DNA of 64,000 bases from contig JAKZES010000022.1 of assembly GCA_022548915.1 (NCBI GenBank), positions 1 through 64,000 of the forward strand, written 5' to 3'. Within the stretch, counting starts at the first letter, position 1. The number at the start of each line of letters is the position of its first letter. Under the pieces are notes generated by a model, which made no database searches, was not told the origin of the DNA, and saw only the letters and a program-made list of their open reading frames with translations. This document shows positions 1 to 64,000 of the stretch, one piece after another. Source of the DNA: Verrucomicrobiaceae bacterium E54. GTDB lineage: Bacteria; Verrucomicrobiota; Verrucomicrobiia; Verrucomicrobiales; Akkermansiaceae. A program made the position numbers and the translations under genes.

Positions 1-2604
1 TTCAATTCTATCATCGGGAGTTAATACGCAGCCGCAATGATGACTATATCTGCCACACTCAAGAAATCCGAAATAATGATGCCGAGAAGTATACCTTTCG
101 ATGTCATCCAGCGTTGCCTGTAGCCCAGATTGCTTCCAAAAACCACGATACCATCCAGCAGTAGTTGGATTCGGAACTCCGCGGAGAAAAGCAGAGGTAG
201 AAAGGAAAGTGCTGTGGCAGCACTTAACGAAGTCATAAAGCACCTCCCTCGAAGGCTCAACAGCACCCCGCGGGATTGAATATTCCAGCGACGTGCCTGT
301 GTCGGTTGTCCCATACACCGGCGTGCCGCCATCGAAAATCACGCCGGGTTCATGAGGGAAGAGCGTGTAACCCAATTTGGTCGGCGATTTCGCCACGGCT
401 CGTTGAGCAAAAAACGAAAACGCTGGTGCGAGTGAAGCAAGGACATCCTCCGGAGGCATCGCCTGCGCAAGACATCCGTAAAAGTCATCCCGATAGAACG
501 CCGGACTGTGTTCCCAAAACCACTGGTCGTTAAGCACGTCATGAAGCTGGGCAATGTCCCTCATCGTGGCGATGTGTTGCGGAAGGTTGCAGACTAGATA
601 CGGCGACATTGCGCGAGGAGTCTGATGCAGTTCCTTCAGACCCAGCTCTGCCAGACTGCGGTGGCCTTCTTTCGAGCTTACAAAGTAGCTGCCTGCCGGC
701 TCGTCGTTGGTGAGCCAATCCGCGAGCGATTTGTGGTATGCATTGATGACCTTTGGGTCGGTCTCGGGAGTGGCGTAGTGGAGGGCGTAAAGATGTGGAA
801 AAGCTGCGTCGTAGTGGGCCATCCGCGGATACGGGGGTGTCGCGACCGGGAACAGCGAGCCGAGGTTGCGAGTGAAGTCGCGGAGTTCTTCGTCCTGCCA
901 GTGGAAGAGGCGTTGGAGGATTTCCACGGGCAGCGGTTCGCGGGCGGCGAGGATGGCGCGGAGTGCGGGACGGATTTCTTTGCGGAATTTCTCCAGGTCG
1001 GGGAACTGGCGTTGAAACCATTGGCAGAAGATGCCGCCGAGGCCTTGCGGGAATTGGTCCGGGCGGTCGAGCGCGAGGTGGCCGTGCTGGACGTCGTCGC
1101 AGAAGCGTTCGGCGTAGAGGAAGACGCCTTCGCTCTTGTCCAGGATTTGGCCGATCAGGCGGTCGGCGTCCGCCGCCGCGTCGCTTTGGCGCGACAAGTC
1201 CGGGCGGTGCTGGAGTTGCGGGGCGAGTTGGTGGCGGAGGAAGTCGCGGAGGTCGGCGCGGTTGGCCTCGGTGCGGGTGTCGAGGACGAACGGGTTCAGC
1301 CCTTGCAGCGGGGTTTGAACGGCACTTTCCGGTCGACTGGTGACGACGAGGCCGAGCCAGTCGGGCAGGCGCGTGGCGTGGCGGGCGAGCATTTCCACCA
1401 GCGGGTTGCGCCCGGCCTCGCCGGTGGCACTGGCCCCGTCGGCTTCGTCGAGTGCGTCAATGACGATGAGCAGCCGCTCGCGTCCGCCGCCGATGACGGT
1501 CTTGAGCGGGTTGGCAAGGAGGTAGTCGAAGAGTTCCGCCGGGTCCTTGCGGTCCAGTTCGGCGATTTCCGGCAGGGTGAGCAGGAGCTTGCGGTAGTCG
1601 GGCAGGCGGGTGGCGAGTTGGAAGGCGAGGCTGCGGACGACGCGCCGGGCGTCGCGGTGGTCGGGCTTGTCCCATTCGACGAACTGGGCGGCGATGACTT
1701 TGTCGCGCCCGAAGTGGGTGAGGTGCGCGGCAAAGGCGCTCTTGCCGACGCCGGGGTCGCCGGTGATCCAGAAGAGGCGGGAGGGGGTGGAAGAATGGAG
1801 ATTGGGGATTGGAGATTGGAGATTGGGGATGGATTCAGAAGAGCCGGTCGGGAGACCGGCGGTCCCGGGGTTGCGCCAGTTTTCGATGGCATCGAAGAGC
1901 CATTGGCGGCCGATGAAGCCTTTGCGGAGCAGGGTGGAGATGCGGGAGTCCGAGGCGATGGGCTTGAGGTGGCCGCTGAGCGTTTCGATCTCGCCGGCAA
2001 AGCGACGGCTTTCGTCGCTCTCCACGACGCGGATGATTTCGGCGAGTTTGGCCTGATACCAGGTTTCCCAGGAATCGGAATGCCCTGATTCGGGATGCTC
2101 GGGCGGGACGCCCGAGCCACTTTCCTTCCGCGCCTTCCAGTCATGCATGTCGAGCCACTGGATGTGGCTGATGCTGGCGGGCGGTTTCACCTCGGTCTCG
2201 CTCTCGACGAGGATGGTTTGGATGTTCCCGCCCTTCACGCCGATGGCGATGGCAATCTCATCGAGGCAGACGCCGGGGTCGCGGGTGGAGTGTTTCGAGA
2301 GGAAGGACAGGACGCGGTGGCTGCCGGTGATGCCGTCGGTGATCTCGCGCCGCCAGTCGTCGCCGAACTTGATGTCGTTCTTGTCGAACCAGACATCGTG
2401 CCCGCGCTTTTCCAGGTCGGCCTTGATGCGGCGGACGAGTTCCTCGTTGGCGTCGTGGCCGTAGCTGAGGAAGATGCGGAGGGGCTCAATGACCTTCGCA
2501 GGGGTAAACTCGTGTTTGCAGGTATAGCAAAGGAAAGCCTGCGAGTCCGGCACGGCCATGGTTCTGGTTGAACCGCACTCGGGGCAGTGGATTTCAGCGG
2601 CCAC
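1..2604 (-). CDS. Zinc-ribbon/TIR/NACHT STAND-type protein, partial (runs off left edge)
   Basis: The frame is open from GTG 2604 to the window edge (868 codons, no stop), so the C-terminus is missing. The GTG is preceded at good spacing by AAAGGAG. Residues 7-26 hold two CxxC pairs (CPEC, CYTC), a zinc ribbon. Residues ~42-170 read RIFLSYGHD, then DVWFDKNDI and LSFLSKHS, as in TIR domains. A repeat-rich linker leads to a NACHT ATPase with Walker A GDPGVGKS (Lys288), Walker B LLIVIDALDE (Asp383, Glu387) and a sensor TSRPE. The rest is probably a helical sensor/repeat region. TIR-NACHT proteins are known bacterial immune receptors, in which TIR is typically an NADase or signalling domain activated by oligomerisation. 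The gene lies in a mobile island, divergent from a Dop/PafA-like gene. Domain assignment is firm; an antiphage role is inferred. Confidence 0.85.
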   Translation of the reverse strand, partial: MAAEIHCPECGSTRTMAVPDSQAFLCYTCKHEFTPAKVIEPLRIFLSYGHDANEELVRRIKADLEKRGHDVWFDKNDIKFGDDWRREITDGITGSHRVLSFLSKHSTRDPGVCLDEIAIAIGVKGGNIQTILVESETEVKPPASISHIQWLDMHDWKARKESGSGVPPEHPESGHSDSWETWYQAKLAEIIRVVESDESRRFAGEIETLSGHLKPIASDSRISTLLRKGFIGRQWLFDAIENWRNPGTAGLPTGSSESIPNLQSPIPNLHSSTPSRLFWITGDPGVGKSAFAAHLTHFGRDKVIAAQFVEWDKPDHRDARRVVRSLAFQLATRLPDYRKLLLTLPEIAELDRKDPAELFDYLLANPLKTVIGGGRERLLIVIDALDEADGASATGEAGRNPLVEMLARHATRLPDWLGLVVTSRPESAVQTPLQGLNPFVLDTRTEANRADLRDFLRHQLAPQLQHRPDLSRQSDAAADADRLIGQILDKSEGVFLYAERFCDDVQHGHLALDRPDQFPQGLGGIFCQWFQRQFPDLEKFRKEIRPALRAILAAREPLPVEILQRLFHWQDEELRDFTRNLGSLFPVATPPYPRMAHYDAAFPHLYALHYATPETDPKVINAYHKSLADWLTNDEPAGSYFVSSKEGHRSLAELGLKELHQTPRAMSPYLVCNLPQHIATMRDIAQLHDVLNDQWFWEHSPAFYRDDFYGCLAQAMPPEDVLASLAPAFSFFAQRAVAKSPTKLGYTLFPHEPGVIFDGGTPVYGTTDTGTSLEYSIPRGAVEPSREVLYDFVKCCHSTFLSTSAFLRGVPNPTTAGWYRGFWKQSGLQATLDDIERYTSRHHYFGFLECGRYSHHCGCVLTPDDRIE
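1801..1860. repeat. GATTGG tandem repeat plus hairpin inside the TIR-NACHT linker
   Basis: Degenerate copies of GATTGGAGATTGG run from 1801 to about 1832. They are followed by a 7-bp inverted repeat, GCCGGTC-GGGA-GACCGGC, at 1843-1860. The block is translated in frame as low-complexity linker just before the Walker A motif. It looks like intergenic-type repeat DNA that entered a coding sequence without breaking the frame. Confidence 0.7.
2097..2117. repeat. Palindromic repeat within the TIR-NACHT coding sequence
   Basis: A perfect 9-bp inverted repeat, GCTCGGGCG-GGA-CGCCCGAGC, lies between the TIR domain and the downstream linker. Like the block at 1801-1860 it is in frame, and it resembles the REP-like hairpins found between genes elsewhere in the window. 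Confidence 0.65.
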
Positions 2605-3075
2605 AGGCGGCTCCTTTCTCCAAGCGGTGGTTAGATCCCCATACCCGCAAACGTCGAGGGTCGGACACGGGGACGCCATGCTGACGGGAGGGGAGATTCC
2701 GCTTCATTTCACCATGGGGTATGCCGGAAGCCGGAGTTGACGGCAAGGCAGGGCGATCAGCAGGCAAACATTGCCGAGCAATCGCCAAACGATGCGCAGC
2801 CCGAACTTTCAGCCCCACTGATCCATCGCCCCCGGCGAGGCATGGCCCATCTACCCGCGGCTTGTCGCGGAAATCCCTGAAGTTCAAACGTTCGAGCCCT
2901 TTGGGGAAATCCAGCCGCCGACGATGGTTTCAGCGGTTGGCAGGGTGTAGGCTACCCCTCGTCATGCCGCGCGCTTCTCTTCCTCCTGCCGTCGGGTTGG
3001 CCGACATCCCGTTCGCGGGGTCGGCCGGCAATGGCCCCTGCCCCAGCCACAACAACCCGAGTGGAGGTCGGTAAG
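2605..3075. other. Divergent intergenic region between TIR-NACHT and Dop/PafA-like genes
   Basis: This 471-bp gap separates two divergently transcribed genes and must hold both promoters. No convincing small gene was seen. A plus-strand reading frame here ends in Gly-Gly-Arg, but it overlaps the start of the downstream gene and has arginine-rich, unlikely composition. A ribosome binding site, GGAGG (3064-3068), serves the plus-strand gene. Confidence 0.5.
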
Positions 3076-5628
3076 ATGGGGTTGTGGTTTGGTTCGGAAT
3101 GGGAGATCGCGGTTTCGGCGATCACCCGCAACGGCAGGATCGCGAGCCTGCCGAGGCTTCTGGATCGCATCGATGCCGAAGTCGTCAGGCGCCTCCGGCA
3201 TGTCGATGGCATTGGGAACGGGTGGTGGCTGGAGTCGGCCGGCCGGTTTTATCGAGACGCGTCCGAGGGCGGGCACGCCCACAACGAGTATGCCTCGCCG
3301 GAATGCGACCACCCGGACGAGTTGCTTCGCCAAGACCTCGCGGCAGACCGCATGATGGCGAAGCTGGCCGAACGGGTGGCCGTTGACCAGCGCTACAAGG
3401 AGGTCCGGGTTTCGAAGGCCAACGTCTCCCTGGCGTCGGGAGAGAGCTGGGGGTCGCACGAGAATTACGAGGCTAGGAAGCCCGTGCTCCCAAAGCCGAT
3501 GATGGGGTGGCTGGCGAGCCGCATCCTGATGACCGGGTCGGGTGGGTTGGACGTCACGTACCCCGGGATCCGGTTCACCCTTTCGCCGCGCGCGCACTTC
3601 ATCAAGGGGCAGGTGAACGCGCAAACCCAGAGTGGGCGGGGCCTGCACAACATCGGCAAGGCGGCTGCCCTTGGGAAGTGGCACCGGGTCCACGTCATCG
3701 CGGGCGATGGCAACCGGGCACCGCTCTCGACGTGGCTGCGGTTCGCCTCCACGGCGCTGGTGGTGCGGATGCTCGATTCGGGCCGCTATCCCTCGGTTGA
3801 GCTGGTGGACCCGGTGGGCGCGATGCATGACTTCGCCCTCGATCCGCAGTTGAAGGTCCCGGCGATGATCAAGAACGGTTCCTTCTCGGGAATTCTCGCC
3901 ATCCAGCGGACGTTTCTGGAGCGGGCACGGAAGAAGACCCAGTTGTTTCCCGAGTGGGCTCCCCGCGTCCTGAGCGAGTGGCAGCGGGTTGTGGACGCAT
4001 TCGAGTCCGCGGGTGGCTGGCGGAACTTGGTGGGGGAACTGGACTGGCCGACGAAGCTGGCGCTGTTTGAGAAGGTTCTGGCGCGCAACGGATGGACCTG
4101 GGAAAGGGTTGGCGAGATCAACCAGAAGATCGAGGAGGCCGTGGAGCCGGCGCAGGCAGGACTGCTGGAGCGATCGCGAAGGCGGCAATGGTTGTTCGAT
4201 TCGGCGTACGATGAGGCCTTGCGGCTGGCGGTGCATGAGTATGGTCGGGAGGAGATTGGCAGATTCGTGCAGCTGAAGAAGCAGCTGGCTGCCCTGGATG
4301 CGCGCTACATGGAGCTGGGGAAGGATTCGCTCTTCGAGCATGTCGCCGCGCCGCTGGAGGAGCTTGACGCCATCGCCGCCGGCTTGCCCGACGACCCGCT
4401 GGAGTTGCCCCTGCCAAGAGCGGGGCGTGCGAAGGTTCGTGCGGAACTTGTCCGCGAGATGGGATGGGTCACCGAAGCGGAAAAGACCAGGGACCGGGGC
4501 ATCCGTGCGCACTGGACGTCTTTCATCGCCAAGGGCAAGATCCTGGAGATGCCGGAGGTGGCGGGCGTCGAGGATCGGACGTGGCGGGATGTGCCGGAGT
4601 CCGGGCATGCCAGACCTCCCGGCAGGAGACCTCCCGGCAGGAGATCTTCAGGAACCATTCCGGAGTGCCTTGAGACCGTCCGCATCGCCTGCAATACCGC
4701 CCAATCGGGGATGGACTCCGGCGACTATGTCCGGGCTGCGAACGTGCTGGAACGGTCCATTAGTGCCGCCTCGTCGGTCACGGTCCTGTCGAACCAAAGG
4801 GTTTGGTTTTGGAAGAACGTGGCCAGGCTCTACTGTCGGCAGCAACGGGCGGACGATCTTCGCCCGGTGCTTGAATACCTCAAGGCGATCGAGTCGTATC
4901 GCCTTGAATGGTTGTGGGAGTCTTCAAATGCGGCGACCTGGCTGGGGTTGGCGGGGCAATCCAGCGTGTCCGACCTTGCCGACGAGGTCAGGCGGGAGAT
5001 GGCGATTTTCGAGAATCCCCGGCCTTCGGGAATCGCCTGTTGGAAGGCACACCTTGCATTGTGGCTGAACCGGCAATGTCGGCCGAGCGAGGCCTTCCAA
5101 CTGCTTGAGACCACCATCTCCGCAGGAGAATACGATCGAACCAGCGAGAGCGTGAAGGCCCGCATCGTGACGCAGTTCGGCGAGGCCGAGCGCATGATTG
5201 GCAGCCACGAGGAGGCGGGCCGTCGCTTCACCCTGGCGGACATGATCTGCCGTCATGCGGACCTGAAGGCCAGCATGCTCGACACCGTTCTGACGGGGCA
5301 GGCGCGGCTGCTTGCCGCGCAGGGCGACCGGCAGGCGGCATCGAGGATCCTTATCGAGTCGGTCCTGCCCGAACAAAGGAGGCGCAGGATGCCGAGCGAG
5401 GTGCGCACCATCGTGTTGCTGACGCGCTTGTCGTCGGCCGGCGACAGTCCGGCGAAACGCGCCAAGGCACGCAACGCGCTTGCCCGCAAGGCGCGGCGAT
5501 ACAGCGGCTTCGCTTCATGCCCCCGGTTGGCGAAGATTGTCGACCACTGGGATCTGTGGTGCGACGGCGAGGCGGATCCTGATCCGCCCGAGGGTGCCGA
5601 AATGAACGACCAGTTCTGGGGTGTCTGA
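3076..5628 (+). CDS. Pup ligase/deamidase (PafA/Dop)-family protein with helical-repeat C-terminus
   Basis: This 850-residue protein belongs to the carboxylate-amine/ammonia ligase-like family that attaches or deamidates the prokaryotic ubiquitin-like protein Pup. ATG 3076 follows GGAGG by 8 bases, and an upstream in-frame ATG at 3031 lacks a site. Family landmarks run in order: FGSEWEI (Glu8, Glu10; metal/ATP site), FYRD (Asp61, possible catalytic Asp), HAHNEYASPE (67-76), SWGSHENY (124-131), FTLSPRAHF, HVIAGDGNRAPLSTW, and a C-domain with EVAGVEDRTWRDVPESG. The catalytic part ends near residue 510. A linker of tandem 15-bp repeats (RPPGRRPPGRR) leads to about 320 residues of TPR-like helices. 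The MraZ-like gene starts 5 bases after the stop. No Pup, proteasome or Mpa gene is visible. Family membership is well supported; ligase versus deamidase, and the substrate, are unknown. Confidence 0.8.
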   Translation: MGLWFGSEWEIAVSAITRNGRIASLPRLLDRIDAEVVRRLRHVDGIGNGWWLESAGRFYRDASEGGHAHNEYASPECDHPDELLRQDLAADRMMAKLAERVAVDQRYKEVRVSKANVSLASGESWGSHENYEARKPVLPKPMMGWLASRILMTGSGGLDVTYPGIRFTLSPRAHFIKGQVNAQTQSGRGLHNIGKAAALGKWHRVHVIAGDGNRAPLSTWLRFASTALVVRMLDSGRYPSVELVDPVGAMHDFALDPQLKVPAMIKNGSFSGILAIQRTFLERARKKTQLFPEWAPRVLSEWQRVVDAFESAGGWRNLVGELDWPTKLALFEKVLARNGWTWERVGEINQKIEEAVEPAQAGLLERSRRRQWLFDSAYDEALRLAVHEYGREEIGRFVQLKKQLAALDARYMELGKDSLFEHVAAPLEELDAIAAGLPDDPLELPLPRAGRAKVRAELVREMGWVTEAEKTRDRGIRAHWTSFIAKGKILEMPEVAGVEDRTWRDVPESGHARPPGRRPPGRRSSGTIPECLETVRIACNTAQSGMDSGDYVRAANVLERSISAASSVTVLSNQRVWFWKNVARLYCRQQRADDLRPVLEYLKAIESYRLEWLWESSNAATWLGLAGQSSVSDLADEVRREMAIFENPRPSGIACWKAHLALWLNRQCRPSEAFQLLETTISAGEYDRTSESVKARIVTQFGEAERMIGSHEEAGRRFTLADMICRHADLKASMLDTVLTGQARLLAAQGDRQAASRILIESVLPEQRRRRMPSEVRTIVLLTRLSSAGDSPAKRAKARNALARKARRYSGFASCPRLAKIVDHWDLWCDGEADPDPPEGAEMNDQFWGV

Positions 5629-5633
5629 TTCCA

Positions 5634-6140
5634 ATGACCGAGCGAGCCGATCATTCCTCGAAGACAGGCCCCGATGGCGCTGGCAGCGAGGGGCTGGCAC
5701 TGGAGGGCGTGTTTGAAGTGGGGCTCGGCCTTTCCCACAAGATCACGATTCCGGCCGTCTGGCACCCGGCGATGGAGGAGAGGATGTTCTTGTTCCGGGT
5801 GGAGGTCCTCGGCACCCCGGCGTTGGAAGTGCTGACTGATAGGGAAGTGGGCTATCGGGCCGAAGAGATCAACGACTGGAACCTGCATGCCGAGGGCGAA
5901 AGGCAGTTGGCGAAGGAATGCCATCAGGCGAAGGGCCGGGTGATCGAGCCAAGCCCGGAGCACGAGATCGCGTTGCCGGCGGATTGGTGCGAAGAGCTGA
6001 GATTCAAACCCGTTGGCTCGGTCTGGCTGGTCGGGTGGTGGAGCTACTTCCAAATCGTGAGTCCCGAGAGTCAGCCCGCCGTGCTCAAGGAGTATCATGA
6101 GGAAATGGAGAGGATCGCGAAGGATCCCGCGTGTTTCTGA
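5634..6140 (+). CDS. MraZ/AbrB-fold-like protein
   Basis: This 168-residue protein begins 5 bases after the Dop/PafA-like stop, so it is probably cotranscribed. Two halves each resemble the SpoVT-AbrB half-barrel: one around residues 28-65 (KITIPAVW) and one around 100-150 (EIALPADW, then SVWLVGWWSYFQIVSPE). This is the pattern of MraZ, which is slightly shorter (about 145 residues) and binds DNA. The usual D-x-x-G-R turns are replaced by GLSHK and SPEHE, so DNA binding is not certain. It could be a regulator, adaptor or substrate of the upstream enzyme. A cell-division mraZ role is unlikely because no mraW, ftsL or mur genes are present. Confidence 0.6.
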   Translation: MTERADHSSKTGPDGAGSEGLALEGVFEVGLGLSHKITIPAVWHPAMEERMFLFRVEVLGTPALEVLTDREVGYRAEEINDWNLHAEGERQLAKECHQAKGRVIEPSPEHEIALPADWCEELRFKPVGSVWLVGWWSYFQIVSPESQPAVLKEYHEEMERIAKDPACF

Positions 6141-6746
6141 GGCGGCAGCCTTCCGGGCTGTGCATGCAAACACGGTGCTCGAGCCGGTGGCTCGGTTGGG
6201 TCTTGCCGGATTGGGGACGGTGGAACTCGTCTCGTCCTGACGTTTCGCCGCAACCGCAGCTCCGGTGAGACTCGATCTCTTTATGTCCGCGCTGATGACG
6301 GTAGGAGAAGACCAATCGCGGGAATATCCCTCGACCTTCCGTGATCCTCTGCGGCCCGGTTGTGCGTTTGCCGACGAGCAGTTACGTCCGGAGTGGGAAT
6401 CCTTGGCACCTACTGGCAACGGTGGGAGTACCACGGTTACCGATGTGACGGTCGCCACCGGTAACGCCGGGACCAGATACTTCTGCTGCATGGAAGTGGG
6501 GGGAGCACGCTGCGTCTGTGGCTACCGAAGCCGGCAACTGTAGCCCGGCTACCTCCCGAAGACCTCTTCCCGGTGCCAGGCGAGCCGTTCCTGGGCCGGG
6601 CGGAGGTTGAGCGTGGCCTGTGCCGAGCCCGAACTGCTCAAAGGTGCCACCAAGCGCATCCTGCGCCGCATGCGTGAGGGCCTCGAGGGTCTGGGCCTCG
6701 AAGTCCGCGTCGAGATGCCCCCGCCGCCTCGGGCGTAGTCCGCCTA
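6141..6746. other. Non-coding stretch with a gene remnant
   Basis: This gap lies between the convergent MraZ-like gene and the minus-strand gene ending at 6846. Apart from a 41-codon fragment at 6613-6738 and the terminator that follows, I see no convincing gene. A 92-codon plus-strand frame at 6265-6543 has no ribosome binding site and no recognisable content. Confidence 0.4.
6613..6738 (+). pseudogene. Short C-terminal gene remnant (family unknown)
   Basis: The frame from GTG 6613 to TAG 6736-6738 encodes 41 residues with coding-like composition: LLKGATKRILRRMREGL, then EVRVEMPPPPRA. It reads like the tail of a longer protein, but an in-frame stop lies upstream at 6541 and there is no ribosome binding site. 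I read it as debris of a truncated gene. The family is not recognised. Confidence 0.3.
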
Positions 6747-6799
6747 GAAGAAAATCCGGCGTCCGGGGCCTTGAGCCCCGGGCGTGCGGCCTTCTTTTT
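6747..6799. terminator. Bidirectional intrinsic terminator
   Basis: GAAGAAAA, a long GC stem around CCGGGGC-CTTGA-GCCCCGG, and then CTTCTTTTT form a hairpin with A-rich and T-rich flanks. It can stop transcription from both sides. It sits between the plus-strand Dop/MraZ-like unit and the minus-strand gene ending at 6846. Confidence 0.7.
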
Positions 6800-6845
6800 G
6801 CCAGGGGCTGCCTGGAATTGCCGGAGCCGTCCGAGTTGAGCGTAT

Positions 6846-7736
6846 TCAGATGAAATGACCGTCGAAGACTTCGAGGGAATTGGCGGCATCGAGCAGCTGG
6901 TGATTCCGCAGAAGCTTGATGGCGGTCGGCAGGGCAATGTAGTCGCGCTCCAAGCGTTCGGGAGAGGAATCCCCGGAGTGCTGGATCGTGGCTTCGGTCG
7001 GCAATCGAAGACAGTCGGCAGGCCTGATGAACTCCATGGCATCCTGTTCGCCGCCAAGCAGGGCTTCAAGGTCGCGCGCCGAGATGAAGAGCTCCGAGTC
7101 TGTGCGGAGCACACGTCTTGGGGGAATCCCGTCCCGGTCGATCGTGTAGAGGGTGAGATCGGGGATGCCCACGGTCTTGCTGGCACCAAAGCATTTGCAG
7201 ACAGCCTCCTCCGAACCCAGATTCTGCGGCTCAGCCTGGTGTTCGACAGCAGGTGGTTCTTTGTGCGGATTCGTGGAGTCCTCCCCAGAGGGATTCTCGC
7301 CCAGTGCCGCGAGGTGCGGGCGTAGTTGTCGGTAGAAGTCATCGAGTTCGCCTGCCGGCTCGGCCTCCGGACCCATCCCGAACCATCCGGTTTCCTTGGC
7401 ATCGGCGACGGTCTCCTTGATCACCTCGTCCATCGGGATGGCCACGAAAACCATCCCGTGATCGCAGTCTTTGTGACGGGAAGGGAAGTAGATCGTGGCG
7501 CCATACTCGTTGAAGCGAAGCTGGATCCCGCCGCGCTGGCGCAGGGCTGCCGCGAACACCGCCGCGTTCGAAAGGAAGGAATCTAGAATGGTTTCGGGAT
7601 TGTGGCCGCCTCCAATCTTCGATTCCACCGATTTCAGGTATTCCGGTGGCTCGATGAATCCCTCAGGGGATGACGTGAACGTCCAAAGGGCATCGTAGTC
7701 CTTTCGGTATTTGTTGACTTCTTTCTTTGGTCTCAT
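6846..7736 (-). CDS. Hypothetical island protein (296 aa)
   Basis: I do not recognise this family. The start is placed at ATG 7736 (MRPKKEVNKYRKDYDALW), because upstream in-frame starts would overlap the preceding reading frame. The protein is soluble and mixed alpha/beta, with a central acidic low-complexity segment (ENPSGEDSTNPHKEPPAVE) and a cysteine pair (CKC) after it. The C-terminal part (SARDLEALLGGEQDAMEF) is leucine-rich. No signal peptide or membrane segment is seen. It ends next to the bidirectional terminator at 6747-6799 and lies 16 bases downstream of the small frame ending at 7753. Confidence 0.65.
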   Translation of the reverse strand: MRPKKEVNKYRKDYDALWTFTSSPEGFIEPPEYLKSVESKIGGGHNPETILDSFLSNAAVFAAALRQRGGIQLRFNEYGATIYFPSRHKDCDHGMVFVAIPMDEVIKETVADAKETGWFGMGPEAEPAGELDDFYRQLRPHLAALGENPSGEDSTNPHKEPPAVEHQAEPQNLGSEEAVCKCFGASKTVGIPDLTLYTIDRDGIPPRRVLRTDSELFISARDLEALLGGEQDAMEFIRPADCLRLPTEATIQHSGDSSPERLERDYIALPTAIKLLRNHQLLDAANSLEVFDGHFI

Positions 7737-7752
7737 TGATTTGGCTTGGTTG

Positions 7753-8070
7753 TTAGGCGATGTCGTCCTCCGCTGCATCGGTCGTAGGGGTGCCGACTTC
7801 TCGGAGCAGGTCAAACGGAAGCGGTTGGATCATGGATTGCAACTCTTTGAAATTGAGGGCGTTCCGTATGTCCTCAGTGTCCTGAGACGGGCGCTGTGTC
7901 GCGATTTTTTTTTCATTGCTGGCCTTGGCTTGCCTCCCGGGTCTCTGGCGAAAGAGGGTCGAACGACCCGAGTGCCGGCTGGTGACGGCGCCATCTCTGG
8001 GTGGGCACAGATCGATCACCGGAGCGCTCCAACACGGAATGAGAATGATACCGTCCCGAATGTTCTGCAA
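7753..8070 (-). CDS. Possible small hypothetical gene with an A9 tract at its likely start
   Basis: The frame 8070-7753 has only a TTG start and no ribosome binding site, so its N-terminal half is doubtful. The last 53 codons (KKIATQRPSQDTEDIRN to DAAEDDIA) look coding. They are preceded by an ATG at 7919 followed at once by nine A residues, with AAGG upstream. That ATG is out of frame by one base; a tenth A would join it to the frame. It may be a slippage-dependent small gene, a frameshifted gene or noise. Confidence 0.3.
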   Translation of the reverse strand: MQNIRDGIILIPCWSAPVIDLCPPRDGAVTSRHSGRSTLFRQRPGRQAKASNEKKIATQRPSQDTEDIRNALNFKELQSMIQPLPFDLLREVGTPTTDAAEDDIA

Positions 8071-8261
8071 AAAGTAGCGGTCGGGTTACCGAGGACCTGA
8101 AGATCCGTGAATTTTTCCAGGCGTTTCACGACTACCGGAAAGATGAGATGAAGCCATCCAGCAAGCCCCGGTCGAGTCCGCCGAAAGGCGGGAAGAAGAA
8201 GCTGGACACGGGCTTGGGGCTGAGGCTTCGATCCTCTCTTCGGGCCGCAGGACGGGCCTGA
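8052..8261 (+). pseudogene. Plus-strand C-terminal gene remnant
   Basis: An open frame without a start codon, ending at TGA 8259-8261, encodes about 69 residues including DLKIREFFQAFHDYRKDEMK and a basic tail (PPKGGKKKLDTGLGLRLR). An in-frame stop lies at 8046. The composition is coding-like, so it may be the 3' end of a deleted gene. It overlaps, on the opposite strand, the doubtful N-terminal half of the 7753-8070 frame. Confidence 0.3.
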
Positions 8262-8273
8262 CGTGGAGCTGTG

Positions 8274-8723
8274 TCACTCGGGACGCCTTATCAACACGAA
8301 CCGGGCATGAGGGCCCCGCCTCCGCTTACGTGTGAAGCGAACGACCCCCTGCTTCTCCAGTGCGGTGAGGCCCTTGCTCAGTTGATCAGATCTCAGATTC
8401 CAGCCCTCCCGAATCGAGTCAGCAACGTAGATATCATCCACGGAAATGTCCTTTCCGAGCCTCTCAGCCTGCCTTGCCGCATCCCTTACTGCAAGAATCA
8501 CCCGTTCATGCCTCCGCGCCTTTTTGCGGAGGACATCGTCGGCCCAGATCATGGCCTCCCGGGGCGGTCCCTGGGAGACTATGGTCCTATTCACAGAATC
8601 AGAGATTCTAAAAGGGCTATTGCCCTCCGGGACAATTCTACGAGGCATGCCCGCGGCCCTGAAAGACTCATGCGTTCTGGCCGGCTTGCGCGCTGAAAGG
8701 ATCTTGTTGCGGAGTTCACCCAT
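8274..8723 (-). CDS. Winged-helix-type protein, last gene of the replication-type operon
   Basis: This 149-residue basic protein begins at ATG 8723, inside the end of the polymerase gene (8-bp overlap), so translation is probably coupled. Residues ~80-140 (DISVDDIYVADSIREGW, LSKGLTALEKQGVV, then a basic RKRRRGPHARFVLIRR wing) resemble a winged helix of the MarR/initiator type. The first 60 residues are basic and probably disordered. It may help load the polymerase or regulate the element. The exact family is not recognised. Confidence 0.65.
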   Translation of the reverse strand: MGELRNKILSARKPARTHESFRAAGMPRRIVPEGNSPFRISDSVNRTIVSQGPPREAMIWADDVLRKKARRHERVILAVRDAARQAERLGKDISVDDIYVADSIREGWNLRSDQLSKGLTALEKQGVVRFTRKRRRGPHARFVLIRRPE

Positions 8724-9990
8724 GGTTCCCGTCTAAGGCGAGACCCAGCAGCGAAGCCATCTTGCGCCAGGTGATGATGCCCTTCTTGTCCTGAAAATGG
8801 TAGGGGTGGTCGACTTGGGTGACCTCCCCGCGATCAGGGTCAACTTTTGGCCTGTCCACCCGAACGGTGAGGCGGTCCCACAGCGTGATCCTCGAAGCTT
8901 CCTCCATGAGGCTCACCACGATCTCTTCGACCTCAGGCGACTCGCACGTCTGGCACTCCACGACTACCGCGTCATGGATCGTTGCGACCACGTTGATGCC
9001 TGCATCCTCCAGCAAGAGAACTGCCACCCGCAGCATGTCCGAACCGGTCGACTGCAGCAGGAAGTTCCTCGCCGTTCGGGGCCTGAACTGCGCCGGGTCC
9101 TCAGGATTGTAGATCAGCCCGAATGCCGTCTCGATGTCACGGGCCGCCGCTCCTGTGGAGGCAACGGCGTCGGACCAAGACCAGAAGACAGGGAATGTTT
9201 CCTTGTGCTTTCGCAGAAGCTCCCGGCCCCCGAAAAACCCCATGCCCGTTTGTCGCCCAATGCTGCCGACCCCCATGCCCATGAGGACGGCCAGCGAGAC
9301 AACCTTGTAAGCAGCGCGCTCAGTTGGATGGGAGTCCTTGGTGGCCACCTCGGGAACCGCCCCAGCGACCTTCGCGAAGGCCAGATACGGGTCTCCCGCC
9401 GAGTAGGCCGCCATCATGGCTGGGTCTTGGGATAGGGCGGCAGCGATGGCGTACTCTTGATTCGACCAGTCGAATTGGAGCAGGGACTTGTTCTCGGGGG
9501 GCTGTAGAAGCGAGCGAAGCCACTTGGGTCCCAGAAACAGGAACTCGGACGTCGAGGGAGCGGAGCGGCCGGAGATCGTCATGAACGGCTTCGGGGCGGC
9601 GTAGAGCCGCCCATCACGCCCAAGCTTGAGCCCGTCCACTGCGCCCTCTGCAATCGAGCGGACCAGCTCATAGACGCTTGCCCATGGCTCTCCATGGGCC
9701 TTGGCCGCATCCTTGAGCGTGTCCTTGTCAGTTCGGAAGCGCCCCGTGTCCGTGCGCGGCCAAAGCATGCCGGAGTCGGAAACCAACTGAGCGAACCGTT
9801 CGTAGCAGAAGCTACCTTTGTCCATCAGCCTGTATGCGTCGAGATGCTCTTGCCACAGCTGCCGTAGCCCAATATTTCCCAGATGCCGGACTTGCTTGTA
9901 GCGCTCGACGTCAACCGGTAGTCCGCGATCTCCGATCGCCCCGAATGCCGCCATGCTGGCGCCCCGGAGAATGGCTTGCTGGAGGTTCAT
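8716..9990 (-). CDS. Family A DNA polymerase (phage/element type, exonuclease-less)
   Basis: This 424-residue protein keeps the polymerase core of the Pol I family. Motif A is FDWSNQEYA (Asp174, Glu179). Motif B is RAAYK...LMGMG (Arg225, Lys229). Next come RTARNFLLQSTGSDMLR with its conserved Gln, and motif C, IHDA (His339, Asp340), where the usual HDE has Ala in third place. No 5' nuclease or proofreading domain is present. The proofreading activity is probably supplied by the upstream DEDDy exonuclease gene, which overlaps it by 4 bp (ATGA). E. coli Pol I has over 900 residues, so this is a minimal mobile-element form. It probably replicates or repairs the excised island. Confidence 0.85.
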   Translation of the reverse strand: MNLQQAILRGASMAAFGAIGDRGLPVDVERYKQVRHLGNIGLRQLWQEHLDAYRLMDKGSFCYERFAQLVSDSGMLWPRTDTGRFRTDKDTLKDAAKAHGEPWASVYELVRSIAEGAVDGLKLGRDGRLYAAPKPFMTISGRSAPSTSEFLFLGPKWLRSLLQPPENKSLLQFDWSNQEYAIAAALSQDPAMMAAYSAGDPYLAFAKVAGAVPEVATKDSHPTERAAYKVVSLAVLMGMGVGSIGRQTGMGFFGGRELLRKHKETFPVFWSWSDAVASTGAAARDIETAFGLIYNPEDPAQFRPRTARNFLLQSTGSDMLRVAVLLLEDAGINVVATIHDAVVVECQTCESPEVEEIVVSLMEEASRITLWDRLTVRVDRPKVDPDRGEVTQVDHPYHFQDKKGIITWRKMASLLGLALDGNHG

Positions 9991-10475
9991 CCGCCGGATA
10001 AACGTTTAAAGAGGGCGATCGTCTCGCGCACGTCGGTCTCGCAATAGTCCAGAATCTTGGCCTTCTCCTTCTCGCTGTAGGGCGCGCCCTTCAAGACGAG
10101 GTCCCTCATGCTCTCCTTCTCGTCGGACGAGATGGCCTCGATGCCATGGCGTCGACAACAGGCAAGGAGGCCGAACCCCCCGTCGGGCCTCCCGCCGCAG
10201 GCGCGAATCCGGGCCTCGGCGTAGGTGTCGATCCAAGCCGCCGGCTGTTTCCACCCTAGGGCCCGCCAGCAGCGAGCTTCTGCGGGGGCTACGGCGTGGG
10301 CGACCAGGATCGTTTTTCGCAACCGAGGGAAGGGCGGGCGCGGGGGCTTCCTTCCCTCGAGCCACGTCCGGTAAACCCGGTCGGTCTCGAGATCGATCGC
10401 GACCATGCAGACAACCTCTACCTGCCCCGATTTGCTCTCGCGGAATTCGAAGTCGATGCCTACGAAATGGATCAT
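9987..10475 (-). CDS. DEDDy-type 3'-5' exonuclease
   Basis: This 162-residue nuclease has its start set at ATG 10475 with GGAGG nine bases upstream. DEDD motifs are visible: IDFEF (Asp8, Glu10), a central WIDTYAEAR (Asp83), and YCETD (Tyr144, Asp148) marking the y subtype. It is the size of a free-standing proofreading domain. It overlaps both neighbours by 4 bp (ATGA), so the unknown protein, exonuclease and polymerase are probably made together. The inferred role is proofreading for the adjacent polymerase, as a split version of Pol I. Confidence 0.8.
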   Translation of the reverse strand: MIHFVGIDFEFRESKSGQVEVVCMVAIDLETDRVYRTWLEGRKPPRPPFPRLRKTILVAHAVAPAEARCWRALGWKQPAAWIDTYAEARIRACGGRPDGGFGLLACCRRHGIEAISSDEKESMRDLVLKGAPYSEKEKAKILDYCETDVRETIALFKRLSGG

Positions 10476-11251
10476 CGCGCGTTCCTCCCTTGAAGTTCGC
10501 GAAGAACCGGGTGGTCTTCTGAGTCCAGGAGCTTGTCGCTGAAGCCCTTGACGAACCAATCCTCGTAGGAGCCTGGCGCCCAGACTGGCTTCCCAAGGTC
10601 GTCTTCGGGTCTCTCAAGGTTGTAGCCTTTCGCGGCGCTGTCGGCCTTGATCATACCCCACTCCCCGATGAGGCGGCGCATCGCGGTTCGCGCTGAGACG
10701 TGCCAATCATTTTCAGAGCGCGAGGGGACCGCCCACCAACCGACGCGCCCTCGGACGTCAGTCACGAAAGCCAAATAGTGATAGCGGACCAGATTTTTCA
10801 GCCGTGGGTCGCGATTAAACACCGGCTCGAGGTCGGGGAGGACCAACAAGAACTCCGGCCCTCCTCCGCCGTCCTTTCGGGGGAGAAGAAGTACCTCTGA
10901 CGCTTGGGGCTCCCATTCGCCACCGGCCCGGACGCGCCAATAGGATGCGTCCGGTGGCCGCTTGTAGATGGGGACACTGAGCTGCTCACTTTGGCTCGCG
11001 ATTAGCTGGGCGACCTGCTCGGGCGCCTTTCGTGCAGCTAGAATTCTGGCCCGGACGGAGCTGGGGCCTTCGGTCGCTGGAGTGTCTGGCGGGAGCTCGC
11101 GCTCGTCTGTTGCAGGCGGGTCCTCGTCCGGCGAGGGAGGGTTGCCTGCTCTAGGCTGCGGTGGTGGAGCACCCTCGCCGGCCTCGTGTTCACTGGTGGG
11201 TTCCGTAATGTTTTCGTCCCAATCGTCGGGCATTGCTGTGGTTGTTGTCAT
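10472..11251 (-). CDS. Hypothetical protein of the replication-type operon
   Basis: Unrecognised 259-residue protein. The N-terminal ~75 residues are acidic and proline-rich (EHEAGEGAPPPQPRAGNPP), probably disordered. Residues ~80-259 are a folded alpha/beta domain with many aromatics (YWRVRAGGEWEP, RVGWWAVPSRSENDWHV). It ends in an ATGA overlap with the exonuclease gene. ATG 11251 is preferred; an in-frame TTG at 11293 is the alternative. Position suggests a DNA-binding or accessory replication factor, such as a single-strand-binding-like protein, but no motif proves it. Confidence 0.65.
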   Translation of the reverse strand: MTTTTAMPDDWDENITEPTSEHEAGEGAPPPQPRAGNPPSPDEDPPATDERELPPDTPATEGPSSVRARILAARKAPEQVAQLIASQSEQLSVPIYKRPPDASYWRVRAGGEWEPQASEVLLLPRKDGGGGPEFLLVLPDLEPVFNRDPRLKNLVRYHYLAFVTDVRGRVGWWAVPSRSENDWHVSARTAMRRLIGEWGMIKADSAAKGYNLERPEDDLGKPVWAPGSYEDWFVKGFSDKLLDSEDHPVLRELQGRNAR

Positions 11252-11319
11252 GTCATTTTGCCCCGGTGTTTTGTCGTCGGCGCCTTGGGGCAAGGACGGC
11301 CGACCCCTGGAAATTTGCG

Positions 11320-11517
11320 TCAGGAACTCTCGCCACGTGTGGTCGGCGCGAGCGCCCTAAGAACGTCTTCCAAACGAAAACGGAGCACCCGTTCGGTCCG
11401 CACTGCGGCGGGGATGCGGCCCTTGCTGGCCCATCTCGTGACAGATCGGGGGGAGACCTTGAGGACGCTTGCGACGTCGGCTGCGGTCAGAAGTTCGTTG
11501 TGTCCTTTTGGCGACAT
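11320..11517 (-). CDS. Excisionase-like helix-turn-helix protein
   Basis: This 65-residue protein carries the MerR/Xis-type HTH: LLTAADVASVLKVSPRSVTRW, then ASKGRIPAAV and RFRLEDVLRAL. Proteins of this kind act as recombination directionality factors or element regulators. ATG 11517 is chosen; an in-frame TTG lies at 11535. Its position between the integrase region and the replication operon fits an excision and switch role. Confidence 0.75.
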   Translation of the reverse strand: MSPKGHNELLTAADVASVLKVSPRSVTRWASKGRIPAAVRTERVLRFRLEDVLRALAPTTRGESS

Positions 11518-11641
11518 TCCGCCCCAAGCATGCAACGGAATGAAATCCTGGGCAGGGGCTTGCGCGACGAAAGCCCGGAAAGCTAAGTCCAGTTTTCGTC
11601 GGTGAAGTGGCTTGACTCGCCGGACTTGCCAAGCCGGTTGC

Positions 11642-13192
11642 CTACTGACGTTCGACCAGCAGCTTGAAGCCGTCCCTCAACTTTCGACGCAGATCAGCCC
11701 CGCACCATGCTTCAAACTCTGCGAGCACGATCTCGCTCTTTGGAAGCCGGTCAGGCGCGTGGTTCTCCATCCACCGCAAGGAAGCAGCGAACATCAGGTA
11801 AGCCCTGCCCGCGGCCAGCCAATCGTCCCGATGCTTCATCTCCAACGGCGGAAGAAGACGGGCACGGCGTTTCCAGATCGACTCGACAATTCGCAGCTTG
11901 AGCGTGTTGGCGTCCTGAGGGGTGCCAAGGGTCTCGGTCAAGACCCGGGCCTCTGACTCCACGAAACCGAAGTCTCGGGCCTCAAAGCTACAATTCCATC
12001 TTTCGAGCCGTTCGAGCGCCTCCAAGAGTTCTGCTGGGGTTCGCCAGTCTTTCCGTTCCCGCTCGGAGTTCAGGACTCGCGCGATCTCTGCAGCGACTCG
12101 CCGCGGAGAGCCCTCCTTTGCCCTCCACAGATCCTCGAATTGGTCCGGAAGTAGGCCTTCGCCAAGGTCTTCGAGGCACTCGTGAGGAGGCCAAAGCGAA
12201 GTTCCATCAATGCGATCGCGAACGAGGATCTGAGGCCATCTGTCACGCTGAAGCAAGACTTCGCGTGCGGCGTCGACGGCTTCCCCGAGGAACCGACGCT
12301 CAAGCATTCGTTCAAGCAAGGTCTCGCATTCGACGGGCAGCCCCTTAGCAATCGAAGCCTTTTCAGAAGGCCTCTGGTCGCGCCCCGAATCACCTCGATT
12401 CAATGAGCGGATCAAAGGGTCGAGCAGCGCCGCTGGAAGGCGGTCTGCAATCTTGCTCTTCAACAGGTCGAATTCCTCGACGGGCTCGGCACCATGCGTA
12501 CCAGCCCCTCCCGCCTGAGAAAGGGCAGGTGCTTCATCGGGCCTCTCGGGAGAAGAGCCCGATGCGCCGGAGGCATTCTCCCCGGACAGAGAAGCATCAT
12601 CTTGCTTGTGCGCAGGGGATGAAACTCCGGACCGCTTGCCCCGGATTGCCTCAACGAAACCGAAAGGAAGTGGAACGAACTGCCAGGAAGGGACCTCTCG
12701 GGCAAGCCCCTCGGCGGTCGCCCTCAGGACAGCTGGATCAGCTCGGCCGAGCGTAGCAAGCGCAGTTGAGACCGCTTCGGAGTCGATTGGTGCATCTCGC
12801 TCGCAATCGGTGCCCGTGACCGTTCCATCCGAGGCAAGGATTGCCGCCAGATGGTCACTGACTTCGCAGGCAAGGCGGTGAAGGTAGCCAACTGCTTTCG
12901 TTTCTCCAATCGAGGCCGCTCTTCTTAGATTCTGAATTCCCTCAATAGCCTGGTGATAGTCAAACGCCGGCATCGGCCTTTCCCAGCCGTGCTGCTCCAT
13001 CCAGTCGAGAAGAGAATCCCGATCGGAATTTTGGATGGCACTTTCCAGGATTTGGGCCGCCTCCCTGATCTCTCGGGCGGGTTCCTGCGCCTCCAGGGCC
13101 AACGCCCTCCTTTGGCGTTCTTCCTCGCTCTGTTTGAGTCGCTCCTCCTCAGCCGCTTGAAACTCTTTTTCGCCTCGTCGCTTCTGGCTCAT
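11642..13192 (-). CDS. Hypothetical island protein (516 aa)
   Basis: I do not recognise the family. The first ~60 residues are a charged coiled coil (KEFQAAEEERLKQSEEERQRR). A helical middle follows, then a Ser/Gly/Ala-rich linker (~205-245), then a long helical C-terminal half with tryptophan-leucine motifs (LLEALERLERWNCSFE, AYLMFAASLRWMENHAP). There are no membrane segments or nuclease motifs. It starts at ATG 13192, 20 bases downstream of the integrase stop, so the two are probably cotranscribed. A role in element maintenance or defence is possible but unproven. Confidence 0.65.
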   Translation of the reverse strand: MSQKRRGEKEFQAAEEERLKQSEEERQRRALALEAQEPAREIREAAQILESAIQNSDRDSLLDWMEQHGWERPMPAFDYHQAIEGIQNLRRAASIGETKAVGYLHRLACEVSDHLAAILASDGTVTGTDCERDAPIDSEAVSTALATLGRADPAVLRATAEGLAREVPSWQFVPLPFGFVEAIRGKRSGVSSPAHKQDDASLSGENASGASGSSPERPDEAPALSQAGGAGTHGAEPVEEFDLLKSKIADRLPAALLDPLIRSLNRGDSGRDQRPSEKASIAKGLPVECETLLERMLERRFLGEAVDAAREVLLQRDRWPQILVRDRIDGTSLWPPHECLEDLGEGLLPDQFEDLWRAKEGSPRRVAAEIARVLNSERERKDWRTPAELLEALERLERWNCSFEARDFGFVESEARVLTETLGTPQDANTLKLRIVESIWKRRARLLPPLEMKHRDDWLAAGRAYLMFAASLRWMENHAPDRLPKSEIVLAEFEAWCGADLRRKLRDGFKLLVERQ

Positions 13193-13211
13193 GGATTTCT
13201 AGGGCCAAGGC

Positions 13212-14426
13212 CTATGCCACCTCCACCAGGGGAAGCTTCTCGCCTTTAGGACCGATTTGGAGAATGGCCAGTGCCTCGTTCTTGGGCATGGCCCCAACGT
13301 AGTGGGAGCGGAGCATTTGTGGTCCACCGCTGTGGCCGAACTCGAAAGTCAGCAGCTCGATCGTGGCACCGGTGGCGATCGCGACGGTCGCGTGGGTGTG
13401 CCGCAGGGCATTGTCAGGCCACTTGGGCAGTTTCGTCGGCGGCTTGGCCTTCAGCTTGGGCTTGAGCTTCATGCTGGGCACCAGATCCGACCAGACCCGG
13501 AAACCGGCCAGCCGCCGCACGGCCATTTCCTTCCGTTTCCAGTTCGGCGGAAGAACGCTCTTACCGATGGGGTACGCCTCGAGCCATGCTGCCAGCGGGG
13601 AGGGCATGTTCACGAATCGGCGGCGCTTCGTTTTCGCGCTGGCGGCCGGCACCCGGATTCCTTCCTCGGTGATGTCTTCCGGGGTCAGGCGGGAAAGCTC
13701 GGCCTGGCGCATGCCCGTGAAGAGGGCGATCGCAAAGCCCGGCACGCAGTCGGGGAAATGAGCTTCAGCCGCAGCCATCAGCCTGGCTGCCTCCTTGGCG
13801 GTGAGGATCCCGATCTCTTGTGTCTGGGTTTTCTTGGTTTCGATGTTCTCGGCGACCTCTGCCTTGGCCCAATGCCGGGGCTGCTTCACCGCCCATCGCC
13901 AGAAGGTCACAAGCAGTCGGCGGCGTCCATTGAAGGCGCTTGCTCCATCGGTTCGTGAATCAATGTGCTCCGTAAGCTCCTGGGTCGTGATGCCTGAGAG
14001 CATCCGGCCACCAAAGTCCTCCTTGAGATGCTTGCTCATGTAGCGGACCGCCTGCTGTTGCTTGTTGCTCAGGTGCTCCTTCGTCTTGGCGAAGGCATCC
14101 ACGGCCTCCGCCACCTTCGTCGAGCTTCGCATCTCCTGTTCGGCTGCCACGAAGCGTTGGACGACGTCGAGAAGGGAGACGTCATAGGGTGCCAGCAGCT
14201 TCGCCGCAGCATGTGCCTGGTCAGCGAGGGTGGGGGAGATGGCGCGTGCCTGCTCGCCAAAGGTCTCCTTCTCTTCGCGAAGTTTTGCGGCCGCCTCCTC
14301 GGCAGCCTTGCGGCTCTTGTAAAAGTGGCGTTCCCGCCGGCCCGAGTCGGAATACGCAGGCGGGATGTTCACCACCCATTTGCCCCGGGTGATCTTGTGT
14401 GGAGAGAATCTGGCGGGCTTGGCCAT
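13212..14426 (-). CDS. Tyrosine recombinase/integrase
   Basis: This 404-residue phage-type integrase has an N-terminal arm/core-binding region (~1-190) and a catalytic domain with FTGMRQAEL (Arg240), NALRHTHAT (Arg342, His343; Asn at the usual first His, as in many phage integrases), FGHSG (His365) and the nucleophile SHYVG (Tyr376). The Tyr motif lies ~30 residues from the C-terminus, as expected. The start is ATG 14426. It is the terminal gene of the island, 114 bp from the tRNA fragment at 14541-14586, so it very probably catalysed insertion into that tRNA gene. Confidence 0.9.
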   Translation of the reverse strand: MAKPARFSPHKITRGKWVVNIPPAYSDSGRRERHFYKSRKAAEEAAAKLREEKETFGEQARAISPTLADQAHAAAKLLAPYDVSLLDVVQRFVAAEQEMRSSTKVAEAVDAFAKTKEHLSNKQQQAVRYMSKHLKEDFGGRMLSGITTQELTEHIDSRTDGASAFNGRRRLLVTFWRWAVKQPRHWAKAEVAENIETKKTQTQEIGILTAKEAARLMAAAEAHFPDCVPGFAIALFTGMRQAELSRLTPEDITEEGIRVPAASAKTKRRRFVNMPSPLAAWLEAYPIGKSVLPPNWKRKEMAVRRLAGFRVWSDLVPSMKLKPKLKAKPPTKLPKWPDNALRHTHATVAIATGATIELLTFEFGHSGGPQMLRSHYVGAMPKNEALAILQIGPKGEKLPLVEVA

Positions 14427-14478
14427 CGGACTGGAGCGATGGTGCCCTTATTGCCCTTAAAAGTCGAGACAGGCCCCG

Positions 14479-14586
14479 ACATGGGGGACATGGGAGGACA
14501 AAGGGGTCATGAGGCTCAGGAAGTTACGAAAGATTGTTGGGTTCGGGAGCAGGATGTCGTCAGTTCGAATCTGGCCGCTCCGACCA
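14479..14586 (+). other. Attachment site (right end of island): 3' tRNA fragment, probably tRNA-Pro
   Basis: Bases 14559-14586 form an intact T-arm (GTCAG-TTCGAAT-CTGGC) followed by the acceptor strand CGCTCCG and ACCA. Upstream, TTCGGGA (14542-14548) fits an anticodon loop with anticodon CGG. C1:G72-type acceptor bases with A73 also fit proline. No matching 5' half (CGGAGCG) lies to the left, so this is the displaced 3' end left by integration. The reconstituted tRNA should be at the far left end of the island. Short direct repeats (GACATGGG twice, 14479-14496) nearby may be integrase arm sites. Confidence 0.75.
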
Positions 14587-14717
14587 CTAAACCCCTGCTC
14601 CGGCTTGTCCGGGCCGGGGGTCAGTGCTTTCGGATGGTCGGTGAGGCGGGGCCAAAATATGGATTGGGGGGGAACCCGTTTTCATTTCTTGTGTCAGGGG
14701 TCATCCGCACTGGGCGA

Positions 14718-14850
14718 TTAGTCTTGGAAGTTCGTGAAGTCGTAGGCTCTTCGTTGCATGAGCTTCATGTTGCGGTGGAATCCTTCAGTGATGCCGTTGA
14801 TCTTGGTGAACCGCCACATGCAGGCGGATTTCCTGGCTACAGGAGCGCAG
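14718..14850 (-). pseudogene. Truncated ISL3-family transposase 3' end
   Basis: The minus-strand frame ending near 14718 encodes FTKINGITEGFHRNMKLMQ, followed by RRAYDFTNF. This matches the conserved C-terminal block of ISL3-type transposases. Upstream residues do not continue the transposase, so only the tail survives. It marks IS decay next to the island boundary. Confidence 0.6.
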
Positions 14851-14947
14851 GGTGCGGGCGAGGGTGGCCAGGGAGCGAAGCCCTTCAGCTCAACGGCTGG
14901 CCATACAGAATCTGGGGATCCAAAAGGTCGCTGACTCCGTGCATATT

Positions 14948-15032
14948 GCCACCCGCCCCCGGAAACCCAATGAAGCCGGGGGCGGGTGGCGGTTTGCAAC
15001 CACCTTTGGAAAACCCAATAACCAAAGGTGGT
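14948..15032. repeat. Twin hairpins with a shared loop
   Basis: Two adjacent perfect hairpins. The first (14948-14990) has 15-bp arms (GCCACCCGCCCCCGG) around AAACCCAATGAAG. The second (14999-15032) has 11-bp arms (ACCACCTTTGG) around AAAACCCAATAA. The stems differ, but the loops share AAACCCAAT, and both outer ends carry CCACC/GGTGG. No coding role is apparent. Confidence 0.75.
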
Positions 15033-15420
15033 GAGCGAGTCCTGCCGAACGAAAGGTGGTCACGTCAGCGGGGAGAGCGGTTGATGAGGCAAAGGGAGCG
15101 AACTTCATCAAGATGAGCGACGACCCGGCCACGCTTCAATGGCGATCTCCCGAAGCGCTGAAACCTCGATTAGGATAGTCCGCAATCAAGGGGACGATGA
15201 AGCTCCCCGCTAGTATCCCGCGCGTCAAGTTCGTCACCTTTCGTATTTGTGGAGGATTTTTGAAGTTTGCTCGCTTTGCTCGACGGGGGGAAGGGGCGCG
15301 GATCTTTTTCCCAACTGCGGCGTTGCTCGTCGGTCACAAATCTCGATTTGCTTTCTCCTCACGCCTTGCATTTGGAAAAAATTTCTCGCGCGAAAGCCGA
15401 CGCTCTTTCCGCGCGGGACA
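15033..15420. other. Intergenic region with a MITE-like sequence
   Basis: No supported gene. Bases ~15308-15372 (GCGTTGCTCGTCGGTC, ATCTCGAT, CTCACGCCTTGC) are clearly related to the interior of the MITE at 38497-38716. This part of the gap is therefore probably a degraded copy of the same element. Confidence 0.45.
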
Positions 15421-18400
15421 CTAGGGGCCGGTGTCGCTGGAAATCCGAATCCTTCCGAAGAGAGCTGGCGGGCTGCCGGGAGCGGCGTATTGCAGCGACT
15501 GCGGGCCGTCGGCCCCTAGAGGGCCGATGCTGCTGCGTTCGGTCCAATCGCCCCCGTCGAGCGACTCGCTGGTTTCAATCACGTAGCTGCGGCCGGTGCG
15601 GCCGTCGAAGTCGATTCGCAAGGTCGAGGGAGCCGGCGCGGAAACGGTCGTGCGGAAGAACGAGCTTGGATCGTTGGCGGCGGTGCCGGTGATGAGCTCC
15701 ATAAGGTCGCTGTCCGGATCGCCATCGAAGTTGTCATTCCCGCCCCGGCTGGCGGTGAGGTTGCCGAACTGGGAGATTTCCCAGTTGTCGTCCAGCAGGT
15801 CGCCGTCGGTGTCGGGGAAGGCACCGGTGGTGAGTTCGACGCTGGTCGCGGTGTAGACCAACTGCCAGTGTTCGCCGGACGGCGGGGCAGGCAGGCTGGT
15901 AGTGGTGAAACGCCCGCTGATCGAGGTAGCCTGGATCAGGGTGGGAGAGTTTGCGGTGCCGGGTAGCACTTTCAGATGTCCCTGGAGGGCGGCGGTCCCG
16001 TCCACGGTGATCGTGTTGTCGAGGTTCATCTCGAGAGTGGCTCCAGCCATCATCTCGAGCGAACGGGTCTGCATGCCGGAGGCGAGGGCCAGAGTGCCGC
16101 CCTGAATGCGGGTGGTGCCTCCCCAGGCGTTGGCACCGGCGAGTTTCACCCTGGCCGCACCACTCTTGGTCAGCGAACAGGGATTCGCGAAGACCGAGAT
16201 GTCGCCGCTGACGAGGTAGTCCAGCGGGCTTTCGCCGGTGATCTCGAAGTCGTTGTAGAGAATCAGATCGTTGGCGATCTCGAAGCTGTAGCTGGAACTT
16301 GAGGTGCTGGTGGCGTCAAGCCGCAGGCCCGGCGGGGTGCCGGTCTGGTCGTTGACAAACATCATCGGGTTCCCGGTCACGGTGGCGGTGCGGTCGGCGG
16401 TGCCGCCGAAGCTGCCTGCAAAGACGATCTCGTTGAGCATGAAACCCAACGCGGTCAGTCGGTCGAGGTCGTTGTTGGCGGTGTAGTCGGCATCGTTGCG
16501 TGGACGGAATTCGAGGGAGAGGTTCGGGTAGACGTCGTTGGTCACCATGGTCTTGTTGGAGGAGCCATCGGTCCAGGCGTTGGCGGTCGAGAAGTTCTGG
16601 TTGGTGGCGACGCTCTCGCGGAAACGGAAGTCGTCGAAGCGGTTGGAACTCGCATCCGTCCACCGCTCCTTGTCGAACTGCACCTCGTAGGCGACGAACT
16701 TTTCGAGCAGGTCCTGGCGGATCTCGGGATAGGTGGCGGAAAGGTCGTCGGGCTCGCCGGAGCCATTGGCATTGATGCGGTTCAGCCGGTTGCCCGATGA
16801 CGTGCCGCTGAGCTTCCATTCTCCTTCCAAAATGGCCCAGTCCGGTTTCCGGCGCCAGACGAGGCGTTCATGCGGTGGACTTGTGTTTTCACCGGTCAGG
16901 TAGGGCAGCAGGTTGACGCCGTCGGTCTGTTTCTCGACCGTGCCGCCGGCGGCCTCGACGAAGGTGGGATACATGTCGAGGGTGCTGATCGCATGAGCAT
17001 AGGTGCCGACGTGGTATTGTCCTGGATTTGCGGGGTCGGGAATGCGGACGATGAAGGGAACCCGATGCCCGCCCTCGTAGGGTGAGCCCTTGTCTCCGTG
17101 GAGAGGGAAGTTGCGGTGAGCTTCGTCCTTGTTGGTGGGGCCGCCGTTGTCGTTGGTAAAGACAACGATCGTGTTTCCGGCGATGGAGTCGGCGGTGTCG
17201 CCGTCGTTGTTCGGATCTTCGAGACGGTCGAGGATGTAGCCGATCGCGCGGTCCATGGCATGAACCAGGGCGGCCGAGTTCCTGTGGTTCGCGGTCCAGT
17301 CGGTAAAGCCCGAGAACAGGGCGAGGTCTTCGGCCTTGGACAAGTCGTAGGGACCGTGCGGCGTGGTGAAGGGGAGGTAAAGGAAGAAGGGCTGGCCGGT
17401 GTTGGCGTTTGCGTGGATGAATTCGCAGGCGGCATCGCCAAAGGCATCCGTCAGGTGGCGGCCGTGGGTGGGGTCTGGCGCGATGCCGTTGAAAGACGGC
17501 TCGTTGACCCAGTTGCTGCGCCAGTTGCCATCGTTGTCACGCAATCTCTTGTCGTCGCTGGACTCCGTGCCGAAGTACTGACGGGAGCCGCCCCACATGC
17601 CGTAAAAGTAGTCCACGCCGCGCTGTTTCGGTTGTTTGGTGAGATGGCGGCCAATGTGCCACTTGCCCACGACGCCGATCTCGTAGCCCAGTTCTCCGAG
17701 CCGTTCGAAGATGAGCTTCTCGTCGAGCGGCATCCCGTCGTTGGGGTCGTTGGCATTCGCCACGTTGCCCTCGTAGCCGAAGCGGTTCTGCATGCGTCCA
17801 CTGAGCAAGCCGGCGCGAGACGGGCTGCACACCGATGACGAAACGTAGGCCGCGCTACAGAGGATGCTCTGCTGGGCAAGCTGGTCGAGGTTCGGCGTGA
17901 GGAACTCGGTGGTCTGTCCGGTCAAGGGGTCCTGAAAGCCGAAGTCCTGGTAGCCGGCATCGTCCGCGAACAGAAAGATGATGTTCGGTTGGCTTGAGGA
18001 AGGCGGCGGGTCGGAGGCTGTGATCTGGACGTTGTCCAGGAAATAGACATCTTGTCCGTCGCCGCCCGCATTGCCCTCGATGGTGGCGAACAAGAGGATC
18101 ACATCTCCCCCGGTGTAGTTGAAGTCGAAGGATTGAAGGGTAAAGTCCGTGTTGTCGGGAAGAGTCGTTTGTTTCGATCCGAGAAGGGCCGGAGTCGCTG
18201 TACCGGCGTCCACAGTGGGCAGGGCGCTCACACCCGGCATGACGTTGATGGTGTAGCTGCCGCTTCCCCCTGAGGAGTCGGCCTCCCAAACGCTGGCATG
18301 GACGTAGTCTTCCGGTTCGGCAGAAGCGTTGGTGCTCAGGTAGTAGCTCAAGGTGTAGCTGCCGGGGGTGAGGATGGTGGAGTCCAACAGAATGGAGAAT

Positions 18401-18678
18401 CCGCGGGTTTCCCCGTCCGGGTTGTCGCTGGGTCGCAGCCGCATGACCCCGGCTGCGCCATCGCTTCCGGCGCTCGTTCGATGATCCACCCGGCCGCCGC
18501 CCCGGATGAACTTGGTGCCAGTGGCGGTTACATCCTCGGTGACCCCGGGGGAGATGCTGTCGGCGGCCCAGGTGGGCTCGCTGGCGAACTTTTCTTCCCA
18601 GACGACAGTGGCGGATGCCGAAGCGGCGCTGAAGACCAGCAAGAGTAGGGCCAGATGGGCGGTGTTTTGTGGATGCAC
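15421..18678 (-). CDS. Secreted sulfatase with N-terminal domain and C-terminal repeat region
   Basis: This 1085-residue secreted enzyme has a signal peptide (residues 1-23, HLALLLLVFSAASASA). Residues ~25-220 form a carbohydrate-binding-like beta domain. A type I (alkaline-phosphatase fold) sulfatase domain follows, with metal-binding FLFADDAGY (Asp239, Asp240) and the formylglycine motif SVCSPSRAG (Cys284). Cys284 must be converted to formylglycine by a maturase not in this window. Near residue 855 an autotransporter-associated-type repeat occurs (KSGAARVKLAGANAWGG), followed by DTDGDLLDDNW calcium-binding-like repeats. It probably removes sulfate esters from an algal or mucin-like polysaccharide. 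It is separated from the PEP-CTERM gene upstream by a hairpin. Confidence 0.9.
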   Translation of the reverse strand: MHPQNTAHLALLLLVFSAASASATVVWEEKFASEPTWAADSISPGVTEDVTATGTKFIRGGGRVDHRTSAGSDGAAGVMRLRPSDNPDGETRGFSILLDSTILTPGSYTLSYYLSTNASAEPEDYVHASVWEADSSGGSGSYTINVMPGVSALPTVDAGTATPALLGSKQTTLPDNTDFTLQSFDFNYTGGDVILLFATIEGNAGGDGQDVYFLDNVQITASDPPPSSSQPNIIFLFADDAGYQDFGFQDPLTGQTTEFLTPNLDQLAQQSILCSAAYVSSSVCSPSRAGLLSGRMQNRFGYEGNVANANDPNDGMPLDEKLIFERLGELGYEIGVVGKWHIGRHLTKQPKQRGVDYFYGMWGGSRQYFGTESSDDKRLRDNDGNWRSNWVNEPSFNGIAPDPTHGRHLTDAFGDAACEFIHANANTGQPFFLYLPFTTPHGPYDLSKAEDLALFSGFTDWTANHRNSAALVHAMDRAIGYILDRLEDPNNDGDTADSIAGNTIVVFTNDNGGPTNKDEAHRNFPLHGDKGSPYEGGHRVPFIVRIPDPANPGQYHVGTYAHAISTLDMYPTFVEAAGGTVEKQTDGVNLLPYLTGENTSPPHERLVWRRKPDWAILEGEWKLSGTSSGNRLNRINANGSGEPDDLSATYPEIRQDLLEKFVAYEVQFDKERWTDASSNRFDDFRFRESVATNQNFSTANAWTDGSSNKTMVTNDVYPNLSLEFRPRNDADYTANNDLDRLTALGFMLNEIVFAGSFGGTADRTATVTGNPMMFVNDQTGTPPGLRLDATSTSSSSYSFEIANDLILYNDFEITGESPLDYLVSGDISVFANPCSLTKSGAARVKLAGANAWGGTTRIQGGTLALASGMQTRSLEMMAGATLEMNLDNTITVDGTAALQGHLKVLPGTANSPTLIQATSISGRFTTTSLPAPPSGEHWQLVYTATSVELTTGAFPDTDGDLLDDNWEISQFGNLTASRGGNDNFDGDPDSDLMELITGTAANDPSSFFRTTVSAPAPSTLRIDFDGRTGRSYVIETSESLDGGDWTERSSIGPLGADGPQSLQYAAPGSPPALFGRIRISSDTGP

Positions 18679-18760
18679 GGTTGGTGGATCTTGATCTGTG
18701 AAGAGAAGTCCGCCCCTCGAGCGATTTCATCGAACGACGGCTGGATCGGTATCCATAACG

Positions 18761-18782
18761 GGCCGCCCTTCTGGGCGGCCCG
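18761..18782. terminator. GC hairpin between PEP-CTERM and sulfatase genes
   Basis: A perfect 9-bp stem (GGGCCGCCC-TTCT-GGGCGGCCC) lies 49 bp downstream of the PEP-CTERM gene and 83 bp upstream of the sulfatase start. No T-tract follows on the minus strand. It could be a weak terminator or processing site that lets some transcripts through. Confidence 0.5.
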
Positions 18783-18830
18783 GAAGTCATGTGATCCGAC
18801 TCGTGAGAGCCGGATTGGAAGCAAGTTCGC

Positions 18831-19532
18831 TCAGCGGCGTCGGCGCAGAAGTGCCAACATGCACAGGCCTCCCAGTAGAGCAGCGGCGGAGGGCTCGGGA
18901 ACCGCGGTGATCTCGATGGTGTAAGCGTTCAGGGCTGCGATTTCTCCAGCTCCGGATGTAATAGTGAAAAAGCTGGAAGTATCGAAAGTAGCATCGGTGG
19001 TGGTGGCAACAGTGCCAGCCTCGTGGGTAATATCTAATGTGCCAGTCACATTGCTGAGTTGGGCATATGTAAAACCAATGCTTAGATCCGACCCGTCGAT
19101 GCCGTCATATCCGATGATGCTGATTCCAGCAATTGTCGCTGTCAAAGTCTCACCGTCATCTATTCGGTTGCTATTACCTCCAGTGACGGAAACTTTGCCA
19201 CTGGTGGCTGATTCCTGAACAGCTGATCCTCCAGTCTGTGTGAATGCTACTTGGAATTGGATCACTCCAGTTCCCGCTCCTCCAAACTCCGTCGCACCGA
19301 GACTTGTCAAGTCCGCTCCGGTCAAAGTGTAGCCCAAGTTAGGAAGCTCGCCAGGAATCTCATTGGCGCTAGCGAATATCCCCGGAGTCGTTGTCCCGGT
19401 GAACGAATTTGGAGGTCCATTATTGGGATCGCCTGTCAATGGGGTGACATCGGTAACGGTTATCACCACGGCTGCCTGCAAACTGCCTGCGACCATGAGG
19501 GAGGATAGGATGATGGGTTGGATGAGTTTCAT
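18831..19532 (-). CDS. PEP-CTERM surface protein
   Basis: This 233-residue secreted protein starts at ATG 19532 (MKLIQPIILSSLMVAGS), giving a clean signal peptide cleaved after SLQA. A 200-residue beta-rich body follows. The C-terminus is a classic PEP-CTERM tag: TAVPEPSAAALLGG, a hydrophobic helix, and RRRR. In this family an exosortase (EpsH-type) cuts at the PEP motif and links the protein to surface polysaccharide; no exosortase is in the window. Its upstream region carries a conserved block (19592-19631) also found before the 28917-29945 gene. It is paralogous in layout to 25600-26298. Confidence 0.85.
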   Translation of the reverse strand: MKLIQPIILSSLMVAGSLQAAVVITVTDVTPLTGDPNNGPPNSFTGTTTPGIFASANEIPGELPNLGYTLTGADLTSLGATEFGGAGTGVIQFQVAFTQTGGSAVQESATSGKVSVTGGNSNRIDDGETLTATIAGISIIGYDGIDGSDLSIGFTYAQLSNVTGTLDITHEAGTVATTTDATFDTSSFFTITSGAGEIAALNAYTIEITAVPEPSAAALLGGLCMLALLRRRR

Positions 19533-19591
19533 GATCATTTGCATTGGGGGTGTGGTAGCCTTCTCTGTTGGCGGTAAGATGGCGGCTGCGA

Positions 19592-19631
19592 AGCCGGCTG
19601 TTCAACCCGCAATTGAAAAGTCGCTGTTACC
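19592..19631 (-). promoter_or_regulatory. Shared upstream block A (copy 1)
   Basis: On the plus strand it reads AGCCGGC-N2-TTCAA-N18-CTGTTACC. The same words with identical spacing occur at 30029-30068. Both lie 60-85 bp upstream of minus-strand genes for short secreted proteins. It is likely a promoter or activator site. Confidence 0.5.
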
Positions 19632-19729
19632 AAAATTTAGCCAGGATCTGAGTGGGAGTGGGCTTAGCTGTCCAGACGGCTCCTCAGGGCGCCGATTCCG
19701 GCAACGCTTGCCTGCCTTTCGCCGGTGAA

Positions 19730-22297
19730 TCATCTCAGCCCGGCCACTACGCGCAGGAAATGCCGTGGTGCGGACGGAAGGGGCCATGTGAGGGTCACCC
19801 GATCAAACCCTTCGGAGAAGCCATCTGGGGTTACCTCGATGGTGCCATCGGTGATCTCGCTCCAGGAGTCCGGGCTGAGGTCCGGTGAGGACTGGACCTG
19901 ATCTTCGAGACCGGCATCGGGATCGGAGCGCCGGGGGAAGGAAAAGCTGAGGGTGCCCCCTGCATGGGAGACCTGCAACGGGTGTCCGCGGTCCGCCGGG
20001 TCGGTCGGATGACCGCCCCACGCATATTCGCCCAGATTGGACAGCCGATCCCCATCCTCGTCGCCGTCGAGCCCCGTGCGCAGTTGGTGAAACTCCGCCC
20101 AGAGCGCATAGGGGGCACGGGAGGCGTCGGAGAGGAGGGTGAGCTGATCGAGTTGGGGCTGATTGTTGCCGTTGTCGCGGAAGCGCAGCGTGTTGACACC
20201 GGCGTTCAAAGCGACACCGGGTTGGGAGACCTCCTGCCATGCGTTGTTCCAGCTTCCGGTGTTCGGGCAGGGCAGTGCACTCCGAACCGCGACGCCGTTG
20301 ACGGAAACTTCGGCCGCCATGGCATCGACCGCGCCGGCCACGCGGAATGCCAGCGAGTAGGTTCCCGCCTCCGCGAGATCGACGGAGAAGGTGACCGCCC
20401 CGCCCTCGTCGAGATCGACATAGCCGCTTCCGCTCCAGCCCCCGCCGAGGTTGTTGATGAATCCAGCGGTGATCGCGGCATCCTCGGCCTGAACAACCAG
20501 AGGCGAGCCGCCCGCGCGGGGAGACTCCGCCGACACGATGTTGCTGGGGATGGACTGCTCCGGACTCGCGTAGGACGTTCGGTAATAGTAGAAATAGGGG
20601 ATGCCCTGGATCACGCTGGCATCGGTGTATCCGGCGGTGCTCAGATTGCTTGCCACCGGGGTGTAGGGACCGGCCGGACCGGTGGCCCGAAAGAGGGTGT
20701 AGCTGTCGGCGGCCGGGTCGGGGTCTTCCGGCCAGGACAGCTCGATCCCGCCTGCGGTGACCGTAGCGGAGAGTGACAGGGCGGTGCCGCTCATGGCCGT
20801 CAATTCGTTTCTTCGTGCGATCAGGTCGGCGAGCCGTTGCGGGTGGGTGGCGGCGAGGTTGGCGGACTCGGACGGATCGTTTTCGAGGTCGTAGAGTTCG
20901 CCGGTGCCCACGATTTTCCAGCGACCCTGGCGGAAGCCGAGCGAGGATCCGGTGTTGTTCGCCTGGATCAGGTGCTCGCGCCCCCGGGTGCCGGTCACGC
21001 CAAGGAGCGGCTCGAGGAGATTTTGGCTGTCCGGATAGGCGTTGGAGTCGGGGCGCACCTGCCCGGTCATGGCCGCGAAACTGGCGGCGAGGTCGAGCGA
21101 GCAGACGATTTCATCCGAGACCTGCCCGGCGGCGATCCGGCCGGGCCACCAGGTGATGAACGGGGTGCGTGTGCCTCCTTCGAAGACGCTGTATTTTCCG
21201 CCCCGGTGGATTCCTGCGGGTTGATGGCCGGTAGCCGTGTTCTTGGAAACGGAGTCGTCGTTGTATCCATCGTCGAGAACCGGGCCATTATCGCTGCAGA
21301 AAACGATGAGGGTATCGTCCTCGATGCCGAGCGCCTCGAGCTTGTCGAGGATCGCCCCGACGCTCCAATCGATCTGGGCAATGGCATCGCCCCGCCAGCC
21401 GAGTGCGGAAACACCCTGGAACCGCTCGTGGGGCAGCCGCGGCACATGGCAATCCTGGGAGGAGAAGAAGAGAAAGAATGGCCCGTTCCGGTTGGCCTCG
21501 ATCCAGGCCAGCGCCTTGTTCATGAAGTCATCCGTCATGTCCTCGTCGCGCCAGCGTGCCGCCTGGCCTCCGCTGAAGTATCCGATGCGGCCGACGCCGT
21601 TGTGCACGGAGTTGTTGTGCCCGTGGCTGGAAGTGTAGGTCAGTGCACTGGCGGGAACGCCGCTGTATGGATTGCTGTCGGGAATCTGGCTGCTGCTGAC
21701 CGTCAGTGGATCGGCCGGATCGAGGTTCGCGACGGCATGATTTTCGACATAGACGCTGGGCACGCGGTCATTGGTGTTCGGTAGCAGGAAGCAGTAGTCG
21801 AAGCCCAGTTCCAGGGGACCGGGACTGAGCACTCCGTTCCAGTCCGGGGCAGCCCCCGAACCGAGGCCGAGATGCCATTTTCCGACCACGGCCGTGGCGT
21901 ATCCCGCCGACTTGAAGATGTCCGCGATGGTCCTGCGTTCGGGATCAATGACCAGGGTGGAGTTGATGCCTCCGATCCCCGTGCCGCTGCTCCGCCACGC
22001 ATATCGCCCGGTCATGAAGGCGTAGCGGGTGGGGGTGCAGGTCGAGTTGGCGCTGTAGCCGCTGGTGAAGCGCAGCCCCTCAGAGGCAAGCCGGTCGATC
22101 TGAGGCGTCGCCAACACGGCCGGATCCGCTCCATAGGCACCGACATCGCCGTAGCCCAGGTCGTCGGCCATGATGACGATCACGTTGGGTCGCTCCTCTG
22201 CGGCGTTTCCGCCGTGGGCGCCGATGCCGACGAGAGCCGCCGTGGCGAGCATGCTCAGGGGGAGCGAACCTATCATCATTTTCGAGCGGGGCTTCAT
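19730..22297 (-). CDS. Secreted sulfatase with carbohydrate-binding domain
   Basis: This 855-residue protein starts at ATG 22297 (MKPRSKMMIGSLPLSML), with a signal peptide ending after GGNA. The type I sulfatase domain has VIMADDLGYGD (Asp45, Asp46) and the formylglycine motif STCTPTRYA (Cys87, Arg91). The arylsulfatase-type core runs to about residue 450. It is followed by a fibronectin-III-like segment (SYTLFRATGPAGPYTPVASNL), a CBM6-like domain (QAEDAAI...GGGWSGSGYVDLDEGG) and a verrucomicrobial C-terminal segment ending HFLRVVAGLR. It lies 56 bp downstream of a second sulfatase gene, so the two are probably one transcript. CBM6 suggests binding to polysaccharide. Confidence 0.9.
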   Translation of the reverse strand: MKPRSKMMIGSLPLSMLATAALVGIGAHGGNAAEERPNVIVIMADDLGYGDVGAYGADPAVLATPQIDRLASEGLRFTSGYSANSTCTPTRYAFMTGRYAWRSSGTGIGGINSTLVIDPERRTIADIFKSAGYATAVVGKWHLGLGSGAAPDWNGVLSPGPLELGFDYCFLLPNTNDRVPSVYVENHAVANLDPADPLTVSSSQIPDSNPYSGVPASALTYTSSHGHNNSVHNGVGRIGYFSGGQAARWRDEDMTDDFMNKALAWIEANRNGPFFLFFSSQDCHVPRLPHERFQGVSALGWRGDAIAQIDWSVGAILDKLEALGIEDDTLIVFCSDNGPVLDDGYNDDSVSKNTATGHQPAGIHRGGKYSVFEGGTRTPFITWWPGRIAAGQVSDEIVCSLDLAASFAAMTGQVRPDSNAYPDSQNLLEPLLGVTGTRGREHLIQANNTGSSLGFRQGRWKIVGTGELYDLENDPSESANLAATHPQRLADLIARRNELTAMSGTALSLSATVTAGGIELSWPEDPDPAADSYTLFRATGPAGPYTPVASNLSTAGYTDASVIQGIPYFYYYRTSYASPEQSIPSNIVSAESPRAGGSPLVVQAEDAAITAGFINNLGGGWSGSGYVDLDEGGAVTFSVDLAEAGTYSLAFRVAGAVDAMAAEVSVNGVAVRSALPCPNTGSWNNAWQEVSQPGVALNAGVNTLRFRDNGNNQPQLDQLTLLSDASRAPYALWAEFHQLRTGLDGDEDGDRLSNLGEYAWGGHPTDPADRGHPLQVSHAGGTLSFSFPRRSDPDAGLEDQVQSSPDLSPDSWSEITDGTIEVTPDGFSEGFDRVTLTWPLPSAPRHFLRVVAGLR

Positions 22298-22353
22298 GAG
22301 GGCGGTTTGGCGGAAGGGAAATGGCTGTGAGGCCAAGTGCCGCTAGAGCTCCC

Positions 22354-25300
22354 TCACTCCAGTTCGACCTGAATCTGGAAGAACCGGTGGCTCGGCCCAT
22401 CGGGAATGGGGAAGACGTTTTCCGGGGGAGTGGCTGAGAACGGGCCCGCAAAGGGGGCGAAGGGCGTCACGAGATCGCCGGACTCAAGGATGCGGTACAC
22501 TCTCCCCGGAGCGCTGGGCCAACGAATCTCAAGACTGCCCGATGCCGTCGATATGGATGCCGCGAAGAACGAACGGGGACTGGTCGGATTGGTACCGGCC
22601 AGGTATTCCTCCCAGGCCAGCATCCCGTCGCCATCGTGGTCGATCAGGTCGGCGGCTTCATGGTCACCGCCGTCGATCTCGTAAAACTCGAGCCACGAAT
22701 AAGGTGTGCCCTGGGCGGTGGTTGCGTCCGCAGTGAGGGTGACCGTGGTGCCGGTGTAAGTGATGTCAAAGAGAGTGCCGTCGGAGCCGGTGACGCGTTG
22801 TTCCGGATGGTTGTAGGTGCCTGTAAGGGATCCGGCGGTGAGGATGGTGAAGGAGTCACCGCGAGCCGGCGTGAAGCCGGGGTCGACGGTGACCGCCAGG
22901 CTACCGGCCAGGGTGGCGGAGCCAGCAATGAGAAGCTGGGAGTGATTCTCCGCCTCACTTCCGGCGAGGGTGAGTTCGAGGGTCGCCCCGGTTGACTCGC
23001 GGTAGTCGCCGGTGATTTGAAGGCTGCGGCTGCCGGAAACCGTGACCGGGTCGCCGTTGCGTAGCAGGGAGACATCGTCGATGGATGCGAACTCGCCACT
23101 GGACTCGGCGGTGGCTGATTCGATCCGCAGCCAAAGCGATTGTCCGACTGAACCGGCTGTGGCGGCGATTTCGGTGCTGGCCGAGTTGTAGCCGGTGGAG
23201 AAATCCTGCGTGGGTGTGACGGTGATGCTGCCGATGGTATGGTCGCCGCCGTCCTGATAGTAGAGCGTGGCGGTGATCGTGTCTGCGCCGAGATCCCAGT
23301 TCAAGGCACCCGCGTGTTGGAAGCTCAGCGTAAAGGCATCACCAGTCTGGATCGTGAGACCGGTATCGGTGGATGGAGAAACCGGCCCGTTGGATCCGTT
23401 GCCCACGATGCCACGGTAGCTGCCGGAGCTTGGATTGGTGGTGTTGCGGGCGTTGACCGACTGATCTCCGCCGAGGTTGGTCCAGCTGTCGGTGGCACTG
23501 AAGGCGGTGCCGCTGCCGCTTTCGAATCCGCCGTTGGTCAGCAGTTCGGTGCCGGAGCCGGGGATGGTGGTGCCGCTCGATTCGGTGACGGCCAGCGTGC
23601 CCGCACTGTGGAGCGAGGTGTCGAGCGTGCCCGCGCCTTCAAGCGTGCCGTCTTCCCGCAGGTCGATCCGCCGCTGAGATCGAACCATGCCGTTGTCGAG
23701 CGTGAGCTTCGAATGGGCGGAGAGGCGCAGTTCGTTGCGTGCGGTGAGCGTCCGGGAGCCGACTTCGAGAGTCTGGGTGGCGGTGGTCGATGCACCCCGG
23801 ACCTCCAGGCCCAGCACCTCGAGATCGGCATCCGCAGTGGCGGTGGCCGGCGTGGTACCGCTGTTCTCCATCCGCGCAATCCATGAAGCGTTCGGTGCGC
23901 CGCTGTCGGTCTGATAGACGGTGTTGTTGAGGGCGTTCCGGTATTCGTAATCGGACCAGTGGGCAGCGTCGGAGGTGACGTCTCCGTCATTGCCCGTCCA
24001 TTGGTGATAGGTGATGGCGGACCAGGCTGGCTCGGTGACGCGTTCGGCCAGGGCGATCGCGCTGAGTTCGGCGACGAGAGCCGTATTGCTGCCGGAGATA
24101 TCGTCTGATTCGTCGGGATCGGTCGCGAGGTTATAGAGCGCGTTTCCGGGGCCAACCAGCTTCATGTCCCCGCGGATGATGGAGTAATTGGGCTGCGCCT
24201 CATGGATCAGATATTCCCGCGTCCGCTGGTGGCCGCTGCCGGTGAGGGTCGGGGCGATCGAGACGCCGTCGATGCCCAACGGCGTTTCGACACCCACCAC
24301 ATCGCAGAGTGTGGGGAGCAGGTCGGTGACATCGATGGGCTGATCGCTGTTCGTGCCAGGTTGAAGTGATGAAGTGGTGTTGATCATCGCGGGCCAGCGG
24401 ATGACCATTGGCACGCGGATGCCGCCTTCGTAGATGCTGCCTTTGCTCCCGCGGAGACCGCCGTTGGCATTGATCTCCGAACGGGCGTTGTTGCTTGGCC
24501 CACCATTGTCCGACATAAAGATGACGATCGTGTTGTCAGCCACGGAGTCGCTGGTGTCTCCATCGTTGTTGGGGTCCTCCAGCGCGGCCAGGATGTTGCC
24601 CAGGTGGGCATCGATGCGCGTGACCATCGCCGCCCATTGCTTGGCCTCGCTGGACATGCCGGCAAAGGGTGCATTGCCCGAGTAGGCGGCGTCCCAATTC
24701 GGCAATTGGCTGATTTCGGCGTAGGGGGAATGGGGTACCTGAACGGCCAGCAGGCCGAAAAAGGGCTGGCCGGTGGAATGGTAGGTCTGCGCCTGCGCGC
24801 GGACGAAATCGAGGGCGGCAAAACAGTAGGCATCGTCGCAGTAGCTGGTAGCCGGGTAGCCGGGATCGCTTTGAAAGGCGGGTGTTTCGGGGTAGTTGGC
24901 GTTGTTGCCGTAGGCCGCGATCGAGTTGGGAACCAGTTCCAGTCCGCCGAGGGCCCCTGCGGTGGCGGGCGCTTTCCAAAGGGTCGGCTGGTAGAAGGTG
25001 TGGGCCCGGATGTGGTGGAGTTCGGCCAGAACGTCCTGGTAGCCGTGGGAGGTGGGTAGCGTCTGGAGGTTGAGGATCTGCGGATTGGATTGATCCTGCG
25101 AGGCGCCGTAGCCCCATTTGCCCCAGTAGCCGGTGGCGTATCCGGCCTCCGAGAGCACGTCGCCCATCAACCGGTCGTCGGCCCGCATCGCCTTGCGTGC
25201 GTTATCGGGGTCATTGCGGTCGGCGTAGGTGTGGCCCTGGTGAAAGCCGGACTGCTGCGAGGAGCGGGCCGGGGAGCAGACCGTGCAGCCGTAGGCCCGG

Positions 25301-25512
25301 GTGAAATTCACCCCCTGATCTGCCAGGCTATCTATGTTGGGGGTCAGGACATGAGGCAGGCCGTCAAGTTTACGCTGGGCCTGCCCGTTGGGCCCGATCG
25401 ATCCCCAGCCCATGTCATCGACGTAGAGGTAGAGAATGTTGGGTTTGGGAGCGCCTTGAGCCGCTGCCAACAGCAAGTTGAGCAGGATAAGGAACAAGGG
25501 AGATGTTTTCAT
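22354..25512 (-). CDS. Secreted sulfatase with long C-terminal beta region
   Basis: ATG 25512 (MKTSPLFLILLNLLLAAAQG) gives an ideal signal peptide and 1052 residues. The sulfatase domain shows YLYVDDMGWG (Asp32, Asp33) and TVCSPARSS (Cys79, the formylglycine site). Residues ~560-900 contain autotransporter-like and jellyroll beta segments. The end, HRFFQIQVELE, is a C-terminal form shared with the 45249-48830 sulfatase (RRFFVIELE). An intrinsic terminator ends 7 bp before ATG 25512, leaving no room for a ribosome binding site. An in-frame ATG at 25581 with AGG upstream would add 23 residues encoded through the hairpin, so the start is open. Confidence 0.88.
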   Translation of the reverse strand: MKTSPLFLILLNLLLAAAQGAPKPNILYLYVDDMGWGSIGPNGQAQRKLDGLPHVLTPNIDSLADQGVNFTRAYGCTVCSPARSSQQSGFHQGHTYADRNDPDNARKAMRADDRLMGDVLSEAGYATGYWGKWGYGASQDQSNPQILNLQTLPTSHGYQDVLAELHHIRAHTFYQPTLWKAPATAGALGGLELVPNSIAAYGNNANYPETPAFQSDPGYPATSYCDDAYCFAALDFVRAQAQTYHSTGQPFFGLLAVQVPHSPYAEISQLPNWDAAYSGNAPFAGMSSEAKQWAAMVTRIDAHLGNILAALEDPNNDGDTSDSVADNTIVIFMSDNGGPSNNARSEINANGGLRGSKGSIYEGGIRVPMVIRWPAMINTTSSLQPGTNSDQPIDVTDLLPTLCDVVGVETPLGIDGVSIAPTLTGSGHQRTREYLIHEAQPNYSIIRGDMKLVGPGNALYNLATDPDESDDISGSNTALVAELSAIALAERVTEPAWSAITYHQWTGNDGDVTSDAAHWSDYEYRNALNNTVYQTDSGAPNASWIARMENSGTTPATATADADLEVLGLEVRGASTTATQTLEVGSRTLTARNELRLSAHSKLTLDNGMVRSQRRIDLREDGTLEGAGTLDTSLHSAGTLAVTESSGTTIPGSGTELLTNGGFESGSGTAFSATDSWTNLGGDQSVNARNTTNPSSGSYRGIVGNGSNGPVSPSTDTGLTIQTGDAFTLSFQHAGALNWDLGADTITATLYYQDGGDHTIGSITVTPTQDFSTGYNSASTEIAATAGSVGQSLWLRIESATAESSGEFASIDDVSLLRNGDPVTVSGSRSLQITGDYRESTGATLELTLAGSEAENHSQLLIAGSATLAGSLAVTVDPGFTPARGDSFTILTAGSLTGTYNHPEQRVTGSDGTLFDITYTGTTVTLTADATTAQGTPYSWLEFYEIDGGDHEAADLIDHDGDGMLAWEEYLAGTNPTSPRSFFAASISTASGSLEIRWPSAPGRVYRILESGDLVTPFAPFAGPFSATPPENVFPIPDGPSHRFFQIQVELE

Positions 25513-25518
25513 ATGGCC

Positions 25519-25553
25519 GAAAAAACACCCGAGGGCAATTTGCCCCCGGGTGT
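25519..25553 (-). terminator. Intrinsic terminator overlapping the sulfatase leader
   Basis: A 13-bp stem with one mismatch (ACACCCGAGGGCA-ATT-TGCCCCCGGGTGT, 25525-25553 on the plus strand) is followed in the minus direction by six T residues. It is a canonical terminator for the PEP-CTERM gene upstream, yet it ends seven bases before the sulfatase ATG at 25512. No separate promoter is evident between the genes, which suggests readthrough or attenuation control of the sulfatase. Confidence 0.7.
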
Positions 25554-25599
25554 CTTGGATATCCCGTAAGAATGGGATCATATTGAAAAACCTGCCATC

Positions 25600-26298
25600 T
25601 CAGCGACGGCGGCGCAGCAAGGACAAGCCGACGAAGCCGGAAACCAACGCAAGCGACGAAGGCTCGGGAACCGCAGCGTTGATTACCACGTCGAAGCCCT
25701 GCAAATTCATAGCATCATTACCGGTGTTGCTCTGTACGGGTTGAATGGTAACGAAGGAAGAAGAGGCGAAGCTTGTGAGTCTTTCAGCGATCCCTGTCCT
25801 TCCAATCGTGCCGCCATCATGGATGACATTCCATTCTTCAGAGGGACCTAAACCGCCGACATCGGCATTGACCAAGCCGAGGCCGATCACGCCGCCGAAT
25901 GTCGTGAGGCCGGCGTTGAGAGAGACCGCTGCCGTCAACGTCTCACCAACATCGATCTGGTTGTCATCACCACTATCACCACGCACCGAGACATTACCAA
26001 ATCCGTTGAACTGGACTCCGGTGCCGCCGGTTTGGGAGTAGGTGATATCAAAGGCGATTGTATCAGTGAGAGTGCCGCCAACGCTGGTTAAGTCGAGATT
26101 CGATATGGTGTAGGTGGTAGTCAAAAGATTCGCCGGTGCAGAGATGTCCCCGAGTGTGGTTGACAGGGCGCGAGTTCCTGAGCCGTTGGCCCCGTCGGGA
26201 ACCGATTCGGTGACCGTGAAAGTCACGGCGGCATGCAAGCTGCCAGAGAAGAGGATGGCAGCAAGTGTAAGGAGTTCTGTGCTGGCGAGTTTCATGGC
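25600..26298 (-). CDS. PEP-CTERM surface protein
   Basis: This 232-residue protein starts at ATG 26298 (MKLASTELLTLAAILFSGS), with cleavage expected after LHAA. The body is beta-rich, with Asn/Asp-Gly turns. It ends AAVPEPSSLALVSGFVG, then a hydrophobic stretch and SLLRRRR, a standard PEP-CTERM exosortase tag. It is related in plan and sequence to 18831-19532: both open with VTFTVTESVP/VVITVTDVTP and share SGT/TPGIF-like turns. It precedes the sulfatase gene 22354-25512 across a strong terminator. Confidence 0.85.
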   Translation of the reverse strand, partial: AMKLASTELLTLAAILFSGSLHAAVTFTVTESVPDGANGSGTRALSTTLGDISAPANLLTTTYTISNLDLTSVGGTLTDTIAFDITYSQTGGTGVQFNGFGNVSVRGDSGDDNQIDVGETLTAAVSLNAGLTTFGGVIGLGLVNADVGGLGPSEEWNVIHDGGTIGRTGIAERLTSFASSSFVTIQPVQSNTGNDAMNLQGFDVVINAAVPEPSSLALVSGFVGLSLLRRRR

Positions 26299-26463
26299 TG
26301 GGAGATCTGTGGAGTGATAAATTTGGTGGGAAGTGCTGTTGGGCTCGAGGTTTGGCTGCGGGGAAGCCTCCTTTGCAGGGCGCTTTTGGGGCGATAATCG
26401 TTCCGAAAGTTGCCGCGAGGTTTGCAGGTGGCCGGGCCGCTTTTCAAGTGGAATCCTGGAAGT

Positions 26464-26487
26464 ATCTGGCATCAATTCTAGGACAGC
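26464..26487 (-). promoter_or_regulatory. Shared upstream block B (copy 1)
   Basis: ATCTGGCATC-N7-GGACAGC on the plus strand, repeated with the same spacing at 28822-28845. Each copy lies 110-170 bp upstream of a minus-strand gene for a short secreted protein (starts at 26298 and 28712). It is likely a regulatory site. Confidence 0.45.
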
Positions 26488-26559
26488 GATCCATTCTCTG
26501 AATGCCAGGGATCACGCTGAGGAGACGAAGAGCGCTTGCCCATGATCTTTCAGCGGGCC

Positions 26560-26746
26560 GGTCTGCTCCGGTGGAAGGTCAGGTCCCAGAGCGTGCCGGG
26601 GTGAAGCTGCGCCGTAAGCCATGGTGGAACGGATCGGCGCGATGAGGCAGGCCGGGCGGGCAGGGGAAGAAGGCCCGTGATCGGGAAGATGCCCAGCATG
26701 CCGGGATCAGGGATCGAGCGCAGGGGCTGAAGATCGATTTCATCAT
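26560..26746 (-). pseudogene. Frameshifted 5' remnant of a 26788-27702-type gene
   Basis: From ATG 26746 the sequence reads MMKSIFSPCARSLIPACW, matching MMKTIFNSFARCLIPACF at the start of the 26788-27702 gene. One base is lost just after the GCATGC word, so the next residues match only in another frame (GIFPI versus AIFPI). The rest of the gene is missing. It is a decayed duplicate at the downstream end of the tandem array. Confidence 0.65.
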
Positions 26747-26787
26747 GGGATCTCGGAGTTTCAGAGCGGCAGGCGGGAGGGTCTCGC

Positions 26788-27050
26788 CTAGGGGGCGGTT
26801 TCGGCCCGTAGGAAGGTCGCGTCCTTGGCGGTGCCGAGGTTGAACTGCACCGTGGCATGGCCGATGGCATCGGTCGTCACCTCGTTGCCGTCGAGGGTTC
26901 CGACGCTGGCTCCGGTCAGGGGGATCGGATTCTGATCGGGATTCGAGAAATCCAGGTCGTCAGCCTCGACCAAAATGTAGGCGGTGTTGGCGGCGCCTGC
27001 GATGCTCACCTCGGCGCTGCCGTCGGTCGGATCGTAGGTGAATCCGAGCA
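26788..27050 (-). repeat. C-terminal cassette repeat, copy 1
   Basis: About 260 bp encoding GFTYDPTDGSAEVSI to FLRAETAP. It is closely similar at the DNA level to copies at 27744, 28917 and 51184. Homology between copies 1 and 2 continues past the stop into the 3' flank (TTCAGAGCGGCAGG). Confidence 0.75.
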
Positions 27051-27702
27051 GGGCGGGGGAAGCCGGCCCCGGAATGGAGGCCAGCACGACGTTGTCGATT
27101 CGGCTAAACTCCCTCTCTCCTTCGACCGCGTTGTTCTGGTCAAATTCGATCCAGAGATCCCGGCCCACATTGGCGGCGACCACCGCGCCAATGCCGTTGA
27201 AGTCGTAGTTCTTGTAGCCCGCCCCGTTGGCGAACCCGGTGATGGTCCCGCTCGCGATCTCGGTGACGGTTCCACTGGTGGTGTCATCGCTGGTGGTGAA
27301 CAGGCGCCAGATCACCTCGTCCGTGCTCTGCCACCTGAACAGCGGGATCCAGTCGAAGCTCAGGTCGTAGGTTTCTCCCGCTCCGACCTTGTGACCCGTG
27401 TTGAGCAGCAGGCCGGTGGCGAGATCCGTGTTGAGGTCGTCATCGTAACCAATCACGGCGGAGTAGGTCCCATCGCTGGCATTGTTGTCGATGCGCTGCT
27501 CCTGAACGTTTGCAGCGGGATTCAACGACGGCTGCCAGAGATCGATGGTGGAGCCGATTCCGGTGCCGGTGCCGTCCTCGAAACTGCCGTTGAGGGTGGT
27601 GCTGTCGATGATGGTTGTGGCAGCCGAGGGCGAGATCGGGAAGATGGCGAAGCATGCCGGGATCAGGCATCGGGCGAATGAGTTGAAGATCGTTTTCATC
27701 AT
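26788..27702 (-). CDS. Secreted beta-rich protein with FLRAETAP C-terminal cassette
   Basis: This 304-residue protein has a signal peptide (FARCLIPACFAIFPISPSAA). An N-terminal ~200-residue jellyroll/lectin-like domain (STTLNGSFEDGTGTGI, GYDDDLNTDL, DLWIEFDQNN) resembles carbohydrate-binding domains. The last ~90 residues (GFTYDPTDGSAEVSIAGA to FLRAETAP) are the cassette shared with three other genes. It has no PEP-CTERM helix. It is the downstream member of a head-to-tail array with 27744-28712 and 28917-29945, with only 41 bp before it. Function unknown; surface polysaccharide binding is plausible. Confidence 0.75.
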   Translation of the reverse strand: MMKTIFNSFARCLIPACFAIFPISPSAATTIIDSTTLNGSFEDGTGTGIGSTIDLWQPSLNPAANVQEQRIDNNASDGTYSAVIGYDDDLNTDLATGLLLNTGHKVGAGETYDLSFDWIPLFRWQSTDEVIWRLFTTSDDTTSGTVTEIASGTITGFANGAGYKNYDFNGIGAVVAANVGRDLWIEFDQNNAVEGEREFSRIDNVVLASIPGPASPALLGFTYDPTDGSAEVSIAGAANTAYILVEADDLDFSNPDQNPIPLTGASVGTLDGNEVTTDAIGHATVQFNLGTAKDATFLRAETAP

Positions 27703-27743
27703 CAGATCTTGGAAGTTCAGAGCGGCAGGAAGGAGAGTCTCGT

Positions 27744-28015
27744 CTACGGGGCCGTCTCGGCCCGGAGGAAGGTGGCGGCCTTGGCGGTGCCGAGGTTGAA
27801 CTGCACCGTGGCGTTGCCGCTGGCATCGGTCGTCACCTCGTTGCCGTCGAGCGTTCCCACGCTGGCGGCGGTGAGTGGAATCGGGTTCTGATCCGGATTC
27901 GAGAAATCCAGGTCATCGGCCTCGACCAGCTTGTAGTTGGTGTTGGCGGCGCCGACAATGCTCACCTCGGCGCTGCCGTCGGCCGGATCGTAGGTGAAGT
28001 CGGCGAGGGCCAGTG
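27744..28015 (-). repeat. C-terminal cassette repeat, copy 2
   Basis: About 270 bp encoding DFTYDPADGSAEVSI to FLRAETAP, roughly nine bases in ten identical to copy 3 by eye. The bodies of the two genes it closes are unrelated, so this 3' end has moved or been homogenised independently. Confidence 0.75.
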
Positions 28016-28712
28016 TGGAAGGGTCGGAGGTCGTAATGGCTTCGATCCAAATCGCGGAATTCGATCCGCCCGACTCTCCGGTCCATCCGACGACTCCGCC
28101 TCCGGTTGTGTTACTAATCAACGAGGAACGCGAACTGGCACTGCTGAGTTGTTGTTGCGCCAGAAGCGTCGTGCGGGTTAGACCTGAAGGGAGCAGATTC
28201 CCAGCTGCCACGCTGTTGCTGCCAACGACATCCAGAATCAGCGAGCCCGCCGCCAAAGCAGGCACCGTGATGTCGCCGCCTCCACTCGAACCGCCAGCAA
28301 GGCTGGAGAAGTCGGCATTGGAGACCTGCAGCACCGAGACTCCAAATCCACTGGCTCCATTTAAAGTATCAGTGAATTCCATGTCGATGCTTAGACCGCT
28401 GGTGGCGACTTCATTGCCGAGGTCCAGCGCAAAAATGTAACTCTCTCGCAAACCAACGTCGTTGGATTCGAAAGCTGGTGTCAGCTCGTTCCCGTCGAAA
28501 GTAACACTTTCGAAGGTATGCACTTCGCTGCCAATGGCGATTAAAAGAACGCTGTTGTCTGCCGTAACCGTGTTGAAATTAAAGGAAGCCGAGCCTGTTC
28601 CAGCAGCTGTTCCCAGATTCAAGTATTGCTCCACGACAACTTGGCCGTTGGCTGACAAGATCGCCATCGCAGCAATGGCGACAGCTGTATGAAATGAGGG
28701 GATTGATTTCAT
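27744..28712 (-). CDS. Secreted protein with FLRAETAP C-terminal cassette
   Basis: This 322-residue protein starts at ATG 28712 (MKSIPSFHTAVAIAAMAILS), with cleavage after SANG. The N-terminal ~230-residue domain (VVVEQYLNLGTAAGTGSAS, SVLLIAIGSEVHTFESVTF) is a beta domain of a type often found in secreted verrucomicrobial proteins. It is unrelated to that of the 26788 gene. The last ~90 residues are the conserved cassette (DFTYDPADGSAEVSIVGA to FLRAETAP). Block B lies upstream at 28822-28845. Function unknown; probably cell-surface. Confidence 0.75.
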   Translation of the reverse strand: MKSIPSFHTAVAIAAMAILSANGQVVVEQYLNLGTAAGTGSASFNFNTVTADNSVLLIAIGSEVHTFESVTFDGNELTPAFESNDVGLRESYIFALDLGNEVATSGLSIDMEFTDTLNGASGFGVSVLQVSNADFSSLAGGSSGGGDITVPALAAGSLILDVVGSNSVAAGNLLPSGLTRTTLLAQQQLSSASSRSSLISNTTGGGVVGWTGESGGSNSAIWIEAITTSDPSTLALADFTYDPADGSAEVSIVGAANTNYKLVEADDLDFSNPDQNPIPLTAASVGTLDGNEVTTDASGNATVQFNLGTAKAATFLRAETAP

Positions 28713-28821
28713 GGTGATGATGGGTTGGATGCGTTGTTCTGTGTTCGAAGCCGGGAAGAACCGGGGAGCGACCGCTCTTGGTCGGAAATCATCCGGCTCC
28801 GCAAACGAGCAGTTGCATGGC

Positions 28822-28845
28822 ATCTGGCATCGGTTTTGGGACAGC
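28822..28845 (-). promoter_or_regulatory. Shared upstream block B (copy 2)
   Basis: ATCTGGCATC-N7-GGACAGC with the same spacing as at 26464-26487, 110 bp upstream of the ATG at 28712. Confidence 0.45.
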
Positions 28846-28916
28846 ATGTGGTACCGGTGATCGGGGTTTCCTTTCTGGGATAGGTGCTGATTGGTAGCCG
28901 CTTCTGGAGAGGTCCC

Positions 28917-29187
28917 TCAAGGTGCCGTCTCGGCCCGGAGGAAGGTGGCGGCCTTGGCGGTGCCGAGGTTGAACTGCACGGTGGCGTTGCCGCTGCCATC
29001 GGTGGTCACCTCGTTGCCGTCGAGCGTTCCGACGCTGGCACCGGTGAGCGGAATCGGATCCTGATCCGGATTCGAGAAATCCAGGTCGTCGGCCTCGACC
29101 AGCTTGTAGTTGGTGTTGGCCGCGCCGACGATGCTCACCTCGGCGCTGCCGTCGGCCGGATCGTAGGTGAAGTCGGCGAGGGTGACC
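28917..29187 (-). repeat. C-terminal cassette repeat, copy 3
   Basis: About 270 bp. The codons for VEADDLDFSNPDQDPIPLTG through VQFNLGTAKAATFLRAE nearly match copy 2. Confidence 0.75.
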
Positions 29188-29945
29188 TGGCCTGGTGCCG
29201 CCGGGATCGTCACCTGGACATCCCAAGTGCCCGCATAATACCTCCCGGTGCCTCCCCATTCCATCAAGAGGCCGGAATCGAGCCCGCCGGGTGCGAGGTC
29301 CACATCGGCCACTCCGGCCGCGGTGTTGACGCCATTGATTTTTGGGACGCTTGTCCCGGTCAAGTTCAGCAAATGAACCCCGGAGAAGCCGTCGAATGTG
29401 CCGCTGCCGTTCCCGGTACCGCCGTTCAGATTCACCACCAGACTGCTGAACTGGATGTTGATGAATTCATCGCTGGCGTTGATGTTCCCGCCAGTGTCGA
29501 GATTGAGGTAACCTTGGTTGAGTGGTTCGTCGTTGGGCACGTCATCGACGGCGAACCCGGGCGTGCCGATGCCACCCGAACTCGCGGTGACGGTGAAGCT
29601 GAGCACGAACGAATCGTTGAATCCCCCGGTTCCGTCGAGGTCGAGTCCCCCGACGGTATAGGCGAGGGTGGCCGCTGAGGGTTCCCCCTCGCCGTCTTCG
29701 AGAAAGTCACTGACGTCGAGTGTCGCCGTGTTGCTGCCATCGCCCACCACCGGAGCGCCGGCCCGGTCGCCGACCACAACGCTGTCTTGAGTGATAACCG
29801 CGTTGTTGCGCCTTGTCGGGTCCGACGGGTTGTCGGATGGAGAGGCCCAGTCCGTGTTGGACAAGCCATTCAGGGTGATTTCGACAGCCCCTGCCGGAAC
29901 GAGTCCAAGCGCGAGGACGAGGAGTGGGAGAATACTGCGTTTCAT
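28917..29945 (-). CDS. Secreted protein with FLRAETAP C-terminal cassette
   Basis: This 342-residue protein starts at ATG 29945 (MKRSILPLLVLALGLVPAGA), a strong signal peptide. The N-terminal ~245-residue beta domain (EITLNGLSNTDWASP, SFVLSFTVTAS, QGYLNLDTGGNINASDEF) is unlike those of its two neighbours. The final ~90 residues are the shared cassette (DFTYDPADGSAEVSIVGA to FLRAETAP). It is the most upstream gene of the array and carries block A (30029-30068) in its promoter region. Function unknown; probably displayed on the surface. Confidence 0.75.
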   Translation of the reverse strand: MKRSILPLLVLALGLVPAGAVEITLNGLSNTDWASPSDNPSDPTRRNNAVITQDSVVVGDRAGAPVVGDGSNTATLDVSDFLEDGEGEPSAATLAYTVGGLDLDGTGGFNDSFVLSFTVTASSGGIGTPGFAVDDVPNDEPLNQGYLNLDTGGNINASDEFINIQFSSLVVNLNGGTGNGSGTFDGFSGVHLLNLTGTSVPKINGVNTAAGVADVDLAPGGLDSGLLMEWGGTGRYYAGTWDVQVTIPAAPGQVTLADFTYDPADGSAEVSIVGAANTNYKLVEADDLDFSNPDQDPIPLTGASVGTLDGNEVTTDGSGNATVQFNLGTAKAATFLRAETAP

Positions 29946-30028
29946 GGGATGGAGGGAGGAAGTTGAGTTCCAAGTGTGGCTGAGGGTTGGCGTGAATGCC
30001 TTGACCACCTATCAACTGACTGCAGCGC

Positions 30029-30068
30029 AGCCGGCAATTCAATGGAAAGTGTCGAAACGTCTGTTACC
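30029..30068 (-). promoter_or_regulatory. Shared upstream block A (copy 2)
   Basis: AGCCGGC-N2-TTCAA-N18-CTGTTACC on the plus strand, the same pattern and spacing as at 19592-19631. It lies 84 bp upstream of the ATG at 29945. Confidence 0.5.
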
Positions 30069-30167
30069 TTTGTTAATACAGTTTGCGACTTTCCGGACGG
30101 GACGCACTCAGCCGACGGGGCAGGGGTGCAGGTCGAATGGCATTTCCTCAAGCGCACCGCTTCGTGC

Positions 30168-30364
30168 CGATCCCGGAGGGACCACGCATTCCAGCCGGGC
30201 GCTTCAGCGCCCGGAATCCGCAGTCGGATTCTCCCGTCGGGCACCGACGAGACATCGGGAAACCGGCTCCTGGACCCTGCATCGTCGGTTCCCGACGAAG
30301 GAATCCGCCCCATCAACCCGGGGGCTGAAGCACCCCGGCTTGGATGTGCCGTCCCATCGGGACG
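30168..30364. repeat. Compound multi-hairpin intergenic element, copy 1
   Basis: About 197 bp of consecutive hairpins: GATCCCGGAGGGACC, CCGGGCGCTTCAGCGCCCGG, TCGTCGG/CCGACGA-type stems, CCCGGGGGCTGAAGCACCCC and CGTCCCATCGGGACG. The same hairpins occur in reverse order and orientation at 38734-38936. It is probably a dispersed repeat of this genome. Confidence 0.7.
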
Positions 30365-30634
30365 CTCGATCACCGGGCTTGAGGCAGTGCGATTCGGCTT
30401 GGGTCCCTCATGCAGATCCGCGATCCCTCTCCACGAGGGTTGGCTTGGCCGGATGATTCCGTTGACCCAGAGCCCGCGGGTCCTTCGATCATTCCCAATA
30501 CTTTCAAATGCTGTGGGGACTCCCCATGGATCGAACGGAACTTTGGCAGGGCTCCGGTTTCTGATGCAAATCCGGTATCAGTGGCCGCGAGGGTTGGACT
30601 TGCCCGGAGGATCCCCGAGGCCAACTTTTCGGAG
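30365..30634. other. Leader region with imperfect direct repeat
   Basis: Two ~52-bp copies beginning ATGCAGATCCGCGATC (30410) and ATGCAAATCCGGTATC (30564), sharing CGAGGGTTGG, precede the PDZ-protein gene. The frame is open through both, but the residues look non-coding, so the real start is probably downstream. Confidence 0.4.
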
Positions 30635-33127
30635 GTGCAACGATCATTCCCTGTCTCATGCCAGATTCTCGCCCTGGCCGTTGGCGTCATTGTCTCGAAC
30701 TCGCAGGCGTCGGCTGGGGATCGGCCGGAGTTTCTCACCGAGATTCCCGGCCTGACCGCGAAGGGCGAGCGTGCCTTCACCCCGGTCCCGGACCTGACCA
30801 AGGGAGGCAAGCCCGACGACAAGCATGACTGGACGCTGGGGCCGACCGGCCTGCGCGGATGGATGTGGGCGATGCGACTCCAGACCACCCTGGCCCGCCA
30901 GATCCTCGTCACGAAGGTCGACAAGGGTTCGCCGGCGGATGGCAAACTCGAGGTCGGCGATGTGATCCTCGGGGTCGGGGGCGATTATTTCCGGGACGAT
31001 GCCCGCAAGGCTTTCGGGCGGGCCATCACCGAGGCGGAGAAGGAAGAGAACGGTGGCATCCTGAAGCTCAAGCGGTGGCGTGCGGGAAAGGTGGAGGATG
31101 TGGAACTGGAGATCGGCGTGATGGGCACCTACAGCGAGTTGTCGCCCTTCGACTGCCCCAAGTCGGCGCGAATCCTAGACGAGGCCTGCCAGGCCATCGC
31201 ACGGCGCGGGCTGGAGAAGAACATCCCGGGCTACGTCAACGCGCTCGCCCTGCTCTCCACCGGCGACCCGCAATACCTTCCCATGGTGCGCGACTTCTGC
31301 CGCAGCCTCGAGCCCCTCGAGGACACCAAGATGTCCTCGTGGACCGTCGGTTACATGAACATCCTTCTCTCCGAGTATTACCTGCTCACCGGAGACGAGG
31401 AAGTTTTGCCCGAGATTCGTGAGATGGCGCTCTATTTCGCCAAGGGCCAGAGCTTCGCCGGCACCTGGGGCCACACCAACGCCGGCCCGAACGGGATCTG
31501 CATCGGCTACGGCGCGATGAGCCAACCCTCGCTTTCGGTCGGCGTTTCCCTGCTGCTCAACCAGAAGTGCGGCATCGATGATCCGGTGCTTGCCGAGGCG
31601 ATCGGCAAGACCGACATTTTCTTCTCCACCCACGTCGACAAGGGCAGCATCCCCTACGGCGACGGGATTCCCGACAAGGTGCACGACAGCAACGGCCGCT
31701 CGTCGCTGGCGGTCATCTTCTTCGACCTGCTGGATCGTCCGAAGTCCTACGACTACTGGGCGCGGATGACCGTCGCCTCCTACCTCCAGCGTGAGGAGGG
31801 CCATACCGGCAACTACTGGGGCATGCTGTGGGGTCCGCTCGGAGCCATGCGTGCCGGACCCGAGGCCACCGCCGCCTTCCTGCGCGAGATGCACTGGTTC
31901 TACGATCTTGAGAGGCGCTGGGACGGCAGTTTCATGTATCAGGGAGGCGCGGGCATGTCGGGTGCCGAGCACACCACGCCCGGCTGGGACACCACCGGGG
32001 CACGCGTGCTGATGTATGCGATGAACCTGCGCAAGCTTCACGTCACCGGCAAGGGACAGAAGGAAATGAACGCGCTCACCGGCGAGCGACTCGCCAAGAC
32101 GCTCGAGGCGGGAGCGGACTACAGCATCTGGCTGCGCGAGGGGAAGGTGGACATCGATCCGTGGGACGAACTCAGCGTCGAGCAACTTTTCCGCAAGCTG
32201 GGGACCTGGTCGACGCCGCAACGCATCCGCGCCGCCGATGCGCTGGCGCGCAAGGAGCAGGACGTCATCCCGCAGCTCATGGAGCTTCTCCACAGCAAGG
32301 ATCGCGAAACGCTATTGGGAGCCATCTACGGGCTCGAATCGCAGGGGGCCAAGGCCGAGCCGGCGATCGACATGCTGGTTGCGCTCCTGCGACACGATGA
32401 TTTGTGGATCCGCTTCCGGGCCGGCTGCGCGCTGTGCGCGATCGGCCAGCCCGCGCGCGAGAAGGCCGTGCCGGTCATCCTCGACCTGGCGGTGCGCGAC
32501 GAACCGGACGATCCGCGCGACATGAACCAGCGCTACATGAGCTTCCTTCTCTGGGGAGGCGGCGTGAACGGCGAACCCATCGGGCTGATCCGAAGCGATC
32601 TCGAAGGGGTCGACGAAGCGAAGCTGGCCGCGGCCATCAAGCGCATCCTGCGCTGCCCGCACGGCCAGGTCCGCATGCTGGTCTCAAAGTGCCTGAAGCT
32701 GATGGACGAGGAGCAGCTCAATGACCTTTGGCCGGACATCGTCTGGGCTGTCAGGAATCCCGCCCCCAGCGGCGTCATGTTCAACGCCGACATCCGCGAA
32801 ACCGGGGTCGAACTGCTGGCCAAGCACCGTTACCGCGAGGGCGTCGAGGTGCTGGCCGATTACATCAAGACGATGAAGGAGCACGGCTCCGGGAAGCGCA
32901 TCGTCCTGCTCATGGACCTGCTCGCCGGCTACGGCGAGGAGGCGAAGGCGGTGCTGCCGGAACTCCGCGAAGCCCGCGAGTACTACGCCGAGAATTTCGG
33001 CCCCGGCAAAACGATCGAGTTTCCCCAGTTTGCCGCCGAAAGGTTCCTCAAGGGATTCGACGAGGGTCTCAAGGCGATTGAGGAAAGCGAGGGGTCTCCG
33101 CAGGATCTGCGTGACCTGCCGAAGTGA
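30635..33127 (+). CDS. Secreted PDZ/alpha-toroid/HEAT protein (DUF6288-like)
   Basis: About 830 residues from GTG 30635, which gives a good signal peptide (SCQILALAVGVIVSNSQASA). The frame is open back to ATG 30410, but that extension looks like repeat DNA. After the signal come a PDZ-like domain (~40-170; VTKVDKGSPADGKLEVGDVI) and an alpha/alpha-toroid region (~180-560; GTWGHTNAGPNG, GDGIPDKVHDSNGRSSLA, FMYQGGAGMSG). HEAT-like helices (~580-690; ALLRHDDLWIRFRAGCALCA) and a helical tail close it. The toroid resembles polysaccharide-processing or cyclase-like folds, but no catalytic residues are certain. A paralog lies at 54412-57147. It is probably periplasmic or surface. Confidence 0.75.
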   Translation: MQRSFPVSCQILALAVGVIVSNSQASAGDRPEFLTEIPGLTAKGERAFTPVPDLTKGGKPDDKHDWTLGPTGLRGWMWAMRLQTTLARQILVTKVDKGSPADGKLEVGDVILGVGGDYFRDDARKAFGRAITEAEKEENGGILKLKRWRAGKVEDVELEIGVMGTYSELSPFDCPKSARILDEACQAIARRGLEKNIPGYVNALALLSTGDPQYLPMVRDFCRSLEPLEDTKMSSWTVGYMNILLSEYYLLTGDEEVLPEIREMALYFAKGQSFAGTWGHTNAGPNGICIGYGAMSQPSLSVGVSLLLNQKCGIDDPVLAEAIGKTDIFFSTHVDKGSIPYGDGIPDKVHDSNGRSSLAVIFFDLLDRPKSYDYWARMTVASYLQREEGHTGNYWGMLWGPLGAMRAGPEATAAFLREMHWFYDLERRWDGSFMYQGGAGMSGAEHTTPGWDTTGARVLMYAMNLRKLHVTGKGQKEMNALTGERLAKTLEAGADYSIWLREGKVDIDPWDELSVEQLFRKLGTWSTPQRIRAADALARKEQDVIPQLMELLHSKDRETLLGAIYGLESQGAKAEPAIDMLVALLRHDDLWIRFRAGCALCAIGQPAREKAVPVILDLAVRDEPDDPRDMNQRYMSFLLWGGGVNGEPIGLIRSDLEGVDEAKLAAAIKRILRCPHGQVRMLVSKCLKLMDEEQLNDLWPDIVWAVRNPAPSGVMFNADIRETGVELLAKHRYREGVEVLADYIKTMKEHGSGKRIVLLMDLLAGYGEEAKAVLPELREAREYYAENFGPGKTIEFPQFAAERFLKGFDEGLKAIEESEGSPQDLRDLPK

Positions 33128-33736
33128 TTTCGGCTCCTCCAGGGTGCCCGTCGAAATTGGATTCACCGCCAAGACGCCAAGGGCGCAAAGCTCCGACCCA
33201 AGAACCTTGGATTCCGTCTTCTTTGCGATCTTGGATGGTCCGAGCAACCAGGCCTGCCATCGTCCGGTGCCGGGCATCCAGCGGTCTTGGAAATGGCCCG
33301 CAGGGTCATGAGAACAAAGCCCGGGGCAGCGCCGGGGATTTCGTGGCGGAAACACAGGCGGCCTGAAAGGTCGCGAGAACCGACATGGACTCGCAGAGTC
33401 TCTCGCGACCTTTCAGGCCGCGGGAGCAGGGAGGGGCCGTTGGCCCGGGGCTGCGTTCTACCGACCCTTCGGGCCGGAGGCAGTGGGCACTCAGGCCGGG
33501 TTCAGGCCGGGCTCAGGTTTCGCGGGTCGGCCCTCCGGCTGGCTATGGGTCTCCCGTGCCGCTGGTATTGCAGGGTTTCAGAGCTTGCCCACCACTTTCA
33601 GCCACAGCCTGACAAAGTCCGCGCCGCCACGATTCATCGATCGGCCCGCCGGACGAAAGATCGGTTCAACTCCTGGAACTCGTATGAAGCATCAGTCGCT
33701 TCGCGATGGGGAAGCGGCACGGTCGCCTTTCCGGCA
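33128..33736. other. Intergenic repeat region
   Basis: No supported gene in 609 bp between convergent genes. It contains the 21-bp cruciform at 33358-33421. Further short GC stems follow (GGGGCCGTTGGCCC at ~33434, GACCCTTCGGGCC at ~33463) and a CAGGCCGGGTTCAGGCCGGGCTCAGG tandem-like stretch near 33495. Confidence 0.5.
33358..33421. repeat. Perfect 21-bp inverted repeat (cruciform)
   Basis: The arms GCGGCCTGAAAGGTCGCGAGA (33358-33378) and its exact complement (33401-33421) flank a 22-nt loop that itself contains GACTC-GCA-GAGTC. There is no T-tract. It lies between two convergent genes, so it may serve as a terminator or be a repeat remnant. Confidence 0.7.
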
Positions 33737-34444
33737 TCAAGGCGTGTCCGTCGGAGGCCGTTCGCTCAGCGCAATCAGCGAGCGCAGCGTCACCGTGCCA
33801 TTGGCAGGGCCGATGAAGCATAGTTCGCGGCGCTCCTCGGTCACGCGCCAGGTCGACGAGAAGACCGTCTTCAGCTCGGGCTGCAGGCGGAAGATCTTCA
33901 CGGGAAAGGGCTCGTCCCAATCGCGGGCGTGGAAGTCCACCGACTTGCCCGTCGAGAGCTGGATCCGCTTCCTGCCGGCCGCGATGCCAAGCGGTTCGGA
34001 GCAGGCGTTGAACACCTTCATGCTGCCCGCCTTCCAGTCCTTGGCGTTCAACAGCCTCCCTTGCCAGCGGGCCGGGTTGTCAGCCTCCGTCTCGGACCAG
34101 AGGACGATGTAGGCCAGCTTCGCGCCGGGTGGGATGCTCATCGAGACGAGAGGCTCGGGCGCGGAAGCCGGGTCCTCATCCTTCATGATGGGCTCGTCGA
34201 AGAACTGAATCATGCCTCCCCGCAACTTCACCCGGCCCGAGAAGTAGCGGGCACTGAGCTGCAGCGGCATGGTTGCGCCGTCGTCATCCCGCCAGTGCAC
34301 CAGCCCCGAGGAATCGGCGGGCAGGCTGAGGGCGGCGACCGCCACCTCGCAGCTCCGCTCCTCGGCCCCCAGGCACGGCGAAAGGAACAGGAGAAGGGCG
34401 TGAAGCAAGGCCGCGCAGGGAAGGGGGATCTCAGATCTCATCAT
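33737..34444 (-). CDS. Hypothetical secreted partner of the Verru_Chthon A-like protein
   Basis: This 235-residue protein has a signal peptide (LPCAALLHALLLFLSPCLGA) and a beta-rich body (GLVHWRDDDGATMPLQLSA, FFDEPIMKDEDP, AYIVLWSETEAD). The start ATGATG at 34444 lies 14 bases inside the end of the upstream 1242-residue gene, so translation is likely coupled. It has no prepilin motif. Its constant link with the large pilin-like protein would suggest a periplasmic accessory role in the same assembly, but no domain is recognised. Confidence 0.65.
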   Translation of the reverse strand: MMRSEIPLPCAALLHALLLFLSPCLGAEERSCEVAVAALSLPADSSGLVHWRDDDGATMPLQLSARYFSGRVKLRGGMIQFFDEPIMKDEDPASAPEPLVSMSIPPGAKLAYIVLWSETEADNPARWQGRLLNAKDWKAGSMKVFNACSEPLGIAAGRKRIQLSTGKSVDFHARDWDEPFPVKIFRLQPELKTVFSSTWRVTEERRELCFIGPANGTVTLRSLIALSERPPTDTP

Positions 34445-37400
34445 GGTTGAGCCAGCGGAACGAGGTGATTTCGAATTGCCTGCCGTAGGCCAGGTTGGCC
34501 GGTTGCAGGGAGGCGGTTTCCCCGGGCAGCTTGCCGGCGATCCGCATCTTCTTGTCCGCCGCATCGGACGGGTCCACGTACTCGGGCATCCGCTGCACCA
34601 CGGCCTCGCACCAGGCCTGGGCGGCGATCCGGCCATCGGCGAGGCTTTCCCCGTAGGCGCGGATCACGAAGGTGTCGCCCCGAACGCTGAGCGAGGTGGA
34701 GAGGCCCTGCAGGATGTCGGACTGCATCACGTAGCCCGGGATCCCCGCATAGCGGGATCCCCTGGCGGCTTTCGGGTTCGGATAGGATGCCGACAGGGAG
34801 GAGATCATGTCGTCACCGCCCTTGTAGGCCTTGTTGATGCTTTCGCCGGTGCCGCTGGTCGTGCCGCTGTAGCCGGCGTTGAACTCGTCCCAGTCGATCG
34901 CGGCCTGCAGCGCGCCGGTGACGCCGGTATCGTCCGTGGTCAGCCTGCGGTTGATGAATTCCGCCATGTTGAGGAAGGGTCCGCGCAGCTTGACCTGGCG
35001 GACGATCTCCTCGGCCAGCTTGTCGATCTGGGGCTCGGTGAGCTTGCGGATGCCGCGCCACGCGTGGTCGTCGTCCGGGCCGTCCGCCGCGGACTCGCTG
35101 TTGGCCAGCGGATGGCGCGAAAGGGTCACTTCGTCCTCATCCGGCGGAATCACCGAGGTGCCGGAGTTGGGATCGAAGCAGGCGATGGGGCGGTCCGCCA
35201 GGCTCATGAGCAGCGCCTTCCAGGCCTGCTGCGAGGTGCTGTTCACGTTGAACTGGCCCTTGTTGAGGATGTGGGAGGCGATCCGGTCCCAGCCATTCTC
35301 GCCGGTCGCGGCAGTCGTGGTTTCAACCAGATCGACAAGATCCTCGACGGTCTTGTCCCGCCGATACGGCAGAAAGTGCGGGGACATCGGCGTGGGTTCG
35401 TTGGAGAAGAAGTCCCTGGCGACTTCCTCCTTCGAAGCGATCACGCTGCCATTGCTGGTGACCGGCGCGATTCCCGAGCAGAACCAGGAATCCCAAAGCT
35501 CCTCGTTGGAGAGGAACAGGTGGTCCCAGTAATCGTCGATCACCGGCAGGTAGGTGCCTCGGTCATTGTCCCAGCCCGTGTCCTCGCCGAAGTCGACGCG
35601 GGTGTAAACCTCGTCGGCCTCGACCATCGGGTGGGCGTAGGCATTGCCGATGCCCAGACCGAACGCCCCGCCGGCATGCGCCTTGTGCTTCAGGTTGAAG
35701 AACCCGCGGTTGACGTAGGCACCGGGCGCCAACGAACTCCTGACCGATGGGTTGGAGAAATTGTCCTCGGTCTGCGCCAGACGGGCGCTCGCGTGATCGA
35801 CCCGGATCCCGGCAAACGAGGCCAGGCTGGTGGTCGGCCCGATCGGCAGGCTGTGGGCGGAGATATGCGTCTGTCCGCTGGCCGGGGTGAAGCCGCCGCC
35901 GAAGAAGCCGCTCGGCCCATCCGCCTGCAGCAGGGAGGAAAGCTCCTGGTCGCCGTTCACGGGCCGGTAATGAATCTGGTAGGGGAAATCCGCCCGGTTC
36001 AGGTCGTTGGGGTGCATCAGGAAGTGCGCCAGCCGCGAGTGCGGCGCATGCAGCCAGGTGCGGTTGCGGTAATCCTTGGCCAAGCCCAGGCTGGAATCGT
36101 AAACAAGCTGCTCGGCGCATTTCGCGGTGATGCTGTAGATCCCGATCGGAACCGGCGGCGACCCGGGCCTGCCGTCCCACTTGGCGCGGTAGGCCGGATG
36201 ATCGCGGACGATCCATGCCTGATCCATCTCCGTCGGGCCCATCCAGTCGATCAGGGTGAAGCCCAGGTTGGCCACCGGGTGCCAGCCGATCGTGTAGTCG
36301 ACCAGGCGGCCGTTCTCCTCATAAACCCCCTGGGTCGCCGTGCTGACTTCCTGAAAGTGGTGGACAATGGCGGATTTCCTCGATCCCCCGAAATGATAGG
36401 GGTCGATCCGGCCATTGACGGGCCGTGTGGCGAAGCGCAGCGCAAACGACAACTCGCCGTTGCCGACCTGGCCGGCCGAGCCCGGATTGACGATGTATCG
36501 CAAGCCGCGGATTCCCGGCAAGTTCTCGACCGGGGTGTAGCCCGGAGTGGCGATGAAGTTGCGCTGGTCGTGCGCCCCGCCGCCCTGGCGCGTGGCCTCC
36601 GAGTCCGTGCTGAAGACCCGCACCTGACCCGGCTCGAACACGATGTCCGATCCGTTGCCCTCGGTCAGCACCATCCGGTAGCCGGACTGGTTGGCCGTCA
36701 CGGTGTTGTTGACCTTCCCCTGACCGAAGGCGAGCACCTCGGGAAACTGGTCGTCGCTGATCAGGGTGTTGCCCCGGTAAACCCGGTGCCACATGCCGAC
36801 CGAGTAGAACATGGCCGCAAGGTAGGAAACCTCCTTGGAGGAAACCCGCATCGTCACGTTGTACGGGTTCCACACGTAGATCACCGGGATCGCGAGGATC
36901 TGGTATTCGATACCGCCCGGCATGGACGAATTCGCCACCGAAGCGGTGGCCAGCACCCAGTTCTGGCGCAACATCACCAACTGTCGCATGTAGCCGGCGG
37001 TATCCCACCGCTGCGGCTGGACCCCCATGACGAATCGACGAGTCTCCGGAGTGCCGCCGCTCCACTCGATCGGCTGCTTGTCGCCGTCACCCGGAAATTC
37101 CCGATAGACCCGGTAATACTCGCGCATCTGACGCCACGACATCGGCGCCACGTAGGGGTTCTGGGGAGTGATGTCCGCCAACTCGCCGGTCATCGGGCGG
37201 ATCGGCGCGTCGAACGGACGCCCGCCGAACACCGGCGCCTCGTCCATTCCCTCCGGGATCACATCGGATTCGAAGGCCAGGTTGATGTCGCTCTTGAAGC
37301 CGCCCGAGCGCACGTCGGTAAGAAGACCCACACTGTAGGCCGTCAGGTCGTGGAAGTGCTCGGCGGCCCCTCCGGTTCCGATCCCGGCCTGCCCGGTGGT

Positions 37401-38159
37401 GACCATTTTCGCAAGCGACTCCGGGCGGGTGTCGAAGCCGGACATGGCCGTCATCGTCTCGATGCCCGTGCGGCCGGTGTGGGAGGCCACGATCTGCGCG
37501 GATGCGAGGGTGGTGGCCTCGTCGCGCGCCTCCAGGTCGATGCGGGCCTTCAGCGACTCGTCGGACACCCACCACGCGTAGTTTCCGCCGACCCGGTCGC
37601 CGTTTTTCAGCGCAATCCTGCGGGCCCTGACGTGCTTGGCCGCGTCCGGACCCGCGCTACTGCCGCCGCACAGCTCGACCCAGTCCGCGGCCGGTTGCGA
37701 GTCGATGGCGGTGGCGTATTCGTCGGCATCCGGATGGCTCACCAGCCATCCGCGGAACAAGGAGGGATCGCGGCCGGGCTTGTAGGTGTCCTGGATGGAG
37801 AGGCTGTCCTTGTTGTCCGTCAGCCATGAATCCCAGGAATCCCACACTCCCAGGTAATGCGGATTCGAAACCCCGTCGACCTCCTCGGTGCCGGGATTCG
37901 CATCCAGGATCTCCGCGCGTGCCGAGATCCGCTGGTCGGGCCCCATCTGCTTCTGGAGCTGGCCGATGGCGACCACCAGGCCGAGGCGGGCGTTGGCCCG
38001 CGCCTCGGCCAGCGCGAGTTCATGCGAACTGCCGCGCAGCGAAACCGCCGAGAGGCTGAGCAGGCCGACCGCGAGCAGCGCCAGCAGGACCATGAGGGAG
38101 ACGGTGACGACCAAGGCGAAGCCGCTGCGTCCCGGGTTGGTGAATGCCGATGATTTCAT
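34431..38159 (-). CDS. Verru_Chthon cassette protein A-like (pilin-type N-terminus)
   Basis: This 1242-residue protein starts at ATG 38159. Its N-terminus, GRSGFALVVTVSLMVLLALL followed by AVGLLSLSAVSLR, is a PilX/prepilin-like cleavage and membrane segment, with Leu rather than Glu at position 5 after the Gly. The helix continues into ELALAEARANARLGLVVAIG. The remaining ~1150 residues form a large extracellular domain with many Trp/Tyr-Asp-Gly segments. This is the pattern of Verru_Chthon cassette protein A, a verrucomicrobial pseudopilin-like family. Partners B, C and D are not visible here. Likely surface fibre or type II/IV-like assembly. Confidence 0.75.
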   Translation of the reverse strand: MKSSAFTNPGRSGFALVVTVSLMVLLALLAVGLLSLSAVSLRGSSHELALAEARANARLGLVVAIGQLQKQMGPDQRISARAEILDANPGTEEVDGVSNPHYLGVWDSWDSWLTDNKDSLSIQDTYKPGRDPSLFRGWLVSHPDADEYATAIDSQPAADWVELCGGSSAGPDAAKHVRARRIALKNGDRVGGNYAWWVSDESLKARIDLEARDEATTLASAQIVASHTGRTGIETMTAMSGFDTRPESLAKMVTTGQAGIGTGGAAEHFHDLTAYSVGLLTDVRSGGFKSDINLAFESDVIPEGMDEAPVFGGRPFDAPIRPMTGELADITPQNPYVAPMSWRQMREYYRVYREFPGDGDKQPIEWSGGTPETRRFVMGVQPQRWDTAGYMRQLVMLRQNWVLATASVANSSMPGGIEYQILAIPVIYVWNPYNVTMRVSSKEVSYLAAMFYSVGMWHRVYRGNTLISDDQFPEVLAFGQGKVNNTVTANQSGYRMVLTEGNGSDIVFEPGQVRVFSTDSEATRQGGGAHDQRNFIATPGYTPVENLPGIRGLRYIVNPGSAGQVGNGELSFALRFATRPVNGRIDPYHFGGSRKSAIVHHFQEVSTATQGVYEENGRLVDYTIGWHPVANLGFTLIDWMGPTEMDQAWIVRDHPAYRAKWDGRPGSPPVPIGIYSITAKCAEQLVYDSSLGLAKDYRNRTWLHAPHSRLAHFLMHPNDLNRADFPYQIHYRPVNGDQELSSLLQADGPSGFFGGGFTPASGQTHISAHSLPIGPTTSLASFAGIRVDHASARLAQTEDNFSNPSVRSSLAPGAYVNRGFFNLKHKAHAGGAFGLGIGNAYAHPMVEADEVYTRVDFGEDTGWDNDRGTYLPVIDDYWDHLFLSNEELWDSWFCSGIAPVTSNGSVIASKEEVARDFFSNEPTPMSPHFLPYRRDKTVEDLVDLVETTTAATGENGWDRIASHILNKGQFNVNSTSQQAWKALLMSLADRPIACFDPNSGTSVIPPDEDEVTLSRHPLANSESAADGPDDDHAWRGIRKLTEPQIDKLAEEIVRQVKLRGPFLNMAEFINRRLTTDDTGVTGALQAAIDWDEFNAGYSGTTSGTGESINKAYKGGDDMISSLSASYPNPKAARGSRYAGIPGYVMQSDILQGLSTSLSVRGDTFVIRAYGESLADGRIAAQAWCEAVVQRMPEYVDPSDAADKKMRIAGKLPGETASLQPANLAYGRQFEITSFRWLNHDEI

Positions 38160-38496
38160 GCTGGAATCGGGTCAATATGCCGGAATGAAACGTGCCTTGG
38201 TCAAGCGGTGTGGAAGGGGTGACAAGCCACGGCGCCTGACGTTCGGCACGTATTTACTTTTGCAGGCGGTTTTGCGGCTTTTCAACTGAAGAACCGCGGG
38301 GGTGCTGATATCATTCCTAGTATAGTTGGTTGGTTCGTTGGAGATCTGCCGTTCATGGGGGTCTCCGGGATTCCAAGGCTCGACCAATCCCCTTGGTGCC
38401 CAGCTCCTTGTTCGGAGCACCGGGCGACGTTCCGATCGTCCTTCCGGTAACGGAAACCGCCTTGATGGGGGGCTGGGGCGAATGGCGCTTCCTTAA
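38160..38496. other. Upstream region of the Verru_Chthon A-like gene
   Basis: Intergenic, no supported gene. It contains GGCTTTTCAACTGAAG (~38274), resembling GCTTTTCAAG words upstream of the PEP-CTERM genes at 26298 and 50876. The promoter of the minus-strand gene should be here. The 3' end borders the MITE. Confidence 0.4.
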
Positions 38497-38716
38497 GAGA
38501 CTGTTGAAAAACCCCGAACCGCCCCGCCGCCAGGAATGGGGAATTGGAAATCGTGCGCTTCGCGAAGGCAACGGATGGCGGCCCTGACGGGCGGAACTCC
38601 TTGAAAACGCTGGCTGCGTTGCTTGTCGGTCGAGGATCTCGATCCACTTCCTCCACGCGCCTTGCCAGCCTTTCCAAGGAGTTCCGCGGGACCATCCGGA
38701 GTTTTGCAACAGTCTC
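38497..38716. mobile_element. MITE-like element with TTAA target duplication
   Basis: 220 bp bounded by terminal inverted repeats GAGACTGTTGAAAAACCCCG and GAGACTGTTGCAAAACTCCG (inverted at the right), each directly flanked by TTAA (38493-38496, 38717-38720). It encodes no transposase. Its interior (GCTGCGTTGCTTGTCGGTC, ATCTCGAT, CGCGCCTTGCC) is related to 15308-15372. It was probably moved by an IS4/IS5-like transposase encoded elsewhere. Confidence 0.75.
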
Positions 38717-38733
38717 TTAAGCCCCGCAGACCG

Positions 38734-38936
38734 ACGTCCCGAAGGGACGGGACATCCATAGCCGGGGACTTCGAGTCCCCGGTGGTCGCCGGGCGGTCTC
38801 CCTCGTCGGAAACCGACGAGACAGGTTGTGCGGGGCGTGTTTCGATGTTCCGTCGGTTTCCGACGGGGGAACTTCTCTTCCTGATTCCGGGCGCTGAAGC
38901 GCCCGGCTGATCATGCATGGTCCCTTCGGGGCCATC
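38734..38936. repeat. Compound multi-hairpin intergenic element, copy 2
   Basis: Successive hairpins: CGTCCC-GAA-GGGACG, CCGGGGACTTCGAGTCCCCGG (split as 9+3+9), CTCGTCGG-AAA-CCGACGAG, CCGTCGG-TTT-CCGACGG, CCGGGCGCT-GA-AGCGCCCGG and TGGTCCC-TTC-GGGGCCA. This is the reverse arrangement of 30168-30364. Confidence 0.7.
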
Positions 38937-39158
38937 GAAAGGATCGCCAAAGGACAGTGGCCATTCGGTCCGGGGCCGCTGGCTTCTGGACATGGATTCT
39001 TGAGCGCCACACCTGACGATGGGCCACTCTCGCGGGCGGGGATTCCGGCGGTGTCCGATTGACTATTCAAAAAGTGGTATCAGGCGCTTTTTCGGTCGCT
39101 CATTGATTCGAGGTCTCGTTTCGTTCATTCCGTCGGTAGAAAGTCAAGATTCGCACCG
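38937..39158 (+). other. Promoter region of the plus-strand polysaccharide cluster
   Basis: No gene here. The AT-richer segment 39055-39150 (GATTGACTATTCAAAAAGTGG, TTGATTCGAGG) precedes the first gene of the 39159-49946 cluster and is the most likely promoter location. No perfect operator palindrome was found. Confidence 0.35.
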
Positions 39159-40289
39159 ATGAAGCTCGCCCCCATCCCCTCACTGATCCCCGTATTTCTC
39201 GCTGCTGGAGGCCTCCTGCATGCGGCTCCGCTCGTTTACGAAGGCTTCGACTACGAGACCGGGGGAGTGGGCGGGAACAATGGCGGAACGGGTTTCACCG
39301 GGGCTTGGAGCACGGTGAAAGCCGCCCCTCAGGTCACTAGCCCCGGCCTGAGCTGGGGAAGCCTTGAAGTGGCCGGCAACTCCGTGATCGGCTCATCTGG
39401 CACCGGGGGAGCGGCACGCGACATCGGGGCGACCTCCGTGCTGGATAGTGGCGGCTTGATGGGCAACGGCGAGACCCTCTGGTTCAGTGTTCTTCTGGAG
39501 CTCGGGACCGAGACCGTTGTCAATGTCGACTGCAACTTCTCATTGGGCACGGACGGTTTCGCCAATTACATTCAAGGTACGGATCCTTTCGCCCGGAGGC
39601 TCGATCTGCAAAGTGGCGAGGGGATTGGATTCGCCTTGAGCAACGTGAACTCGAACACAGGCAGGATCGATGGCGCTTATTGGCAGGATGATGGTGATGC
39701 TGACAGCTACGCCAACCGCGTGAAGTCAACCGGCACGGCAACCTTCGATAGGGAAACCAGTCTGCTGATTGTCGGCAAGATTGATTGGGGAGCCGATGAT
39801 CTGGCGGCTGAGACGCTCACTCTCTATGCTCCCGATGCCAGCCTGAATCTCGGAACACCCGTTTTGGCGGCGACGAGTCTTGTCGCGCTCGACCAGTCCG
39901 CCTTCGATACGGTGGCATTCCAATTGAAAGCCGACGTGAAGATCGACGAGATCCGTTTCGGTGCGACCTCTGACGACGTGCTTCCGGTCGCGGTCAGCGC
40001 CGTCGAGCCGAGAATCACCTCGATCACCTCGGTCGGGCAGGACCTTTGGGAGCTGACGCTCGTCGGCGATCCATCAACGGACTACGAATTCTACTCCTCC
40101 ACCACGCTCGATTTCACCGCGGGCGCGCTGATCGAGAATCTGGTACAGGGCGACCCAGTCGGCGATGCGGGCACCGTCGGCGGCACCAGCAACAGCGTGC
40201 TGACGACCGACGCCAACGGCGACGGCAAGGTCCGCGTGACCCTGACCGGAGACCCGCGCGACTTCGTCCGGGCGCAATCCGCGCCATAA
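39159..40289 (+). CDS. Secreted lectin-like domain protein
   Basis: This 376-residue protein has a signal peptide (SLIPVFLAAGGLLHA). Residues ~24-275 are a concanavalin/LamG-like domain beginning LVYEGFDYETGGVGGNNGG and ending IDEIRFGATSDDV. The same domain recurs in the next two large genes. The C-terminal ~95 residues (ITSITSVGQDLWELTLVGD to DFVRAQSAP) are an analogue, diverged in sequence, of the FLRAETAP cassette. It is the first gene of a co-directional cluster and is followed 64 bp later by a PEP-CTERM gene. It probably binds the polysaccharide degraded by the downstream enzymes. Confidence 0.75.
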   Translation: MKLAPIPSLIPVFLAAGGLLHAAPLVYEGFDYETGGVGGNNGGTGFTGAWSTVKAAPQVTSPGLSWGSLEVAGNSVIGSSGTGGAARDIGATSVLDSGGLMGNGETLWFSVLLELGTETVVNVDCNFSLGTDGFANYIQGTDPFARRLDLQSGEGIGFALSNVNSNTGRIDGAYWQDDGDADSYANRVKSTGTATFDRETSLLIVGKIDWGADDLAAETLTLYAPDASLNLGTPVLAATSLVALDQSAFDTVAFQLKADVKIDEIRFGATSDDVLPVAVSAVEPRITSITSVGQDLWELTLVGDPSTDYEFYSSTTLDFTAGALIENLVQGDPVGDAGTVGGTSNSVLTTDANGDGKVRVTLTGDPRDFVRAQSAP

Positions 40290-40353
40290 ATCCGACTCAG
40301 CAGAAGACTTCGAATGCTCCAAAAGCCAACTCCAACTCCTTGAATCCAACCTC

Positions 40354-41106
40354 ATGATTATGAAAGCAAGCGACACAAAACGAATCACCCGACCTCTCGC
40401 CGGCCTTCTTGTTGTGATGGTCACTGCCATCAGCCCGGCCGGTGCAGCCATTACATTCGACTTTACCTCCGGTAGTAACACCTCTTCTCCGGACTCGCTC
40501 ACTGTGTCCTCTCTTGTCGATGGGACACCCACAGATTCGTCGGGCGGAAGCGGACTGGAAGATAATGTTTCGGTCACGGGATCTTTGACCGGATTGACCG
40601 ATAACACGGATGGTTTCGACATGGATCTGCAAGTGTGGACCACCGCCAGCGTAAGCGGAAATGATGTGACGCTAACGACTGTAAACAGCGAGTTCGCGGT
40701 AAATTCCGATGGTTTTGCACCCAGCAACGGCCTCTTCAAGGGGGACACCAGTCAAGGTATGAGCATCGTATTCGATCTCACGAATTTCGCTACGAACACC
40801 ATCCTTCGCCTCACCGATTTCAACGCCACCCAAGTGACGGGAACATCAGCGGCTAATGCACTGCTCGTCATCGACGGTGTATCGTCAACTGACTTGGGAG
40901 GCGTGGACGGAAGTGGCCTGTCGATCGACATCAGCGATGGGAGTATGCTGTTCATCAAGAACAATTCAGGTGAACTGGCTGGTAATGATGGTAACAATCG
41001 ATTTCGCATCACCACGATGACTTTTGAGGCGGTTGCTATTCCAGAGCCCAGTTCTTTCGCGCTGCTGAGTCTGTCCGGCCTGGCTCTGTTCCGCCGCCGC
41101 CGTTGA
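40354..41106 (+). CDS. PEP-CTERM surface protein
   Basis: This 250-residue protein begins at ATG 40354 (a second ATG is at 40360), with a signal region TRPLAGLLVVMVTAISPAGA. The body is beta-rich and Asp/Gly/Ser-rich (FDMDLQVWTTASVSGNDVTL). It ends IPEPSSFALLSLSGLAL, then FRRRR, the PEP-CTERM exosortase tag. It lies inside the polysaccharide cluster and is followed by a GC hairpin and then a giant secreted enzyme, as are the other PEP-CTERM genes in the window. Confidence 0.85.
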   Translation: MIMKASDTKRITRPLAGLLVVMVTAISPAGAAITFDFTSGSNTSSPDSLTVSSLVDGTPTDSSGGSGLEDNVSVTGSLTGLTDNTDGFDMDLQVWTTASVSGNDVTLTTVNSEFAVNSDGFAPSNGLFKGDTSQGMSIVFDLTNFATNTILRLTDFNATQVTGTSAANALLVIDGVSSTDLGGVDGSGLSIDISDGSMLFIKNNSGELAGNDGNNRFRITTMTFEAVAIPEPSSFALLSLSGLALFRRRR

Positions 41107-41135
41107 ACCTTTGAAACGTAACTTCCGATACGACC

Positions 41136-41160
41136 GGGGCGGCCTCATTTGGGCCGCCCC
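41136..41160. terminator. GC hairpin after PEP-CTERM gene
   Basis: A perfect 9-bp stem, GGGGCGGCC-TCATTTG-GGCCGCCCC, 30 bp past the PEP-CTERM stop and 69 bp before the next start. No T-tract. Probably a partial terminator or mRNA-processing hairpin. Confidence 0.5.
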
Positions 41161-41229
41161 GACTCTTGGACACTCTTGTGACCGCTGCCGCGTGGTCATC
41201 CGAATGGCATCAACAAAACCCGACCAACC

Positions 41230-44200
41230 ATGAACTCCCTCTTCCGTTTCTCCAACATCCTTGCCGCCGCTCTTCTCGCGCTTGGCCTGGCAGTACCCGC
41301 CCTGCAGGCGGCCCCCGCGAAGATCTTCATCCTCGCCGGGCAGTCCAACATGGTCGGACAGGGTGTGGTGGCTGGAGAGACCACGCCTGGCACCCTTGCC
41401 TACACGGTGGCGAATGACCTCAACGGTGACTACCAGTTCCTGGTGGATGGAGCCGGTGCCTGGGTACAACGCTCCGATGTCTGGTATCACAGTGTGTCGC
41501 AGGCGGATGGAAACGCCGGGTTGACGGCTGGCTTTGGAATCGACGGTGGGTCGATCGGCCCGGAACTCGGATTCGGACACGCCATGGGTGATCTCTACGA
41601 GGAACCGGTGATCCTGATCAAGGTAGCCCAGGGAGGCAGGAGCCTCGGCGTCGATTTCCTCCCGCCCAGTTCGGGTCCCTACGCCACTCCCGTCGCCGAT
41701 GGCGACATCGGGTATTGGTACGAGCGGATCATCGCCGATGTGAACGGATTCATCGCCAATGACCTGGCCAGTGTGCCCGGCTACGACGCGGTGGAAGGCT
41801 ACGAGATTGCCGGCCTCTGCTGGCACCAGGGCTACAACGATCTCATCAATGTCGACCGTAGCGCGGCCTACGAGGCGAATCTCGTGAATTTCATCAATGA
41901 CATCCGCAGTGACCTGTCGGTGCCGAACCTGCCGTTCGTGATTGCCACCACGGGCACGACCGCCTGGTTCACCTATCGCGAGGTCGAGCTCGCCCAGCTC
42001 GCGGTGGCCGATGCCGCAGCCTATCCGGCCTTTGCCGGAAACGTGGCCACCATCGACACGCGTCAGCCCTACGAGGATCTCACGTTCTGGCAGTTGGTCG
42101 AGGAGTCGCCGAATAATGAGGACTACCACTGGAACCGGAATGCCAAGAGCTACGTCAACCTCGGCTTGGCGATGGCGGATGTCATGTCGCAGATGGTTCC
42201 GGCCCGCTGCCCCTACCGCCTCCGGGCGACTGGCGATGCTACCGGCGTGACGCTGAGCTGGGAGGACGGCACGGATGCCGCCACCAGCGTGCGCGTGCTG
42301 CGCGACAGCTCGGAAATCGCGGCAGCGGCGCCGATAAGCCCGGCGAGCTATCTCGATACGACCGCCGAGCCGGGCCTGATCGAGTATCAGCTCGAGTTCG
42401 CCAAATCCGGCGATCCCTGCCCGCCGCTAACGCTCACTTTCGACGCCGGGATCACCGATCTCGATGTCTATCGTTTTCAGAACAAGGTCCGCCTCAAGTG
42501 GACCAACAATCTCGGCTACGCCAACATTGAAGTGCGCCGCAACGGCAGTCTGATCGATACCATCGCGGGGACTGCTACCAGCTACGACGACACCAGTCCG
42601 CCCGCCTCGGGCGACGTTACCTACAGCGTGGTGCCCACCAATGGCTCCGCGGCGCCGACCGAGGAGACTATCAATCTTGATGGCTTGTCTCCGGGCAACG
42701 CCTACATCTACGAGCCCTTTGCCGATGCGGACTCGACTCTTCGGGAGAATCGTGTGGGAGCCGGGCTCTCAGGTCGCTGGATCGGCAACAGCAGTGTCGT
42801 TGCGGACAGCCTGTCTTTCGGCACGCTGCCCACTTCCGGTAACCATGTGTCCAATCCCGGCGGTAGTGATGCCGTGGTGAATACCCGGATCCGGTCCGAG
42901 TTGGCCGAGGCCGGCCTGCTCGATCACGGCGGGGAGCTTTGGTTCAGCTTCCTCACCAACAATACCGAAGATGTGAATACCACGGTCATGTTCTGTTTGG
43001 GCACCGACCGGAGCACCATCAACAAGAGTCCCGCCAGTGAAGGAAGTGTGCGAGGCGTGCAGGACGGCGGTCAGGCCATCGGGGTGTTTCTCGACAGGGG
43101 GACGCGACCCCAAGCGGCCACTTGGCAGGCCGAGGCCCGCTCGACCGGCACCACGACCGGCACGATCCCCTCGGAAACCACAGGTCTCGTGGTCGGGCGC
43201 ATCACCTGGGGCGCGGATGGCGCCTCGGCAGACACCGTCGAGATTTTCCTCCCCGGCACGGATCTTGTTTTGCCCGGCTCACCGGTTTCCACCACCAGCG
43301 CGGTAATGGATCAAGCGCAGTTCGACGTCCTTTCCTTTTCCGGCAAAAATGTAGACTCGCCGCAAATCGACGAGATTCGCTTTGCTGCCAGCTATGACGA
43401 TGTGATTGCCACGGACCAGATGGTCCCGGATACGACACCGCCCAGCCCCGACCCAATGATCTGGGCGACGCCACCTGCGGCACTGGGTGACAGCAGCATC
43501 ACCATGACCGCCACCACGGCCACCGATCTAAACGGCGTGGAGTATTACTTTGAAAGCGTCTCGGGCGGCGGCAACGACAGTGGCTGGCAGGACAGTTCGA
43601 TCTACGTCGATACCGGGCTGAATTCTGAAACGGAATACACCTACCGCGTGCGGGCTCGCGACAAGTCGCCGAATCAGAACGCCACCGATTGGTCGCCGAA
43701 TGCCGCCGCCACCACCGAGGCCACGGACAACGGTTCTCCGCCCATCCCCGGTTTCGATGTGGCCCCATTTGCGACATCATCGACTGAGATCAGCATGACT
43801 GCGGAAACCGTCGTCGATCCGGAAGGCAGCGGGGTGGAGTATTATTTCACCGAAACCAGCGGCAACGCGGGCGGTGACGACAGCGGCTGGCAGGACTCGA
43901 CGACTTACACCGACAGTGGCCTCAGCCCCTCGACGACCTACAGCTACACCGTCAAGGCCCGTGACAAATCGGCCCAGCAGAACTCGAGCCTGGAGTCCGC
44001 CGCCTTCGATGCGACAACCCAGGCCCCGCCGTCCGGCCCCGGAGGCGCCCTCATCTATGAAGGATTCGACTACGATGCCGGAGGTTTGGGCACCAACAAT
44101 GGCGGGACAGGTTTCACTGCTGCCTGGAGCACGATAGACAGTTCCCCGAGCGTGGTTGCCCCCGGTTTGAGCTATGGCAGCCTTGCCGTGGCAGGCAACG

Positions 44201-45252
44201 GCGCGGGTAAGGCAGTGAATTCCGGCTCAGGGGCAGGGGCTCGCCTCATCGGTGACACCTCCGCCCTGGACAGTGCCGGCTTGATGGCAAACGGACAGTC
44301 GCTTTGGTTCAGCTTCCTGCTTTCCATCCCGTCCGGCCATACGAATGTGGACTTCAATTTTTCACTGGGCAGTGACGGCTTCGCCGATTACGGATCAGGT
44401 GAGTTTGGAGATCGAACAAGCCTGCAAAGTGGCGAGGGAATCGGAGTGGCCAAGATCAACCGCAGTTCGAGTGTGAGCGATATCGTGGGTGCCTATTATC
44501 AGGATAATGATGCGGACTCCTATGCCGAGCGCGTGACTCAACTCGCCTTTGACCGTTGGAATGGGGCCACACTTCTGATCGTCGGCAGGATTGATTGGGG
44601 CGCCGATGATCTGGCGGGAGAAACGCTCACCCTCTACACTCCGGATACCGACCTCAACCTTGGCACCGCAGTTTTGGATGGCATGGTCATTCCCGCACTC
44701 GACCAGTCCGCCTTCGATACGGTGGCTTTCCAGATGAAGGATGCGGTAACCATCGACGAAATCCGCTTCGGGGCGACCTATGAGGATGTGATCGGCTTGG
44801 GAGGCAGCGCCAGCGATTACGACACGTGGTCGGGAGGTCCCTTCCTGGGAACGTTGGGCGACAGCAATCCGGAGTTGGACTTCGATGGCGGTGGCCTCGA
44901 TACCGGAATCGAATACGTGGTCGGAGGCGATCCGACGGACGGGTCGGACGATATGGGCAAGGCCCCGGGCTTCGACAACACCACTGATCCGGACAAGTTC
45001 CTGTTCGTCTTTCGCCGGAGTGATCTGGCGAACGCCGACCCGAACACCACCATCGCCGTGGAATACGGGAGCAACCTCTCGGGTTGGACGACCGCCGCGC
45101 ACGAGGGAACGGACCCCACGCAGATCAGCATCAGCGAAGTCGATGATTTCTATGAGGCCGGAATCGACCAGGTGACCGTGGCGATCCCGCGCAGTCTCGC
45201 CGTCGGTGAAAAGCTCTTCGCAAGACTCAAGGTTGCCGTGTCCATCCCATGA
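41230..45252 (+). CDS. Secreted SGNH sialate O-acetylesterase-type enzyme with FN3 and lectin domains
   Basis: This 1340-residue protein has a signal peptide ending at LQA (res. 27). Residues 30-330 are an SASA/DUF303-type SGNH esterase: FILAGQSNMVGQG (Ser39 nucleophile), LCWHQGYND and DYHWN (catalytic Asp/His region). This family removes O-acetyl groups from sialic acid or plant and algal glycans. Downstream come a beta domain, a lectin-like domain (~490-725), two fibronectin-III-like repeats each opening with a metazoan-style PPSP/PPIP turn (~735-920), and a second lectin-like domain (~937-1190) homologous to 39159-40289. A final verrucomicrobial C-terminal domain follows. The stop overlaps the sulfatase start by ATGA, so the esterase and sulfatase are made in concert. 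Confidence 0.85.
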   Translation: MNSLFRFSNILAAALLALGLAVPALQAAPAKIFILAGQSNMVGQGVVAGETTPGTLAYTVANDLNGDYQFLVDGAGAWVQRSDVWYHSVSQADGNAGLTAGFGIDGGSIGPELGFGHAMGDLYEEPVILIKVAQGGRSLGVDFLPPSSGPYATPVADGDIGYWYERIIADVNGFIANDLASVPGYDAVEGYEIAGLCWHQGYNDLINVDRSAAYEANLVNFINDIRSDLSVPNLPFVIATTGTTAWFTYREVELAQLAVADAAAYPAFAGNVATIDTRQPYEDLTFWQLVEESPNNEDYHWNRNAKSYVNLGLAMADVMSQMVPARCPYRLRATGDATGVTLSWEDGTDAATSVRVLRDSSEIAAAAPISPASYLDTTAEPGLIEYQLEFAKSGDPCPPLTLTFDAGITDLDVYRFQNKVRLKWTNNLGYANIEVRRNGSLIDTIAGTATSYDDTSPPASGDVTYSVVPTNGSAAPTEETINLDGLSPGNAYIYEPFADADSTLRENRVGAGLSGRWIGNSSVVADSLSFGTLPTSGNHVSNPGGSDAVVNTRIRSELAEAGLLDHGGELWFSFLTNNTEDVNTTVMFCLGTDRSTINKSPASEGSVRGVQDGGQAIGVFLDRGTRPQAATWQAEARSTGTTTGTIPSETTGLVVGRITWGADGASADTVEIFLPGTDLVLPGSPVSTTSAVMDQAQFDVLSFSGKNVDSPQIDEIRFAASYDDVIATDQMVPDTTPPSPDPMIWATPPAALGDSSITMTATTATDLNGVEYYFESVSGGGNDSGWQDSSIYVDTGLNSETEYTYRVRARDKSPNQNATDWSPNAAATTEATDNGSPPIPGFDVAPFATSSTEISMTAETVVDPEGSGVEYYFTETSGNAGGDDSGWQDSTTYTDSGLSPSTTYSYTVKARDKSAQQNSSLESAAFDATTQAPPSGPGGALIYEGFDYDAGGLGTNNGGTGFTAAWSTIDSSPSVVAPGLSYGSLAVAGNGAGKAVNSGSGAGARLIGDTSALDSAGLMANGQSLWFSFLLSIPSGHTNVDFNFSLGSDGFADYGSGEFGDRTSLQSGEGIGVAKINRSSSVSDIVGAYYQDNDADSYAERVTQLAFDRWNGATLLIVGRIDWGADDLAGETLTLYTPDTDLNLGTAVLDGMVIPALDQSAFDTVAFQMKDAVTIDEIRFGATYEDVIGLGGSASDYDTWSGGPFLGTLGDSNPELDFDGGGLDTGIEYVVGGDPTDGSDDMGKAPGFDNTTDPDKFLFVFRRSDLANADPNTTIAVEYGSNLSGWTTAAHEGTDPTQISISEVDDFYEAGIDQVTVAIPRSLAVGEKLFARLKVAVSIP

Positions 45253-48200
45253 TCCGCCACCTGATAGCGTGCCTTGGACGATCCGCCGTCGCTCTGCTCG
45301 CTCTTGCCTTTCCGATGCAGGTCGTGCAGGCGGACTCCGGAGGTGCTCTGATCTACGAGGATTTCGACTACGGCAGCGGATCCGTGGGCGGGGCCAATGG
45401 CGGGCTTGGTTTCTCGGGTCCCTGGAGCACCTACAACGCGGCTCCTGCGGTGGTCTCTCCCGGATTGAGCTGGGGTAGCCTCGCGGTGGCAGGAAACTCC
45501 GTGATCGGCAGCGCCACCGGCGGCAGCGCGGCACGCGACATCGGCGCCCCCTCCGTGCTCGATGAGGGCAACCTGATGGCCAATGGGGACACCCTCTGGT
45601 TCAGCGTTGTCATGCGGAACGCGCCCAGTTCCATCGTGAATGTGGACTTCAGCTTCTGTCTGGGCACGGACGCCTTCGTGAATTTCGTCACGGGCGCGGG
45701 GGGGACATTCGGACAACGGAGGAATCTCGCAGGCGGCGAGGGAATCGGAGTGTCCTTTCTCAACGCCAATTCGACCTCAGGCAGAATCCAGGGTGCCTAT
45801 TGGCAGGATGACGCCGATGCCGACACCTACGCCAACCGCGTCCTGTTGGACACTCCGGCCTACATCAACGAGGATGCCAGGATCCTGATCGTCGGCCGAA
45901 TCGATTGGGGCGCGGATGATCTGACGGATGAGACACTCACCCTCTACGCGCCGGACACCGACCTGAACCCCGGTAGCCCCATTTTGGCGGCAGCGACCAT
46001 TCCCGCGCTCGACCAGTCGGCCTTCGATACGGTGGCTTTCCAGTTGAAGGGAGGGGCGTTTGTCGACGAGTTCCGCTTCGGTGCGACGTACGAGGACGCC
46101 GTCGGCCTGCAGACGTCGTCGCAGCCAAAAACCGCCCTGATCGACTTCGGCAGCGCCTCCGGCTTGCTCACCTCCTCGGGAGGATTGACCTACAATGCGC
46201 CTGCTTTCAACGACACGACCGATACCACAGGCTCCGTCGGGCTGAACAACGACATCACCGGGTCGGCGACCGGCTGGACCATTGATGTCACCCGGACCAG
46301 CGGTGGCACTTCCGACGCGGGCAATGCCGTCTCGGGTGCCAATCCTGTGAACGTGTTTCCCGGCGAACTCGCGGACTTCGCAATCGCCGCATTGCAGGAC
46401 AGCTTGTTCTTCAATGCGGGAGATCAGGCTGCCGGCGAACTCACCGTGACCATCGGCGGGCTGGACAACTCCATGCTCTACGACCTGCTCTTTTATGGAT
46501 CGCGTGCGAACCCAGGTGGAACCCAGACCTGGCATCTGACCACCGGCAGCGGCACGGCTGCCGACGTGATGCACGGTTCCGCCAACAACATGACCACCGT
46601 GGTCGACTGGAATGGCATCGCCCCGGATGCCGGCACCATCGCATTTACGGCAAGTGTGACCGGTGGTGTGGGTGCGCTCAACTTCGGTCAGGTGGTCGAA
46701 CGGGTCCCCGAGCCGGATCCTTTGCCCGTGATCGACACGTTCATCGTGGACGACCGCTACGTCGCGCCAGGATCCACCGTGACCCTCGACTGGGCCGTCA
46801 GCGGTGCCGACAGCGTCATCCTCAGTTCGGAGGCCGGTCCCGTGGCCGCCTCGGGCACGCTCGCGAAGACGATCGCCGCGACCACCACCTTCACCCTCAG
46901 CGCCACCAATGAAGTTGGAACGGTCGAGGAAAGCCTGACGGTGCATGCGGGCCCCCCTCGTCCGAACATCGTCCTCTTTCTGGTCGATGACATGGGGCCG
47001 ATGGACACTTCGGTGCCGTTCAGTTGCGACTCGAACGGGACTCCGGTCCACCGCAACTTCAACCACCTCTACGTTACTCCGGCCATGGAGGCGCTCGCCG
47101 GCAACGGCATGCGCTTCACCCATGCCTACGCCCAGCCGACATGTAGTCCGACCCGGGTCAGCCTCATGACGGGCCTCAATACCACGGGCCACGCGGTGAC
47201 TTCGTGGGTCTCCACCAACGGCGAGAGACTGGGACAGTATGCCCCCTCGAACTATCGCAACCGGGGGATCGAGAACCCGGATGAGGAGACCCTGCCGAAA
47301 TGGCTGTCAGCCGCGGGATACCGCACCATCCACACCGGCAAGGGACACTTCACCGACCAACACGATCCCAATGTCTATGATGAGGTCGAGGACCCGCGTT
47401 TCATCGGCTTCGATGTCAATATCGGCGGCAGTTGGCAGGGGCAGCCCGGCAGCTATCTCGGCACCGACAATTACGCCGGCCCCTCGCGCCCGTCGTGGCT
47501 CATCCCGGGGGTGGAGGAATTCCACGGGACCAACACCTTCTTGACCGAGGCGCTCACGATCAAGGCCAACGAGGCGATCACGGAAACCGTGGGCCGCGGC
47601 CAGCCCTTCTTCCTCTACATGTCCCACTACGCGGTGCACGCGCCATTTCAAACCGATCCGCGGGCCACCGGCGACTATTCCGCCATCACCAGCACCAGCC
47701 GTTCCTTCGCCACCATGATCGAGGGCATGGATCTTTCTCTCGGTGAGATCGTCGCCCATCTTGATGCCGAGGGAGTGGCCGAAGAAACCCTGATCATCTT
47801 CCTCGGCGACAACGGCTCCGACAACCCCCTCCTCAACGACAACGCCCTGCCGGATGCCCCCTACAACGACTATCCGCTCCTCGGAATGAAGGGGAACCGT
47901 GCCGAGGGGGGCAGCCGCATCCCACTGATCGTGGCCTGGGCCAAGCCCGATCCCACCAACCCCTTCCAGCAGGCCCTCCCGATCCCGGGCAACTCGGTCG
48001 AGCACGACATCGTCGCCTGCTGGGACCTGCCGGTCACGATCATGAATGTCGCCGGGGTCGAAATTCCCTCGACCGCCGATATCCATGGTCAGGACCTGAG
48101 CCCCTACCTCAGCGGTACACCGGGATCCCACCGCGAGCAGGAAATACTCATCTACTATCCGCACGGACGGGATGACAACGACCACTTCGCCAACTACCGG

Positions 48201-48830
48201 AAGGGCGACTGGAAGCTGACCTATCTCTGGGAAGAAGAGCGCTTCGCCCTTTTCGACCTTGCCGCCGATCCCACCGAAAGCAGCGACCTTGCGGCGACCC
48301 ATCCGGAAAAGGTCCTCGAAATGGCCCGGGGCATGGCGCGCCGGTTCGAGGAGGAATGGACCACCACCTTCGGCACGATCTGGCCCACCTATCCGTCTGC
48401 CGGCCAGGGAGCCCTCTCGACCGCCGCCATCATGGGCAATCTCGATCTCGATGGTGACGGCCGCAACGATGCCGACGAGGACGCCAACGCCAACGGCCTG
48501 CTCGACCCGGGCGAGACCGACCCCGACGACCGGGACACGGATGGTGACGGATCCGACGACCACACCGAGCTGCGCCTGGGTCTCGATCCCCTCAATCCGA
48601 CCAAGTTCTTCCGGGCCATGATCGGACCGGCGCCATCGAACGGCTTCGAGCTGCGCTGGCCGTCCCAGCCCGGGCTCACCTTCACCATCCGCCACAGCGC
48701 GGACCTCGCCACCCCGCCATTGGGTTGGACCACAGTGACCGGTGTGCCCGCCGCCGCTTCCGGCGACGAAAGCACCTGGACTTACGCCGGCCCCGACACT
48801 CGCCGGTTTTTCGTCATTGAACTTGAGTGA
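45249..48830 (+). CDS. Secreted sulfatase with N-terminal lectin-like domain
   Basis: This 1193-residue protein is translationally coupled to the esterase gene (ATGA). It has a signal peptide (CLGRSAVALLALAFPMQVVQA) and a lectin-like domain (~32-285, closely related to those of 39159-40289 and the esterase). A middle beta domain (~295-485) and an Ig-like segment lead to a sulfatase core with LFLVDDMGPMD (Asp580, Asp581) and QPTCSPTRVSL (Cys632 to formylglycine; Arg636). The core ends near 1040. DLDGDGRNDADED-type calcium repeats and the C-terminal tag RRFFVIELE follow. It probably desulfates the same acetylated polysaccharide. Confidence 0.9.
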   Translation: MIRHLIACLGRSAVALLALAFPMQVVQADSGGALIYEDFDYGSGSVGGANGGLGFSGPWSTYNAAPAVVSPGLSWGSLAVAGNSVIGSATGGSAARDIGAPSVLDEGNLMANGDTLWFSVVMRNAPSSIVNVDFSFCLGTDAFVNFVTGAGGTFGQRRNLAGGEGIGVSFLNANSTSGRIQGAYWQDDADADTYANRVLLDTPAYINEDARILIVGRIDWGADDLTDETLTLYAPDTDLNPGSPILAAATIPALDQSAFDTVAFQLKGGAFVDEFRFGATYEDAVGLQTSSQPKTALIDFGSASGLLTSSGGLTYNAPAFNDTTDTTGSVGLNNDITGSATGWTIDVTRTSGGTSDAGNAVSGANPVNVFPGELADFAIAALQDSLFFNAGDQAAGELTVTIGGLDNSMLYDLLFYGSRANPGGTQTWHLTTGSGTAADVMHGSANNMTTVVDWNGIAPDAGTIAFTASVTGGVGALNFGQVVERVPEPDPLPVIDTFIVDDRYVAPGSTVTLDWAVSGADSVILSSEAGPVAASGTLAKTIAATTTFTLSATNEVGTVEESLTVHAGPPRPNIVLFLVDDMGPMDTSVPFSCDSNGTPVHRNFNHLYVTPAMEALAGNGMRFTHAYAQPTCSPTRVSLMTGLNTTGHAVTSWVSTNGERLGQYAPSNYRNRGIENPDEETLPKWLSAAGYRTIHTGKGHFTDQHDPNVYDEVEDPRFIGFDVNIGGSWQGQPGSYLGTDNYAGPSRPSWLIPGVEEFHGTNTFLTEALTIKANEAITETVGRGQPFFLYMSHYAVHAPFQTDPRATGDYSAITSTSRSFATMIEGMDLSLGEIVAHLDAEGVAEETLIIFLGDNGSDNPLLNDNALPDAPYNDYPLLGMKGNRAEGGSRIPLIVAWAKPDPTNPFQQALPIPGNSVEHDIVACWDLPVTIMNVAGVEIPSTADIHGQDLSPYLSGTPGSHREQEILIYYPHGRDDNDHFANYRKGDWKLTYLWEEERFALFDLAADPTESSDLAATHPEKVLEMARGMARRFEEEWTTTFGTIWPTYPSAGQGALSTAAIMGNLDLDGDGRNDADEDANANGLLDPGETDPDDRDTDGDGSDDHTELRLGLDPLNPTKFFRAMIGPAPSNGFELRWPSQPGLTFTIRHSADLATPPLGWTTVTGVPAAASGDESTWTYAGPDTRRFFVIELE

Positions 48831-48854
48831 GCGGGTTGACTGGATTGTGCAGTC

Positions 48855-49946
48855 ATGGAACCGTTCAGCCGCCTCTCCACCAGTGAACAGCTTGCCGCGT
48901 ATCTGCGACGACAGATTGAGAAGGGCACGCTCAGTGGAGAAATGCCCGGTGTGCAGCAGTTGGCCAAGACCCTGGGGGTCAACTCCGTGGCGGTCGGCAA
49001 GGCGGTGCGGCAGTTGGAGCACGAAGGGCTGGTCCTGTTTCAGGGGGCACGCAAAAGTCGGAGAGTCGCCCGTTTACAACTGCCGGACAAGCCTGCGGCA
49101 CCCCGATTGCGGGTTCAAATCCTGCTCTACGCGCCGGACGATTCGAAGAGCTATTACAACGTGGACGTGCAGCACCGCTTGATGGAGGCGGGGCATTCGG
49201 CGCGCTTCGCATCAAAGAGCTTGGTGGAGTTGGGCATGAACACCGAGAGAATCGCCCGCTTTGTGGTCAGGTCTCCGGCTGATGCCTGGCTGGTCTTTTC
49301 CGGCTCGCGCGAGGTGCTGCTTTGGTTCTCGCAACAGAACATACCGACGTTCGCCCTGGCGGGGCGCCGCCGTGGGATCGAGATCGCGAGCACCGGTCCC
49401 GACAAGGTGCCCGCGTTGCGGACAGCGGTTCGACGCCTCGTCGAACTTGGTCACAAACGCATCGTGATGTTGGCGCGCGAAGTGCGCCGCAAGCCCGATC
49501 CGGGAGAGTTCGAGCAGGTCTTTCTGGACGAACTGGCTGCCGGTGGAATTCAACACGGCCCCTACAATCTGCCGGACTGGAGGGAAAGCGCGGAGGGGCT
49601 GCAAGGGCTGTTGGCCAGTCTTTTCCGGCACACTCCTCCCACCGCGCTGATCATCGAGGAGGCTCACACTTTCCTTGCCGCCCAGCAATATCTGACACAC
49701 CACGGAATCCTCGCGCCGCGGGACGTGTCGTTGATTTGTGACGATCCTGACCCGGCCTTTGCGTGGTTTCGCCCCATGGTGACGCATATCGGCTGGGATG
49801 GCAGCCAATGGGCTCGGCGTATCGTGCGCTGGGCCGACAATATCGCCAGTGGCAAGGACGACAGGAGTCGGAGCTTCACCAAGGCTGCGTTTGTCGAGGG
49901 AGGCACCATCGGCCCCGTTGCCGGCCATGTTAGACGAATCGTTTGA
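48855..49946 (+). CDS. GntR-HTH/LacI-type transcription regulator
   Basis: This 363-residue protein has an N-terminal GntR winged helix (residues 5-70; AYLRRQIEKGTLSGEMPGVQ, VNSVAVGKAVRQLEHEGLV). It is fused to a LacI/periplasmic-binding-type effector domain (~80-350; LVELGHKRIVMLAREVRRKP, HHGILAPRDVSLICDDPDPA). Such regulators sense an oligosaccharide or breakdown product. The gene starts 24 bp after the sulfatase stop in the same orientation, so it is probably cotranscribed with the esterase/sulfatase cluster and autoregulates it. No operator is proven. Confidence 0.8.
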   Translation: MEPFSRLSTSEQLAAYLRRQIEKGTLSGEMPGVQQLAKTLGVNSVAVGKAVRQLEHEGLVLFQGARKSRRVARLQLPDKPAAPRLRVQILLYAPDDSKSYYNVDVQHRLMEAGHSARFASKSLVELGMNTERIARFVVRSPADAWLVFSGSREVLLWFSQQNIPTFALAGRRRGIEIASTGPDKVPALRTAVRRLVELGHKRIVMLAREVRRKPDPGEFEQVFLDELAAGGIQHGPYNLPDWRESAEGLQGLLASLFRHTPPTALIIEEAHTFLAAQQYLTHHGILAPRDVSLICDDPDPAFAWFRPMVTHIGWDGSQWARRIVRWADNIASGKDDRSRSFTKAAFVEGGTIGPVAGHVRRIV

Positions 49947-50195
49947 GGGCCCGCGGGGCAAGAAGCCCTCGACTATCGTGTGCCTTGCAGACGCGACATG
50001 ATCCTGAAGGGCCGTGCTGCGCTGTCTGCCACGGATTACGGGGATTCCTTATCCTGAAAGGATAACAGGCGATAGCCCGGGGTCGAGGATCCCGCGAATG
50101 CGGGAGACGACCACCTCGGGTTGGATGGTGGGTTGAATCCGCACCCTGAAAGGCGTGCAAGAAATGCCGTTTCACCGATCCATCGGAACCCGATG
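49947..50195. other. Intergenic region downstream of the regulator
   Basis: No supported gene. It contains a perfect 7-bp palindrome, TTATCCT-GAA-AGGATAA (50049-50065), which may be an operator or the terminator stem of the regulator gene. It lies between convergent genes. Confidence 0.4.
50049..50065. promoter_or_regulatory. 17-bp palindrome near the regulator gene
   Basis: TTATCCT-GAA-AGGATAA, 103 bp past the regulator stop. Odd-length palindromes like this are typical LacI/GntR operators, but a similar site was not found upstream of the 39159 gene. It may simply be a hairpin terminator without T-tract. Confidence 0.3.
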
Positions 50196-50876
50196 TCAGC
50201 GGCGTCGGCGAAGAATCCCCAGAAACGCGAACCCCAGCAAAAATGCCGATGACGGCTCGGGGATGGCGCCCACATTCCCTTCCAGGCTGACATTGTCCAG
50301 GAGGTGGATACGCGTATTGCTTCCGCTACGGTCCGTGAGATAAAACCGGAATTCCACCGTCGTGTCCGTCAGGTTTTGCAGGCTGGTGATGCCGGTAAGG
50401 TCAATCGGACCACTCAATGAGGGGTCGCTACCTTCATTTCCAAAGACACCCGCAAGCTCATTGCCAACCGTGAATCCGGTTTTGTCACTGAAGAGGCCAA
50501 AGCCGAAGTCAAAACCGCTTGTGGAAGTGTAATCAAAATCAATGCTGGTCAAGTCCACCTCGGTGGCGCTGTCGATGGTCACGGTGAAACTGAGGTAATG
50601 ACCATTAGTAATCGCCGCATCCATAACGGTATCCAAGTCCGACGGATTGGAAGGGTCAAAGGCAACAGTCGGGGTATCATCACCACCGATTTCAACACGA
50701 TTACTCGTGTATGACGGAGTGATACCACTGGCTGCGAAGCTGCTGGCGGTAGTGGAGAGTTCCGTATCCGAGGATGCCGTCGATCCGCCGGTGAAATCAT
50801 ATTGGGCGATGACCGTGGCCTGTGCTGAGGCGGATGCGATCAAAGCGGCACAGAGGAAGATAAATGGTCGCTTCAT
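50196..50876 (-). CDS. PEP-CTERM protein, paralog of 51184-52086
   Basis: This 226-residue protein has a signal peptide (RPFIFLCAALIASASAQA) and a ~175-residue jellyroll-like body opening VIAQYDFTGGSTASSD and closing TRIHLLDNVSLEG. It ends IPEPSSAFLLGFAFL, then GILRRRR, the PEP-CTERM exosortase tag. The body is clearly homologous throughout to that of 51184-52086, which lacks the PEP-CTERM tag and has the FLRAETAP cassette instead. Promoter not identified. Confidence 0.88.
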   Translation of the reverse strand: MKRPFIFLCAALIASASAQATVIAQYDFTGGSTASSDTELSTTASSFAASGITPSYTSNRVEIGGDDTPTVAFDPSNPSDLDTVMDAAITNGHYLSFTVTIDSATEVDLTSIDFDYTSTSGFDFGFGLFSDKTGFTVGNELAGVFGNEGSDPSLSGPIDLTGITSLQNLTDTTVEFRFYLTDRSGSNTRIHLLDNVSLEGNVGAIPEPSSAFLLGFAFLGILRRRR

Positions 50877-51183
50877 GGGGGTATCGTTTAAGCTTTCTTG
50901 AAAATATTGCTGATTGCCAAGCTGTCAGGGTCTCGTGAGTTGCTCTGCGCGGCAGCAGCAGTTCCGGGTTGTGTCGCCCGGCCTGAAAAGGCGCGCAAAC
51001 GAGTGATGCTGCTCATGCCCTGCTTTTCAAGTTCTAATTTTCGGACCAACTGGCACCTCGTTTAGTTCAGATCGGGGAATTGCCCCAGGCGACTGCGGTT
51101 GGCCGCCGCGATGGTGATGGAATTCCACCCGCGGGCGGCCCCAACGATGGCGGGCTTGACGGGGCATCGGGGCCGGGGTGTCC

Positions 51184-51450
51184 TCAAGGTGCCGTTTCGG
51201 CCCGGAGGAAGGTGGCGTCCTTGGCGGTGCCGAGGGTGAACTGCACCGTGGCATGGCCGCTGCCATCGGTGGTCACCTCGTTGCCGACGAGCGTGCCCAC
51301 GGTCACGGTGGCCCCGGTTAAATCGATGGGATTCTGATCGGGATTCGAAAAGTCCAGGTCGTCGGCCTCGACCAGCTTGTAGTTGGTGTTGGCGGCGCCC
51401 TCGATGCTCACCTCGGCGCTGCCGTCGGTCGGATCGTAGCTGAAATCGGT
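51184..51450 (-). repeat. C-terminal cassette repeat, copy 4
   Basis: About 265 bp encoding SYDPTDGSAEVSIEGAANTN to FLRAETAP. It is close to copies 1-3 despite lying 22 kb away, with a one-residue insertion (TVTVGTLVGNEV). Confidence 0.75.
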
Positions 51451-52086
51451 GATCGTCGGCGAGGCCGACAGCGTCGCCACCGCTGCCTCCAGACTGACGC
51501 TGTCGAAGACGTGGATCCGTGTGCCCACTCCGCTTCGGTCCATGAAATAGAATCGGAATTCGACGGATGTATCCGTCAGGTTCTGCAGGCTGGGAATGCC
51601 GGAAAGGTCAATCGGACCGCTCAGCGAGGGGTTGCTCGCCTCATTGCCAAAGACACCGGCAAGCTCGCCGCCCACCGTGAATCCGGTGATATCCGTGAAG
51701 ACTCCAAAGCCGAAATCGAAGCCACTGATGGAGCTGTAATCGAAGTCGATACTCGTCAAGTCCACCTCGACATCGTTGCCGATGGTGACGGTGAAGCTGA
51801 GGTAGCTACCCGTGCTGATCGCGGGAGCCATTGCATCGTCCAGACTGCTAGGATTGGGCGTAGGAGGATAGTTGTAGGGAGTGTCATTTCCTCCAATCTC
51901 GACCCGATCCGAGGTGAACGCAGGCGTCACCCCGGATCCGGAGACCATGGCTCCTGCGACCGTCAGCGTTTCCGTATCGGAGGATGTGGTCGCGCCAGCG
52001 GTGAAATCATAGACGGCAATCGGGGTGGCTGGTGATGACGCGGCTGCGATGAGGGAGGCGCTTAGGCAAGCCAGTCGATTTTTCAT
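51184..52086 (-). CDS. Paralog of the adjacent PEP-CTERM protein, carrying FLRAETAP cassette instead
   Basis: This 300-residue protein starts at ATG 52086 (NRLACLSASLIAAASSPA signal). Its first ~200 residues align with the PEP-CTERM protein at 50196-50876: VYDFTAGATTSSD/QYDFTGGSTASSD, DLTSIDFDYSSISGFDFGFG, GELAGVFGNEASNPSLSGPI, SLQNLTDTSVEFRFYF. The last ~85 residues are the shared cassette (DFSYDPTDGSAEVSIEGA to FLRAETAP), replacing the PEP motif, transmembrane helix and RRRR. The swap is exact at the domain boundary. This suggests the cassette has a comparable C-terminal job, such as surface sorting. Confidence 0.85.
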   Translation of the reverse strand: MKNRLACLSASLIAAASSPATPIAVYDFTAGATTSSDTETLTVAGAMVSGSGVTPAFTSDRVEIGGNDTPYNYPPTPNPSSLDDAMAPAISTGSYLSFTVTIGNDVEVDLTSIDFDYSSISGFDFGFGVFTDITGFTVGGELAGVFGNEASNPSLSGPIDLSGIPSLQNLTDTSVEFRFYFMDRSGVGTRIHVFDSVSLEAAVATLSASPTITDFSYDPTDGSAEVSIEGAANTNYKLVEADDLDFSNPDQNPIDLTGATVTVGTLVGNEVTTDGSGHATVQFTLGTAKDATFLRAETAP

Positions 52087-52480
52087 GGGATGGTTGATTA
52101 AGTTCGATTGACAATCTTGGTGGACTTCGAGCTCCCAGAGTCTTGTCAAGAGCAAGAGGGGGATGCGGCGGGAACCATGTCCACTATCCAATCAGCGGCG
52201 ACGCTCCAACCCCAAATGGCCGAAGTGACTGTAACCATTTCCAGATCAGATGCTCCAGATCCGCGGGGTCTGTGCGAGAAGGTGCGGGGAAGATGGATGC
52301 CGGATCATGCGTATTTCTGATCGTCAACCCAGATCCAGCCATGCCCCATCCCGGCCCATCCACCTCGCGCCGTCAGTTCCCCAAGCAATCAAAGGTCACC
52401 ATCAGCGCCAAGGGCCAGGAACTGCGGTTCAAGGCCTGCCGCGAGGGCTGGCCGCTGGTGGGGTGATCCCATTTCCATCG
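52087..52480. other. Intergenic region with possible gene-tail remnant
   Basis: It holds the promoter of the minus-strand gene at 52086. A frame of ~42 codons from ATG 52340 to the stop at 52464-52466 (RRQFPKQSKVTISAKGQELR to CREGWPLVG) looks coding but has no clear family. It may be the end of a lost gene. Nothing else is supported. Confidence 0.35.
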
Positions 52481-53899
52481 ATGCATCGACGATCCCATTT
52501 CATCGGCCTTGCCTGCGTTCTCAGCCTGCGTTCGTTGCTGGCGGGGGAGGGGGTCGCCGAATGGCGGCAGCAGGTGCCGCAGGATTGCCCCTTCGAAATG
52601 TCGGAGGACTTCGCGGGGGTGCGCTTCACCGGCAGGCACAGTGATTATCACGTCGGCGACACCTTCTACCCGTCATGGGCCGCCGATGGGAATCTGTATT
52701 CCCCGTGGACCGACGGGGTGACCGACGGGGTCAAATGCAGTTCCGGGGGAGGGGTGAAGTCGGGTTTCAAGACCGGCCATGCCGTGATGATCGGCGACGA
52801 TCCGCTCAAACTGGAGATCCGCAACACCTCGCCGCCCAAGCAGGCCCTGGCCACGCCCTATCGGGGCCGCTACCCCTGTGGATCGCTGGTCCACGACGGC
52901 ATCTGGTACTACGGCACCTACTGCCTGGGGCCGAGCGCGAGTTATCGGCATCAGGGTCTGAGCTGGAACTGGCCGGTGCTGGGTCCGATGCCGGGATTCC
53001 AGATTTCGCGCGACCTCGGGAAAACCTGGGAGCCGTCGCCCCATTCGGCCACCGAGCCCCTGTTTCCCGAGCCGGGCCAATTCCTCGGTCCGGTGAGAAT
53101 GGGGGCGCCCAAGTTCGTGGACTTCGGCCGCAACATGGAGCACTCGCCCGACGGCAAGGCCTACCTCATCGGCATGGGCGCGGAGGAGAACGATCCGAAA
53201 CCCCGCCCCTGCATCCGCCCGGCGGAGGATGGCAGCGGGCTGGTGATCCACGATGGGGTCTGCGAGGAACCGATCCGCATGGAAGTCCGGCGGGGTGAGG
53301 AGGCCGACCCTCAACTCAAGGCCCCGGCGGCCGCGGCTCGCAAGCAACTCAAGGGCAGGACCTTCAATCACGGCAACCTCAGTTGGATCAGCGCCGACCA
53401 GGTCTATCTGGCGCGCGTCACGCCCTCGCCGCAAACCATCAACGACCTCAGTGCCTACGAGTTCTTCGCCGGGCATGATACGGGAGGGGATCCAGTCTGG
53501 ACGGGCGATTTTTCGAAGATCCGGCCCTTGCTCGAATGGAACAACCACATGGGCTGCGTGACGGCCACCTGGGTGCCCGGGCTCAAGAAGTATCTGATGT
53601 GCGTGACCGATGGTTGGCCGACGGTGACCAGGATGACTTCCTACATCCTGGAGGCCGATGAATTGACGGGACCGTGGAAGATGGTCGCCTACATGAAGGA
53701 CTTCGGGGAGCAGGCCTACTTCCTCAATGTGCCCAGCAAGTTCATCGGCGGGGACGGTCGCAAGATGTGGCTCTGCTACTCGGCGAACTTCGCCAACGAG
53801 GGCAACGGCCTGCTGGTCGAGCCGCTCAAGATCCATCCGCCCGGTGGTCGATACGGGCTGAGCCTGCACGAGATGGAGCTGATCCCGCGCGGCGAATAG
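52481..53899 (+). CDS. Secreted beta-propeller-like protein (GH43/DUF4185-like)
   Basis: This 472-residue protein starts at ATG 52481, where a signal peptide begins (HFIGLACVLSLRSLLAGEG). Repeated Trp/Gly-rich blades include YPSWAADGNLYSPWTDG, GMGAEENDPKPRPCIRP, LSWISADQVYLARVTP, MGCVTATWVPGLKKYLMCVT and KMWLCYSANF. They give the look of a five-bladed propeller as in GH43/GH117 or DUF4185 proteins. The catalytic acids cannot be assigned with certainty. Its location between polysaccharide-related genes suggests a glycoside hydrolase or binding role. No PEP-CTERM or cassette tag is present. Confidence 0.6.
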   Translation: MHRRSHFIGLACVLSLRSLLAGEGVAEWRQQVPQDCPFEMSEDFAGVRFTGRHSDYHVGDTFYPSWAADGNLYSPWTDGVTDGVKCSSGGGVKSGFKTGHAVMIGDDPLKLEIRNTSPPKQALATPYRGRYPCGSLVHDGIWYYGTYCLGPSASYRHQGLSWNWPVLGPMPGFQISRDLGKTWEPSPHSATEPLFPEPGQFLGPVRMGAPKFVDFGRNMEHSPDGKAYLIGMGAEENDPKPRPCIRPAEDGSGLVIHDGVCEEPIRMEVRRGEEADPQLKAPAAAARKQLKGRTFNHGNLSWISADQVYLARVTPSPQTINDLSAYEFFAGHDTGGDPVWTGDFSKIRPLLEWNNHMGCVTATWVPGLKKYLMCVTDGWPTVTRMTSYILEADELTGPWKMVAYMKDFGEQAYFLNVPSKFIGGDGRKMWLCYSANFANEGNGLLVEPLKIHPPGGRYGLSLHEMELIPRGE

Positions 53900-54411
53900 C
53901 CAGCGGGTGATCTGCCGGCCTTGCCCGGCATGCGGCCACTGCATCATCAGGACGGGCTGGGCGGTTCCCCGGCCTTGAGATCGTCCGCATCAACCATGGA
54001 TGCAGTGATGACGTGCAAGACACAGGACATGGCGATTCAGCAACTCCGATCGCCGTACGTAGCTGTATTCGGAACTAAGTCAGATTCGGGCTGAATCGCC
54101 TGAGAAGCCATCACGTCGGGAGACGATTCTCTTGAGCTGAATGACCGCGTTTAGAGCCCGTAAATCCCTGAAATTCAGTCATGAAGGCAGTGTCAATTGT
54201 GCGGTTGGATTGATCGGAACCCCGCGTTCTCGATGACGGATCAAGCAGCTTCAACACCCTGATTGCACAGATGGAAAAACCTTGCGCCGCATGGGACCGA
54301 TTTGATCCATGCAACTCATCTGACCACACGGTCGCATCCAAATCGCCACTCTGGGGAAACCACCGAAGAGTCGCCCGGCAGGGCTGAGAAAACCGAAGTC
54401 GACAGCAATCC
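53900..54411. other. Intergenic region, nothing recognised
   Basis: 512 bp without a supported gene, repeat or clear terminator. The promoter of the 54412 gene is presumably within it. Confidence 0.4.
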
Positions 54412-57147
54412 ATGAACGCGAGCATCAAGACCTGTTTCCGAATCCTGGCCCTCTCAACCGTATCGCTCTGCTTGTCGATGACCATGGCGAAGGGCGATTA
54501 TTACGAGGAGGAGCCCTTCTTTCAGCCCTATCCCCGGGCGAACTGGCAGATCAAAAGTTTCGGACCCGTCGGGATCGGCATCTCGATCCACAACCATCAA
54601 GGCGAGATGTCGATGAAGATCCTCAATGTCGAGGAGGGCTCGCCCGCGGCCGGAACGGGTCAACTGGAGAGCGGGCAGATGATCGAGAGCATCAATGGCG
54701 TCAAACTCGAAAAGCGCGACCCGCGCCTGATCCTGGCAGAGCTGATCACCGATGCGGAGGCGAGTGACGGGGTCCTCAGGTTCGCCATTCGGGACAAAGG
54801 CCTCGTCAGGGTCACGATCCCGGTGATGGAAAGTTACAGTCCGACCTGGCCGCTTAACTGCAAAAAATCCGACAAGATTGTTCGGAACCTGGCCGACCGG
54901 ATCGCCGAGGTCGGCGAGAAGGAGTGGGGCTCGGTGCTGTTCCTGCTCTCCACGGGCGAGGAGAAGGATCTCGAGGTCGTTCGTGGATGGATGAAGAAGC
55001 GCGAGACAGTCGGCAGCATCAACTGGGAAATCGGTTACCGCGGGATCGGGGTGTGTGAATACTATCTGCGAACGGGGGATTCGTCGGTCCTGCCCATGAT
55101 CCAGAAGGCCGCCGATGATCTCCGGGACCGCATCTACAATGGGGGGTGGGCCGGAAGGGGCGGCTCCTACACCTACCAGGCGGGAGGACACCTGAATGCC
55201 GCAGGGGTGCATTGCCTCACCTTCCTGTTGCTGGCAAAGACCTGCGGGGTGGACGTGGACGAGGCCACCCTGCAGGGCTCGCTGCGCCATTTTTACCGCT
55301 TTGCAGGACGCGGGAGCGTGCCCTACGGCGACTACACCCCGAAGGTCGGCTACGGCGACTGCAATGGCAAGACCAGCGGTCTCGCCTTGGCGATGGCGGC
55401 GGCCAGTCGATTGACGCCCGATGGACACCGATCCATCTATCACAAAGCCGCCCAGATCAGCGCCATGAAAAGCTTTTATGGCATCAACACCTACAGTGTG
55501 GGTCACACGGGAGGAGGCATCGGCGAGATTTGGAAGTCGAGCGCAATGGCTCTGATGAAGGATTTGCGTCCAGAACAATACCGCGCCTATCTGGATGAGA
55601 GGAAGTGGGTGATGGAACTCTCCCGCCGGCACACCGGCAGCATCGGTGTCGGCGGGGCATCCGGAGACCGCTACAACGAGGGCGCGGGTGAGAATGAACT
55701 CGCCTGGGGCAACTACTTTGCCCTGACCTACACCCTGCCGCGAAGGAAGCTCTTCTTGTTCGGCGCACCCAGCAAGTACGCCAAAACCCATGAGCTGCCG
55801 GCTCGTCCCTGGGGGACTGCGGCCGATGACGACTTCGCCTCGGCCAAGCCGGTGCGCGGGGAGAACAGCGCGCTGGTGAACAGTCCGGGTCCCGTTCATG
55901 CGGTCGGGGACATCGCGAAGGAAGACCCCCGCCAACATGCCGGCAAGGCCGTCGAAGAGCTGATGAAGAGCGATGAGGTTTCCGATCAGGACATCGTGAC
56001 CTACCTCCACCACCCGGAAATCGGCCACCGCAACGCCGCCATGTACGCGGCGCTGCGGCTGAGAAAGGATCACACCATCATGGGTCTCCTGGAGTCGGAG
56101 GATGCGAGACTGCAGCACATGGGAATCATGGCCCTCCACGAGTATCTCGGCACCTGGCGCAAAAACAACATGGACCCCGACCGGGTCACGCCCGCCATGT
56201 GGAGCCGGGTCGAGGAGTTGATCCGGGATCGCGAAACTTCCTGGTTCGTCAAGCAGTGGGCCCTGGGCGTGCTGGCCCATGCCGATCTGGATAAGTTGCG
56301 CGAATTCAGGGACCTGCTCGCTTCCCTGATCGTTCACGAGGAGCACTGGATCCAGGGATCGGCGATCTCGACGAGCAAGCAGCTCTTCGCCGACCCGCAA
56401 AGTTACAGGACGGTGTTTCCTCCCGTGGCTCAAGCTCTCTCGAAGGCCACCGCCTACCCGATTGTCACACGGACCGGCATGATCACCAGTCAACTCAAGA
56501 CGGAGGGAACTCCCGAAATGCGCGAGTATGCCGTGGAGGTGCTGAAGCCGCTTTACCGTGACCTGCCCAATGAGATGGTCAGCGAGCGGGGGATTTTCGT
56601 GGTTCCCGGTGGAGGAGGAATCAAGCGGGCAAACATCGCCAGTCTCATCGGATTCTCCGAGGAGGGGCAACACTTTCTGGATGCCATGCCGAAAATCACC
56701 ACGAAATGGGTCATCAGCGGCCGGGAAGAGGACAAATACGTGTTCGGGGGTGAATTCCAACTCAACGAAGAACTGGTTGGCGGCTGGCTCCCACTGAGAA
56801 TTCGCAAAGAGAAAATCAAGAGCGAGGAGGAGGCCATCAAGTTCATCGAGCGCTACATAAAGTTGAGAGGGCTGCCGTCTCCGGAGTCCAAGGACATTGG
56901 CGCGGGCTTCCGGGTCAAGGAGGGATCAGAAATCATCAATGTCTACGGCGGCGTTTCCTGGAGGTATGGAAAGACCATGAAGCATTCCGGAAACATGGCC
57001 TTCAAGCCCTTCATTGATCAGGCCTATCACTTCAAGGTCCTCACCGTTGGTGGCAGGAGGTTTCTCATGATCGAGGAGAATTTTGAGCTGGAAAGAAACA
57101 AGGACTACGTGCCTGTCTACGAGCTCTACGTGCATGTGAAAGGATGA
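54412..57147 (+). CDS. Secreted PDZ/alpha-toroid/HEAT protein (DUF6288-like), second paralog
   Basis: This 911-residue protein has a signal-like N-terminus (FRILALSTVSLCLSMTMAKG). Its PDZ-like domain (~45-135; ILNVEEGSPAAGTGQLESGQ) and toroid segment (~180-450; GGSYTYQAGGHLNAAG, PYGDYTPKVGYGDCNGKTSG) match those of 30635-33127. The toroid keeps the blocks GSVPYGDYTP/GSIPYGDGIP and NGKTSGLALAM/NGRSSLAVIFF. Helical repeats and a final ~200-residue domain follow. A metallophosphoesterase gene starts 58 bp downstream, suggesting shared regulation. It lies in the polysaccharide region. Function is not established. Confidence 0.75.
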   Translation: MNASIKTCFRILALSTVSLCLSMTMAKGDYYEEEPFFQPYPRANWQIKSFGPVGIGISIHNHQGEMSMKILNVEEGSPAAGTGQLESGQMIESINGVKLEKRDPRLILAELITDAEASDGVLRFAIRDKGLVRVTIPVMESYSPTWPLNCKKSDKIVRNLADRIAEVGEKEWGSVLFLLSTGEEKDLEVVRGWMKKRETVGSINWEIGYRGIGVCEYYLRTGDSSVLPMIQKAADDLRDRIYNGGWAGRGGSYTYQAGGHLNAAGVHCLTFLLLAKTCGVDVDEATLQGSLRHFYRFAGRGSVPYGDYTPKVGYGDCNGKTSGLALAMAAASRLTPDGHRSIYHKAAQISAMKSFYGINTYSVGHTGGGIGEIWKSSAMALMKDLRPEQYRAYLDERKWVMELSRRHTGSIGVGGASGDRYNEGAGENELAWGNYFALTYTLPRRKLFLFGAPSKYAKTHELPARPWGTAADDDFASAKPVRGENSALVNSPGPVHAVGDIAKEDPRQHAGKAVEELMKSDEVSDQDIVTYLHHPEIGHRNAAMYAALRLRKDHTIMGLLESEDARLQHMGIMALHEYLGTWRKNNMDPDRVTPAMWSRVEELIRDRETSWFVKQWALGVLAHADLDKLREFRDLLASLIVHEEHWIQGSAISTSKQLFADPQSYRTVFPPVAQALSKATAYPIVTRTGMITSQLKTEGTPEMREYAVEVLKPLYRDLPNEMVSERGIFVVPGGGGIKRANIASLIGFSEEGQHFLDAMPKITTKWVISGREEDKYVFGGEFQLNEELVGGWLPLRIRKEKIKSEEEAIKFIERYIKLRGLPSPESKDIGAGFRVKEGSEIINVYGGVSWRYGKTMKHSGNMAFKPFIDQAYHFKVLTVGGRRFLMIEENFELERNKDYVPVYELYVHVKG

Positions 57148-57205
57148 TGGCGAAATTTCCGTTCACGATCCGCCTCAGTAATAACAAACCGAACTCCGCT
57201 ACCCC

Positions 57206-58483
57206 ATGAAATGGTTCACGTCTTCATTCAAATTGATGTTCGCGTCGATGATGGCCTTGTGCCTGTCATTGCAGGCCTTTGGCGAGGATGCCACAGGCCG
57301 TTCCGGCCCCGACGAGGCCGAGGTCGTCAAGCACCTTCGTGTGATTTGGACGAACGACCCGCAAACTCGCGCCATGGTCTGCTGGGACACTGAAGAAGAG
57401 GGTACGGATCACCGTGTCTACTACGATACCGAAAGCCACGGGGGCGTTCTTGAAAACTACAGGCACAGTCAAGTGAGCACGGAGACCGGACCTTACCACG
57501 TCCATGAGAAATCCAAATCGAAGGAGCCGAGCCTGTATTATCACCACACCCAGCTGAAGGACCTCAAGCCCGACACGATCTACTATTTCGTGTTCTCCAG
57601 TGATGGCGCCATTTCGAAAGAATACCACTTCAAGACCGCCCCGGCGGAAGACAAACCATTCAAAATGTTTTATGGCAGTGATTCCCAGGGCAATTCCAGA
57701 AAATCGCATCACATTTATAAGCTCATCTCCAAAAAGTTTGAAGAAGATGATTCCATCCTGGCTCTCGCCCATGGCGGGGACTTTGTCGGGACCGGTGATG
57801 CGCCCTGGCAATGGGAGGGGATGCTGAAAATCTATCAGCTCACCACGACTTCCACCGGCCGGGTGCTCCCGCTGATGCCGGCCTATGGCAATCATGACAT
57901 GGGGCCCGTCTTCGGTCAGGTGATGGGCTTTCCCGGTGGCAAAGGGAACCACTACTATGCCACACGCCTGAGTTCTGAAGTGCTATGGGTCGCGCTCAAC
58001 ACCTGTGGAGGGCATGAGGGCGTCGGGACAGGCGGCGCACAGCAGGAGTTTCTTGCCGCAGCTTTGGCCGAGGCACACGACAACCGCTGGAAGGTGGCCC
58101 ACTACCACGATCCGGTCTATCCTGCCGTGAAGCGCCCCAGCGGCGGACGCCAAAACTGGGTGCCTCTCTTTGAAAAGCACAATCTCACGCTTGCTTGCGA
58201 AGCGGATGGCCATGTCCTCAAGCGGACGGTTCCGATTCGGGACGGGAAGCACGATCCAACGGGCGTCGTCTATATCGGCGAGGGCGGATTGGACAACGAC
58301 CAGCGCTGGCCGAAGAAGGACCGATGGTACATCCAGTCACCCGGCATGACGGATCGGGTCCAACACTTCCACTTGCTCTCCTTCACGAGGGAAGCTCTCA
58401 CCGTCGAGGTCTTCGACGTCGATGGCAAGGTCATCGACACCCACGTCATTGCGGCACGCCCGTCGGAGAGCAGGGACCAATGA
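57206..58483 (+). CDS. Secreted purple-acid-phosphatase-like metallophosphoesterase
   Basis: This 425-residue protein has a signal peptide (MMALCLSLQAFGEDA). An N-terminal FN3-like domain (~40-145; HLRVIWTNDPQTRAMVCWDT) is followed by the calcineurin-like core. Its motifs are SDSQG (Asp159), GGDF (Asp192), GNHD (Asn229, His230), AHYHDP (His299, His301) and DGHVLK (His336). The last usually reads GHxH, and its second His is replaced by Leu. The arrangement is that of plant-type purple acid phosphatases. It may dephosphorylate sugar or nucleotide esters during polysaccharide use. The altered motif could change metal binding. It is 58 bp downstream of the PDZ protein. Confidence 0.8.
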   Translation: MKWFTSSFKLMFASMMALCLSLQAFGEDATGRSGPDEAEVVKHLRVIWTNDPQTRAMVCWDTEEEGTDHRVYYDTESHGGVLENYRHSQVSTETGPYHVHEKSKSKEPSLYYHHTQLKDLKPDTIYYFVFSSDGAISKEYHFKTAPAEDKPFKMFYGSDSQGNSRKSHHIYKLISKKFEEDDSILALAHGGDFVGTGDAPWQWEGMLKIYQLTTTSTGRVLPLMPAYGNHDMGPVFGQVMGFPGGKGNHYYATRLSSEVLWVALNTCGGHEGVGTGGAQQEFLAAALAEAHDNRWKVAHYHDPVYPAVKRPSGGRQNWVPLFEKHNLTLACEADGHVLKRTVPIRDGKHDPTGVVYIGEGGLDNDQRWPKKDRWYIQSPGMTDRVQHFHLLSFTREALTVEVFDVDGKVIDTHVIAARPSESRDQ

Positions 58484-58550
58484 CGGGACCTCCACCGGCC
58501 ATCGCGTGTGGTGGTTTGTTGTTGGCGGCCTTGTGGTCAAGGGGGTGAAC
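58484..58550. other. Short convergent gap
   Basis: 67 bp between convergent genes (phosphatase and GH106-like), no clear terminator hairpin visible. Confidence 0.3.
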
Positions 58551-61500
58551 CTAGTCCATGATCCTGACCGGCCCGAGCAGGCCCGAGGGGAAGAGTTCGC
58601 CGGGACCGGGCGAGGTGGTGAAGGTGTAACGACCGGCCTTGTGTGCTTTTCCACCGAGCAGGCCGGAGTCCCACTTCAGGGTGCGGGCATCCTTGTCGGG
58701 GGCCTGGGTGTCGCCCAGAAGGCGGTTGGACCAGCGGTTGGCGACCTCGATTTCGAGTTGGTTGACGCCGCCCTTGAGTGCCCCGGTGATGTCGACCCGC
58801 CAGGGCGCGCACCAGACCACTCCCAGATCCTGACCATTGAGTCTGACCCGGGCGATGTCGTGCACGGTGCCGAGCTCCAGGTAGGTTGTTGAACCCGCGC
58901 CCGTCCCGTTTCGCTTGAACTCGAAGCGCTTCCGGTAGGTGGCGATGCCGGAATAGTACCGGACGCCGTGCTCTTCAAACTGGGTCCAATCCTTGAGCGC
59001 CTCGAAGGTGATCTTCTCCGGGCCGCCGTAGTTTGGGTCGAAGCTCACCTCCCAGGGGCCTTCAAGGGTCATCTGGGCTTCGCTTTTCGGGAAGTTGACC
59101 CCGCCTGCCGATTCCCTGCGCTTGGAGGCGGCGTGAGCAAACACCACGAAGTAGCTCTCCAGAGGCTCGAAACGCAGGGGGATGCGCGTCCCGGACTTCT
59201 CCGGGCTGAACTCGGGGAGGGCGCGGATCTTGCCGGTGATGGGGTCCCAGTGCTGCGGCTGGTCGCTGCGGGCGCGGAAAAAGGCGCTGGTTTCGACCGG
59301 CTCCTCGGAGGGGTTGGAGACGAAGTAGATGTCCGCCTCTGGCGTGCGCCGATGGGTGAAGCGCAGTGGTACTTCGGAATTGAAGTCTTCATCCAGGCCG
59401 AGGCTTTGAAGAATGCCGGCGGTGAGCCCGTAATCCGGATAGATGCTGATCTTGTTTTTTTCTCGTGTCGCCTCGGGTTTTCCGGCGAGGAATTCGGCAG
59501 CGCCCGCATCGAGAAGGATCTGTCCTTTGCCGAACTTGCGGACTTGCGGGTAGGGGGCTTTGCCCCAGAGTTCTTCGGCGAGACGGCGCACCTCCTGATC
59601 CCATTTCGGATAGTTGCTCAGGCTGGGGGAGGCGCTGGGCGGGTAACCCAGGACCGTGGCCCCGTTCTCGACCAGGCCGATGATGGTGCGCAGCAAGTCC
59701 GGCGTCATGGTCTCGAAGCGGGGAAGGACGAGCAGGCGGTACTGGGTTGCCCCCGGCACGCCGATCCGATCTCCATTGACGACCATTTGCTTCAGGATGC
59801 CCTGGGAGCAGCCGTCGAAGGAGTAGCCCTTTTTGTCGGGTAGTTTGCCGGCTCCGGCGAGGGCGCTCTCTGGCGGGATGAAGGTGTGGGGCGAACCTTC
59901 CGGCGTCAGGTAGAGGACATCGGAAACGGTGGTGCCCTGCTGGAGCAGATGCGAACAGCGGCTGAGGTAGGTGTGGAAGCCGTCCACCATCGGCCACCAG
60001 GTCTGTCCGCGATCCCAGCGCACGCCCCAGCCGCCCATGGTCATGCCGGGCCGGGCCTTTTCGCCGAGGGCCTTGTGGGTGAAGGTGTGAAATTGGAAGT
60101 GGTTGACGCCCATGGCCAGTGCCCAGTCGGCCTGGTTCTTGAGCGAAGCGGGGTAGTGGCGGCCCTTTTCATCGCGGTGGCCGGTGAACGCTTCCGATGA
60201 AACGATCGGAAGGCCGAGGGTATGGCCGATCGAGGCCGCTTCGATCGCGGAGTAGGAGGTGTCATACTTCGTGCTCCAGAATTCACACATCGGCACATCG
60301 GCGTAGGCACCGTATTCGAGGTCGTTGCTCTGGTTGCCTCCGTAGGGCTCGATGGAAAACTTCAAGCCGCGCTCATGGCTCATTTCCCGCAGGGGACCGA
60401 CGTAGTTTTCCAGCATGAGTTCCTGAATGGTGAGGCGGAAGTCCCAGAGCGCGCGCTCCGTGAGTTTCCGGTCCTTCACCACGCGACCCGAGAGGGTCGG
60501 CAGCCAGGGGGTGAAGTCATAGCCGCGACGCTTTTGGAAGGCATCGAGAAAGCCCGGGGACCAGTTCTGGGCGTTCATTTCCCAACTGTCGAGGTGCAGG
60601 GCCACGAGGCCACCCTGCGAATCCGGATCACCTGGCCCGGCGGCGTCGATCAGTCTCTGGCAGTAGTGCTCGAAGTGCTTTTCGAGCAGCTCCCGGCTGA
60701 ATTTGTCGTGGTCGAGCCCGACCACGGGGAAGGATGCCGGGCGATTGCTGGTGCCGTTGGAGCGACGGCCGAAACGCAGGACGGTCCATTCACCGGCGGG
60801 CACCTCCCATTCGAGGATGCCCTCCGCGTTGAGATGTCCAGTCAGGTCGATGACGGCTTCCGGATCGATGGCCGGCTCCTCCGGATTGATGGCGGGGATG
60901 GCCGGACCACTTAAAAAGGCCGCCGAACCGTGCATGTAATCGGAGCGTTGATAGAAGGCGACCTGATCCGCGTCTTCGAGGGTCACCTCGGTGGCGGGGA
61001 AGGCGTAAACCGCGACGTCCTCATAAAAGTCGACGTCGAGCATCTTCCACCAACGGGCCCGCTGCGGGGCGATCGGGAGTTTTTCTTTGATCGTTGCCGG
61101 TCCCTTGAGCGTGGTTTCGGAGTAGACGAGATGCTGCATCGACTCCTCCGGTTTGATCCAGGGTCCGCCCGTCCCCGTCCAGCCCGGGCCCACCCCGAGA
61201 GTCACATCGATGCCGAGTCTGCGGGCCTCGTCCACCCCGTGGCGCAATAGCTTCATCCACTCCGGCGAAAGCATCTCGACGGGTCCCCTTGGCACACCGA
61301 CGTTGACCTCCAGCCACACCACATGTCCCATTCCCGCAGCCTTCATCGATTCGAGGTCGCGCGTCATTTCCTCGCGGTCCAGGTTGCCGTCCATGAAATA
61401 CCAGTAGGCACCCGGCCGGGCGGGATTGGGTGGATCTTGAAAGGCGTCTTGCAGTGCGGGCGACTGGGCCGACCCGTGGGATGCCATGGACAAGACCAGG

Positions 61501-61568
61501 CATAGCAGGACTTTGCGCAGCGGATTGCGGTGGCGACGTTTGGACGACAGGTGTCGCATGGGGTTCAT
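58551..61568 (-). CDS. Secreted GH106-type (alpha-L-rhamnosidase-like) glycosidase
   Basis: This 1005-residue protein has a signal peptide (LRKVLLCLVLSMASHGSAQ). The first segment, DPPNPARPGAYWYFMDGNLD, followed by REEMTRDLESMKAAGMGHVV and WLEVNVGVPRGPVEML, is the opening of GH106-type enzymes. Further blocks are LHLDSWEMNAQNWSPGFLD, GLKFSIEPYGGN and FTGHRDEKGRHYPASLKNQ. The family removes terminal alpha-L-rhamnose by inversion. Catalytic Glu residues are expected in the middle part but are not pinned down here. The C-terminal beta domain (TTYLELGTVHDIARVRLNGQ) fits the family. It follows the beta-galactosidase gene on the same strand with a 150-bp gap. Confidence 0.85.
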   Translation of the reverse strand: MNPMRHLSSKRRHRNPLRKVLLCLVLSMASHGSAQSPALQDAFQDPPNPARPGAYWYFMDGNLDREEMTRDLESMKAAGMGHVVWLEVNVGVPRGPVEMLSPEWMKLLRHGVDEARRLGIDVTLGVGPGWTGTGGPWIKPEESMQHLVYSETTLKGPATIKEKLPIAPQRARWWKMLDVDFYEDVAVYAFPATEVTLEDADQVAFYQRSDYMHGSAAFLSGPAIPAINPEEPAIDPEAVIDLTGHLNAEGILEWEVPAGEWTVLRFGRRSNGTSNRPASFPVVGLDHDKFSRELLEKHFEHYCQRLIDAAGPGDPDSQGGLVALHLDSWEMNAQNWSPGFLDAFQKRRGYDFTPWLPTLSGRVVKDRKLTERALWDFRLTIQELMLENYVGPLREMSHERGLKFSIEPYGGNQSNDLEYGAYADVPMCEFWSTKYDTSYSAIEAASIGHTLGLPIVSSEAFTGHRDEKGRHYPASLKNQADWALAMGVNHFQFHTFTHKALGEKARPGMTMGGWGVRWDRGQTWWPMVDGFHTYLSRCSHLLQQGTTVSDVLYLTPEGSPHTFIPPESALAGAGKLPDKKGYSFDGCSQGILKQMVVNGDRIGVPGATQYRLLVLPRFETMTPDLLRTIIGLVENGATVLGYPPSASPSLSNYPKWDQEVRRLAEELWGKAPYPQVRKFGKGQILLDAGAAEFLAGKPEATREKNKISIYPDYGLTAGILQSLGLDEDFNSEVPLRFTHRRTPEADIYFVSNPSEEPVETSAFFRARSDQPQHWDPITGKIRALPEFSPEKSGTRIPLRFEPLESYFVVFAHAASKRRESAGGVNFPKSEAQMTLEGPWEVSFDPNYGGPEKITFEALKDWTQFEEHGVRYYSGIATYRKRFEFKRNGTGAGSTTYLELGTVHDIARVRLNGQDLGVVWCAPWRVDITGALKGGVNQLEIEVANRWSNRLLGDTQAPDKDARTLKWDSGLLGGKAHKAGRYTFTTSPGPGELFPSGLLGPVRIMD

Positions 61569-61718
61569 TGGCTTTGGTTTGAATGGGCTGCGGTGCCTGC
61601 CCAGGGCCGCGCCTGTGGCGGGTCGGCCGATGTTTCGTCAGCGGCCCCTTTTTGACAGGATGTTGCGGCGTGATGTCGAAGCGCCGCAAGCCTGGTGATT
61701 CGAAGGGGTTCCATCCGT

Positions 61719-64000
<2,282 letters not shown>

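Follow-up and report, generated by a model that had tools for sequence, protein, structure and literature searches.

Recurrent exchange of the PEP-CTERM exosortase tag for a predicted Ig-like C-terminal domain in the genome of Verrucomicrobiaceae bacterium E54

Sequence comparisons that started from a window of 64,000 nucleotides (the whole stretch of DNA analyzed here) of the Verrucomicrobiaceae bacterium E54 genome indicate that, in this genome, the exosortase tag of exported-type proteins has been replaced many times by a folded domain, and that, where the direction can be clearly read, namely for a protein body encoded in the window, the exchange went from PEP-CTERM to the new domain, hereinafter the cassette. 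Eleven of the 18 tail proteins of the E54 genome have a PEP-CTERM paralog with homology extending up to the PEP motif, so that the proposal of the initial annotation that an exosortase tag can be replaced by the cassette holds beyond the single pair of neighboring genes from which it was derived. The features of this pair are as follows:

50196..50876, minus strand: PEP-CTERM paralog, an ORF of 226 aa with a signal-peptide-like N-terminus, body and PEP-CTERM tag
50199..50264, minus strand: the PEP-CTERM tag (IPEPSS, hydrophobic stretch, RRRR), from a profile search of the genome
51184..52086, minus strand: cassette paralog, an ORF of 300 aa with the same body as 50196-50876 and the FLRAETAP cassette instead of the tag
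51187..51453, minus strand: the FLRAETAP cassette, 89 aa, an Ig-like beta sandwich as predicted by AlphaFold2

Both ORFs are present and share a common body with different ends, as originally described (63% identity over 222 aa), and the switch indeed falls at the domain boundary, with the alignment ending at the PEP motif. The 50196-50876 protein exceeds the curated cut-offs of both relevant families (PF07589, 22.9 vs 20.7 bits; TIGR02595, 20.4 vs 16), whereas 51184-52086 has no match with E<=1 in either Pfam or NCBIfam and thus lacks the features of a PEP-CTERM substrate. An exosortase is encoded in the same genome (PF09721 at G000:C196:2871-3623, E 9.3e-50).

The search of the E54 genome (5.9 Mb in 255 contigs) with the cassette as the query returned 12 places, ten with the close FLRAE form of the tail and two with the FVRAQ form; an FVRAQ profile recovered five places, and the FYRVE/P form was found in three. 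The resulting set of 18 tail proteins (10 FLRAE, 5 FVRAQ and 3 FYRVE) holds at the thresholds used, with more distant F-x-R tails present outside the count, and with C216:338 and C144:19730, which the tail pattern also retrieved, excluded as members. PEP-CTERM itself was detected in 35 places at E<=0.01. The comparison partners were 38 PEP-pattern ORFs from the fetched own-genome loci, one of which is spurious (a sulfatase at 45210) and among which one gene appears twice (C133:46920).

All three forms of the tail are attached to bodies that also occur with PEP-CTERM: five of the ten FLRAE proteins (51184, 63% identity; C11:42970, 84%; C11:51724, 67%; the internal copy L010, 66%; and C247:9317, with 71% to the first body repeat and 40% to the second), three of the five FVRAQ proteins (C201:15849, 82%; C253:6172, 36%; C44:97740, 30%) and all three FYRVE proteins (C199:35794, 53%; C247:4564, 43%; C174:57977, 38%). 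In ten of these 11 pairs, the partners are located on one contig, mostly adjacent to each other, the exception being C174:57977. For the C201 pair, homology can be traced in the DNA, with 84.7% identity over 816 bp, the last matching base being the second of the Ile codon immediately before Pro-Glu-Pro; in the tail gene, the match stops ten bases short of ITSF, where the tail starts. For the other seven tail proteins, comparison with the own-genome PEP proteins yielded no paralog that was counted; for two of the seven, PEP-ended relatives of the body were identified in other genomes. Two weak matches were left out of the count, namely 39063-40289 with C247:3719 (24% identity, E 1.5e-5), which reaches the PEP motif, and C201:14681 with C222:151017 (27%), which ends 18 residues short. 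The pair L005/L037 was rejected because the tblastn match fell in a 1394-aa protein downstream of the PEP gene; L005 is supported by PEP-ended body relatives in other genomes. Among the tail proteins of related bacteria, four of 39 match a PEP body up to the junction when the reference is the set of PEP proteins of E54 and not those of the relatives' own genomes.

The clearest junction is that of C11:42970 (L006): this protein and its tandem PEP neighbor both read EGAAAIPEPSS, followed in the neighbor by a hydrophobic helix and RRRR and in L006 by VTLAGFTYDP and the cassette. A PEP-like pattern, [VIM]PxP[APS], picked after the junctions had been inspected, is present at four of the ten FLRAE junctions and absent from the 3097 aa of the same bodies. 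Proline-rich linkers may account for part of this pattern: some of the relatives' cassettes are preceded by linkers of this type that are not PEP, and therefore only C11:42970 and, to a lesser degree, C247:9317 can be considered secure remnants. In the latter protein (L084, 9317-11077 of G000), the body occurs as two repeats in tandem, with a degenerate PEP-like motif after each (LPPDPAS and MPAPSS), the second motif being the one that precedes the cassette.

Four further tail proteins are encoded in the window:

26788..27702, minus strand: cassette protein 4, cassette at 26791-27051, with IPGPAS (PEP-like) directly before it
27744..28712, minus strand: cassette protein 3, cassette at 27747-28007, unrelated body
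28917..29942, minus strand: cassette protein 2, cassette at 28920-29180, unrelated body
39159..40289 (ORF 39063-40289), plus strand: protein with the sister tail FVRAQSAP, tail at 40014-40286, linked by a profile-profile match of the tail forms

The first three are successive genes (26788-29942) with near-identical C-terminal cassettes on unrelated bodies, among which no similarity was detected; in the window, the cassette is 87-89 aa long. The cassette DNA of 27744-28712 and 28917-29942 is 95% identical, which suggests gene conversion or recent spread among these neighbors. Another protein of the window, 45249-48830 (plus strand), consists of a PEP-CTERM-type N-terminal body, VPEPDPLP, a short stretch and a part that we take to be of the sulfatase type; perhaps, in this case, another domain was joined directly after a PEP-like motif. 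A 353-aa stretch of this protein shows 52% identity with the FVRAQ protein (ORF 39063-40289).

With respect to the direction of the exchange, the body of 51184 yielded 13 matches in nine of the 145 genomes of the family, and all 12 non-self matches (two of them in the E54 genome) end in a PEP-CTERM-type tag, two with a degenerate PEP motif. Hence the cassette is derived there, and PEP-CTERM, judging from these matches, is the ancestral state for this body. Other bodies present a more heterogeneous picture. The body of 26788 has 53 matches in 31 genomes; among the 23 loci read out of 29 non-self loci, six end in PEP-CTERM, one in an F-x-R-type tail (L192) and one has no tail, 14 are inside larger proteins, and one was unreadable. 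The seven non-self loci read among the eight matches of the C201:14681 body comprise three with PEP-CTERM, three in larger proteins and one unclear case. The L006 body family is likewise mixed, with two PEP paralogs and four of the six non-self members in large proteins without a PEP tag.

At the DNA level, the seven most similar cassettes of E54 show 79-95% identity to one another, and for most pairs the identity reaches no more than about 15 bases beyond the domain, which excludes chance resemblance. Between cassettes on unrelated bodies, it generally begins and stops close to the edges of the domain; the larger exceptions extend further downstream in L004/L005 (116 bases) and L001/L006 (25 bases) and further upstream in L005/L006 (32 bases) and L004/L006 (23 bases). 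The dS values among these seven cassettes are 0.19-0.70, compared with 1.70, near saturation, for the bodies of 51184 and 50196, and accordingly the cassette either joined the 51184 body at a much later time than the duplication or was subsequently homogenized; for the L006 pair, the dS of the body is 0.38, so that cassette and body are of comparable age. A single clade of own-genome cassettes found no support: in a tree of 21 short rows, the own copies do not form one clade, and 10 of 18 inner branches are open. These near-identical DNA blocks on unrelated bodies, the difference in dS and the confinement of the burst to E54 among the genomes searched would be compatible with neutral replacement, in which an inert, tolerated Ig-like domain would have been dispersed by recombination and any effect would stem solely from the loss of PEP-CTERM. 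We consider this explanation unlikely given that dN/dS in close cassette pairs is about 0.1-0.4 (for example, 0.05/0.41), which implies that the domain is under purifying selection and its sequence is maintained, and that three sister forms of the domain have been used recurrently at the same kind of site.

Modeling with AlphaFold2 from a seven-sequence alignment (pLDDT 89.3, pTM 0.77; the five models range from 89.3 to 64.1) yields eight strands, an almost all-beta composition and no transmembrane helix, and the cassette is accordingly predicted to adopt a beta sandwich that is generically Ig-like. The full-length model of 51184-52086, built from two sequences, was poor (pLDDT 49.7) and was not used. 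Solved structures gave weak, generic matches (superoxide dismutase, neocarzinostatin and intimin; best Z 5.9, with Z 5.1 for the intimin fragment), and a Foldseek search gave no match at E<=0.001 (best E 0.11). Searches of sequences of known structure (PDB) produced no convincing relative, only matches with E of 0.05 or worse to antibody fragments, SH3 proteins, an iron transporter and a carbohydrate-binding module, and scans of seven representatives against Pfam and NCBIfam found no match over the cut-offs. The three forms of the tail are connected to different extents: the FLRAE and FVRAQ profiles align with an hhalign probability of 98.6 (E 1.4e-15), and the link to FYRVE is weaker, consisting of one place (G108:C231) that is retrieved both by the FLRAE profile (E 2.8e-4) and by the FYRVE query.

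Beyond E54, the domain family is broadly represented, and the close copies are not. The FLRAE profile matches 16 of the 145 family genomes, E54 included, with E below 1e-15 outside E54 in only six places in six genomes; thus, E54 has ten close copies, and none of the 144 other family genomes searched has more than one strong match. In the phylum, FLRAE is present in at least seven of 387 genomes, a lower bound given that at most 13 candidates per genome were scored. The FVRAQ and FYRVE profiles match 17 and 29 of the 145 family genomes, respectively, and the named relatives include Haloferula rosea and an Akkermansiaceae MAG. Taken together, these sequence searches indicate that the cassette belongs to a verrucomicrobial domain family ending in F-x-R, widespread and mostly C-terminal, of which it is one branch that has been amplified. 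A role of the cassette as a substitute for a lost exosortase was considered and discarded: exosortase is encoded in all 16 FLRAE-positive genomes and in 124 of the 145 family genomes. At such a high base rate, the overlap between exosortase and FLRAE is uninformative.

The initial annotation suggested that the cassette might serve Verrucomicrobia as an alternative signal for sorting or anchoring. In its strong form, this would be a true C-terminal signal with dedicated machinery, comparable to the type IX CTD. The cassette does take the place of another sorting tag, and its position is clearly biased: 17 of the 18 own-genome tails end 0-3 residues before the C-terminus, and among 34 loci of relatives collected with the FLRAE and FVRAQ profiles, 28 are C-terminal (13 residues or fewer after the match), four are internal (L057, L072, L092 and L094) and two are unjudged (L049, cut by the contig end, and L102, probably spurious). 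Likewise, the FYRVE query gave 40 matches, and among the 30 loci read, which include two own-genome loci and one repeat of an earlier place, 28 are terminal and two internal. Moreover, by our own rule, a signal-peptide-like N-terminus is present in 13 of the 16 tail proteins, out of 18, to which the rule was applied, compared with 32 of the 38 PEP-pattern ORFs and 18 of the 113 stop-to-stop ORFs of the window. Nevertheless, the expectation that the cassette is always C-terminal fails with L010, in which it is internal to an 884-aa frame and followed by about 540 residues. Mid-protein copies, which the initial annotation had named as evidence against a terminal signal if found often, do occur, in one of the ten own FLRAE proteins and four of the 34 loci of relatives, and are thus a minority and not frequent. 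In L072, the tail is followed by a sulfatase-like region, and in L057 (= L105), L092 and L094, an internal FVRAQ domain is followed by 174 aa to the C-terminus. These five copies in internal positions, which belong to the two closest tail forms, together with the variable residues after F-x-R-A-E (TAP, EVPE, SVPSAP or TP), speak against a strict terminal signal, as does the lack of any NCBIfam match to the cassette at E<=1; likewise, no partner gene came to light in the comparisons made here. With FLRAE so sparsely distributed in the family and the phylum, and many close copies only in E54 among the genomes searched, a general sorting signal of Verrucomicrobia finds little backing, and we regard a dedicated one as improbable. 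Some of the internal copies are of interest in themselves. L010 (= L083, 7528-10182 of G000 C11), the most diverged in dN among the ten FLRAE copies, is a natural three-part fusion, in which a PEP-type body and the cassette are joined to a part that seems to resemble FAD-dependent oxidoreductases, and the 174-aa regions start alike (LLSxDFEA) in two relatives (G048 twice, G037 once).

An assembly or binning chimera, although conceivable for a fragmented draft, is highly improbable because the 11 junctions are spread over eight contigs within intact reading frames and comparable F-x-R-tailed versions of PEP bodies exist in other genomes (L150, L105, L073 and L192).

We therefore return to recurrent tail exchange as the preferred reading and consider it moderately likely that the exchange frees exported proteins from exosortase and provides them with an Ig-like, perhaps adhesive or stabilizing, end. 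As the sequences show, exported-type proteins that originally ended in PEP-CTERM, with the PEP motif, transmembrane helix and Arg cluster of an exosortase substrate, exchanged this tag, at or just after the PEP motif, for the predicted Ig-like beta-sandwich domain of about 87 residues. Without the helix and the Arg cluster, the protein would presumably be exported by Sec with neither inner-membrane hold nor exosortase processing, and the Ig-like end could serve as a structural or adhesive cap, a role that is perhaps indicated by the predicted fold. The PEP-tagged and cassette-bearing copies of a body would then reach different places, being, respectively, handled by exosortase and free or non-covalently attached. 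The extracellular polymer is believed to incorporate PEP-CTERM proteins (PMC9850573), and hence the cassette versions should differ in fate. A more specific version, which we put forward as a speculative possibility, is that PEP-coding DNA is the landing site: a cassette with a PEP remnant would recombine into successive PEP genes, so that clients become independent of exosortase stepwise and tandem duplicates keep one copy of each fate. The E54 genome contains about 35 short, similar PEP tracts, and the DNA match of L005 and L006, which extends 32 bases upstream of the cassette through both PEP-like stretches on unrelated bodies, fits this version.

To our knowledge, the action of exosortase on its many clients is still poorly understood. 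The E54 genome contains some ten matched pairs of a body that carries the exosortase tag and its counterpart that does not, with identities of 84% and 82% in the two close pairs, and comparison of the locations of the partners would test the role of the tag directly. These pairs amount to a natural experiment on tag function, in which the tag was repeatedly lost and a folded tail gained, with one clear case of a tag remnant. Furthermore, the present observations point to a C-terminal domain that is widespread in Verrucomicrobiota and has as yet no name.

Among known domains, Big_1 and Invasin_D3 of Pfam resemble the cassette in the predicted Ig-like sandwich and in weak sub-threshold profile matches (Big_1, E 0.12; Invasin_D3, E 0.005) but their gathering scores are far from reached (12.9 vs 34.9 and 17.7 vs 33 bits), and the cassette is single-copy and mostly located at the protein end. 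The CTD of type IX secretion (TIGR04183) is also a C-terminal beta sandwich common to unrelated exported proteins; unlike it, the cassette has internal copies and, like the 51184-52086 protein, matches no NCBIfam family at E<=1. TIGR04189 (SprA) has no match in the E54 genome, and likewise none in the control genomes. The idea of exchangeable tails is also conveyed by the NCBI 'choice-of-anchor' family names. In the titles and abstract openings of the open-access papers surveyed, we found no description of replacement by an Ig-like domain, of fossil PEP motifs or of the F-x-R tail family. Exchange of tails on one body has been described among GlyGly-CTERM, PEP-CTERM and LPXTG, including a PEP-CTERM case from Verrucomicrobium spinosum, the alternative tails described there being membrane-spanning, sortase-type tags (Haft, 2011; PMC3237569). 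One body family with several alternative C-terminal tails is what we observe as well; however, the PEP-CTERM example described there spans species, whereas the exchange in E54 is mostly between neighboring paralogs of one genome, and the new tail lacks a membrane helix. PEP-CTERM was itself introduced as a movable tail, first met in V. spinosum, that is appended to proteins with homologs devoid of it and that expands rapidly in some lineages (Haft, 2006; PMC1569441). The E54 proteins share with the PEP-CTERM/exosortase system the body families and the signal-peptide-like N-termini; moreover, in every pair one partner is an ordinary PEP-CTERM protein. In contrast to that system, the replacement is a folded domain and not a motif-helix-basic tag, and the cassette end appears to arise from PEP-CTERM, the motif of which was left behind in L006.
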